A stretch of DNA of 42,871 bases, taken from NCBI GenBank assembly GCA_963169745.1, contig CAUJCU010000015.1:103134-146004 (forward strand). The letters are read 5' to 3'. A program made the position numbers and the translations under genes. Source of the DNA: Bacteroidota bacterium. GTDB taxonomy: Bacteria; Bacteroidota; Bacteroidia; UBA4408. The notes under the pieces are model-generated. The model was not told the DNA's origin. It saw nothing but the letters and a program-made list of their open reading frames with translations, and searched no databases. Below, in pieces: positions 1 to 42,871 of this stretch (position 1 is its first letter; each line of letters opens with the position of its first letter).

Positions 1-106
1 TATACTTCCACACAAACTGCATCAGCAAAATAAACATAACAATGGCAAACGTGAGTATTAATGGCCCTAAGTATGATTTTAAAATAAGTTTATCTAGTTT
101 CTTCAA
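1..106 (-). CDS. LptF/LptG family permease, N-terminal fragment (runs off window)
   Basis: The first 35 codons of a minus-strand gene that continues past the left edge. The translation begins LKKLDKLILKSYLGPLIL and runs into a hydrophobic first membrane segment ending QFVWKY. This N-terminus is characteristic of the YjgP/YjgQ (LptF/LptG) permeases, which with LptB extract lipopolysaccharide from the inner membrane and pass it to the Lpt bridge. The start is a TTG at 106: an in-frame TAA lies three codons upstream and no ATG intervenes. The stretch before it is purine-rich (AGAAGTAAAAGG on the minus strand). The gene lies 72 bases downstream of the LysM gene on the same strand, so the two may be cotranscribed with guaA. 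Whether this is the LptF or LptG paralogue cannot be decided from the fragment. Confidence 0.75.
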   Translation of the reverse strand, partial: MKKLDKLILKSYLGPLILTFAIVMFILLMQFVWKY

Positions 107-178
107 AACCTTTTACTTCTTGCTATGGATAATTGGAAAGTTGTAATGACTAATCGAATTGCTTAATGAATAAAGTGC

Positions 179-1825
179 TTATTGTTTCTTTAATTCAAAA
201 TCTTCATACTTCAGCATAAAAACATCTTGATTCTCAAATCCGCTGTCATCACCTGTTTTCTTGAAATTGATTCGGGTGCTTAATAATGTTTTTTTATTTT
301 GCTCCAGTGTATCAAGTTTAAAAGTTCCATTTTGGCTAAGCATAGAAATAAAATACCATGCCATATCATAACCGGAAAATGCATATTTACCCGGTTCAGT
401 TGAATACTTTGTTCTGTATTGTTTAATAAAGTTAATGGTTGCGGTATCTGAATAATTAACATAGGAATTTGAAGGAATTTGTAGGCCTAATTTTTGGATG
501 CTGTTTAAGTCTAGATTGTCATAGTTTATCCAGCTTTCCATACCTACAATATTTATATTGTATTCTTTTTCATCAATTCCTCTTAATTTATTAAATATAT
601 CAGTAACAAAGGCTTGATCGTTGCTGGCCACAATAATTACATTGTTTTTTGTTTTAGAAAGTGCTGAGGTAAGACCTTTTAAACCTACATTCTTATATAT
701 AACTTCTTTTATGGAGTCGTTTGTTTTTATTTTGCGGTAGGTACTCTTAATGATTGAAACTATTTGTTTTTCTTTACTTAATTCGTTATGTAATACAATA
801 AAATGGGCGTTTTTATGATTTTCTAGGGTTTGCTTAAGCAAACTTCCCATGGCGGTTGGCAGTGATGGGGCTATTTTAATTACATTTTCATTTCCCATCA
901 ACACTTTATTCGGAACAGCGTATGGGAGTACTAGTAAGGTGTTGGAATTTTTAACTGATTTTGCGGCAGTCCAAGCACCAAAGCTATGAAAAGGGCCAAA
1001 CCATATAGCAGCCTTTTTAAAAGTTTTAGAAGCAAAAAAACTGGCAGCTCCGGCTGAGTCAGCCGGAGTATCATAAACATTTAATTCTATTTTTTTCCCA
1101 TTTTGAATTAAAGAATCGCAGGCAAGCTGAAAACCCGAAAAGAATTCAACAGCGGGAACAGATTTTGGAAACAATTCATCAGCTTCGCTCAGCTCAGATT
1201 TCTTTATAATACTGTCATTTTGATTGAGATAAAAGGGTAAAAAAAGATTGACGCTAATTATCTGCCCTGTTGATATATTGATTTTTTTATCCAATTTAGG
1301 ATCTTTTAAAACCGGGGTTATAGGTGGTGCTACGGCCTTAATTTCTTTTTGTGGAATTTTTATGGTTACTCCTTCTTTTAAGCCGTTAATCATTTCGGGA
1401 TTTGCCTGTAAAATTTCCTCGGTGCTCAGATTGTATTTTTTAGCAATAGCATATAAGGTTTGTTTTTTCTCTACTTGGTGTAAAATGTATTTTCCGCTGT
1501 TGTCAAATACCGGACGCGATGATTTATCTTCAAGTGTAGATGGAATTTTAAGCTCCATTCCTGTTTTTAAACCAAACTTTAAACTGTCGTTATAATGCTC
1601 AATATCTTGTACTGTTGCGGTGTATGCCTTGCTTATCGAATAAAGGGTTTGCCCTTGTGTTACTTTGTGTATATAGAAGGTTTTACCCCCCTCGTTTATC
1701 TTTGTATGGCTAACTGTAACAGGTGTAGGAGTAAACTCCTGTGCTTTCAAACTGAGGCCAAGGAGTAAAAATGCTAATGTTAGATTCGTAAATATTAAGA
1801 ATATGTTTTTGCAAAAAGCGTTCAT
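179..1825 (-). CDS. LysM-domain protein with periplasmic-binding (type 1) fold
   Basis: About 548 residues. A signal peptide (about 1-29, ending LKAQ) is followed by two LysM modules at about 51-95 and 113-158, each with the typical QTLYxIxKxY core and a closing LKIP/IKIP. LysM modules bind the glycan backbone of peptidoglycan. The rest (about 190-540) resembles the branched-chain amino-acid-binding type 1 periplasmic fold: it has a long N-lobe, a phrase like IVASNDQAFV, and a late YAFSGYDMAWYF segment. No ABC permease genes are nearby, so it is more likely a wall-associated sensor or scaffold than a transporter subunit; that is inference. I chose the ATG at 1825 over the in-frame TTG at 1855 because it gives a clean signal peptide. 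It lies 45 bases after guaA, probably in the same transcript. Confidence 0.8.
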   Translation of the reverse strand: MNAFCKNIFLIFTNLTLAFLLLGLSLKAQEFTPTPVTVSHTKINEGGKTFYIHKVTQGQTLYSISKAYTATVQDIEHYNDSLKFGLKTGMELKIPSTLEDKSSRPVFDNSGKYILHQVEKKQTLYAIAKKYNLSTEEILQANPEMINGLKEGVTIKIPQKEIKAVAPPITPVLKDPKLDKKINISTGQIISVNLFLPFYLNQNDSIIKKSELSEADELFPKSVPAVEFFSGFQLACDSLIQNGKKIELNVYDTPADSAGAASFFASKTFKKAAIWFGPFHSFGAWTAAKSVKNSNTLLVLPYAVPNKVLMGNENVIKIAPSLPTAMGSLLKQTLENHKNAHFIVLHNELSKEKQIVSIIKSTYRKIKTNDSIKEVIYKNVGLKGLTSALSKTKNNVIIVASNDQAFVTDIFNKLRGIDEKEYNINIVGMESWINYDNLDLNSIQKLGLQIPSNSYVNYSDTATINFIKQYRTKYSTEPGKYAFSGYDMAWYFISMLSQNGTFKLDTLEQNKKTLLSTRINFKKTGDDSGFENQDVFMLKYEDFELKKQ

Positions 1826-1870
1826 AGGTTTAAGTTTATTAACACACACATTCAATTATTGAGCCAGTTT

Positions 1871-3400
1871 TTATTCCCATTCAATGGTGGCAGGTGGTTT
1901 CGAGCTAATATCATATACCACTCGATTAATACCTTTAACTTTATTAATTATTTCATTAGAAACTTTAGCTAAGAAATCATAGGGCAGATGGCACCAATCG
2001 GCCGTCATTCCATCGGTCGAGCTTACTGCACGTAGCGCTACAGCATGTTCATAAGTGCGTTCATCGCCCATAACGCCCACACTTTGTACAGGCAAAAATA
2101 TAACACCGGCTTGCCAAACGGTTTCATATAGTTTATGGGCTTTAAGCAGCGAAATAAAAATATGATCAGCCTCTTGTAAAAGTTTTATTTTTTCGGAAGT
2201 AACTGAACCTAAAACGCGTATGGCCAGCCCCGGGCCGGGAAATGGGTGTCTGCCCAACAAGTCATGACTCATTCCTAATGCTGCACCTACCCTCCGCACT
2301 TCATCTTTAAATAAATTACGCAATGGTTCTACTATTTTAAGTTTCATATAATCAGGCAATCCGCCTACATTGTGATGTGATTTTATGGTAGCCGAAGGAC
2401 CTTTAACCGATACCGACTCAATCACATCAGGGTATATTGTTCCTTGAGCAAGCCATTTTACATCTTTAATTAAGTGTGCTTCTTCATCAAATACTTCAAT
2501 AAAAGTTTTTCCTATTGCTTTTCGTTTTTGTTCAGGATCACTCCGGTTTTCAAGAGCCTTGTAAAACTTATCAGCAGCATATACTCCTTTTACATTTAAG
2601 CCTAAGTGCTGATACGATTCGAGTACTTGTTCAAATTCACCTTTACGTAATAGTCCATTATCTACAAAAATGCAATATAAATGCTTGCCTATAGCCTTGT
2701 GTAACAACATGGCTGCTACTGAACTATCAACACCTCCTGATAAGCCTAGTACAACTTTATCATTACCAATTTGTTTTTTTAATTCAAAAATAGTACTTTC
2801 AATAAACGACTGAGGAGTCCAGTCTTGAGAGCATTGGCATATATTTTTAAGAAAATTTTCAAGCAATAGTGCGCCTTGCTCTGAATGATAAACTTCTGGA
2901 TGAAACTGAATACCATAGGTCTGTTCATTGTTAAAGCAAAATGCAGCATTTTTAACATCAGTTGTTTGTGCTATATTTTGTGTGTTTTCTGGAAGTTCTG
3001 TAATCGTATCAGCATGGCTCATCCAAACAGTACTATTAGTTTTTATCCCATTAAAAAGCGGATGCTGTTCTTGAATTTTTGTTAGATGAGCACGACCATA
3101 CTCGCGGGTATTACTTGCCTGAACTTTTCCTCCAAATTGATAAGCCAATAATTGTGCGCCATAACAAATACCTAATACCGGAACTTTTCCTTTAAAAAAT
3201 GACAAATCAACAAATGGGGCATCATCATTGCGTACACTGTGTGGGCTCCCTGATAAAATAAGACCTTTTAAATTGGGGATATTTTCCTGATATTTATGAA
3301 AGGGTAAAATTTCACAATAAACATTTAGCTCTCTAACTCTGCGGGCTATCAATTGTGTGTATTGACTCCCGAAATCTAAAATTAAAATGGTTTCAATCAT
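1871..3400 (-). CDS. guaA: GMP synthase (glutamine-hydrolysing)
   Basis: A full-length, 509-residue cytoplasmic enzyme that aminates XMP to GMP using glutamine and ATP, the last step of guanine nucleotide synthesis. The N-terminal class I glutamine amidotransferase domain carries the nucleophile Cys79 (GICYGAQ) and the His167/Glu169 pair (FHPEV). The ATP-pyrophosphatase domain follows with the P-loop-like SGGVDSS at 221-227. The C-terminal dimerisation domain has the conserved [10 protein letters not shown] and ends in PPATIEWE. The ATG at 3400 gives the conserved start [13 protein letters not shown]. It is first in a probable guaA-LysM-permease unit. A TANNTTTG promoter box lies only 4 bases before the ATG, which suggests a leaderless transcript. 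Confidence 0.97.
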
Positions 3401-3404
3401 ACCG

Positions 3405-3412
3405 CAAATGTA
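3405..3412 (-). promoter_or_regulatory. Candidate -7 box (TACATTTG) for guaA
   Basis: On the minus strand the sequence reads TACATTTG-CGGT-ATG, a full match to the Bacteroidota TANNTTTG -7 consensus. Only 4 bases separate it from the guaA ATG, so a start about 7 bases downstream of the box would fall on the start codon. No clear TTTG -33 element sits 19 bases upstream. Confidence 0.45.
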
Positions 3413-3538
3413 ATGATTTTAACTTGTGCATAATTTTGTACTTTTAACATTTATAGATTGAAGTATTACACCTCTTAATGTTGAAACATTGCATAAATAA
3501 CTGGAATAAATTAGCTTATTTACTATCATCTTTGTTGA

Positions 3539-4102
3539 ATGTTTTGTGGCACTACTTTTAAAATTTTTAAATTTTTATTGTTATGGTTTGTTTTAACAAG
3601 CATTTTAAGCTCTTGCAATTTGTTTCGATACGGGATTGAGGAACGCAGAAAAGAAAAAGCCTTTGAATCTGAAAAAAATAAAAGCAAGGAGGCTAATACC
3701 AAGAATTTAGGCAAAATCAAAGTAGTTTTAAACGAAGCTCAAAAGTATGAAGGTACGCCTTATTTGCTAGGTGGTGAATCTAAAAAAGGAATAGACTGTT
3801 CTGCATTGGTTATGTTGAGTTATAAAAATGCAGGGATAGCTTTACCGCGCACCACTGCCGAACAAAGTAAAATAGGAAATTCAGTGACACTCCAAGAGGC
3901 TCAGCCGGGTGATTTGATTTTTTTTAATTTTAAAAAATCTAAAAACAAGAATGGAGTTAATCATGTTGGTATTATCTCAAAAGTAAACAAGAATGGAACA
4001 ATTTTCTTTTATCACGCTAGCACTTCTCTTGGAGTAACCGAAAGCAGTTTAGAGGAGCCCTATTATAAGAGTGTATTTGTTAAAATTCAAAGGTTGCTCT
4101 AA
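3539..4102 (+). CDS. NlpC/P60 family cell-wall endopeptidase, lipoprotein
   Basis: 187 residues. The N-terminal hydrophobic stretch ends in a lipobox-like LSSC with Cys26, so the protein is probably lipid-anchored facing the periplasm. A charged linker (about 31-57) leads to an NlpC/P60 domain (about 60-187). Its catalytic cysteine is Cys87 in the GIDCSAL motif, and the histidines are His142 (NHVG) and His159 (YHAS). Family members cleave gamma-D-glutamyl-diaminopimelate or related bonds in peptide stems of peptidoglycan. The length is typical of small Spr/NlpC-like lipoproteins. It is divergent from guaA and monocistronic as far as I can see: 238 bases follow before pckA and I see no strong terminator. 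Substrate specificity cannot be read from the sequence. Confidence 0.9.
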   Translation: MFCGTTFKIFKFLLLWFVLTSILSSCNLFRYGIEERRKEKAFESEKNKSKEANTKNLGKIKVVLNEAQKYEGTPYLLGGESKKGIDCSALVMLSYKNAGIALPRTTAEQSKIGNSVTLQEAQPGDLIFFNFKKSKNKNGVNHVGIISKVNKNGTIFFYHASTSLGVTESSLEEPYYKSVFVKIQRLL

Positions 4103-4287
4103 TAAAACCTTACTTATGTTTGTAAACAAAATATTCACAAATAAGCATTAATCATTCTTGATAGTGTATCTTCAAAACCTTTAATTTTATCTTTATAACC
4201 CTCTGTTTTAAAGTGTTTTAAAATAAATATTGAAATTAGATAAAGTTAAAACAGAACTGAAAATAAAATAGAAAACAGAAAAATACC

Positions 4288-4295
4288 TACATTTG
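4288..4295 (+). promoter_or_regulatory. Candidate -7 box (TACATTTG) for pckA
   Basis: TACATTTG matches the TANNTTTG consensus, 45 bases before the pckA ATG. This leaves a leader of roughly 39 bases that is very A-rich. No clear -33 TTTG is seen. The 238-base gap upstream (4103-4340) is otherwise plain A+T-rich sequence. Confidence 0.45.
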
Positions 4296-4340
4296 CGAAC
4301 TTTTCAATAAAAAGGATATTTAAAACTAAAACAAAAACAA

Positions 4341-5954
4341 ATGAACGAATTTGGGATTAAATCTAAAGAAGCAACAGTTGCAAGTTTAGGATTATCAAAC
4401 GTTTCGGCTGCTTATTGGAATTTGAGTCCGGCCGAATTGGTAGAAGAAACTATTATTAGGGGCGAAGGCTTTTTAACCGACACCGGAGCTTTAGCCGTGG
4501 ACACCGGTGAATTTACAGGTAGATCGCCAAAAGATAAATTTATTGTTTATGATGATGTTACTAAAGATACCATTTGGTGGGGTGATGTTAACTTTCGCTT
4601 TGAAGCAAATCAATGGGATACTTTATACAATCGTGTAACAGCCTATTTGTCAGGAAAAGAGGTGTATGTACGCGACAACTATGCTTGTGCTGATCCGAAA
4701 TACCGTGTTAATGTTCGAACAATTACTGAATACCCTTCAAGCAATTTGTTTGCCAATAACATGTTTATTCGCCCAAGTTACGATGAAATTATGAAATACA
4801 CACCGGAGTGGACTATCATTAATGCACCAGGTTTTAGGGCTAACCCTAATATAGATGGCACACGCCAGCATAATTTTACGATTATGAATTTCAGTAAAAA
4901 AATAATTTTAATAGGAGGCTCAGGATATACCGGTGAAATTAAAAAAGGAATTTTTACATTATTAAACTATATTTTACCTCACGAAAAAAATGTACTGAGT
5001 ATGCATTGTTCGGCAAATATTGGTAAAGATGGGGATACTGCAATATTTTTTGGATTAAGTGGAACCGGAAAAACTACGCTATCAGCCGATCCGCAAAGAG
5101 GATTAATTGGCGATGATGAACATGGTTGGAGCGACTCCTCGGTATTTAATTTCGAAGGAGGATGTTATGCTAAATGTGTTGATCTTTCAAAAGAAAAGGA
5201 ACCTCAAATTTTTGAAGCAGTAAAGTTCGGTGCTTTATTAGAAAATATTGAGTGCTACGAAAATACCACTACTGTTGATTACAGTAACATATCAAAAACT
5301 GAAAACACACGTGTTTCGTACCCTATACATCACATTAGCAATGCGGTAGAGCCATCACTTGGCGGTGCACCTCAAAATATATTCTTTTTAACATGTGACG
5401 CTTTTGGAGTGTTACCTCCAATTTCTAAACTTACAACGGGGCAAGCCATGTACCATTTTATTAGTGGTTATACAGCTAAAGTAGCCGGAACAGAAATGGG
5501 AATCACAGAACCTACTATTGCTTTTTCAGCCTGTTTTGGGAAAGCATTTTTACCTTTACACCCAACAAAGTATGCTGAACTCTTAGGGAAAAAATTAGAA
5601 AGTGGAAAGGTTAATGTGTGGCTCGTAAATACCGGTTGGAGTGGTGGATCTTTTGGAACAGGAAGCCGTATGAAGTTGGCATACACACGCGCCCTTATTA
5701 CTGCTGCTTTAAATGGAAATTTAGACAATGTAAAATACGATACCTTACCGATATTTAATTTACATTACCCGTCTAATTGTCCTGGTGTTCCAACCGAAAT
5801 TCTTAACCCGCGTCAAACATGGGAAGATAAAGATGCCTATGATGCCAAAGCAAATGACTTAGCGGCCAAGTTTATTAAAAACTTTGAACAATACAGCGAT
5901 GCTGCAAATACATCAATAAAAGAAGCAGCTCCAAAATTGTCAATACCTGCTTAA
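4341..5954 (+). CDS. pckA: Phosphoenolpyruvate carboxykinase (ATP)
   Basis: 537 residues, the usual size for the ATP-dependent enzyme. It interconverts oxaloacetate plus ATP with phosphoenolpyruvate, CO2 and ADP in the cytoplasm, and is the entry step of gluconeogenesis (in some anaerobes it runs toward CO2 fixation). Visible motifs are TGRSPKDKF (about 59-67, substrate-binding Arg61), the P-loop GLSGTGKTT (238-246), the metal-binding GDDEHGW (257-263), and the adenine-side YTAKVAGTE region near 380. All key motifs are intact. The start ATG at 4341 gives MNEFGIKS. A TANNTTTG box precedes it and a hairpin terminator follows, so it looks like a single-gene transcript. Confidence 0.97.
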   Translation: MNEFGIKSKEATVASLGLSNVSAAYWNLSPAELVEETIIRGEGFLTDTGALAVDTGEFTGRSPKDKFIVYDDVTKDTIWWGDVNFRFEANQWDTLYNRVTAYLSGKEVYVRDNYACADPKYRVNVRTITEYPSSNLFANNMFIRPSYDEIMKYTPEWTIINAPGFRANPNIDGTRQHNFTIMNFSKKIILIGGSGYTGEIKKGIFTLLNYILPHEKNVLSMHCSANIGKDGDTAIFFGLSGTGKTTLSADPQRGLIGDDEHGWSDSSVFNFEGGCYAKCVDLSKEKEPQIFEAVKFGALLENIECYENTTTVDYSNISKTENTRVSYPIHHISNAVEPSLGGAPQNIFFLTCDAFGVLPPISKLTTGQAMYHFISGYTAKVAGTEMGITEPTIAFSACFGKAFLPLHPTKYAELLGKKLESGKVNVWLVNTGWSGGSFGTGSRMKLAYTRALITAALNGNLDNVKYDTLPIFNLHYPSNCPGVPTEILNPRQTWEDKDAYDAKANDLAAKFIKNFEQYSDAANTSIKEAAPKLSIPA

Positions 5955-5978
5955 AGAAATCTTAAAAACAATTAATAG

Positions 5979-6006
5979 GCCCATGGTAAAACTATGGGCT
6001 TTTTTA
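5979..6006 (+). terminator. Rho-independent terminator after pckA
   Basis: A GCCCAT/ATGGGC stem (5979-5984 with 5994-5999) closes a 9-base loop and is followed at once by a run of T residues. It starts 25 bases after the pckA stop. Confidence 0.8.
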
Positions 6007-6067
6007 TGCTCTTAAGTAAAAAACTGTTATTTTCTAATAAATAGAATATTTTATCTTAGTTTTAATA

Positions 6068-6075
6068 TACTTTTG
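6068..6075 (+). promoter_or_regulatory. Candidate -7 box (TACTTTTG) for the CstB-like gene
   Basis: TACTTTTG matches TANNTTTG, 27 bases before the ATG at 6102, giving a leader of about 20 bases. It lies after the pckA terminator, so the gene needs its own promoter. No convincing -33 element. Confidence 0.45.
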
Positions 6076-6101
6076 ATTTACTAAAAAATCAAGTTGAATT
6101 T

Positions 6102-7508
6102 ATGAAAATAGAACAAATTTATACAGGATGTTTGGCTCAAGGAGCGTATTATATCGTGTCACAAGGTGAGGCGGCCATAATTGACCCATTGCGTGAAATT
6201 CATCCCTATCTGGAACGCTTGCAACAAGATAATGTTAAATTAAAGTATATTTTTGAAACACATTTTCATGCCGACTTTGTTAGTGGCCATGTTGATTTGG
6301 CAAAACATACCGGAGCACAAATTGTTTATGGCCCAGGAGCAACACCAGAGTTTAATTCTTATATAGCTAAAGATCAAGAAGAATTTAGGCTAGGAGAGCT
6401 TATAATAAAGGCTCTTCATACTCCTGGACACACGCTAGAAAGTACAACATATCTTTTGAAAGACAGTACAGCTAAAGATTACTGTATTTTTACAGGAGAC
6501 ACTCTTTTCTTAGGAGATGTTGGTCGCCCGGATTTAGCACAAAAAGCATCAAACATGACTTTAGAAGGCTTGGCAGGATTGCTTTACGACAGCCTAATGT
6601 CTAAAATAATGCCTCTTGCTGATGATCTTATTGTATATCCAGCTCATGGTGCCGGCAGTGCTTGTGGTAAAAATATGATGAAAGAGACAGTAGATACATT
6701 GGGAAATCAGAAAAAAATAAATTATGCTTTGAACCAACCCAATAAACAGGCCTTTATAACTGCAGTTACCGATGGATTAATGCCACCTCCAAATTATTTT
6801 GGTATGAATGTAGCTATGAATAAGAAAGGATATGAAAGCTTTGAAGTAATTCGTGAAAGAGGTCTTAGGCCTCTAGATGTAGATGATATAGAGAGTTTGA
6901 CAAAAACAAATAATGCAGTGATAATTGATACGCGAAACAGTTCTGAATTCTGCAAAGCGTTTATTCCACAATCGTTTAATATTGGCATACAAGGTGATTT
7001 CGCTCCTTGGGCAGGAACAGTCATTTCAAATATTAACACGCCTATAATTCTAATTACAGAGCAAGGCATGGAAGAAGAAGCTGTTACACGCTTGGCACGA
7101 GTGGGCTTTGATACTCAATTAGGCTATTTAAAAGGAGGAATTTCATCTTGGAAAAAAGCAGGCAAAAAAACAAATTCAATTCGTAGAATTAGTGCCGATG
7201 AGTTTGAGAAAGAATTTAAAACAAATGAGGGTTTATTAATTGATGTACGCAAGGAAACTGAATTTGATGTCGGCCACCTGCAGGCGGCACAAAATAAACC
7301 TTTGGCTTATATCCATCATTGGATTCAAGAAATTAACTCACAACAGCATTTTTATTTACATTGTCAGGGAGGCTACAGAAGCATGATTGCAGCTAGTATC
7401 CTGAAAGCACATGGCTACGATAATTTTACGGAAATTGAAGGGGGATATGCTTCGTTGTCTAAAACCAATCTTTCTAAAACAGATTCTATATGTCAATTAT
7501 CTAAATAG
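6102..7508 (+). CDS. CstB-like persulfide dioxygenase with two rhodanese domains
   Basis: 468 residues in three parts. An ETHE1-type metallo-beta-lactamase fold (about 1-240) carries the iron/metal ligands THFHAD (His54, His56, Asp58), His109 (HTPGHT), Asp132 (TGDTLF) and His181 (PAHG), and the GDVGRPD phrase typical of persulfide dioxygenases. The first rhodanese-like domain (about 255-350) has glutamate/glutamine where the catalytic cysteine loop should be (ITEQG), so it is a pseudo-rhodanese. The second (about 365-455) has an intact loop HCQGGYRS with its cysteine near residue 420. This order matches staphylococcal CstB, which oxidises low-molecular-weight persulfides and yields thiosulfate. 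It is probably cytoplasmic, with no signal peptide. No sqr, cstR or other sulfide genes lie beside it. Specificity is inferred from architecture. Confidence 0.88.
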   Translation: MKIEQIYTGCLAQGAYYIVSQGEAAIIDPLREIHPYLERLQQDNVKLKYIFETHFHADFVSGHVDLAKHTGAQIVYGPGATPEFNSYIAKDQEEFRLGELIIKALHTPGHTLESTTYLLKDSTAKDYCIFTGDTLFLGDVGRPDLAQKASNMTLEGLAGLLYDSLMSKIMPLADDLIVYPAHGAGSACGKNMMKETVDTLGNQKKINYALNQPNKQAFITAVTDGLMPPPNYFGMNVAMNKKGYESFEVIRERGLRPLDVDDIESLTKTNNAVIIDTRNSSEFCKAFIPQSFNIGIQGDFAPWAGTVISNINTPIILITEQGMEEEAVTRLARVGFDTQLGYLKGGISSWKKAGKKTNSIRRISADEFEKEFKTNEGLLIDVRKETEFDVGHLQAAQNKPLAYIHHWIQEINSQQHFYLHCQGGYRSMIAASILKAHGYDNFTEIEGGYASLSKTNLSKTDSICQLSK

Positions 7509-7523
7509 GCTTTACCTATTTTT
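7503..7523 (+). terminator. Possible terminator overlapping the CstB-like stop codon
   Basis: AAATAGG (7503-7509) pairs with CCTATTT (7515-7521) around a 5-base loop and runs into further T residues. The stem is short and A+T-rich, and it includes the TAG stop, so the call is tentative. Confidence 0.4.
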
Positions 7524-7834
7524 CTCTTACCTTCACTTCCTTGGTTCATAATTTGCTCATTATTAGCAGATTGTTTTCAGGGAACTAATTTTTAAAATTC
7601 AATTGAAACTTCTATTTTCCCATTAGAAATGATAGCATTTCTAATAGTCTTTGCAATAGCAAATCATTTACGTATGTCTCGTCCTAAAAAAACTTTACAG
7701 TTTAATTGATTAATCCTGATATAATTTTACAATACATTTTAATTCATTGGTTATTAAATTTGAACAAAAGTTAGATATTTTTTTAAATTATTAAAATTAG
7801 ATATATTTTTAGCAAAAATTAAATATCAAATTCA
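7509..7834. other. 326-base gene-free stretch
   Basis: A+T-rich spacer between the CstB-like gene and the T9SS/collagen pair. It holds the tail of the possible terminator at 7503-7523 and a perfect 10-bp inverted repeat at 7622-7645. Near the next gene is a TATATTTT stretch (about 7802-7809), one base short of the TANNTTTG box. I see no RNA gene or short coding frame. Confidence 0.6.
7622..7645. repeat. Perfect 10-bp inverted repeat
   Basis: ATTAGAAATG, loop ATAG, CATTTCTAAT. There is no T-tract on either side, so it is not a standard terminator. It lies 114 bases after one stop codon and 190 bases before the next start. Confidence 0.6.
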
Positions 7835-8320
7835 ATGAAAAAAACATTACTAACACTTGCTGCTTTCGCTTTCTTTGGAGCAGCTCACGCACAATCGCTG
7901 ATGCCACAAGTAGTGGCTTCAGGAGGAGGTAGTGGGCAAAATGCACAGGTTGCTTTAGATTGGACTATTGGAGAACCAGTAATTGAAACTGTATCTGATG
8001 GTACTTCTACCTTAACACAAGGTTTTGAGCAACCTACACTGCAAATAATTACGGGACTTACTAGCCCTTCTGTAATTGAGCATATTGTTGCTTACCCCAA
8101 CCCAACGGCTGACTATATTACCATATTATTTAACCAGAATGAGTGCTACAACTATCAGGTTTATGATTTAAAAGGGAAACTTATTCTTAATGGTAAAGCT
8201 AACAAATCCAATCCAGTGATATCATTTCAGGGTATGGCATCAGGACAGTACACATTAAATTTATCCAATACTGAAAATAACAATCAAATTCAAAACATTT
8301 CCATTATAAAACAAAACTAA
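7835..8320 (+). CDS. Small T9SS type A sorting-domain protein
   Basis: 161 residues. The signal peptide ends AHAQ at residue 20. Residues 25-70 hold the segment SGGGSGQN...LDWTIGEPV...LTQGFEQP, which I recognise as a recurrent N-terminal part of small secreted Bacteroidota proteins of unknown function. A C-terminal type A sorting domain runs from about 85 to 161, with the signature YPNPTADYI at 87-95. This domain directs proteins through the type IX secretion system across the outer membrane, usually with removal of the domain and attachment to the surface. It sits 4 bases before the collagen-like gene, so the two are almost certainly cotranscribed and may work at the same surface. The function of the mature part is unknown. 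Confidence 0.85.
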
Positions 8321-8324
8321 AAAC

Positions 8325-9731
8325 ATGAAAAAATTAATTCTTACTGTTGCAGTTGCTTTAATAACACACTTTGCAATATTTGCACAAGCTCCCAACAAAA
8401 TTAGCTATCAGGCTGTTGCGCGTGATAATAGCGGTAATACTTTGGCCAATACTGCCGTTGGATTTAGAATAAGTATATTACAAGGTGGTCCTTCTGGAAC
8501 TGCTGTTTACTCCGAAACACATAATATTTCTACCAATGCTTATGGTTTGGCTAATTTGGCAATTGGTAGTGGTGCCGTAGTATCTGGTAGTATGGCTACA
8601 ATTAATTGGGCTGCGGGCCCTTACTTTGTTCAGGTAGAAATGGACGCAGCCGGTGGTAGTAATTACGCAGTCATGGGAACTTCCGAATTGCTTTCAGTTC
8701 CTTATGCATTATATGCTGCTAATGCTCCACAAGGCCCACAAGGCCCACAAGGTCCTGCCGGAAATGATGGCGCTCCGGGTGCTCAAGGTCCACAAGGTCC
8801 TGCCGGAAATGATGGCGCTCCGGGTGCTCAAGGTCCACAAGGTCCTGCCGGAAATGATGGTGCTCCAGGTGCTCAAGGTCCACAAGGTCCTGCCGGAAAT
8901 GCTGGTGCTCAAGGTCCACAAGGTCCACAAGGCCCACAAGGTCCACAAGGACCTGCCGGAAGTGCTGGCCCACAAGGTCCTGCTGGCCCTGCCGGTAGCG
9001 CTAATATAAATGGAACAACCAATAACATGGTAAAGTTTACGGGCCCTACAACCGGAGGAAACTCAATTATTATAGACAATGGAACAAATATTGGAATTGG
9101 CACATCAACAATGACCCATAAACTGGAAGTGAACGGGAGTGGTAATTTTACACACACAAGCACAGGTACTACGCTTTCAGATGTTTCTTTAACGACAAAA
9201 TCAACTACCACCTCCGCAATTTGGTCTTCATTGGGCTTTGATAATGATGCTGGATCTACTTCTGGTATTATAGCTTTTAATGGGGCAAACTCTGTTGGTA
9301 CTTATATTTTCTTAGATGGGGGAAATACAACAGCACAAAACTGTCAGGCTCAGGCTTTTAATGCTGTCAGTGATCTTCGCTTAAAAAAGGATATCTTGGA
9401 GATTACTCAGTTTGAACAATACCTTGAAAAAATTAGAGGTGTACAATCTATTTCTTATCGTTATAAAAACGAAGATAATAATGTTAAACCACATATTGGT
9501 TTTGCTGCCCAATCATTACCAGATGGCGTTAAAGTTCCTTTAATTTCCGGAATAAAAGGTGACAACAACAACATTTATAGTGGGGTAAACTTAGCGGATA
9601 TGAATGGTTTCTTATTATTAGGAGTAAAAGCATTAGATGCAAAACAAACAGCCATGGAAAACACCATCAAAGAACAACAAGAGATTATTAAACAACTAAG
9701 TGCTAAAATTGAGGCATTAGAAAATAAATAA
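8325..9731 (+). CDS. Collagen-like repeat protein with S74-type C-terminal chaperone domain
   Basis: 468 residues. A signal peptide (1-20, ending FAQ) is followed by a domain (about 23-130, [11 protein letters not shown] to VPYALYA) that often heads secreted Bacteroidota fibre proteins. About 30 uninterrupted Gly-X-Y triplets run from residue 137 to 226, rich in GPQ and GPA, and should form a collagen-type triple helix. A beta-rich region (about 230-345) comes next, then SDLRLKKDI at 349-357, which matches the start of the intramolecular chaperone (peptidase S74) domain of phage tail spikes. The C-terminus (about 435-468) is a predicted coiled coil. The likely product is a trimeric surface fibre. 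It has no T9SS domain of its own. A strong terminator follows the gene. The S74 call rests on one motif and position. Confidence 0.85.
8751..8885 (+). repeat. 45-bp tandem repeat encoding collagen-like triplets
   Basis: Three head-to-tail 45-bp units at 8751, 8796 and 8841 encode [15 protein letters not shown]. The first two are identical and the third differs at two positions. A degenerate fourth unit and GPQ-rich triplets continue to about 9002. Repeats this similar can expand or contract by slippage without breaking the frame. Confidence 0.95.
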
Positions 9732-9751
9732 TACTGTTTTAATAGCAAATT

Positions 9752-9787
9752 GAAAGGCTGCTCCATTGGGGCAGCCTTTCTTGTTTT
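9752..9787 (+). terminator. Strong hairpin terminator between convergent genes
   Basis: GAAAGGCTGC (9752-9761) pairs perfectly with GCAGCCTTTC (9771-9780) around a 9-base loop, followed by TTGTTTT. It lies 20 bases after the collagen-like gene. The minus-strand gene ending at 9838 also runs into it, but its T-tract on that side is weak. Confidence 0.88.
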
Positions 9788-9837
9788 AAGAAATAATTAT
9801 ATTGAAAGAATATTAATGTTCATAAAATGAATGAAGT

Positions 9838-10806
9838 TTATTGAACCTTATAGTCAGCATTTAGTAAACGGTTTCCATCTTTATTGTGTACGGCATAATT
9901 AAACCCTTTTTGTAAGCAAAAAGAACCGTAGATTCCTTCTTTGTTTAGAGCTAAAAATCCAACTTGTATATCCCTAATTTTCTTGCGTTGCTTTTTGTAC
10001 ACGCGCTCTACTGCTTCTTTACAAGCTTCTTCCGGAGCTCTACCTTGTCGCATCAGCTCAACCACCAAATGACAACCGGCAATTCGAATTACCTCTTCAC
10101 CATGCCCGGTAGCTGTTGCGGCTCCAACCTCATTATCGACATACAGCCCTGCCCCAATAATAGGCGAATCACCAATGCGTCCATGCATTTTATACGCCAA
10201 ACCACTAGTGGTACAAGCTCCAGATAAATTACCCGCCTGATCTAAGGCAATCATTCCAATTGTATCATGGTTTTCAATATTTACCGGTGGCTGGTATTGA
10301 CTTGTTTTGAGCCACTCTCTCCATTCTTTCTCCGACTCGGGAGTAAGTAAGTTTTCCTTTTTAAAACCCTGACTCAGAGCAAAGGTTAAAGCACCTTCGC
10401 CAACGAGCATCACATGCGGTGTTTTTTGCATAACAGCTCGAGCTACCGAAATGGGATTTTTTATGTGTTCTAAACAGGCTACCGATCCTATATTTAGTTC
10501 ATGATCCATAATACAAGCATCTAGGGTTACCCTTCCATCACGATCAGGACGCCCACCATAACCAACACTTCGTTCATTAGGGTCTAACTCTACTAACCGA
10601 ACTCCTTGTTCAACAGCATCAAGGGCCTGTCCACCAGTGCTCAATATTTTCCATGCTTCCGCATTTGCTTGGAGTCCAAATCTCCAGGTACTTAATACAA
10701 TGGGTTTTTGTACTTCTTGAGCTAAAGCAGCTTGTCTCAATAACCCTAATGCACTAATAGACAGTGTCCCATTCTTAATAAAATTCCTTCGACTTTGTGT
10801 TTTCAT
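9838..10806 (-). CDS. Exported N4-(beta-N-acetylglucosaminyl)-L-asparaginase (glycosylasparaginase)
   Basis: 322 residues of the Ntn-hydrolase type 2 asparaginase family. The N-terminus MKTQSRRNFIKNG is a twin-arginine (Tat) signal followed by a hydrophobic stretch to about residue 29, so the folded enzyme is probably exported. The precursor should cleave itself at HD|T (180-182), freeing Thr182 as catalytic nucleophile. The substrate-loop phrases TWRFG (40-44) and HGRIGDSPIIGAG are those of glycosylasparaginase, which splits the GlcNAc-Asn bond of N-linked glycopeptides, rather than plant-type isoaspartyl peptidases. The gene stands alone. A TANNTTTG box lies 5 bases before the ATG, suggesting a leaderless mRNA. 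Confidence 0.9.
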   Translation of the reverse strand: MKTQSRRNFIKNGTLSISALGLLRQAALAQEVQKPIVLSTWRFGLQANAEAWKILSTGGQALDAVEQGVRLVELDPNERSVGYGGRPDRDGRVTLDACIMDHELNIGSVACLEHIKNPISVARAVMQKTPHVMLVGEGALTFALSQGFKKENLLTPESEKEWREWLKTSQYQPPVNIENHDTIGMIALDQAGNLSGACTTSGLAYKMHGRIGDSPIIGAGLYVDNEVGAATATGHGEEVIRIAGCHLVVELMRQGRAPEEACKEAVERVYKKQRKKIRDIQVGFLALNKEGIYGSFCLQKGFNYAVHNKDGNRLLNADYKVQ

Positions 10807-10811
10807 AAATT

Positions 10812-10819
10812 CAAATATA
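10812..10819 (-). promoter_or_regulatory. Candidate -7 box (TATATTTG) for the glycosylasparaginase gene
   Basis: On the minus strand the sequence reads TATATTTG-AATTT-ATG. The box fully matches TANNTTTG, and a TTG lies 22 bases upstream of it. Transcription about 7 bases after the box would begin at or within the start codon. Confidence 0.45.
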
Positions 10820-11025
10820 GTATGATATATTTATAAATGTACAATATAAATTAAGAGTAGAAAACAGCTATTTATTTATTGTTTTATAATTCCTTTTTAG
10901 AATAAATTTTACACCTCGAAACACATTTTGTTAAAACCTCTAAAACCCTTGCTATAAAAGGGATTCAGAAGATTTGCTTTAACAATTATTAACAGCAAAT
11001 AAGCACTAATGACATACGTCTAACT

Positions 11026-11033
11026 TAATTTTG
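11026..11033 (+). promoter_or_regulatory. Candidate -7 box (TAATTTTG) for the moxR-bat operon
   Basis: TAATTTTG matches TANNTTTG and ends 33 bases before the ATG at 11067. A transcript starting about 7 bases later would exclude the upstream in-frame TTG at 11031, supporting the ATG as start. The -33 position does not match. Confidence 0.4.
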
Positions 11034-11066
11034 TATGCGATAAACAAACAAATTTTATATATTAAA

Positions 11067-12065
11067 ATGGAAACATCAGCCGTTGACATTCGCGAACTAA
11101 ACGAAAGGATTCAAAAAGAAAGCGCCTTTATTGACTTAATCAATATGGAGATGGATAAAGTAATAATAGGACAGCGTTATATGGTAGAGCGTTTACTTAT
11201 TGGATTACTCTCAAACGGTCACATCCTTTTAGAAGGAGTACCGGGTTTAGCAAAAACATTAGCTATTAAATCACTTTCCGCTACTATTCATGCCAATTTT
11301 AGTCGTATTCAGTTTACTCCTGATTTATTGCCTGCAGATGTTATTGGAACGATGATATATAATCAGAAAAAAGAAGAATTTACGGTTCGTCAAGGTCCTA
11401 TTTTCTCTAATTTTATATTAGCTGATGAGATAAACCGGGCCCCAGCCAAGGTACAAAGCGCTCTACTAGAAGCAATGCAAGAAAGACAAGTAACCATAAG
11501 CGACCAAACATACAAACTACCGGAACCTTTTTTAGTTTTAGCCACTCAAAATCCTGTTGAACAAGAAGGAACTTATCCATTGCCCGAAGCACAAGTGGAC
11601 AGATTTATGTTGAAGGTTGTTATAGGGTACCCATCAAAAGATGAGGAAAAGAAAATTATTCGTCAAAATGTATCATCAACTTTTCCAAAAACCAATACGG
11701 TTATACAACCAAGTGATATTATAAAAGCCCGTCAGGTGGTGCGTGATGTTTACATGGACGAGAAAATTGAACAATATATCGTAGATATTGTTTTTGCTAC
11801 TCGTTTTCCGGCCGACTACAAGCTAAGCAAATTAACCCAAATGATAAACTTTGGAGCTTCACCCAGAGCTAGTATCAATTTAGCTATGGCGGCCAAAGCT
11901 TATGCTTTTATTAAGCGAAGAGGTTACGTAATTCCAGAGGATGTTCGTGCTATTTGTGCTGATGTTATGCGTCACAGGATAGGACTGACTTACGAAGCAG
12001 AGGCAGAAAATATAACTTCTGAACACATTATCAACGAAATTCTAAATATGGTAGAAGTACCATAA
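11067..12065 (+). CDS. MoxR-family AAA+ ATPase
   Basis: 332 residues from the ATG at 11067; an in-frame TTG at 11031 would add 12 unlikely residues. The AAA+ core shows Walker A GVPGLAKT (57-64), Walker B ILADEINR (117-124), and the sensor region ATQNPVEQEGTYPLPEAQVDRF near 159-180, a MoxR hallmark. A C-terminal lid domain follows. MoxR ATPases act as chaperone-like partners of vWA-domain proteins, helping assembly or metal insertion. That fits here: it heads a run of DUF58 and three vWA-fold proteins. It is 41 bases ahead of the DUF58 gene and is the probable first gene of the operon to 19423. The cytoplasmic location is inferred from the lack of a signal peptide. Confidence 0.95.
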   Translation: METSAVDIRELNERIQKESAFIDLINMEMDKVIIGQRYMVERLLIGLLSNGHILLEGVPGLAKTLAIKSLSATIHANFSRIQFTPDLLPADVIGTMIYNQKKEEFTVRQGPIFSNFILADEINRAPAKVQSALLEAMQERQVTISDQTYKLPEPFLVLATQNPVEQEGTYPLPEAQVDRFMLKVVIGYPSKDEEKKIIRQNVSSTFPKTNTVIQPSDIIKARQVVRDVYMDEKIEQYIVDIVFATRFPADYKLSKLTQMINFGASPRASINLAMAAKAYAFIKRRGYVIPEDVRAICADVMRHRIGLTYEAEAENITSEHIINEILNMVEVP

Positions 12066-12106
12066 TTTTTAATGATTTGGTCTTGCCTGAAATAGTATAG
12101 AATAGT

Positions 12107-12976
12107 ATGGATTCAGTCGATCTGATAAAGAAAGTACGAAAAATTGAGATTAAGTCACGAGGGCTTTCTTCACAAATTTTCTCTGGTGAGTATCATAGTA
12201 AATTTAAAGGTCGTGGTATGGCCTTTAGCGAAGTTCGTGAGTACCAGCCGGGTGATGATATCAGAACAATTGACTGGAACGTTACAGCCCGATTCAATCA
12301 TCCCTTTGTAAAAGTTTTTGAAGAGGAACGAGAGATGACTTTGATGTTATTAGTGGATATTAGTGCCTCTGAAAACTTTGGAACAAAAAAGCAATTAAAA
12401 CAAGATCTTCTAACAGAACTTTGTGCTGTATTGGCATTTTCGGCTATGCAAAACAATGATAAAATTGGAGTTATTTTCTTTTCAGATAAAATAGAAAAGT
12501 TTATTCCACCTCAAAAAGGAAGAACTCATGTTTTAAGAATTATCAGAGAATTGATAGAATTTAAACCACAGCATAAAAGTACTGATATTGCGTTTGCTTT
12601 ACGCTATTTTAATAATATGGTAAAGAAAAGATGTACGGCCTTTTTAATTTCTGATTTTATTGATGATGATTTTGAAGATGCTTTAAAAATTGCTGGAAGA
12701 AAACATGATTTGATAGCCATAAGGCTTTATGATGAACTGGAATTAAAATTGCCAGAAGTAGGTTTGATAAATTTACGCGATAGTGAGTCAGGAAAGACCC
12801 TATGGGTTGATACTTCCAGTCGCGAATTCCAGCACCTTTATAGATCTAAATCCTTAGAATTTACGGATAAGTTAGCTGCAATTTTTAAGAGAAATGGTAT
12901 TGATTTTACAGCTATAGCTACACATCAAAACTATGTAAAGCCATTAATTGATTTATTTAAAAAGAGAGGAGGATAG
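12107..12976 (+). CDS. DUF58 domain protein (vWA-like), Bat operon
   Basis: 289 residues, no signal peptide. The DUF58 signature REYQPGDDIRTIDWNVTAR runs at about 44-62. A vWA-like fold follows, with the metal-site start DISAS at 84-88 and later FFSDK and ISDFIDDDF segments. DUF58 proteins are regular genomic partners of MoxR ATPases, and the pair is thought to act on envelope proteins; the biochemical role is not established. It lies between moxR and the BatD-like gene. Its last codons (AGG AGG-like purines before the TAG) may double as the ribosome-binding site of the next gene, whose ATG is 5 bases after the stop. Confidence 0.92.
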   Translation: MDSVDLIKKVRKIEIKSRGLSSQIFSGEYHSKFKGRGMAFSEVREYQPGDDIRTIDWNVTARFNHPFVKVFEEEREMTLMLLVDISASENFGTKKQLKQDLLTELCAVLAFSAMQNNDKIGVIFFSDKIEKFIPPQKGRTHVLRIIRELIEFKPQHKSTDIAFALRYFNNMVKKRCTAFLISDFIDDDFEDALKIAGRKHDLIAIRLYDELELKLPEVGLINLRDSESGKTLWVDTSSREFQHLYRSKSLEFTDKLAAIFKRNGIDFTAIATHQNYVKPLIDLFKKRGG

Positions 12977-12981
12977 TACTT

Positions 12982-13938
12982 ATGTTTTCGAGCAAATATT
13001 TTAAATATAGGGCTTTGCAAATCGCTTTTGCAATACTATTGTATAGTGTGTCATCAAAGGCACAAGAACTGCATGTTTCGGCTGTTTTAGATTCTAACAA
13101 TATCAAAATAGGAAAACAATCACACATAATTTTAAAAGCTATTGCTTCAAAGGGAATATCAGTTGTTTTTCCTGAAGTGAAAGATTCACTTACTTCACAT
13201 GTTGAACTCTTGAGCAGTAGTAAAATAGATACTGTGTCCGCAGGCAATAAAATTACTTATCAGCAAAAGTTAGTCATAACAGCTTTTGATAGTGGCTATT
13301 TTCCTATACCCCCTTTTGCGTTTACCATAAAGGGCGATAGTTCAAAGAAATTTGAAACAGAGGCTTTGCTCTTTGTGGTGCAAACAGTACCGGTAGATAC
13401 GACTCAAGCTATTAAAAGTATAAAAGGCCCTATTACTCCAGCTTGGAGCATTTTTGAAATTCAAAACGAAATTCTTGCAGCACTGCTAATTATTTTACTT
13501 GTAATTGCTCTGTTTTACTATCTAAAGCACCGGAAAAAAACAATTATTGAAACTCCTGCAGAGCCTGTAATTACCAAACCAGCCGATGAGATTGCTCTAG
13601 AAGCATTACAAAAATTACGTGAGCAAAAGCTTTGGCAACAAGGAAAAGTAAAAGAATATCACATAATTATTTCAGACACGATTAGAGCATACTTAGAAAG
13701 AAAATTTTCAGTAGGTGCTATGGAAATGACTAGTGATGAAATATTGAAGAGTGTGCGTTTATTGATTACCGACCAACCAACCAAATCAAAGCTTAAGAGT
13801 GTGTTGATACTGAGCGATATGGTTAAGTTTGCCAAAGAAGTGCCACTTCCTCTCGAAAACGAAGCCAGCATTGACAATGCTATAGAGTTTGTAAAGTTGA
13901 CTACAATACCATTACAAAAGGAGGATTTAAAAGTATGA
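12982..13938 (+). CDS. BatD-like single-pass membrane protein of the Bat operon
   Basis: 318 residues. The signal peptide ends SSKAQ near 28. A beta-rich periplasmic domain (about 30-150, starting LHVSAVLDSNNIKIGKQ) resembles the repeated N-terminal units of BatD. A single membrane helix (about 163-182, ILAALLIILLVIALFYYL) follows, then a basic and then helical cytoplasmic part (about 195-318). It looks like a short BatD with one extracytoplasmic domain, and such a gene commonly sits between DUF58 and batA in Bacteroidota. A purine-rich GAGAGGAGG just before the start is one of the few Shine-Dalgarno-like sites here. Its 3' end overlaps batA by 4 bases, implying coupled translation. No enzyme motif is seen; the role is unknown beyond the operon context. 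Confidence 0.75.
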   Translation: MFSSKYFKYRALQIAFAILLYSVSSKAQELHVSAVLDSNNIKIGKQSHIILKAIASKGISVVFPEVKDSLTSHVELLSSSKIDTVSAGNKITYQQKLVITAFDSGYFPIPPFAFTIKGDSSKKFETEALLFVVQTVPVDTTQAIKSIKGPITPAWSIFEIQNEILAALLIILLVIALFYYLKHRKKTIIETPAEPVITKPADEIALEALQKLREQKLWQQGKVKEYHIIISDTIRAYLERKFSVGAMEMTSDEILKSVRLLITDQPTKSKLKSVLILSDMVKFAKEVPLPLENEASIDNAIEFVKLTTIPLQKEDLKV

Positions 13939-14945
13939 AAGACATAAGCTTTGCTAATCCAAATTTTTTGTGGCTGCTGTTATTTATTCCACTAATCACT
14001 GCATGGTATATTTATAAGAGTTATTATCGTGCTAATACATTATCCTTTTCATCGAAAACGTTGTTTAAGAATAGCTTTCTTAAGAAAACTCTGAAAGCCT
14101 ATTTACGTCATATCCCTTTTATACTGCGAAACATTACGTTGATCTTATTAATTATTGCTTTAGCACGGCCTCAATCAAAGCATAGTTGGCAGGATATAAA
14201 AACCGAGGGAATAGATATAGTCTTGGCTGTAGATATATCAGCATCTATGTTGGCTAAAGATTTAAAACCCAATCGCTTGGAGGCTAGTAAAGCTGTTGCT
14301 TCCGATTTTATTGATAAGCGCCCTGACGATCGCATTGGCTTGGTAATTTTTAGCGGAGAAAGCTTTACGCAATGCCCCTTAACAACAGATCATGCGGTTT
14401 TGAAAAACCTTTTTTCATCAATTAAGACAGGAATCTTGCAAGATGGTACCGCTATTGGAATGGGATTAGCAACAGCAGTCAGCCGCCTTAAAGACAGTAA
14501 AGCAAAAAGCAAAGTAATTATTTTGCTCACAGATGGGGTAAACAACTCTGGCTCCATAGCACCCGAGCTTGCGGCCGATTTGGCGCGTCCATTTGGTATC
14601 AGAATTTATACCATTGGGGTAGGAACAACCGGTATGGCCTATTCACCTGTAGGAATTTATCCCAACGGGCAGTATGTGTACGATTATGTTAAAGTTGAAA
14701 TTGATGAAAAAGTACTAAAGAAAATATCAGATACAACAGGAGGGAAGTATTTCAGAGCTACTGATAATACAAAACTAAAAGAAATATACAAAGAAATTGA
14801 TAAGTTAGAAAAATCAATTATTGAAGAGAAACAATACTCACGAAAATCAGAACTTTTTCTACCCTTAGCTATTGGCGCACTGGTGCTTTTGTTGTTGGAA
14901 TTTATACTTAAAAATACTATATTTAGAACAATTACAGGAAGTTGA
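13935..14945 (+). CDS. batA: BatA: vWA-domain membrane protein
   Basis: 336 residues. Two membrane segments lie at about 10-26 and 60-78, and one near the C-terminus (about 312-330). Between them is a von Willebrand factor A domain whose metal-ion-dependent adhesion site begins DISAS at 100-104, with the companion segments CPLTTDHAV and LLTDGVNNSG. The topology matches BatA of the Bacteroides aerotolerance operon, where the loss of bat genes impairs growth under oxygen stress. It should sit in the inner membrane with its vWA domain available to MoxR. It overlaps the upstream gene by 4 bases (ATGA) and ends 1 base before batB. BatA and BatB are close paralogues; the naming here follows gene order. 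Confidence 0.93.
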   Translation: MKDISFANPNFLWLLLFIPLITAWYIYKSYYRANTLSFSSKTLFKNSFLKKTLKAYLRHIPFILRNITLILLIIALARPQSKHSWQDIKTEGIDIVLAVDISASMLAKDLKPNRLEASKAVASDFIDKRPDDRIGLVIFSGESFTQCPLTTDHAVLKNLFSSIKTGILQDGTAIGMGLATAVSRLKDSKAKSKVIILLTDGVNNSGSIAPELAADLARPFGIRIYTIGVGTTGMAYSPVGIYPNGQYVYDYVKVEIDEKVLKKISDTTGGKYFRATDNTKLKEIYKEIDKLEKSIIEEKQYSRKSELFLPLAIGALVLLLLEFILKNTIFRTITGS

Positions 14946-14946
14946 T

Positions 14947-15987
14947 ATGGGATTTCGATTTGAAAATATTTTGTTTTTATATGGTTTACTGATTATTCCG
15001 GTATTACTATTTGCTATTATTTTTATTTTAAGATGGAGAAATCGAACATTATTAAAGATTGCTGAATTACCTCTGTTACCCGTAATTATTCCCCATATAT
15101 CACGTACCAAAATTATTTGGCGTTATATACTTTTTTGTATATCCATAGCACTTCTTATAATTGCTATTGCAAATCCACAATTTGGAACAAAATTAGAAGA
15201 AGTAAAACGAAAAGGAATTGAGATTATGATTGTTCTTGATGTATCTAACAGTATGCGTGCTCAAGATTTAGCTCCCAATCGATTGGAAAATGCAAAACAA
15301 TCTATAGGCCGTTTAATAAATAATTTGAATGATGACAAAATTGGTATTGTTGTTTTTGCTGGTCAAAGTTATGTTCAACTACCTATTACAACCGATTATA
15401 GCTCGGCTAAGCTTTTTTTAGATAATATATCAACTGATATGATAGCCACCCAAGGAACAGCAATTGGCTCAGCTATTGATTTGGCGCGTGAATCGTTTGA
15501 TGCAAAAAGTGAAACACAAAAAGCCATAATTGTAATAACTGATGGTGAAAATCATGAAGACGATGCTATACAAGCCGCTAAAACTGCTGCCGAAAATGGA
15601 ATTAATGTTTTTACTATTGGAGTTGGCTCTGAAGCAGGAGTTCCTTTACCTATAATAATCAATGGGGCTGTTTCCTCATATCGAAAAGACAATGAAGGAA
15701 ATACGATAATTTCAAAGTTAAATGCTACTTTGCTCAAAGATGTTGCAGCTGCAGGCAAAGGTATTTACGTACAAGCAGGTAAAAGTCAATCGGCTTTAAA
15801 TGTGGTTATGAACGAGCTGAATAAAATGGATAAAAAAGAGTATGCCTCTAAAAAATATACCGATTATGAGGGACGCTTCCAATTCTTCATTGCAGCATGT
15901 ATCGTGCTTTTAATTGTTGAAAGTACACTATCTGAACGAAAAAGCAAACTGCTTAAAAAGTTGAATTTGTTTAATGAAAAAGAATAA
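14947..15987 (+). CDS. batB: BatB: vWA-domain membrane protein
   Basis: 346 residues from the ATG at 14947 (MGFRFENILF). An in-frame TTG at 14872 would overlap batA by 74 bases and add non-hydrophobic residues, so I rejected it. The layout copies BatA: two N-terminal membrane segments (about 10-29 and 57-75), a vWA domain with the MIDAS start DVSNS at 98-102, LPITTDYSS, and VITDGENHED, then a C-terminal helix (about 315-330). It is the paralogue of BatA one base upstream. The two probably form a membrane assembly with the other Bat proteins. The 3' end lies immediately before or overlaps batC, depending on the batC start. Confidence 0.93.
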   Translation: MGFRFENILFLYGLLIIPVLLFAIIFILRWRNRTLLKIAELPLLPVIIPHISRTKIIWRYILFCISIALLIIAIANPQFGTKLEEVKRKGIEIMIVLDVSNSMRAQDLAPNRLENAKQSIGRLINNLNDDKIGIVVFAGQSYVQLPITTDYSSAKLFLDNISTDMIATQGTAIGSAIDLARESFDAKSETQKAIIVITDGENHEDDAIQAAKTAAENGINVFTIGVGSEAGVPLPIIINGAVSSYRKDNEGNTIISKLNATLLKDVAAAGKGIYVQAGKSQSALNVVMNELNKMDKKEYASKKYTDYEGRFQFFIAACIVLLIVESTLSERKSKLLKKLNLFNEKE

Positions 15988-16009
15988 TAAAATGAAAAGA
16001 GGACAGAAA

Positions 16010-16747
16010 ATGAAACCAATCAAGCTGCAGCTTTTCCTAATTATGTCTTTGATTTTTCAAATTTCATGGGCACAAAAAGAAAATAAGGATATTAGAAGCG
16101 GTAATAAGCTGTATCAGGACAAAAAATATGAAGCTGCAGAAAAAAAATACAAAGAGGCTTTATCAAAAAATAAAGATTCACATGTTGCCGGCTTTAACTT
16201 AGGTGATGCATTTTATGAGCAAAAAAAGTACAATGAAGCGGTAGATCAATTTAATCTCTTTTCCAAAAATGCAAAAAACACGAAAGAGCAGGCAGAGGCA
16301 TTTCATAATTTAGGTAATGCTTATCTCCAAGCCAATAAATATCAGGAAAGTATTAATGCTTATAAAAGCGCTTTAAAATTGAGTCCGAATGACAACGATA
16401 CACGCTATAATCTTGCTTATGCACAAGCTAAATTAGTTCAACAGCAACAACAACAGGAGCAGAATAAAGATAAAAATCAAGACAAAAAGGATAAACAAGA
16501 TAATCAGGATAAACAAGACAATCAAAAGCAAAAAGACAAGTCGGAGCAAAATAAAGAAAAGCAAGATAAACAAGAACAGCAACAGAAAGAAGAACAACAG
16601 AAAGAAGCACAGAAAAATCCTAAAATGAGCAAAGAAGATGCAGAACGATTATTGAATGCTTTAAATAATAAAGAGAAGGATTTGCATGAAAAGATGAAAA
16701 AGAAAGATGGGCAAGAAGTTAGAATTCACATTGAGAAAGACTGGTAA
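16010..16747 (+). CDS. batC: BatC: exported TPR protein with charged low-complexity tail
   Basis: About 245 residues. Three in-frame ATGs (15974, 15992, 16010) are possible. I chose 16010 because it gives a clean signal peptide (MKPIKLQLF to SWAQ) and is preceded by a Shine-Dalgarno-like AGAGGACAG. The first two would place Lys/Arg-rich residues ahead of it and the first overlaps batB by 14 bases. Three tetratricopeptide repeats span about 25-130. A striking Lys/Gln/Asp/Glu-rich stretch (about 140-205) follows, then a conserved-looking end with MSKEDAERLLNALNN. TPR domains bind other proteins, so it is probably a periplasmic scaffold for BatA/BatB. Codons in the low-complexity stretch are almost all purine-rich. 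Confidence 0.88.
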   Translation: MKPIKLQLFLIMSLIFQISWAQKENKDIRSGNKLYQDKKYEAAEKKYKEALSKNKDSHVAGFNLGDAFYEQKKYNEAVDQFNLFSKNAKNTKEQAEAFHNLGNAYLQANKYQESINAYKSALKLSPNDNDTRYNLAYAQAKLVQQQQQQEQNKDKNQDKKDKQDNQDKQDNQKQKDKSEQNKEKQDKQEQQQKEEQQKEAQKNPKMSKEDAERLLNALNNKEKDLHEKMKKKDGQEVRIHIEKDW

Positions 16748-16801
16748 CCAAAGTTAATTTATTTTCAAAGTTTGCAAATTACATAAGGAATGGGAAAAAT
16801 C

Positions 16802-18649
16802 ATGTTTTACAAAAAAGAAATAAATATTTTTATCTTGATTTTTGGGATATTGTTTGCCGGCTGTTTGTTTGCACAAGACGCCTCATTCACAGCATCAGTA
16901 AGTAAGAATAAAGTAGCGGCAGGAGAGCAGTTTCAAATAGTTTTTACAATAAATACCAACGCCTCTAATTTCTCAGCTCCCGATTTAAGTAACTTTTATA
17001 TTTACAGCGGCCCCAATCAATCTACCAGTATGAATATTGTTAATGGTAGTATGTCTCAATCTGTTTCTATAAATTATATTGTTGCAGCCAAAAAGGAAGG
17101 GAGATACACAATTGGCCCAGCATCAATACGGGTAGGGTCAAAAACATTAAACACCAAAAGTATTTCTATAGAAGTTACAAAAGGAAATGCCTCCTCAGGC
17201 GGAAACTCAAGTAATACTAACACTAATCAAAACAATACGAATAGCCCGTATCCTGAAGATGTTGAAAGCAATATTTTTATGCGTGTTATTGCTAGTAAAA
17301 GTAAATTATATATAGGCGAACAACTACTGGTAACTTATAAAGTTTATACACGATTAAATATTGTAGATAATGCTTTATCAAAAGCCCCGTCATTTAATGG
17401 TTTTTGGTCTGAAGAAGTTCCTAACCCTACTCGCCAAACAGAACTTCGTACCGAAGTGCTTGACGGAATTCAATATCAAGTAGCTGAAATAAAAAAGACC
17501 ATACTCATTCCTCAAAAATCAGGAACTTTAACTATAGATCCTTTAGAAATGGATATTGTAACGCGTGTAAAATCCAAATCAAGAAGCAATAGTATTTTCG
17601 ATCAATTTTTTGGAGGGGGCTATCAAGATGTTAAACTGACAATAGCCAGTAAGCCGCTAAAAGTGGAAATAATGCCCTTACCCGAAAAGGGACGCCCTGT
17701 TGATTTTTCAGGAGCCGTAGGGCAACTCAAAATGGAGGCAACAATAAAAAATAATGAACTGAAAACCGATGATGCGTGTAATTTGACCTATACAATAAGC
17801 GGGAAAGGGAATTTAAAATTATTAGAAGCTTTTAAGCTCAATTTGCCCACTGATATTGAAAGTTATGATCCAAAAATTACAGATAAAATAAACGTTAGTG
17901 CTGATGGTGTTTCAGGTTCTCGCTCATTTGAGTATTTGCTTATTCCACGACATGCCGGCAATTTTGCCTTACCGCCAATTGCTTTCTCCTATTTTGACCC
18001 CCAAAAACGAGCATACATTACGCTCCCGGCTTCAGAGTTTCAGTTAAAAGTGTCTAAAGGCTTGGGAAATGACGGTATGGTTGTGTCTAGAGAAACAAAT
18101 AAACAAGATATAAAAATTACAGGTAACGATATACGCTATATAAAAACCAATATCCCTAAATTTATTCCATTGCACAACACGTTTCTCGATTCTAATTTGT
18201 TTTGGGTATTTATTTTATTCCCAATTATTGTTTATCTAATTTTCTTTATTTGGTACCGTAAGTATAAAAAGCAAATGGCCGATGCACAGGGGGTAAAAAG
18301 AAGAAAAGCTAACTCTATGGCTCAAAAACAACTTAAAATAGCTCAGGAGTTTTTAAGCAAAAACGAGTATAATCCTTTTTTTGAAGAATTATTTAAAGCA
18401 TTATACGGTTATCTGAGTAATAAACTCTCCTTAAGCCAATCAGAACTAAATAAGAGTAAAATAGAAGAAATGCTTTCACAAAAAGGTGTAGAATTAGAAC
18501 CTATTCAAAAAATAATAAATGTACTGGAAACCTGTGAATTTGCTCGTTTCGCTCCAGTTAAAGATGAAAAAAAGATGAAACAAGCTTATCAAGATGCCAT
18601 TGAAATAATATCACTACTTGAAGATAAACTGAAAAATAAAAGCAATTAA
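16802..18649 (+). CDS. batD: BatD: oxygen-tolerance family membrane protein
   Basis: 615 residues from the ATG at 16802; an ATG at 16790 would add four residues but sits directly against the AAGGA ribosome-binding-like motif. The N-terminal signal (about 8-25, ending LFAQ) leads to several beta-sandwich units (about 28-450), each with the phrases of the BatD family (KNKVAAGEQFQIVFTI, SKSKLYIGEQLLVTYKV, PVDFSGAVGQL). One membrane helix follows (about 467-485), then a basic helical cytoplasmic domain. FAGC near the signal end could also serve as a lipobox, but the family is normally anchored by its C-terminal helix. It is the largest Bat protein and probably the extracytoplasmic partner of BatA/B/C. 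It ends 3 bases before batE. Confidence 0.93.
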   Translation: MFYKKEINIFILIFGILFAGCLFAQDASFTASVSKNKVAAGEQFQIVFTINTNASNFSAPDLSNFYIYSGPNQSTSMNIVNGSMSQSVSINYIVAAKKEGRYTIGPASIRVGSKTLNTKSISIEVTKGNASSGGNSSNTNTNQNNTNSPYPEDVESNIFMRVIASKSKLYIGEQLLVTYKVYTRLNIVDNALSKAPSFNGFWSEEVPNPTRQTELRTEVLDGIQYQVAEIKKTILIPQKSGTLTIDPLEMDIVTRVKSKSRSNSIFDQFFGGGYQDVKLTIASKPLKVEIMPLPEKGRPVDFSGAVGQLKMEATIKNNELKTDDACNLTYTISGKGNLKLLEAFKLNLPTDIESYDPKITDKINVSADGVSGSRSFEYLLIPRHAGNFALPPIAFSYFDPQKRAYITLPASEFQLKVSKGLGNDGMVVSRETNKQDIKITGNDIRYIKTNIPKFIPLHNTFLDSNLFWVFILFPIIVYLIFFIWYRKYKKQMADAQGVKRRKANSMAQKQLKIAQEFLSKNEYNPFFEELFKALYGYLSNKLSLSQSELNKSKIEEMLSQKGVELEPIQKIINVLETCEFARFAPVKDEKKMKQAYQDAIEIISLLEDKLKNKSN

Positions 18650-18652
18650 AAG

Positions 18653-19423
18653 ATGAAAAAAAATGCTTTGTTTCTTGTCCTTGTTTTTATATGGTTCTCA
18701 CTACTTCCTGTAAAAACATTTGCTATTGAGAATAATCTTTTGTTCTTAAAGGCACAAAAATATTATGAAGAAAAAGACTACGAAAGTGCCATTAAGACTT
18801 ATAAAGAGATTCTTAATCATCAAGTTATATCGAGTGAGCTTTTTTACAATCTAGGGAATTGTTATTATAAAACAGACAGCATCGGACGAGCGATCCAATA
18901 TTATGAAAAAGCTCGGAAGTTATCTGGTGTTGATGATGATTTGATGTATAATCTTAAAGTTGCTCACAGCAAAACAATTGATAAAATTGAACCCATGCCT
19001 GAATTTATCATTACCTCAACATGGAAAAATATTGTGAACTATAAAACAGCAGATAACTGGGCTGAATATGCAGCCATAAACTTTTTTATGGTGTTTTTTG
19101 CACTGATTTTATTTCACTTGGCCAAGCAGCCTCAAATAAAAAAGATGTTTTTTGGTGCAACCTTAATTTTTTTAACGCTATCATCCTTATTTTACTTCTT
19201 AGCCAAAAACAGAAACGAATCCAGAAATACGTTTAATCATGGAGTAATTATTACAGCCTCGGTTTCAGTTAAAAGTGAACCTCAAACAGGAGCCACACAA
19301 TTATTTGTAGTTCATGAGGGAACTGTTTTTAGAATAGTAGAATCTCAAAACAATTGGCTTAAAATTAGATTAGATAATGGAAATGTAGGTTGGGTAACGC
19401 AACAAGAAATTGGAACAATTTAA
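18653..19423 (+). CDS. batE: BatE: TPR and SH3-like membrane protein
   Basis: 256 residues. A signal peptide (about 4-24) precedes tetratricopeptide repeats (about 27-105, YYEEKDYESAIKTYKEIL, FYNLGNCYYKTDSIGRAIQYYEKA). Two membrane helices lie at about 141-158 and 164-182. The C-terminal 60 residues form a bacterial SH3-like domain (SVSVKSEPQTG, WLKIRLDNGNVGWV), a fold often used for binding cell-wall peptides or proteins. This TPR-TM-SH3 order is that of BatE. It is the last gene of the operon. A T-run 45 bases downstream has no convincing stem, so the terminator is not clear. Confidence 0.9.
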   Translation: MKKNALFLVLVFIWFSLLPVKTFAIENNLLFLKAQKYYEEKDYESAIKTYKEILNHQVISSELFYNLGNCYYKTDSIGRAIQYYEKARKLSGVDDDLMYNLKVAHSKTIDKIEPMPEFIITSTWKNIVNYKTADNWAEYAAINFFMVFFALILFHLAKQPQIKKMFFGATLIFLTLSSLFYFLAKNRNESRNTFNHGVIITASVSVKSEPQTGATQLFVVHEGTVFRIVESQNNWLKIRLDNGNVGWVTQQEIGTI

Positions 19424-19574
19424 TTACTTATTATTTTGTTTATAAAATTTTCGTAAACATCACTAACGTTTTTTTTATTACTCGTTATTTCTGGCTTCTA
19501 AACCTATTTCAAAAAAAAATTATTCAGATCTTATAAAAATGATAAACAGTGCGATATAGTTTGTGAAAAAAAAC

Positions 19575-19582
19575 TATTTTTG
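19575..19582 (+). promoter_or_regulatory. Candidate -7 box (TATTTTTG) for the surface-protein pair
   Basis: TATTTTTG matches TANNTTTG, 48 bases before the ATG at 19630. A TTTG at 19560-19563 lies too close (11 bases) to be the -33 element. This is the only full box in the 206-base gap after batE. Confidence 0.35.
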
Positions 19583-19629
19583 TAAACTATTAATAGGGTT
19601 AATAACAAACACTTAACATAATTTCATTC

Positions 19630-22503
19630 ATGAGACACTTTGTTTTATCTTGGATAATGCTTTTGTGGGTTGGTAATTTCTCTTATGCTCAAACTGGAAA
19701 TAACGGAATATATATTGGGAATGACACCTCAATATGTGGAGGGGCAAATTTAGCCTTACATGCAACTTTAAACGTTCTTTCTAATGTTTCTTCTAATGGG
19801 ATTAATTTAAGTGATGATGTTTATTCGCAAGTAATTCCTATAGGGTTTACGTTTAATTTTTATGGAAACAATTATTCTCAATGTCTTATTTCTACTAATG
19901 GGTATATTACTTTTAACACGGCTTCGTCAGGAGGCTACTCCCCATGGAGTATTAACGCCCCTATTCCGAGCTCATTAGACCCTACTAATGCCATAATGGG
20001 GCCCTGGCAAGATGTGAACCCGGGTGCTGGTGGTTCCATTGTTTATGCATCATTTGGAACTGCTCCCAACCGTAAGTTTGTTGTACAATGGGATAATCCT
20101 ATGTTTAGTTGTACAAATCTATGTTTTGGAAATCAAATTATTTTATACGAAAGCTCAAATATTATTGAAACCCATATTGGAAATAAACCGATATGCTCTT
20201 CATGGAACACCGGAAAGGCAATTCACGGACTTCAAAACGCTTCAGGCACATTGGCCACAGTAGTTCCCGGGCGAAATGCCAATATGCAGTGGTCAACTAC
20301 TATGGAAGGGAAGCGATTTTCTCCTTCTGGGGGCAATTATACAATATCGAGCATACCATATACACCGATATTCCTTGGTTTGGCCAATAATAGTGTAATT
20401 TCTTGGTCTATAGCCGGTGGAGCTGCTTTAGGAACAGGAGCCAATATTAATGTAAGTCCTACCCAAACTACCAGTTATGTTGCTGCTGTATCTAGTGTAA
20501 CATGTGGAGGTACAGCACAAAGCAGTAGTTTTACTTATTATGATACATTAGTAGTAACTATATCTGATCCTGTTGTTACAACTTATAGTCAAAATGCTGA
20601 TTGTGCTACTGGTGCTGGTGGCATGGTTTGGGCCACAGTAACCGGTGCTGCACCACCCTATAATTTTATTTGGAATACTAATCCGCCTACAAATAACGAT
20701 ACTGTATTTAATGCCAATGTAGGAACGTATTCTGTTACTCTTACCGATGCTAGCGGATGCGTTGCTTCAGGTTCAGCAACTATTACGCAACAAGGATCGT
20801 TAATAACTGCTGTGGTGTTTACTACTGATTTATTATGCAATGGCGTGCCAACAGGTAGCTTACAAGTGGAGGCGAGTGGAACCAATGGTCCATACATTTA
20901 TGTACTAGGCAACGATACGAGCTACACCGGAATTTTTAGTAACTTACCTGCTGGTGTTCACAATGTTCAAGCTTTTGATGCCATTGGTTGCGGAGCTGTG
21001 CAACAGGTTACCCTAAACCAGCCGGCTGCACCTCTAACATTAACCCAAAATACACATGTTAATGTTTCTTGTTTTAATTTGAACAATGGGTCTGCGACTT
21101 TCGCTGCCTCGGGTGGTACACCTCCCTATAATTATAGTAGCGGAGTGACTAACAACACGAATGGGACATTTAATAATTTAACTGCTGGGCCTTATGTTTT
21201 TTCTGTTTCTGACGGAAATGGCTGTTATCTAACTATTTTAGATACAATAACACAACCTCAAAAATTGGAAGCCTTCGTTGCTTCTTCAACCAATATTTTA
21301 TGTTACGGACAAAGTAATGGATCTGCTACAGCAATGGCTAGTGGAGGAGAGGTGCCATATTCTTATACGTGGAACTCAATCCCGGTTCAAAATAATGCTC
21401 AAGCCCTTATGCTAAGTCAAGGCACTTATCAAGTTGTTGTTAGTGACAATAACTCTTGTACTGCAAGTGCTAACATTCAAATAACTCAACCAGATTCTAT
21501 AGCAGTTACCTTAAATAGTGAAATCTCACTCTGTCAAACCTATGATACTACCCTAATTGCTTATGCATCAGGTGGTACAGGACAAATAAATTTTAATTGG
21601 AGTCCGGGCAATTCGAATACTTCCTCTTTAATCGTTGCTCCCATGAGCAACACTACTTATACGGTAACGGCAACTGACATAAATGGTTGCTCAAAATCGA
21701 AACTAACTAACGTGTTAGTCTTTGGAAGCCCCGAAGTGAGTTTTACCAAAAATTCTTCAAAGGGCTGTCCGGCCTTTTGCCCTACTTTTACAGATTTAAC
21801 ATTAAGTCCAGCAGGAAGTATTAATTCCTTTCGTGAATGGGATTTTGGGGATGGTCAAATAGTTCGAAATGATTCGGTTGCTGATCACTGCTATAATGTT
21901 CCGGGTAATTATTCCGTTACATTAACAGTTGTTACGGATAAGGGTTGCAAGAAATCGCTTACTAGAGATTCTTACATTGAGGTATATCCTAACCCCAATG
22001 CAGCCTTTGTGACTAATCCTGTTGTTACCGATATAATGAACCCTAATGTTGAAATTACAAATTTAACTACCGAGGGAAGTACATATTCATGGAACTTTGG
22101 AGATAGCGACTCTTTGTTTACAGAACTTAATCCAAAACATATCTACCGTGATACAGGAACCTATACAATTCGATTGATTTCAGTATCAAATCAAGGTTGT
22201 ATAGACAGCACTAAGGCATTTGTAACAATAAATCCTTACTATACTTTCTATATGCCAAACTCTTTTACACCTAATGGTGACGGGTTAAATGATATTTTTG
22301 AAGTGAATGGTAATTATATTAAAGAGTGCCAGATGGAGATATTTGACCGCTGGGGAAAAATTATATTCACTCAGGCTGGAACCTATAAAGTTTCATGGGA
22401 TGGTGCTAACACTCCTCAAGGGGTTTACGTATATAAGCTAAAAATAAAAGATACCATGGACATGCCCTATGAATATATTGGCCAGGTAGTTCTAATAAAA
22501 TAA
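19630..22503 (+). CDS. Large surface protein: SprB-type repeats, PKD domains, CHU_C (T9SS type B)
   Basis: 957 residues. After the signal peptide (about 1-20) an N-terminal beta domain (about 50-240) has phrases such as IGFTFNFYGNNY, ISTNGYITFN and VVQWDN, reminiscent of nidogen-like or lectin-like modules. Four SprB-type repeats (about 315-623), an Ig-like unit (about 624-700) and two PKD domains (about 703-868, with WDFGDG and WNFGDS) follow. The protein ends in the gliding-motility-associated C-terminal domain (about 869-957: PNSFTPNGDGLND, IFDRWGK, WDGAN, QGVYVYKLKIKD), which targets proteins to the type IX secretion system. It should be an extracellular adhesin-like protein. The gap to the next gene is one base, and that gene shares this architecture. 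Confidence 0.9.
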   Translation: MRHFVLSWIMLLWVGNFSYAQTGNNGIYIGNDTSICGGANLALHATLNVLSNVSSNGINLSDDVYSQVIPIGFTFNFYGNNYSQCLISTNGYITFNTASSGGYSPWSINAPIPSSLDPTNAIMGPWQDVNPGAGGSIVYASFGTAPNRKFVVQWDNPMFSCTNLCFGNQIILYESSNIIETHIGNKPICSSWNTGKAIHGLQNASGTLATVVPGRNANMQWSTTMEGKRFSPSGGNYTISSIPYTPIFLGLANNSVISWSIAGGAALGTGANINVSPTQTTSYVAAVSSVTCGGTAQSSSFTYYDTLVVTISDPVVTTYSQNADCATGAGGMVWATVTGAAPPYNFIWNTNPPTNNDTVFNANVGTYSVTLTDASGCVASGSATITQQGSLITAVVFTTDLLCNGVPTGSLQVEASGTNGPYIYVLGNDTSYTGIFSNLPAGVHNVQAFDAIGCGAVQQVTLNQPAAPLTLTQNTHVNVSCFNLNNGSATFAASGGTPPYNYSSGVTNNTNGTFNNLTAGPYVFSVSDGNGCYLTILDTITQPQKLEAFVASSTNILCYGQSNGSATAMASGGEVPYSYTWNSIPVQNNAQALMLSQGTYQVVVSDNNSCTASANIQITQPDSIAVTLNSEISLCQTYDTTLIAYASGGTGQINFNWSPGNSNTSSLIVAPMSNTTYTVTATDINGCSKSKLTNVLVFGSPEVSFTKNSSKGCPAFCPTFTDLTLSPAGSINSFREWDFGDGQIVRNDSVADHCYNVPGNYSVTLTVVTDKGCKKSLTRDSYIEVYPNPNAAFVTNPVVTDIMNPNVEITNLTTEGSTYSWNFGDSDSLFTELNPKHIYRDTGTYTIRLISVSNQGCIDSTKAFVTINPYYTFYMPNSFTPNGDGLNDIFEVNGNYIKECQMEIFDRWGKIIFTQAGTYKVSWDGANTPQGVYVYKLKIKDTMDMPYEYIGQVVLIK

Positions 22504-22504
22504 A

Positions 22505-25500
22505 ATGAAAGTTTATTCAATTAAAAAATTTGTTTTTCATTTCTTATTTCTAATAATTGGGTTTTCTGGCTTTCAATCAGTTGCCCAGCCATGCGTAGGA
22601 AGTGTAAGCTCTACTGTTAACCCTCAACCAACCGGAGGCGGGTATGCACCAGGAACTGTAGTAACTTATTGTTATACTGTTAATAATTATTCAATGTCCG
22701 GATCCAACTGGTTTGAGGGCTTTTCAATTCAATTGGGGCCTGGATGGTTGCCTGGTTCTATTACCCCTGTTACCTATCCAACAAATTTTCAAGGAGGAGG
22801 GGGGCAGTGGATATGGGTGTCGAATACTTTTGTAAACAATGGTGTTACTTTTGGTCCAGGTTTTTTCTTTGATTTAGATATGAACGGCATATCACAGAAC
22901 GATTTTGGTGATTCTGGAGCCGGCCCATGGACTATGTGTTTTAGTGTTACTGTTGGAAATGTTCCGGGTTCTTCTTTGGGAGTTGGAGTTGCTCCCGTTT
23001 CTGATGGGTATGCCGGCTCTTGGACTAATGGGGGATGTAACGGATTAATATTTACACCTGTTACACCATCTACTATAATTGTATTAGGTTGCGGTAACCT
23101 CATTCCTTCTGTTGCAAATCAAATTAATGTTGTTTGTAATGGAGACAGTAATGGAAGCTTTACTATTGGCACTTCAAACGGAGCACCTCCTTTTACCTTT
23201 TCATTTCAAGGGGGGCCTTTTAATGCAACCAATAATTTTACAAACTTAGCTGCTGGAACTTATACAGTTGTTATTCAAGATGCAAATAACTGCACTATTC
23301 CCTTTCCGGTAACCATCACTCAGCCTACGAACCCTTTAAGTGTTACCTTGATATTTAAAAATAACCCGGGGTGTGCTAATGGGGCAACCGGAAATTATAG
23401 AATTATTGGAACCGGTGGCACAGGTCCATATACCTATTCAACCGATGGTGTAAATTTTGTTCCTCCCAATAACGGAGCATCGTTCCAAACCAATGGTTTA
23501 GCAGCTGGAACGTATACTGTTTTTGTTAAAGATACAAATGGTTGTACGGCTTCTATTGATATAACTATAACACCTCCACTACCTTTAACGGGTACTATTA
23601 CTGCTCAAACAAATGCCCCGTGTGGAGCTACCGGGAATGGAAGTGTTACAATTGCAGGGGCAGGAGGAACTCCGGTATATACCTATTCAATAGATGGAGG
23701 TGCTTTTCAACTTAGCGGAACTTTTAATAATTTGACTCCCGGAAATCACACCGTAACAATTAAAGATGCTAACAACTGTTCTACCACAGTGTTGGTTGAT
23801 ATTCTACAACCCACAAATCCTAATGGGGCTGTTGATGCTCAAACTAATGTGGATTGTTTTGGAAATGCAACGGGAAGCCTTACACTGAGCGGAGCCAATG
23901 GTACAGCTCCATATACCTTTTCGCTTAACGCTGGCGCCTTTTCTTCAGGCCCTTTTAACAACTTAGCTGCCGGTGTTTATAATATTACGGTACAAGATGT
24001 TAATGGATGTACGGGAACCTTTAATGCCACTATTACTGAACCAGCCTCATTAGTACTAAACATTGCAAACCAAATTAATGTAAATTGTTTTGGTGCTTCA
24101 ACAGGTTCCGTTACACTCTCAGGTAGTAATGGAACAGCCCCTTTTTCATATAGTGACGGAGTAAATAACAACACAAACGGTATTTTCAATGGATTAGCAG
24201 CGGGCAATTATGCCTACACCATGACGGACAATAATGGCTGTACCACTACTATTAATGCTACAATTACTCAACCTGCAACGGGAGTAGGGGCTATTATAGT
24301 TGTTCAAAACAATGTATTATGCTCGGGTACATCCACCGGAAGTTTTACCCTTCAGGGGAACAACGGAGCACCTCCATATTCCTATACCTTAAACGGAACA
24401 ACCAATACTACCGGAACTTTTACAAACTTAGGAGCTAATATATATAATGTTACGGTGTCTGATGCTAATGGGTGTACTTTTATTCAAACAGTAAATTTAA
24501 ACTCACCAAATGCCTTAACAGCTTTAATTGCCAACCAAACAGCAGTGAGCTGTTTTGGAGGAAACAATGCTAGTGTTACAGTAACAGCAAGTAATGGAAC
24601 TAATCCTTATACCTTCACTTTGGGAGCAACCAATAATGCTACCGGTGTATTTAATAGCTTAGCTGCAGGTGCTTATAACGTAATTGTTTCTGATGCTAAT
24701 GGCTGTACTTTTGATCAACCTGTAACCATAACGCAGCCGGCTGCTGCGTTAAGCACATCGATAAATAACCAAACTAATGTTTCCTGTTTCGGTGGTAATA
24801 ATGGCTCTGTTACAATTTTAGCCTCTAATGGAACCGGACCATTCTCTTATCAGTTGGGTGCAACTACAAACAATAGTGGAATTTTTAATAATTTGAACAG
24901 CGGAAACTATTCAGTTACCGCAACGGATAATAACGGCTGCATCACGAATCAGGCGGTTACCATTACACAACCTGCTGCAGCTTTAGGAGCTACAACAACG
25001 AGTGTTACACCTGTTGATTGTTTTGGCAGTAATACCGGACAGTTTCAAATTTCCGGAACAGGTGGTACTGCACCTTATAGTTACACAATGGGGGCATTAA
25101 ATAATACAACCGGACAATTTACTAATTTAACTGCAGGAATTTATACTGTAAATGTTACTGATATTAATTCATGCGCTTTTGCCTATCAGGTAACAGTTAC
25201 AGAGCCTGCTGCTCCTTTAGCTTTAAATATTGACAATCAAACTAATGTTATCTGTTTTGGTGGCACAACCGGCTCGTTGCAGCTCTCTGCTGCAGGAGGT
25301 ACGCCCAACTACTTATTTGGACTAAGTGGCACAACTTTAAGTAATAACCCACAAATTACAGGCCTTGCAGCAGGAACATTTACAGTATTAGTAAAAGATA
25401 ACAATGGCTGTACAACAACAATTAATGCAACTATTACGCAACCAGCTCAAGGTATTAGTGGAACAGTGAATAATACTACCGATATTTTATGCTTTGGTGG

Positions 25501-26923
25501 AAGCACAGGGCAAATATCACTAACGGCAGCAAACGGTACTCCTCCTTACAGCTATACCTTGGGTCCAAATACAAATACTACCGGAACATTTACAAACCTA
25601 AGTGCAGGGGCTTATACTGTTAATATTACTGACAATAATGGTTGTGTAGGCCAGTCATCAGTAACGCTTACTCAGCCTGCAACAATTCTATCCGTTACCG
25701 TTCCCACTATTACAAATCCATTATGTAATGGAAGCAGTAATGGAGTAGCTGCTGCATTGGCTACAGGCGGTACCAGTAATGGAAATTACACCTATTCATG
25801 GAACACCAATCCTCCACAGAACACTAACCAGGCTAATAATTTACCGGCTGGTACATACACCATTACAGTAACTGATAATAATAATTGTGTTGCAACAGCT
25901 GTGGTTACTCTAACAGAACCAAATTTTCAACTAAACTCTACAGCTTCGGCTGCTTTATGTAAAGGTGAAACGGTTACACTAACAGCCTCTTCCCTTGATG
26001 CTGCTGCTCCTGTAATTTACACTTGGACCAATCAAAATGATGGAAGTACAATACAAGGTAATGCTATAAGTGTAAGCCCAAATACTACAACCAACTATAC
26101 TGTAATAGCTACTGATGCCAATGGTTGTGTAACTACAGCCAACATTGTTCCAATTACCGTTAATCCGGCCCCTGTAGCCTTATTTACTGAAGATATTAAA
26201 GAAGGCTGTCAACCACTTTGTGTTACGTTTACAGCTTTGGCTACATTGCCCGGAACTAATTGGAACTGGGATTTTGGAGATGGTCAAACAGATGTTGGAC
26301 AAAATGCAGTTCACTGTTTTAAAGAGTCAGGGCTTTATTCTGTATCCTTAACTGCTGTTTCAGACATGGGCTGTAAAAATACCATTCAAAAAAATGATTT
26401 AATTACCGTTTATCAAATTCCTAAAGTCATTTTCTCTGTAGAGCCTAAAGAAACTACTATTTCTAATCCTACAGTATATGTTTCGAACCAAACAGTTGGA
26501 GCTGAAGAATACCTTTGGACTTTTGATAAAAAGAATACTTCTTCGCTTTTTGAACCAACCTTTTCTTATACAGAGCCAGGTGAATATTGTATTCTGTTGT
26601 TAGCTACCAATGATTATGGGTGTATTGATTCCAGTAGAGAATGTGTAACCATTAAACCCGATTATACCATTTATGTTCCAAACGCATTTACACCTAATGG
26701 AGACGGGTTAAATGATGTGTTTTTGCCCTTGGCACAATCAGTAAGAGAATATGAATTGATTATATACAATCGTTGGGGTTTAAAAGTTTTTACTTCCAAC
26801 GAATTAAATTTGGGCTGGAATGGAGCTACTGAAGCTCAAGGAGCCTATAATTACGTAATACTTCTTACTACTAACGGTGGAGAAGAAAAAATTTATTCCG
26901 GTAGTGTAACCTTATATCGTTGA
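22505..26923 (+). CDS. Giant adhesin-like protein: 12 SprB repeats, PKD domains, CHU_C
   Basis: 1472 residues. A signal peptide (about 1-27) is followed by an unassigned, Gly/Trp-rich N-terminal domain (about 30-196) with four or more cysteines. Twelve SprB repeats of about 78 residues span roughly 199-1140. Most have one cysteine early (CFGG, CNG) and one late (NGC, NNC), with the linker xITQPA. An Ig-like unit (about 1141-1226), two PKD domains (about 1228-1384, WDFGDG) and the CHU_C sorting domain (about 1385-1472: PNAFTPNGDGLND, IYNRWGL, WNGATEAQGAYNY) follow. SprB of Flavobacterium is a mobile adhesin for gliding; many relatives are just surface proteins. It is cotranscribed with the 957-residue paralogue. 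The repeats have diverged at DNA level, so they are old. Confidence 0.92.
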   Translation: MKVYSIKKFVFHFLFLIIGFSGFQSVAQPCVGSVSSTVNPQPTGGGYAPGTVVTYCYTVNNYSMSGSNWFEGFSIQLGPGWLPGSITPVTYPTNFQGGGGQWIWVSNTFVNNGVTFGPGFFFDLDMNGISQNDFGDSGAGPWTMCFSVTVGNVPGSSLGVGVAPVSDGYAGSWTNGGCNGLIFTPVTPSTIIVLGCGNLIPSVANQINVVCNGDSNGSFTIGTSNGAPPFTFSFQGGPFNATNNFTNLAAGTYTVVIQDANNCTIPFPVTITQPTNPLSVTLIFKNNPGCANGATGNYRIIGTGGTGPYTYSTDGVNFVPPNNGASFQTNGLAAGTYTVFVKDTNGCTASIDITITPPLPLTGTITAQTNAPCGATGNGSVTIAGAGGTPVYTYSIDGGAFQLSGTFNNLTPGNHTVTIKDANNCSTTVLVDILQPTNPNGAVDAQTNVDCFGNATGSLTLSGANGTAPYTFSLNAGAFSSGPFNNLAAGVYNITVQDVNGCTGTFNATITEPASLVLNIANQINVNCFGASTGSVTLSGSNGTAPFSYSDGVNNNTNGIFNGLAAGNYAYTMTDNNGCTTTINATITQPATGVGAIIVVQNNVLCSGTSTGSFTLQGNNGAPPYSYTLNGTTNTTGTFTNLGANIYNVTVSDANGCTFIQTVNLNSPNALTALIANQTAVSCFGGNNASVTVTASNGTNPYTFTLGATNNATGVFNSLAAGAYNVIVSDANGCTFDQPVTITQPAAALSTSINNQTNVSCFGGNNGSVTILASNGTGPFSYQLGATTNNSGIFNNLNSGNYSVTATDNNGCITNQAVTITQPAAALGATTTSVTPVDCFGSNTGQFQISGTGGTAPYSYTMGALNNTTGQFTNLTAGIYTVNVTDINSCAFAYQVTVTEPAAPLALNIDNQTNVICFGGTTGSLQLSAAGGTPNYLFGLSGTTLSNNPQITGLAAGTFTVLVKDNNGCTTTINATITQPAQGISGTVNNTTDILCFGGSTGQISLTAANGTPPYSYTLGPNTNTTGTFTNLSAGAYTVNITDNNGCVGQSSVTLTQPATILSVTVPTITNPLCNGSSNGVAAALATGGTSNGNYTYSWNTNPPQNTNQANNLPAGTYTITVTDNNNCVATAVVTLTEPNFQLNSTASAALCKGETVTLTASSLDAAAPVIYTWTNQNDGSTIQGNAISVSPNTTTNYTVIATDANGCVTTANIVPITVNPAPVALFTEDIKEGCQPLCVTFTALATLPGTNWNWDFGDGQTDVGQNAVHCFKESGLYSVSLTAVSDMGCKNTIQKNDLITVYQIPKVIFSVEPKETTISNPTVYVSNQTVGAEEYLWTFDKKNTSSLFEPTFSYTEPGEYCILLLATNDYGCIDSSRECVTIKPDYTIYVPNAFTPNGDGLNDVFLPLAQSVREYELIIYNRWGLKVFTSNELNLGWNGATEAQGAYNYVILLTTNGGEEKIYSGSVTLYR

Positions 26924-26946
26924 TTATTTTGAAATAAAAAACGATA
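26915..26946 (+). repeat. Long imperfect inverted repeat over the adhesin stop codon
   Basis: TATCGTT (26915-26921) pairs with AACGATA (26940-26946). Inside it, TTATTT pairs with AAATAA, separated from the outer stem by a small internal loop. The hairpin includes the TGA stop but no T-tract follows. It could mark the transcript end or protect it, but a standard terminator is unlikely. Confidence 0.45.
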
Positions 26947-26969
26947 CTTCAAAAGGACTACTTGCTGAA

Positions 26970-27467
26970 ATGAAAAAAATCGGAATTCTTTCTGATACGC
27001 ATGGTTTTTTGGACTCAGGCGTATATAAACATTTTGCTTCATGTGATGAACTTTGGCATGCCGGAGATATTGGTACCATTGAACTTTATGATGAACTCGT
27101 AAAATTTAAACCCTTACGAGCTGTTTCGGGGAATATTGATAACCATTTAATACGAAGTGTAGCCCCCGAAAATTTGTATTTTGAACTGGAAGGTATCAAA
27201 GTATTTATAACACATATTGGGGGCTATCCGGGACGATATGACCCCAAGGCGGCCATTTTTATAAAAAATAATCCGGTTGATCTTTTTGTTTGTGGTCATT
27301 CCCATATTTTAAAAGTTATATTCGATAAAAAGCTGAATGTATTGCACATTAACCCTGGTGCAGCAGGAAACCACGGTTTTCATCAAGTAAAAACGCTAGT
27401 TCGCTTTGAAATCCACCAAGGGAAACCACAAAATATGGAAATTATAGAACTTGGAAAAAGAACTTAA
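26970..27467 (+). CDS. YfcE/MJ0936-type metallophosphoesterase
   Basis: 165 residues, a compact calcineurin-like phosphoesterase. The di-metal site is complete: Asp9 and His11 (SDTHG), Asp33 (HAGDIG), Asn55 (SGNID), His82 (THIGG), and His110/His112 (CGHSH). Small enzymes of this subfamily are cytoplasmic phosphodiesterases acting on simple phosphodiesters; the natural substrate is usually unknown. The ATG at 26970 has an AAAAGGA motif 9 bases upstream. It lies 46 bases after the adhesin gene and 126 bases before nuoA, whose own promoter lies in that gap, so it is probably not part of the nuo operon. Confidence 0.93.
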   Translation: MKKIGILSDTHGFLDSGVYKHFASCDELWHAGDIGTIELYDELVKFKPLRAVSGNIDNHLIRSVAPENLYFELEGIKVFITHIGGYPGRYDPKAAIFIKNNPVDLFVCGHSHILKVIFDKKLNVLHINPGAAGNHGFHQVKTLVRFEIHQGKPQNMEIIELGKRT

Positions 27468-27541
27468 ATCGGCTTAGCTGTAATAAATTGCAATCTTTAT
27501 TTTTAGGGGAATATGGTTGAATAAAAAAAATGAAATTACTC

Positions 27542-27570
27542 TTGTTTCACAGAGATAATTACTAAATTTG
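27542..27570 (+). promoter_or_regulatory. Bacteroidota-type promoter of the nuoA-F operon
   Basis: TTG at 27542-27544, 18-base spacer, then TAAATTTG at 27563-27570. This is the best match in the window to the Bacteroidota consensus (TTTG about 19 bases before TANNTTTG). Transcription should start near 27577, giving a leader of about 17 bases before nuoA. Confidence 0.6.
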
Positions 27571-27593
27571 ACCACTTTAAAAATTACACCTTT

Positions 27594-27959
27594 ATGCAAA
27601 GTAACTATTCCGATTATTTACCTATAGTATTTACCTTTCTTGTAGCTGCAGGATTTGTAGTTACAACAATGGTTGTGACACATATTTTAGGGCCAAAGAA
27701 AAAATCGAAAATAAAGCTCGATACATTTGAGTGTGGAATTGAATCACAAGGAAATGCTCGTATTCCTTTTAGTATTAAGTACTTTTTAGTGGCTATACTA
27801 TTTGTACTTTTTGATGTTGAAGTCATTTTTATGTATCCTTGGGCTGTTAATTTTAAACAACTAGGCTTGTTCGGATTTGTTGAAATGCTTATTTTTATGA
27901 GTTTTCTATTATTAGGCTTCTTTTATATTGTTAAAAAGGGAGCATTAAAGTGGGAATAA
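27594..27959 (+). CDS. nuoA: NADH-quinone oxidoreductase subunit A
   Basis: 121 residues with three membrane helices (about 10-30, 65-83, 90-112). The conserved cytoplasmic loop has the family's CGIESQGNARIPFSIKYF, and the second helix has the acidic LFDVEVIFMYPWA motif that lines the quinone and proton path of complex I. It is the first gene of a nuoA-F block; the ATG at 27594 lies just after a well-formed promoter. NuoA is a small hydrophobic subunit at the joint between the membrane and peripheral arms. It is followed 36 bases later by nuoB, and nothing about it looks unusual. Confidence 0.96.
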   Translation: MQSNYSDYLPIVFTFLVAAGFVVTTMVVTHILGPKKKSKIKLDTFECGIESQGNARIPFSIKYFLVAILFVLFDVEVIFMYPWAVNFKQLGLFGFVEMLIFMSFLLLGFFYIVKKGALKWE

Positions 27960-27995
27960 CCACTTTTTTCATCAGACCAATTATATAAATTTCTT

Positions 27996-28553
27996 ATGTC
28001 AACTTTAGCTAAACCAAACTATAATATTGCCAAAGCCCCTCCGGGAGTTGAAGGAGTTGGTTATTTTGCCACTTCATTAGATAAGGCTGTGGGGCTTGCT
28101 CGTAAAAATTCATTATGGCCTTTACCATTCGCAACATCGTGCTGTGGTATAGAGTTTATGGCAACTATGGGCGCGCATTATGATTTAGGGCGATTTGGAA
28201 GCGAACGTCTAAGTTTCTCACCAAGGCAGGCCGATTTGCTCATGGTTATGGGTACAATAGCCAAAAAAATGGGACCTATTTTACGTCAGGTTTACGAGCA
28301 AATGGCCGAACCTAAATGGGTTCTTTGTATGGGAGCTTGTGCCTCAACAGGAGGTTTTTTTGATAGCTATAGCGTGTTACAAGGTATTGACCGCATAATT
28401 CCGGTTGATGTTTATATTCCGGGATGTGCCCCTCGCCCTGAACAAGTAATTGAAGGTTTATTGAAAATTCAGGAACTAGCCTCCAGTGAAGCTATTCGGA
28501 GAAGAGATACACCTGAATATCAAGCAATGCTTAACGAATACGGAATAGAATAA
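27996..28553 (+). CDS. nuoB: NADH-quinone oxidoreductase subunit B (N2 cluster)
   Basis: 185 residues, soluble. The four ligands of the terminal [4Fe-4S] cluster N2 are present: tandem Cys49-Cys50 (TSCCGIE), Cys115 (MGACAS) and Cys144 (IPGCAPRP). N2 hands electrons to quinone. The segment GRFGSERLSFSPRQAD is the quinone-side loop typical of the subunit. The TAA stop shares its last base with the nuoC ATG (TAATG), so translation is probably coupled. The N-terminal 20 residues (MSTLAKPNYNIAKAPPG) are a short lineage-type extension. Confidence 0.97.
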   Translation: MSTLAKPNYNIAKAPPGVEGVGYFATSLDKAVGLARKNSLWPLPFATSCCGIEFMATMGAHYDLGRFGSERLSFSPRQADLLMVMGTIAKKMGPILRQVYEQMAEPKWVLCMGACASTGGFFDSYSVLQGIDRIIPVDVYIPGCAPRPEQVIEGLLKIQELASSEAIRRRDTPEYQAMLNEYGIE

Positions 28554-29062
28554 TGACACTACCAGAAAACATTCAGGAAAAAATTGTGAACGGTATCAAT
28601 GAGCATTTCAATGGTGCTGTCTTAAAAAGTGAAGTCTTGTATGACTACTTTACGATTGTTTTACGCAAAGATTCTGTAATACCTGCCATAAAGTGGCTTT
28701 ACGATAACGAAGAGCTAAAATTTAGATTTCTTACCACTATGTGTGGATTACATTATCCTGATCAAAAAGAAGAGTTGGGAATGATGTATCAGTTACATAA
28801 CATGGAAAGTAATTACCGCATTCGTATAAAAACATTTTTTACTAAAGATATGGCCGAATTACCGACTTTAACAGATTTGTTTTTAGCAGCAAACTGGATG
28901 GAGCGCCAGGAGTTTGACTTTTTTGGAATTCAATTTAAAGGACACCCAAATTTAAAGCGCATTTTAAATGTTGATGATATGATTATTCATCCAATGCGAA
29001 AAGAGTATCCGCTTGAAGATCAAACTCGTAAAGATAAAAATGATACCCTTTTTGGTCGCTAA
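28553..29062 (+). CDS. nuoC: NADH-quinone oxidoreductase subunit C (30 kDa)
   Basis: 169 residues, the separate (unfused) form of the 30-kDa peripheral subunit. The signature WMERQEFDFFGIQFKGHP (about 116-133) matches the family's ERExxDxFGIxFxGHP motif. It ends in the typical MRKEYPLEDQTR. The subunit has no cofactor; it packs against NuoD and NuoB at the base of the hydrophilic arm. It starts inside the nuoB stop codon and is followed after 19 bases by nuoD, so nuoC and nuoD are separate genes rather than the fused nuoCD of enterobacteria. Confidence 0.95.
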   Translation: MTLPENIQEKIVNGINEHFNGAVLKSEVLYDYFTIVLRKDSVIPAIKWLYDNEELKFRFLTTMCGLHYPDQKEELGMMYQLHNMESNYRIRIKTFFTKDMAELPTLTDLFLAANWMERQEFDFFGIQFKGHPNLKRILNVDDMIIHPMRKEYPLEDQTRKDKNDTLFGR

Positions 29063-29081
29063 TAATAAATGACAAAAGATT

Positions 29082-30290
29082 ATGACTGAAGTTAGCCAAA
29101 ATATAATTGACCTTTCTAAAGAAAAGAAACAACATACCATTCTTAATCTGGGTCCTACCCATCCGGCAACACATGGAATATTTCAGAATGTGTTAAAAAT
29201 GGAAGGAGAAGTGATTTTAGAAGCCGAGTCAACAGTTGGATATATACATCGGGCTTTTGAAAAATTAGCCGAACGAAGAACGTATTATCAAATTACACCC
29301 ATTACTGACCGATTAAATTACTGCTCATCGCCCCTTAATAATATTGGTTGGCATATGTCGGTTGAAAAGCTTATAAAGGCCGAAATGCCTAAAAGGGTGG
29401 ACTATCTTAGGATTATTGTTATGGAATTGGCACGTATTGCCGATCATATTGTATGTAATTCAGTAATTGGTGTTGATACCGGGGCATTAACCGGTTTTGT
29501 GTATATGTTTCAAAAACGTGAGTTTATATATGAGATATATGAAGAAATTTGTGGGGCTCGTTTAACAACTAATGTGGGACGTATTGGAGGTTTTGACCGT
29601 GATTTTTCACCTAAAGCTATTCAAAAAATACGCCAGTTTGTAAAAGAGTTTCCGGAAGCCTTGGATGAGTTTCAACGACTTTTAGACAGAAACCGTATTT
29701 TTATGGATAGGGTTATAAACTGTGGCCCTATTAGCGCAGAAAAAGCTTTGAGTTATGGCTTTACTGGCCCTAACCTAAGAGCTGCCGGAATTGATTATGA
29801 TGTGCGTGTTATGAATCCCTATTCTTCTTACCAGGATTTTGATTTTATAGTGCCTGTGGGTACACAAGGTGATACCTACGATCGTTTTATGGTGCGTCAA
29901 GAAGAAATGCGTCAGAGCTTAAAAATTATTAAACAAGCTTTGGAGAATTTACCAGAAGGCCCTTCTCATGCGGATTTGCCAGAGTTTGTGTTGCCTGAGA
30001 AACAAGAGGTTTATAACAGCATGGAAGCACTAATTTACCACTTTAAAATAATTATGGGAGAAACCCATATACCGGTAGGTGAAGTGTATCACTGTATTGA
30101 GGCTGCTAACGGAGAATTAGGATATTACATTATTAGTGATGGAGGGCGTACCCCATACCGTATGCACATTAGAAGGCCTTGTTTTATTTATTACCAGGCT
30201 TATGCTGAAATGATAAAAGGAGCCATGTTAAGCGATGCCATTTTAACCATGAGCAGCCTGAATGTTATTGCCGGTGAGTTAGACGCCTAA
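29082..30290 (+). CDS. nuoD: NADH-quinone oxidoreductase subunit D (49 kDa)
   Basis: 402 residues, full length. The N-terminal [12 protein letters not shown] holds the conserved histidine of the quinone pocket, and [16 protein letters not shown] is another family signature. Further motifs are [30 protein letters not shown] and the C-terminal [23 protein letters not shown]. The family derives from the large subunit of [NiFe] hydrogenases but lacks the nickel-binding cysteines. With NuoB it forms the quinone site. It is followed after 28 bases by nuoE. Confidence 0.97.
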
Positions 30291-30318
30291 TTTATTTTAA
30301 TAGAAAAAGAGTTTAAAA

Positions 30319-30846
30319 ATGTCAACACAACAAGTTAAGTTTTCGGATGAAGCACTTTTGGAGTGTCAAAAAATAATAAAACGCTATCCCGAAGGGAAAC
30401 AGAAATCTGCGTTAATTCCTATACTGCACATTGCTCAGGCAGAAAATGACGGATGGCTTAGTTCAGCTACAATGGATAAAGTAGCTGATTTGCTGCAATT
30501 AAATCCTATTGAGGTTTATGAAGTGGCTACTTTTTACAGTATGTACAACCTCAAACCAGTTGGAAAATGTATATTAGAAGTGTGCAAAACAGTTCCTTGT
30601 TGGTTAAATGGGGCCGAGGATTTAGTTGCCTATTTGGAAAAGAAATTAAAAATAAAAGTTGGAGAAACAACTCCTGATGGCATGTTTACTATAAAAACTG
30701 TGGAGTGCTTGGGATCTTGTGGAACAGCTCCTATGTTGCAATGTGGAGCTAATTACCACGAAAACCTTACAGAATCAAAAGCAGACGCTTTAATAGAAAA
30801 ACTTCGTACAGAAAATACGAGAAAAAATTATACAGATATTATTTAA
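30319..30846 (+). CDS. nuoE: NADH-quinone oxidoreductase subunit E (24 kDa, [2Fe-2S])
   Basis: 175 residues. An N-terminal helical part (IPILHIAQAENDGWLS, EVYEVATFYSMYNLKPVG) leads to a thioredoxin-like fold with the four cysteines of cluster N1a: Cys89 and Cys94 (EVCKTVPC), Cys130 and Cys134 (ECLGSC). With NuoF it forms the NADH dehydrogenase tip. The gap to nuoF is 48 bases and contains a 24-base palindrome that is not found elsewhere in the operon. Confidence 0.96.
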   Translation: MSTQQVKFSDEALLECQKIIKRYPEGKQKSALIPILHIAQAENDGWLSSATMDKVADLLQLNPIEVYEVATFYSMYNLKPVGKCILEVCKTVPCWLNGAEDLVAYLEKKLKIKVGETTPDGMFTIKTVECLGSCGTAPMLQCGANYHENLTESKADALIEKLRTENTRKNYTDII

Positions 30847-30855
30847 GTCAGACTT

Positions 30856-30879
30856 AGCATATAGCTTAAGCTGTATGCT
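30856..30879. repeat. 24-base near-perfect palindrome between nuoE and nuoF
   Basis: AGCATATAGCTTAAGCTGTATGCT is symmetric around AGCTTAAGCT with one T/G exception, so RNA could form an 11-bp stem with one G-U pair (less a tight loop). No T-tract follows, and nuoF starts 15 bases later. It may be an operator, a processing hairpin or an attenuating structure. Confidence 0.6.
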
Positions 30880-30894
30880 CAAAAGTTAAATAAA

Positions 30895-32244
30895 ATGGGT
30901 AAACAATTATTATTAGAAAATATCAACGTAGAAGGTATCCGCACTTTGGAGGTATATCGAAAAATGGGCGGCTATGCTTCGGTTGAAAAGGCAATCAAAA
31001 CAATGTCGCCTGATGCGGTTACCGAAGAAGTAAAGAAATCGGGACTGAGAGGAAGAGGAGGCGCAGGATTCCCTACCGGAATGAAATGGAGTTTTTTGGC
31101 TAAACCTGCTGGTGTACCTCGATATTTGGTATGCAATGCTGATGAAAGTGAACCAGGAACTTTCAAGGATAGATATTTAATGGAATATATTCCGCATGCA
31201 TTAATTGAGGGAATGATTACGGCCAGCTTTGCTTTAGGAGCCAATAAATCTTTTATTTATATAAGGGGCGAGTACTTCTATATTTCACGTATTTTAGAAC
31301 ACGCTATTGGCGAGGCTTATGCTGCCGGGTGGTTAGGTAAAAACATTTTAGGATCGGGCTTCGACCTTGATTTGACCGTGCAAGTAGGAGCCGGTGCTTA
31401 TATTTGTGGAGAAGAAACAGCATTACTCGAATCGTTAGAAGGGAAAAGAGGAAATCCAAGAATTAAACCTCCTTTTCCGGCTGTAAAAGGCTTGTATGGA
31501 TGCCCAACTGTTGTAAACAATGTAGAAACTATTGCTGCTGTAGTACCTATAGTAAATCATGGAGGTGATGAATACGCTAAAATTGGATTAGGAAAAAGTA
31601 CCGGGACTAAACTAATTTCAGCAAGCGGCAATATTAACAAACCCGGTGTATATGAAATTGAATTAGGAGTTCCGGTTGAAGAATTTATTTTCTCTGACGA
31701 GTATTGCGGAGGTATTGCAAATGGTAGAAAATTTAAAGCATGCGTTCCGGGAGGCTCTTCAGTTCCAATTTTACCGGCAGACTTAATGTTGAAAACAAGT
31801 TCTGGTGAAAATCGATTAATGACCTACGAATCACTTTCTGAAGGAGGTTTTGCAACAGGCTCCATGCTGGGTTCAGGAGGCTTTATAGTGTATGACGATC
31901 GTGCTTGTATTGTTAGAAGTACGTATAATTTTAGCCACTTTTATCGTCATGAAAGCTGTGGACAGTGCAGCCCTTGTAGAGAGGGAACAGCCTGGATGGA
32001 AAAGATTCTGCATCGTTTGGAGAACGGATTAGGTCGTATAGAAGATATTGATTTGTTATGGGATGTACAAGGAAAAATTGAAGGGCGAACTATTTGCCCT
32101 TTGGGTGATGCTGCTGCTTGGCCTGTGGCTGCTGCTATAAGACATTTTCGCCATGAGTTTGAATATCATGCCAAATATCCTGAAAAAGTAAAAGACCCCA
32201 AGCATACACCACCTCCAATGCCTTCTTTGGCTACAGTAGGTTGA
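30895..32244 (+). CDS. nuoF: NADH-quinone oxidoreductase subunit F (51 kDa, FMN and NADH site)
   Basis: 449 residues, full length. The glycine-rich LRGRGGAGFPTGMKW (51-65) binds NADH/FMN, CNADESEPGTFKDR and GAGAYICGEETALLESLEG complete the flavin site, and cluster N3 is bound by Cys355, Cys358, Cys361 (SCGQCSPCREG) and Cys401 (ICPLGD). It accepts hydride from NADH and passes electrons through N3. It is the last nuo gene here: nuoG to nuoN do not follow, which is unusual since nuoG normally comes next. A 227-base gap with no clear terminator separates it from the carbonic anhydrase gene. Confidence 0.97.
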   Translation: MGKQLLLENINVEGIRTLEVYRKMGGYASVEKAIKTMSPDAVTEEVKKSGLRGRGGAGFPTGMKWSFLAKPAGVPRYLVCNADESEPGTFKDRYLMEYIPHALIEGMITASFALGANKSFIYIRGEYFYISRILEHAIGEAYAAGWLGKNILGSGFDLDLTVQVGAGAYICGEETALLESLEGKRGNPRIKPPFPAVKGLYGCPTVVNNVETIAAVVPIVNHGGDEYAKIGLGKSTGTKLISASGNINKPGVYEIELGVPVEEFIFSDEYCGGIANGRKFKACVPGGSSVPILPADLMLKTSSGENRLMTYESLSEGGFATGSMLGSGGFIVYDDRACIVRSTYNFSHFYRHESCGQCSPCREGTAWMEKILHRLENGLGRIEDIDLLWDVQGKIEGRTICPLGDAAAWPVAAAIRHFRHEFEYHAKYPEKVKDPKHTPPPMPSLATVG

Positions 32245-32471
32245 TTTTTGTAATAATAGAATGCGTGTATTTTTAACTCAAGATTATGCATGCAACTGCT
32301 TAATCTAATTTTGGTATAACTACCCATTATTAATCTTGATAATGATATAGAAAACTCATTTTTTTTACTAAAATTACTTTTACCCAATTGCTTAATCACC
32401 CTGTGAAAATTATTGACAAATAGAAGTTTTACCTATCGTGTAAGTTTTGGGGAATTTAATACAATCAATTT

Positions 32472-33125
32472 ATGGAAGAATATAACAAGCTATTAAAACA
32501 AAATAAAGATTGGGCTCAATCACAAACGGAGAAAGACCCTGATTTCTTTAAGCGTTTAGTAAATTTACAAACACCTCATTTTTTATGGATAGGTTGCTCA
32601 GATAGCCGGGTTCCAGCAAATGAAATTACCAACACACAACCGGGTGAAATTTTTGTACACCGTAATATTGCTAACCTCGTTATAAGCACTGATTTGAATT
32701 TTTTGAGTGTGCTAAAATATGCTGTTGAAATTTTAAAAGTTAAGCATATCATAGTAACCGGGCATTATGGCTGCGGGGGTATTGCTGCCTCTATGAGTAA
32801 TATAAATTTTGGATTGTTGAACAAATGGCTCAGACCTATTAAAGATGTATATTTTAAATATCAGAAGGAGCTTGAAATCATAACAAACGAACAAAAACGT
32901 GCTGAGCGATTGGTGGAGCTAAATACTATAGAGCAGGTACGTAATTTGGCCAAAATTTCAACAGTACAGAAATCGTGGGCCAATAGCGAGTTTCCTGTAT
33001 TGCATGGTTGTGTGTATAGTTTAGAAAATGGTGTAATTAAGCATCTTATCACAATAGATTCTAAAACAGAATTACCTGCTATCTATCGTTTCGACTTTAA
33101 ACAGGAAGAGACAGAAGATAATTAG
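32472..33125 (+). CDS. Beta-class carbonic anhydrase
   Basis: 217 residues, no signal peptide. Zinc ligands are Cys42 (GCSDSRVP), His98 and Cys101 (GHYGCGG), with the Asp44-Arg46 catalytic dyad intact. It interconverts CO2 and bicarbonate in the cytoplasm, supplying bicarbonate to carboxylases or balancing pH. The upstream gap has a TAAGTTTTG that is one base off the usual -7 box, so a private promoter is plausible but not convincing. The gene is convergent with the sugar transferase gene, with only 7 bases between the stops and no room for a hairpin terminator. Confidence 0.95.
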   Translation: MEEYNKLLKQNKDWAQSQTEKDPDFFKRLVNLQTPHFLWIGCSDSRVPANEITNTQPGEIFVHRNIANLVISTDLNFLSVLKYAVEILKVKHIIVTGHYGCGGIAASMSNINFGLLNKWLRPIKDVYFKYQKELEIITNEQKRAERLVELNTIEQVRNLAKISTVQKSWANSEFPVLHGCVYSLENGVIKHLITIDSKTELPAIYRFDFKQEETEDN

Positions 33126-33132
33126 CGATATA

Positions 33133-34560
33133 TTACTTCCCGCGTCCCTGAATTACAATCAATACCGTATAAATAAGAATCTTTAAATCAACAGCAAGGC
33201 TCATGTTTTCGATATATAGAATATCGTATCGGAGGCGCTCTATCATTTCTTCTACATTTTCGGCATAGCCATATTTTACTTGCCCCCAACTGGTAATTCC
33301 GGGTTTTACTTTATTGAGGTGTCTGTAATGAGGAGCAGTTTCAACTATCTTATCTATAAAAAATTGACGCTCAGGACGAGGACCCACAATGCTCATTTCG
33401 CCAATTAACACATTGTAAAATTGTGGAATTTCATCAAGCCTTACTTTACGCATAAATAACCCAAACTTTGTTATACGGCTATCGTTTTTACTACTCAACA
33501 TAGGGCCGTTTTTTTCAGCATCAAGATACATAGATCTAAATTTATGAATCATAAAAGGCTTCCCATGCAGCCCAATACGTTCATGTGAGTATATGGCAGG
33601 GCCTTTAGAGGTTAGTTTTACGATAAGGGCAGTAAAAATAAAAACCGGTGAAAAAAGTGTTAGTGCAACTAAGGAAACAAAAATATCAAAAAAGCGTTTT
33701 ACTGCCCTTTGCCAAGTGGGCATAATATTACTCGAAATTTCAATTAAAGGAGCCCCAAAAATGGAGGTCATTTTAACTGAGCCGCTCATCATATCATACA
33801 TATCTGGAATAATTTTGATAATAATGTTTTGGTACTCTAATTGATTAATTATTTCTTGAATAAATTCATGCTCGGCAGACTCAATAGCAATGATAACTTC
33901 TTCGACCTGATATTTTTTTACCATAGAGCGTAAATCGGAAAGCTCTCCTAAATGAGGGAGGTATTTTTCGATAAGATAAGTACTCCCGTTTTTATTTTCA
34001 ATATGTATAAAGCCAACAAAACGGTTTCCGGAAGAACTCTTTTGATGCTCCATTTCTTGAAACAAATGAAGTGCTTTTGAATTACTACCCACCATTATGG
34101 TAGGAAATGAAATAACCCTACGGTGTACATTTTTTACAATGACGGTAGTAATTATAAGGCGAAAAAAGAAGGTTATGGTAAAATGAATTAAAAAGAGCGC
34201 AATAAAAGTTCGATAGTAATCTTTATAGGTATATATTTCATCATCTAACAATAAAACAAAAAAAAGGATAATTACCCCAATAAGTGTGATGAGTAAAGTT
34301 TGCTCAAGCTCTCTTAATCTAGATTTTCGAAAAATATTTTTATAGCTTCCTGTAATTACATACAATAAGAGCCAAAAAAGAGGAACCACCAACAGTGCAG
34401 TGTAAAATTTAGAAGTAAATTCAACTGGAATTACTTTGCCAAATTTTATTGTTTCAATTTCAGCTTTTCTGAAATAGTAAAAGATTGTCCAAGCCAAGAC
34501 TGCTGAAAACAGATCAAAAACAACAGATAATATTTGATACAGTCTTTTATTGGCTCTCAT
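33133..34560 (-). CDS. Polyprenyl glycosylphosphotransferase (WbaP/WcaJ-type initiating sugar transferase)
   Basis: 475 residues. Four N-terminal membrane helices (about 10-30, 53-70, 88-105, 118-142) are followed by a nucleotide-binding-like (CoA-binding) domain (about 150-260). A further hydrophobic segment and the catalytic bacterial sugar transferase domain (about 285-475) complete it. Key motifs are KRFFDIF (288-294), KFRSM (340-344), the DE dyad in LDEIPQ (Asp376, Glu377) and GPRPE (393-397). Enzymes of this family load a sugar-1-phosphate onto undecaprenyl phosphate at the inner membrane, the first step of exopolysaccharide or O-antigen assembly. The sugar cannot be told from the sequence. 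It is the last gene of a three-gene minus-strand block, one base after the lipoprotein gene. Confidence 0.93.
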   Translation of the reverse strand: MRANKRLYQILSVVFDLFSAVLAWTIFYYFRKAEIETIKFGKVIPVEFTSKFYTALLVVPLFWLLLYVITGSYKNIFRKSRLRELEQTLLITLIGVIILFFVLLLDDEIYTYKDYYRTFIALFLIHFTITFFFRLIITTVIVKNVHRRVISFPTIMVGSNSKALHLFQEMEHQKSSSGNRFVGFIHIENKNGSTYLIEKYLPHLGELSDLRSMVKKYQVEEVIIAIESAEHEFIQEIINQLEYQNIIIKIIPDMYDMMSGSVKMTSIFGAPLIEISSNIMPTWQRAVKRFFDIFVSLVALTLFSPVFIFTALIVKLTSKGPAIYSHERIGLHGKPFMIHKFRSMYLDAEKNGPMLSSKNDSRITKFGLFMRKVRLDEIPQFYNVLIGEMSIVGPRPERQFFIDKIVETAPHYRHLNKVKPGITSWGQVKYGYAENVEEMIERLRYDILYIENMSLAVDLKILIYTVLIVIQGRGK

Positions 34561-34561
34561 A

Positions 34562-35449
34562 TTAAAAACTAACCAGTTTTATGTTGTCAATTAAAAACAA
34601 GGGGTGGTCAACATTATCAGCTTTCTTGGCATAAAAATAAATTTTGTAACCGGTAGCATAAGGTTGCCCTGAAACAGCATCAGACAAGTCAATATACACC
34701 TTTTTCCAAATGGTTTGACCATCAGAATTTGTGGAAGCTCTTAGCCCCAAAACTGACGATTGTGTAATTTGTGTGCCATTATTGGCCATGATACCAACTT
34801 CCATAGCCTGATTAATATTATAGTTCATCTCTAAAAAAACTTTGTTTCCTTGCTTGGGCAAATTGTAAAAATCAGAACTTGCAATGGTTACATCTGTCGA
34901 ATTGTTAATTATCTCAAATTTTCCGCAGTTTACTCCCTCAAACACTGCTGATGGAATACTGGTTTTATAAATTTCATTTGGACTAGATACTGTTTTTGCT
35001 AAAGCCAAACCTAATCCTTCAAAATCTTCAATCAAATGAAAAACTGTTGCGTCTTTATATCCTGTTATGCGCGGTTTAAGACTTACAATTTGTTTCTGTG
35101 TAAGTTCAACTATAGTATCCCAATCGTTATAAAAGGGATAGCTTATCCGGGTAGCATCTATTCCGTTTTGTATAATGCCCGGAGAAATTTTAATTTTTGT
35201 TTTACCGCTTACTAATAGGGGTAAACGGGTGGGGAGCGGATAAACTCCTTGAGTTTGATCGTTTACATATAGCCAAGCATCAGTAATATTGGATGAAGAG
35301 GTACCTTGTGATTTTCCCTTTTCGGTAGCAAAATCAATAAGTGTAATTCTTAAATAGGCAGGAATTGGCTCTTCTTTATCAAAAACATTACAGCCTATTT
35401 GACTTCCAAGAAGAACAAAAGCCAGAGAGAAAAGTATGTATTTACGCAT
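34562..35449 (-). CDS. Uncharacterised lipoprotein in the polysaccharide cluster
   Basis: 295 residues. The signal ends QIGC with lipid-anchor Cys20, so a periplasmic or surface lipoprotein is likely. Residues about 32-120 look like a small beta-sandwich with a PEGA-like phrase (DAWLYVNDQTQGVYPLPTRLPLL) and resemble surface carbohydrate-contact domains. The C-terminal part (about 130-295, ending FLIDNIKLVSF) has the look of a jelly-roll carbohydrate-binding module, whose last strand commonly reads DNI. I do not recognise a named family. It sits 1 base before the sugar transferase gene and 100 bases after the Gfo/Idh gene on the same strand, so a role in handling the glycan they make is plausible but is inference only. 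Confidence 0.7.
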   Translation of the reverse strand: MRKYILFSLAFVLLGSQIGCNVFDKEEPIPAYLRITLIDFATEKGKSQGTSSSNITDAWLYVNDQTQGVYPLPTRLPLLVSGKTKIKISPGIIQNGIDATRISYPFYNDWDTIVELTQKQIVSLKPRITGYKDATVFHLIEDFEGLGLALAKTVSSPNEIYKTSIPSAVFEGVNCGKFEIINNSTDVTIASSDFYNLPKQGNKVFLEMNYNINQAMEVGIMANNGTQITQSSVLGLRASTNSDGQTIWKKVYIDLSDAVSGQPYATGYKIYFYAKKADNVDHPLFLIDNIKLVSF

Positions 35450-35549
35450 AAGTTACACCTACCACCTTAATTAACGCCAAATGATATTTGTTATTGTGTT
35501 GAAGCGAAAATTGAATGGACTGGCGAAAGTACTAATTTATAAATTAGAT

Positions 35550-36536
35550 TTAGTCTGAAAAAGGTGTATTTGTATTTAATTTGCTAATAATTTCATAAGC
35601 CACTTTTAACGACTTATACCCATCATCAGCAGTCACAATAGTGGGTTTATCCATAATTATAGATTGTGCAAAGCACTTTAGCTCTTCTTCAATTGCATTG
35701 GTTTTATTTGTTTCTGGAGTTTCAAAGTATATTTGTTTCATTCCTTTTTCGGGGCCAAGATCTATGCTAATTCCATAAGGGTCTGGTTCTTCCACAATAT
35801 TTTTTAGCCTTATTATACTGGCTTGTTTTTCTAAAAAATCAATAGAAATGTAGGCGTCTTTTTGAAAGAAACGTGTTTTTCGCATATTTTTCATGCTAAT
35901 ACGACTAGCTGTTAAATTAGCTACACACCCATTATTAAACTCAATTCGGGCATTGGCAATATCTGGACTATCACTAACTACTGCTACACCACTGGCGCTT
36001 ATCTTTTTAATCTCAGACTTTACGGTGCTTAAAATAATATCAATATCATGTATCATTAAATCTAAAACTACAGAAACATCGGTACCGCGAGGGTTAAATT
36101 GTGCCAAACGGTGTGTTTCTACAAACATAGGACGCTGACAATAAGGTAATGCAGCAATGTATGCAGGATTAAATCGTTCTACATGTCCAACTTGAACTTT
36201 TACGTTTGCTTCGGCAATAAACCTAAGCAGCTTTTTAGCTTCATCTACAGTGTTGGTTATTGGCTTTTCTATAAATAAATGCTTTGATTTTTTTAATGCT
36301 GTTATAGCGCATTGGTAATGATTAACAGTTGGGGTAACAATGTCAAGAGCATCACATAATTCAATTAATTCTAGATCCGATTGAAAACGTTTAATGCCAA
36401 ATTCATTTATGGCTTTTTGTGCATTTTCATCATTGGGATCATAAAAACCAATTACTTCAAAGTCTTCTATTTCTTTTAATAGCTTTATATGAATTCTGCC
36501 CAGATGACCTACTCCTAATACTCCAATTTGTATCAT
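35550..36536 (-). CDS. Gfo/Idh/MocA family NAD(P)-dependent sugar oxidoreductase
   Basis: 328 residues, cytoplasmic. The Rossmann fold starts at once with IGVLGVGHLGRIH (glycine motif 8-13), followed by the acidic strand end YDPND. EKPI (90-93) carries the catalytic-site lysine of the family. The catalytic histidine region MIHDIDI (161-167) is intact. The C-terminal domain has long beta strands as usual. Relatives oxidise or reduce nucleotide sugars, myo-inositol or sugar side chains. Its place upstream of the lipoprotein and sugar transferase genes suggests it makes a modified sugar for the polysaccharide, but the substrate is unknown. It is divergent from pcm across 157 bases containing promoter boxes for both. 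Confidence 0.92.
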   Translation of the reverse strand: MIQIGVLGVGHLGRIHIKLLKEIEDFEVIGFYDPNDENAQKAINEFGIKRFQSDLELIELCDALDIVTPTVNHYQCAITALKKSKHLFIEKPITNTVDEAKKLLRFIAEANVKVQVGHVERFNPAYIAALPYCQRPMFVETHRLAQFNPRGTDVSVVLDLMIHDIDIILSTVKSEIKKISASGVAVVSDSPDIANARIEFNNGCVANLTASRISMKNMRKTRFFQKDAYISIDFLEKQASIIRLKNIVEEPDPYGISIDLGPEKGMKQIYFETPETNKTNAIEEELKCFAQSIIMDKPTIVTADDGYKSLKVAYEIISKLNTNTPFSD

Positions 36537-36576
36537 AGGTGTAATTTGTTATTAAATATAAGTATTGTATTGCAAG

Positions 36577-36584
36577 CAAATTTA
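36577..36584 (-). promoter_or_regulatory. Candidate -7 box (TAAATTTG) for the Gfo/Idh block
   Basis: TAAATTTG on the minus strand, 40 bases before the ATG at 36536. A TTG lies 15 bases upstream of it, shorter than the usual 19. Confidence 0.4.
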
Positions 36585-36633
36585 CAAGTACTTCGTTACC
36601 AACATTCAGATGATGATTTCTTTTTTGTAACAG

Positions 36634-36665
36634 TTGTATGTTAGTTTTTAGCTTTATTACTTTTG
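36634..36665 (+). promoter_or_regulatory. Candidate promoter of pcm
   Basis: TTG (36634-36636), 21-base spacer, TACTTTTG (36658-36665), a full TANNTTTG box. Start is expected near 36672, leaving a leader of about 22 bases before the ATG at 36694. Confidence 0.5.
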
Positions 36666-36693
36666 TTATGTTTATTTTCATTATTTAGTTTTT

Positions 36694-37341
36694 ATGTTCA
36701 TAAAAGATAACTTTAAACACAAAGGAAAAAGGCAACAAATGGTTGCTATGTTAAAAGAAATGGGGATAGAGGACATGCGTGTATTGGATGCTATGAACGT
36801 GATACCACGACATGCCTTTTTAGATGATGCTTTTTTTGAATATGCTTATGAGAACAAAGCTTTTCAAATAGGAGAGGGGCAAACTATTTCACAACCCTAC
36901 ACGGTGGCATTTCAAACTCAGTTACTTCAGCTAAAAAAAAATGATAAAGTTCTAGAGATTGGTACTGGAAGTGGGTATCAAACGGCTGTTTTATGTTCTC
37001 TCGGAGCTCGTGTTTTTAGCATTGAACGCCAACGCTTGTTGTACGAAAAGGCTAAACGATTTTTGCCAATGATTAACATTAATCCGAAGCTTTTTTATGG
37101 AGACGGTTATTTAGGACTTTCAGTATTTGCTCCATTTGACAAAATTATTGTAACTGCCGGAGCTCCCATAATTCCTGAAGCATTAAAAAATCAATTAAAA
37201 ATAGGAGGTATCATGGTTATTCCGGTTGGTGAAAATGATGGCCAAAAAATGATTTCTGTTATAAAATTAAATGAAAATGAATTTGAAATTAATGAATACG
37301 GTGATTTTCATTTTGTTCCAATGTTAAGTGCCAAAAGATAA
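36694..37341 (+). CDS. pcm: Protein-L-isoaspartate O-methyltransferase
   Basis: 215 residues, cytoplasmic SAM-dependent methyltransferase that methylates isoaspartyl residues in aged proteins so that they can be repaired. The family signature GEGQTISQPYTVAFQ (60-74) precedes the SAM-binding motif I VLEIGTGSGYQTAVL (86-100). The post-I acidic residue lies in FSIERQ and motif III in IIVTAGAPIIPEALKNQL. The ATG at 36694 is supported by a promoter box 29 bases upstream. It sits between the two minus-strand polysaccharide blocks but needs no link to them. Confidence 0.95.
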   Translation: MFIKDNFKHKGKRQQMVAMLKEMGIEDMRVLDAMNVIPRHAFLDDAFFEYAYENKAFQIGEGQTISQPYTVAFQTQLLQLKKNDKVLEIGTGSGYQTAVLCSLGARVFSIERQRLLYEKAKRFLPMININPKLFYGDGYLGLSVFAPFDKIIVTAGAPIIPEALKNQLKIGGIMVIPVGENDGQKMISVIKLNENEFEINEYGDFHFVPMLSAKR

Positions 37342-37460
37342 TTTTAGCCCTTGAAAGAGTTCCTTTTAAACAGATTATATATGAAATTGTTTTAATTAAA
37401 TGAAAAATGTATAAAATTGCAGTATTTTAAAATATAATCCAATTGAAAAATACTATTCGT

Positions 37461-38357
37461 ATGAATAAACTAAAATATAGCACACTCGTTTTATTTATTA
37501 TTTTTTTTAGTTATAGTAAAGCACAAAATACTTCTGATACCATAGCCCCGGCTAACAAACAAATTTTTTCTAAAAAAGGAGAACCCATATTACCCGAATC
37601 TCATGACTGGGTTTTAAGTGTTGATGCTAGTCCGTTTCTTACTTATATGGGTTCTTTACTTTCTAATTCAGGATCCAGTGCTCCTACAGTAAATCCTTTA
37701 ACGAATTACCCATTAACTATTGGGGGAAAGTATTTTATAAAGCAAAATCAGGCATATCGTACCCGCATAAGATTAGGCTTTGCCAATAAAACTATAAATA
37801 ATTCAGTAATAGATAACAAGAATACTAATTTGGACACTGTATATGTTAAGGACTTAAAAAAATCAAGTTCTAGTAATATAACTTTATCATTTGGTAAAGA
37901 GTTTAGAAGAGGAAAAACCCGTTTGCAGGGCTTTTATGGAGCCGAAGGAATTATTGGGATTTCTACTTCTAAATCTGTTTACACATACGGCAACCAGTTT
38001 AGTAATTTGAATGTTGCGCCTACCAGTACCGATTTTTCAACGAGTACCCCATTAGGGTTTGCTCATGCCCCAACCAATACCCGAATACAATCAGAAACAG
38101 ACGGGTCTTATTTAAAAATAGCAGCACGAGGTTTTTTAGGGGCTGAGTACTTTATATTTCCAAAAATGGCTGTAGGTTTAGAGTTTGGATTTAGCATTAT
38201 GTATTATAATCAAAACGATGGAAAATTAGCTACAGAAACTTGGGATGCGGCTAATGGTAGTGTGAAAAACAAAATTTTAGCAAAAAGTGGAAATAAAGGG
38301 CTTGGGGTTGACAATGACAATAGCGGAGGAGCTGTTTTTCTCAACTTTCATTTTTAG
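37461..38357 (+). CDS. Outer-membrane beta-barrel-like protein of unknown function
   Basis: 298 residues from the ATG at 37461; an in-frame TTG at 37443 adds only six residues that would precede the signal peptide. The signal (about 1-21) ends SYSKAQ. The mature part alternates polar and hydrophobic residues in strand-like stretches, such as LTIGGKYFI, RTRIRLGFAN, ITLSFGKEF, LKIAARGFLGAEYF and MAVGLEFGFSIMYY. It ends in FLNFHF, a terminal phenylalanine typical of Bam-inserted barrels. Around 8-10 strands are plausible. No homologue with a known function is recognised. The stop overlaps that of the convergent ABC transporter gene by 3 bases (38354-38357 region). Confidence 0.72.
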   Translation: MNKLKYSTLVLFIIFFSYSKAQNTSDTIAPANKQIFSKKGEPILPESHDWVLSVDASPFLTYMGSLLSNSGSSAPTVNPLTNYPLTIGGKYFIKQNQAYRTRIRLGFANKTINNSVIDNKNTNLDTVYVKDLKKSSSSNITLSFGKEFRRGKTRLQGFYGAEGIIGISTSKSVYTYGNQFSNLNVAPTSTDFSTSTPLGFAHAPTNTRIQSETDGSYLKIAARGFLGAEYFIFPKMAVGLEFGFSIMYYNQNDGKLATETWDAANGSVKNKILAKSGNKGLGVDNDNSGGAVFLNFHF

Positions 38358-40150
38358 TTAGCCTCTAAAATTGACTTAACTATTTCATCATAAGAATAAC
38401 TATTTTTTAGTTTCCCATCTTCCATTTCATATATCACATCACAATTTTTTAAAGTGGTAATACGGTGTGCTATGATAAACATAGTTTTATGTTCGTTAGA
38501 AATGGCTTCGATTGATTCGGTAATTTCTTTTTCAGTTTCGCTATCCAAGGCACTTGTAGCTTCGTCAAAAATTAAAATTTGAGCATCTTTATATAAGGCT
38601 CGGGCTATAGCAATACGCTGTCTTTGACCACCTGATAGTTTGGCTCCGTTTTCTCCAATATTAGTATTTAATCCTTGAGGTAAGCGCTGTACAACATCAT
38701 AGAGCTGTGAAAGTTTTAACACATTGTCCATTTTTTTATGATCTACATCTTGTTTAGGAACTCCAAAGGCAATATTATCATAAAAGTTTCCATCAATAAT
38801 AAAAACATTTTGTTTTACGTAACCTATAATTTGTCGCCAATTATTTTCATTTGATTGAGTAATTTTCTTTCCATCAACATATAAGCCTCCTTGTTGTTCT
38901 TTCAAAAATCGAAGTAGAATGTTAATTAGGGTTGTTTTTCCTGAGCCTGATTTACCTATAATTCCAATTTTTTGTCCTTTTGAAATTTTTAAATTCAATG
39001 AGTCAACAGATAATTTATTGCCACTAGGGTACTTATATGAAAGGTTACGAAACTCAATACTTTCGGTATAGTCAAGAGGTTCGTCAATTTCATAAGCTGA
39101 GCCTTTCCCTTTAGGCGACAAACTGTCTTTAATAACCCCTATAACATATTGATAGCCCTTAATGCTACCTAAGGCAATTAACATACGGTTCATAGAAGGC
39201 ATAACTCTATAGGCAGCAGCAATAAATAAGGGAATCATGGTGGTTATATTCGCATTAATTTCAGGGCTGAATAAGCTATAACCAAACATAATAATGATGG
39301 CACTTATAGCTGTAATTTCAATAATTTTACTAGGAACTAAATTTAGGGTGAAAGCATTAATATAAACCCGTTTAATGTTTTGTTGATTCTTTCCGAAAAG
39401 AGTCATAAAATACATTTCCTTGTTAAAAAGCTTTACATCAATATAACCATGTATAGTTTGATATGCCTGACGAGTTAGCTCTGTATTGAGACGATTACGC
39501 TCCATTTCATAAAATTGAGTGCGATTTCGTATAAGCTTGTATGTTAAAATAAATGAAGGCAGTAAAGTAACCACCATCAATCCAATAACTGTAATATTAA
39601 AGAGCGAAATGGCTATTAAGATGATGAGTACTACAATTACTTCAGATAATAGAATAAGTGTGGGTAAGAGTAAATAAGTGGAGAAGTGAAATGGATATAT
39701 TTGAATATTGCGAACTAAATTAGTGCTGTTATGGTCATTAAAGTATTGTAAATCACGGTTTAAAATATTTTTAAATAATTTCTGCGACAAATCTGTAGCA
39801 ACCCCGTAAGAAAACTTGGTTTGCAAGTAGCTAATTACTACGGCTGCAGCATTTTTAAGTAAGAAAATAAGCCCCAAACAGGCCAATAAAAAGTAAAGAA
39901 AATTAGTATCACTCGTAAATCCTAGAGTTTTATAAATAGATTGAATGTAATGGCTTTTATGAATATTTTCGGGATTAAAAATAAGATTTGCAACAGGTAA
40001 AATAACCGCCAGTCCAATAACATCTAATACACTGCCCAGTAAAATAAGAAAGAGCATTAAAAGTAGTTTCTTTTTATGTTGCTTAAAAAGGATAAGGTTA
40101 ATTTCCCGAATAGTAGAGAAGACAATATTTTTAAAAAGCATTTTTTTCAT
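38354..40150 (-). CDS. ABC exporter, fused membrane and ATPase domains (MsbA/PglK-like)
   Basis: 598 residues. The membrane domain (about 25-330) has six helices, including 28-57, 85-108, 158-182 and 187-205. The ATPase domain (about 365-590) is complete: Walker A GKSGSGKTT (399-407), Q-loop Gln447, signature LSGGQ (505-509), Walker B ILIFDE (525-530) and the H-loop His562. Such half-size transporters work as homodimers and flip lipids, lipid-linked oligosaccharides or peptides. Its place 15 bases after the Wzc-like gene suggests a polysaccharide or lipid-linked sugar substrate; this is inference. The start could be ATG 40150 or ATG 40141. Confidence 0.93.
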   Translation of the reverse strand: MKKMLFKNIVFSTIREINLILFKQHKKKLLLMLFLILLGSVLDVIGLAVILPVANLIFNPENIHKSHYIQSIYKTLGFTSDTNFLYFLLACLGLIFLLKNAAAVVISYLQTKFSYGVATDLSQKLFKNILNRDLQYFNDHNSTNLVRNIQIYPFHFSTYLLLPTLILLSEVIVVLIILIAISLFNITVIGLMVVTLLPSFILTYKLIRNRTQFYEMERNRLNTELTRQAYQTIHGYIDVKLFNKEMYFMTLFGKNQQNIKRVYINAFTLNLVPSKIIEITAISAIIIMFGYSLFSPEINANITTMIPLFIAAAYRVMPSMNRMLIALGSIKGYQYVIGVIKDSLSPKGKGSAYEIDEPLDYTESIEFRNLSYKYPSGNKLSVDSLNLKISKGQKIGIIGKSGSGKTTLINILLRFLKEQQGGLYVDGKKITQSNENNWRQIIGYVKQNVFIIDGNFYDNIAFGVPKQDVDHKKMDNVLKLSQLYDVVQRLPQGLNTNIGENGAKLSGGQRQRIAIARALYKDAQILIFDEATSALDSETEKEITESIEAISNEHKTMFIIAHRITTLKNCDVIYEMEDGKLKNSYSYDEIVKSILEAN

Positions 40151-40165
40151 AAAATAGTTTACTTT

Positions 40166-42508
40166 TTATGCTTCGGAGTTGGAGTAGGCCTTATAAGCTG
40201 CACCATAGCGCCTGTAATAGTAGTTACTTCGGGTTCTTTTTACACTATTAAGTACTAAACAAAAGTTTTTTGGTTGAAGCATTTGAAATACATCTTGGGC
40301 TCGGTTAAGGCTATCTCGGTATGGAAATTTGGTACTCATTACAAAAATATTTACATCAGCATATTGCATCAGTACAAGAGCGTCAGAAATTAAAGAAACT
40401 GGAGGCGTGTCAATGATGATATTGTCATAGTTAGCTTTCCCAAAATCTAATATTTCTTGGAGTCCCTTTTTTAGTATTAATTCAGATGCGTTAGGTGCTG
40501 TTGCACCTGAAAGCATAGCATCTAAGTTAGGTATATCAGTTGAAATAACATGTTCTTGAATACTGCCTTTTCCTGACAAAATACTAGTTATTCCATTTTT
40601 TTGAGATTTTAATCCTAATGCCTTATAAACCCTGGGTTTGTGTAAATCCAGTTCAAGAATAAGTACTTTACGACCACTTTGTGCCAGGAGGGCACCAATG
40701 TTTACGGCACAAAATGTTTTTCCTTCGCTTGGGTGATTTGAAGTTAACAAGTATATCTGACATTTGGAGTCATTATTGTCCATAAATTGTAAATTCGTTC
40801 GCAATGTTCTAAATGACTCAGTAATGGCGGCTCGTGGATCATTATTTAAAGCACGGTCAACGTTCAAAAACTCTTCTGAAAAGATCACTTCACCTAAAAT
40901 TGTCAGGCTTGTTCTTTGTTTTAGCTCTTCGAGCGATTCAATAGTTTCGTAAAAAGAAGTTCTAATGAGTACTATTATTAATGAAATTAAAAGCCCCACT
41001 CCTATAAATGAGAATGTAATTTTTGTTTTGTTGGGTTTTACAATTCCTAAAGAAAGTGCTGATTCAATGATTTTACTATTGGGCACAATACCCGCTCGTG
41101 CAATTGTATTTTCAGCTTTTTTCTCGAGTAAAAATGAATACATTTTTTGATTTACTTCTAAATTCCTTTCAATATTGAGCAGCTCACGTTGCTTAATAGG
41201 AATATTGCTGATCTTGCTTTCTAATTGTGCTACTTGAGCTTTTAAACCTGCTCTTTGAGCTTCAATAGCTGTTTTTGAATTGTTTATGTATGATAAAATG
41301 TTCAGCTTTCTTTCTTGCAGTGTTTTTTCCAATACCTGGATATCGGGGCTGGTAGGAGTATAAAAAGCTTTGTTTTGGTTATACTTTTTTTGTAAATCGT
41401 ATAAGCTATTCAAATTAGCAATAAGCGCTGGATCACTTGAAGGTAAAAATACAGTTGAAGGAGCAAGTTCTGAATTGCTTCCTTCAATAATATACTTTTC
41501 TAAAGCTAAAAATGCGTCTTGCATAAGTTCAATTCTGTTTAAATCAGTTTGACTTATAACTAATTGGTTAAAAAATGCTGCTTCTTCTTTAGATAAATCA
41601 AGTATTGCTTCTGATTCTTTATAATTTTGCAACTTGTCTTCCGAAACAGCCATTAAATTAGTTAATTCACTAAGCTGTTTTTCAATATATGTCAGTGTTC
41701 TGCTATTAATATCTAATTTTGTGTTTAAAGTATTGTCAATATATACTTTTCCTAAAGTGTCTAAAAATGTTATTGCTCGTGCCGGAATAATGTCCTCTAT
41801 GGTTATCTGAACAATGCCGCTATACTCCGGTATTTCAAGGCTTATTGATTGCTGAAATTTACGAACCAAACTTGATTTGTTATGAAATTGAATGAGGTAG
41901 TCTACATCTTTAAGTTGGCCTTCTGTGGCCGCCTGAAGCAGTGGAGATTTTTTGACATTAATATTAAAGTCGGTAGTAATTAAAGGACGATTAAAAAGGC
42001 CCTCAACACTTTTTTCAGCATCACCAATTTTGTACTTAATTGCATACTGACTGATGTTTACTATCTTAAAATCAATCATTTGCTCGTATATAAATGGATT
42101 AAGGGAAGTAAATTCTACTTTAAAAGGAATATGGTCATACAGTTCTTTTGTTCTAATATGTCCTTTAATAAAATATGAAACACTTAAATCCAGTTTATCA
42201 ACTGTTTTTTTAATTAAGTCATAAGACTTAATAACCCGCATAGCATTATAATTTTCACTATAATCTTTGTATCCATAAGGGGTAACTCCCGATTGAATTA
42301 TACTTTGTGAGTCATAAGCATCATTTGACTTTAATAAAATTTGAGTAGAAGCAGCATAAACATCAATTAACTTATAGGTATAAAAATAGGCCGCTATATA
42401 TGATAGGAACAAACATGAAACTATAATATACCAATTCTTTAAAAATATGCGCCAAAGCGACTTTAAATCGTCAATGCCTATAATAGCATCTGTTTTTTCG
42501 TTACTCAC
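40166..42508 (-). CDS. Wzc-like polysaccharide co-polymerase and tyrosine autokinase
   Basis: 780 residues starting with GTG at 42508. A Wzz/GumC-type chain-length domain fills about 1-520, with membrane helices at about 26-45 and 493-515 and a long coiled-coil periplasmic part (about 260-460). The cytoplasmic BY-kinase domain follows (about 565-760): Walker A-like NHPSEGKT (about 590), Walker A' LILELDLHKPR (about 618-628) and Walker B NIIIDTPP (about 698-705). It ends in a tyrosine-rich tail (YYYRRYGAAYKAY), the autophosphorylation site. Such proteins control polymerisation and export length of surface polysaccharides by cycles of tail phosphorylation. It heads a two-gene minus-strand unit with the ABC exporter. 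Confidence 0.94.
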   Translation of the reverse strand: MSNEKTDAIIGIDDLKSLWRIFLKNWYIIVSCLFLSYIAAYFYTYKLIDVYAASTQILLKSNDAYDSQSIIQSGVTPYGYKDYSENYNAMRVIKSYDLIKKTVDKLDLSVSYFIKGHIRTKELYDHIPFKVEFTSLNPFIYEQMIDFKIVNISQYAIKYKIGDAEKSVEGLFNRPLITTDFNINVKKSPLLQAATEGQLKDVDYLIQFHNKSSLVRKFQQSISLEIPEYSGIVQITIEDIIPARAITFLDTLGKVYIDNTLNTKLDINSRTLTYIEKQLSELTNLMAVSEDKLQNYKESEAILDLSKEEAAFFNQLVISQTDLNRIELMQDAFLALEKYIIEGSNSELAPSTVFLPSSDPALIANLNSLYDLQKKYNQNKAFYTPTSPDIQVLEKTLQERKLNILSYINNSKTAIEAQRAGLKAQVAQLESKISNIPIKQRELLNIERNLEVNQKMYSFLLEKKAENTIARAGIVPNSKIIESALSLGIVKPNKTKITFSFIGVGLLISLIIVLIRTSFYETIESLEELKQRTSLTILGEVIFSEEFLNVDRALNNDPRAAITESFRTLRTNLQFMDNNDSKCQIYLLTSNHPSEGKTFCAVNIGALLAQSGRKVLILELDLHKPRVYKALGLKSQKNGITSILSGKGSIQEHVISTDIPNLDAMLSGATAPNASELILKKGLQEILDFGKANYDNIIIDTPPVSLISDALVLMQYADVNIFVMSTKFPYRDSLNRAQDVFQMLQPKNFCLVLNSVKRTRSNYYYRRYGAAYKAYSNSEA

Positions 42509-42528
42509 TATTATTTTATAAATTGTCG

Positions 42529-42536
42529 CAAATATA
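42529..42536 (-). promoter_or_regulatory. Candidate -7 box (TATATTTG) for the Wzc-ABC unit
   Basis: TATATTTG on the minus strand followed by CGAC, 20 bases before the GTG start. A start near 42522 gives a short leader. The -33 region reads TTAAG, a weak match. Confidence 0.5.
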
Positions 42537-42776
42537 CTAATTGTACTTGAACTGCCTTAAGCCCATTATAATAAATTCAATTTAATAATTTTAGCTGTTT
42601 GGGGGGCATAAATGGAGTACTGATGAATAGTTGATTAGTGCCCTAACAGGGTTAACTCTATGATGATTCTGTTTTTTTGAATTTATTATAACAAATTTGA
42701 GGAAAAGGGGGTTCACAGTTAACATTTGACTGTTAATAGCTTCGGGAAAACCTTTTAACAGGTTCTAAATTATTAC

Positions 42777-42784
42777 TAATTTTG
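42777..42784 (+). promoter_or_regulatory. Candidate -7 box (TAATTTTG) for plsY
   Basis: TAATTTTG matches TANNTTTG, 19 bases before the GTG at 42804. The rest of the gap 42537-42776 shows only short weak inverted repeats and no small gene. Confidence 0.4.
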
Positions 42785-42803
42785 TCCATATTTTATACCG
42801 TTT

Positions 42804-42871
42804 GTGCTCATTACGCCAATAAATATTTTAGCATTAGTATTTGCTTACCTAATAGGCTCTATTCCAACTTC
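42804..42871 (+). CDS. plsY: Glycerol-3-phosphate acyltransferase PlsY, N-terminal fragment (runs off window)
   Basis: The first 22 codons of a plus-strand gene cut by the right edge. From the GTG at 42804 the translation is a hydrophobic segment ending AYLIGSIPT, the hallmark first transmembrane motif of PlsY (YLxGSIPxA/S). PlsY is an inner-membrane enzyme that acylates glycerol-3-phosphate from acyl-phosphate to start phospholipid synthesis. The reading frame has no ATG between an in-frame TAA at 42777 and this GTG, so GTG is the only reasonable start in view. It is divergent from the Wzc gene. Confidence 0.72.
   Translation, partial: MLITPINILALVFAYLIGSIPT

Follow-up and report, generated by a model that had tools for sequence, protein, structure and literature searches.

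SprB-type stalks carry load in Bacteroidota gliding and in surface attachment. The tandem gene pair described here shares the repeat family PF13573 and a type B CHU_C end with SprB, the gliding adhesin of Flavobacterium johnsoniae, and its genome also encodes a T9SS. Among T9SS cargo, orphan type B substrates have a sorting domain without an adjoining shuttle gene, as the pair does, and three such substrates of F. johnsoniae share one shuttle, according to the accessible part of the source (PMC12618676). A disulfide between SprF and GldK is described, in the accessible part of a second paper, as carrying mechanical load in Bacteroidota gliding (PMC12635249); that bond joins two proteins on the periplasmic side, whereas the bonds proposed below would lie inside a surface stalk. 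The best solved relative of the pair is grappling hook protein A (GhpA) of Aureispira sp. CCB-QB1 (PDB 9flp, 9flw, 9flu, 9g8b), which is 5898 aa long as compared to 957 and 1472 aa for the two proteins. GhpA was matched by profile (E 4.1e-76), in an alignment with cysteines at each of the two repeat positions, and by fold (Foldseek E 7.3e-07; Z 10.1, rmsd 6.0 over 221 residues). The likeness is one of related stalk modules, not of common function. In titles and the starts of abstracts we found no junction staples in SprB-type stalks; the primary GhpA paper, which lies outside this coverage, may describe them.

The pair lies in the window, the 42,871-nucleotide stretch that was analysed, and has the following features:

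19630 to 22503, plus strand: gene 1, T9SS type B surface protein, 957 aa, 4 SprB repeats
19735 to 20505, plus strand: gene 1 head, residues 36-292, which from a reading of the sequence may be an Ig-like module (C36 ... C292) with an inserted sandwich
20566 to 21513, plus strand: gene 1 SprB array, cysteine pairs 325/377, 403/454, 481/532 and 558/610
21514 to 22500, plus strand: gene 1 tail, Ig-like (cysteines 635/687), PKD1 (713, 717, 754, 773), PKD2 (857) and CHU_C (900)
21763 to 21780, plus strand: gene 1 GCPAFC motif, residues 712-717
22252 to 22458, plus strand: gene 1 CHU_C / type B sorting domain core
22505 to 26923, plus strand: gene 2, T9SS type B surface protein, 1472 aa, 12 SprB repeats
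22592 to 23092, plus strand: gene 2 head, residues 30-196, with five conserved cysteines (30, 56, 145, 178, 196)
23099 to 25942, plus strand: gene 2 SprB array, 12 repeats
25943 to 26920, plus strand: gene 2 tail, Ig-like, PKD1, PKD2 and CHU_C
26204 to 26221, plus strand: gene 2 GCQPLC motif, residues 1234-1239
26672 to 26914, plus strand: gene 2 CHU_C / type B sorting domain core

Pfam assigns four SprB repeats (PF13573) to gene 1 and 12 to gene 2, with PKD domains and a C-terminal CHU_C in both. The SprB repeat scored 67 and 240.6 bits against a curated cut-off of 28, CHU_C 56.2 and 54.9 bits (cut-off 27), and the T9SS type B sorting domain NCBIfam TIGR04131 47 and 36.7 (cut-off 35). The gene 1 head had no Pfam match above cut-off. 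The initial annotation, made from the sequence, had proposed tandem SprB/PKD/CHU_C genes one base apart with about 4 and about 12 repeats and a common tail order of Ig-like, PKD with a GCxxxC motif, PKD and CHU_C; this layout is borne out in both proteins, with the repeat numbers exact. In the ORF reading the stop codon TAA of gene 1 is followed by one A and the ATG of gene 2.

Upstream of the pair is a MoxR/Bat-type gene group (window 11031-19423; VWA, TPR, BatD and SH3-TPR proteins), and downstream are metallophosphoesterase and NADH dehydrogenase genes. We searched eight genomes of the family and compared the gene order in three other genomes of the genus (G001, G002, G003). The order batE, gene 1, gene 2, phosphoesterase is found in two of the three (G002 and G003), with gaps of 5 and 6 bases between gene 1 and gene 2 if the first ATG is the start. 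G001 has gene 2 followed by the same downstream genes and no gene 1 before it. The MoxR/Bat-type group adjoins the pair in G002 and G003 and was not seen upstream in G001. The long proteins of the genus, encoded by gene 2, are 64-66% identical to that of the window. The tight spacing in three genomes suggests that the two genes are co-expressed, which we regard as likely from gene order; a promoter and terminator scan between them gave values close to the shuffle mean. It is plausible that the two proteins may act as a pair of rods with different heads, as had been suggested.

The genome (2.99 Mb, 24 contigs) contains SprA, GldM and GldK above cut-off, so that the proposed search for sprA-F and gldK-N elsewhere did turn up a T9SS. 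It also contains 24 CHU_C matches above cut-off, so the two proteins are only two among many type B cargo proteins and belong, as ordinary members, to a large, widespread and known family. None of the six PorP/SprF matches in the genome is on C15, the contig of the pair, which makes the two proteins orphan type B substrates; the six PorP/SprF proteins elsewhere in the genome are candidate shuttles for them. In contrast to SprB of F. johnsoniae, no PorP/SprF gene lies beside the pair, and a better SprB candidate is encoded on contig C22. This 3029-aa CHU_C protein (L240, C22:51000-66000) has many Ig-type repeats, each with a cysteine pair, adjoins a PorP/SprF gene and is the likeliest SprB of the genome. 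A Cys-x-Cys motif is invariant in SprF tails, according to the accessible text of PMC12635249. In the six PorP/SprF-family proteins of this genome (L169-L174) the motif was found in 0/6, anywhere in the ORF as read. The organism may not glide, or may glide differently.

Every SprB repeat of the pair contains exactly one pair of cysteines (16/16; 4/4 in gene 1 and 12/12 in gene 2). The initial annotation had reported paired cysteines in most repeats, which understates the pattern, since all 16 repeats have the pair and so does the Ig-like module after each array. In the repeats and in these Ig-like modules the first cysteine, C1, lies just past the first strand, and the second, C2, lies in an NGC motif or its variants. 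The 24 array cysteines are the only ones between residues 205 and 1142 of gene 2, and gaps of 51-57 residues take turns with gaps of 26-27. Four of four genomes of the genus retain the full set of 38 cysteines in gene 2, with extra ones only at residues 9, 16 and 25. In gene 1, 20 of the 22 cysteines are kept in three of three genomes; the head cysteines C85 and C165 are both missing in G003. In a first sample outside the genus, both cysteines were present within 3 residues in 289 of 320 unique repeats, and the pair is therefore a family trait of SprB repeats and not peculiar to this locus. The pattern is not chance.

Three pairings of these cysteines were compared: C1(n) with C2(n) of the same module, C2(n) with C1(n+1), and C1(n) with C2(n+1). 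The exact occurrence of one cysteine pair in every repeat fits the first, which the initial annotation had put forward as a lock of each module by its own disulfide and under which the cysteine parity works in gene 1 too. The second would link cysteines about 26 residues apart in sequence, a spacing that is short and very regular (26-27). The comparison used the joint loss of cysteines in related arrays. A repeat profile with cysteines masked in both profile and targets was run on 157 sources (the window, L060-L138 and L177-L253); L001-L059 and L139-L176, which are short or overlapping copies, were excluded from the statistics. The search found 1333 repeats, 1320 of which were scored, in 117 ORFs and 209 arrays, and 13 were dropped. 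A separate alignment of 91 of 656 triplets was made from triplets that were all picked for complete cysteines, and the cysteine conservation in it is therefore no evidence.

C1(n) and C2(n+1) were absent together 41 times as compared to a shuffle mean of 18.9, a number reached by none of 1000 shuffles (odds ratio 44.5). Joint absence of C1 and C2 from the same repeat (32 versus 36.3) showed no excess over within-array shuffles, and that of C2(n) and C1(n+1) (13 versus 19.0) fell below them. Without L189, L211 and L240 the joint absence of C1(n) and C2(n+1) was 23 versus 10.3, again reached by none of 1000 shuffles. The cysteine windows were widened twice after inspection of discordant cases: C1 had been scored absent in some Ig-type repeats because the cysteine sits 5-6 residues later, and C2 lies several residues later in some repeats. 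The odds ratio for C1(n) and C2(n+1) was 127 after the first widening and 340 after the second, and with the widest windows both cysteines were present at 1052 junctions, one at 22 and neither at 37. About 35 discordant junctions of both kinds (17+17) remained after the first widening and 22 after the second. In three loci (L181, L210, L211) a repeat variant with DANYN or a similar sequence has C2 displaced several residues downstream, which explains part of the discordant junctions.

With the widest windows, interior repeats had lost a single cysteine in 65 cases and both in 3. Ten ORFs contained a junction at which repeat n lacks C1 and repeat n+1 lacks C2, and no ORF contained a repeat without both cysteines between two complete repeats. 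Same-module bonds would give repeats that lack both, but the joint losses fall on C1(n) and C2(n+1), so that the same-module lock is left unsupported. Its pooled odds ratios exceed 1 (4.0, 5.7 and 4.9), which favors it, but they are not above within-array shuffles. At array ends, C1 was missing from the last repeat in 20 of 101 cases and C2 in 7 of 101, which is what C1(n)-C2(n+1) pairing would give; array starts do not discriminate, with C2 absent from the first repeat in 15 of 101 cases and C1 in 13 of 101. Counted per ORF the signal is modest, since in the sign test 11 of 29 ORFs exceed their own shuffle mean and 5 fall short of it, and several of the co-loss events come from orthologues (L189, L205, L211). 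Linker length did not differ between junctions with and without the two cysteines (median 26 residues in both). The arrays of L189, L205, L211 and L225 consist of super-units of three repeats, and in each super-unit one junction is without both staple cysteines (.2 1. 12), as if these junctions were hinges at a fixed period.

The tails follow the same rule. We found 48 tails and aligned 43; the five excluded ones (L074, L088, L089, L115, L228) are low-scoring and contain 11-15 cysteines each. In 39 of the 43 tails the Ig module has its C1 and PKD1 its C2, in the other 4 both cysteines are absent, and no tail has one without the other; one of these four (L110) is also without most of its other cysteines. 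All 43 tails have C1 of PKD1, which is residue 1235 of gene 2, and C2 of PKD2, which is residue 1373. PKD2 has no second cysteine in 29 of the 43 tails and can have no in-domain partner there, which speaks against a bond inside each module, because the cysteine of PKD2 is invariant. By these sequence comparisons the Ig-PKD-PKD tail obeys the same C1(n)-C2(n+1) rule as the array. Other cysteines of the tail come and go in pairs: C1239 and C1271 of gene 2 occur together (8/8) and are absent together in 35 tails, and C1362 and C1380 occur together (5/5) and are absent together in 38. Both sets would be in-domain pairs, 1362-1380 in gene 2 being the second. The first cysteine of GCxxxC would then form the staple between PKD1 and PKD2 and the second an in-domain pair (1239-1271 in gene 2, 717-754 in gene 1); staple rule and in-domain pair together explain the GCxxxC motif of PKD1.

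Structure models agree with the co-loss pattern. AlphaFold2 gave a pLDDT of 97.4 and a pTM of 0.81 for a fragment of three consecutive gene 2 repeats (window 24734-25459), in which the linkers have a pLDDT of about 98, and a pLDDT of 94.2 and a pTM of 0.66 for the gene 2 tail from SprB repeat 12. The first modelled repeat has strands at residues 7-14, 24-31, 38-41, 44-46, 50-54, 57-64 and 70-77. Its C1, at residue 18, falls between the first strand and the second, and its C2, at residue 69, between the sixth and the seventh. The models thus place C1 between strands A and B and C2 between F and G. In a linear rod the first loop of an Ig-fold module is at its exit end and the last loop at its entry end. 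From strand order and this geometry, C1(n) and C2(n+1) are expected to meet at the junction, where they would face each other, while C1 and C2 of one module would be about a strand length apart, the kind of separation that the initial annotation had named as speaking against its lock.

The predicted topology bears on both other pairings. It assigns the C1 and the C2 of any given module to loops at different ends of the strands, and with the co-loss pattern and the lone PKD2 cysteine this led us to reject the same-module disulfide, which we consider improbable. The bond between C2(n) and C1(n+1) is less probable still: the topology sets the two cysteines apart, with C2(n) at the near end of its module and C1(n+1) at the far end of the next, and their joint losses fall below the shuffles. 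A further arrangement keeps the pairing and moves the bond between neighboring chains, as in a bundle of rods. Co-loss statistics are blind to the difference, and GhpA, the relative with solved structures, forms a large assembly at the surface. But in the models the loops of adjacent modules meet in one chain by topology and the linkers are predicted with confidence, so that an in-chain bond is the simplest reading, and we rate between-chain bonds as unlikely, on a par with the same-module lock.

We therefore favor a C1(n)-C2(n+1) disulfide within the chain, and consider it likely that such a bond staples every stalk junction in both proteins. In the gene 2 array the staples would be 211-347, 290-425, 373-502, 451-579, 528-657, 606-734, 683-812, 761-890, 839-969, 917-1047 and 996-1128. 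A further staple, 1074-1208, would join the last SprB repeat to the Ig module, and 1152-1290 and 1235-1373 would brace the tail. For the head the pairs 56-145, 30-178 and 196-263 are guesses (C263 is C2 of repeat 1), and with these guesses included all 38 cysteines of gene 2 have a partner. In gene 1, C292 and C900, conserved in three of three genomes, are without a partner in the staple scheme.

In the proposed mechanism the modules would fold in the periplasm and be oxidized there or at the surface, and the protein would be exported by the T9SS via its CHU_C domain and remain attached to a PorP/SprF shuttle. Each bond would run from C1, located in the A-B loop at the C-terminal end of module n, to C2, located in the F-G turn at the N-terminal end of module n+1. 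Since staple n+1 begins before staple n ends, the staples would overlap, and a single rod with covalent bracing would extend from the first SprB repeat through the last PKD domain; CHU_C would lie at its cell end, and the head at its tip would differ between the two proteins. In a graph count over repeats 1-13 of gene 2, between residues 200 and 1225, the shortest path runs over 218 bonded steps with staples, as compared to 358 with same-module bonds and 1025 with none; pulling would thus run along a short covalent path and the rod would be stiffened under load.

The cysteines very probably form disulfides. They could instead be conserved for another reason, such as metal binding or folding, and stay reduced. 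Neither VKOR nor Thioredoxin_4 had a match in the genome, and one of its two DSBA-family matches looks cytoplasmic, which would suit reduced cysteines. But the second DSBA-family protein (L262, C15:50813-51394) carries a lipoprotein-type signal and a CSSC motif, and from its sequence it is a possible periplasmic oxidant. Moreover, the co-loss is specific and pairwise, and disulfides in surface and periplasmic proteins have been shown in F. johnsoniae, according to the accessible part of PMC12635249. We regard reduced cysteines as the least probable reading.

The proteins of the pair are of an already-known kind, and stapling between modules is what differs from the earlier reading. If true, stapling at each junction would account for the straightness of rods made of dozens of small Ig modules and for their survival under pulling, and such rods would be unusually stiff and hard to pull apart. 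A single module, cut out and expressed alone, would have two free cysteines, which would change the design of constructs. A missing C1(n) with a missing C2(n+1) would mark a free joint, and this simple rule could be applied to the many proteins that share the cysteine pattern. Whether the same holds throughout the phylum we see as evenly balanced: SprB-type stalks across Bacteroidota may be interlocked chains of overlapping disulfides in which force bypasses most of the fold, the rod can hardly unravel, and staples omitted periodically in some proteins act as regular hinges.
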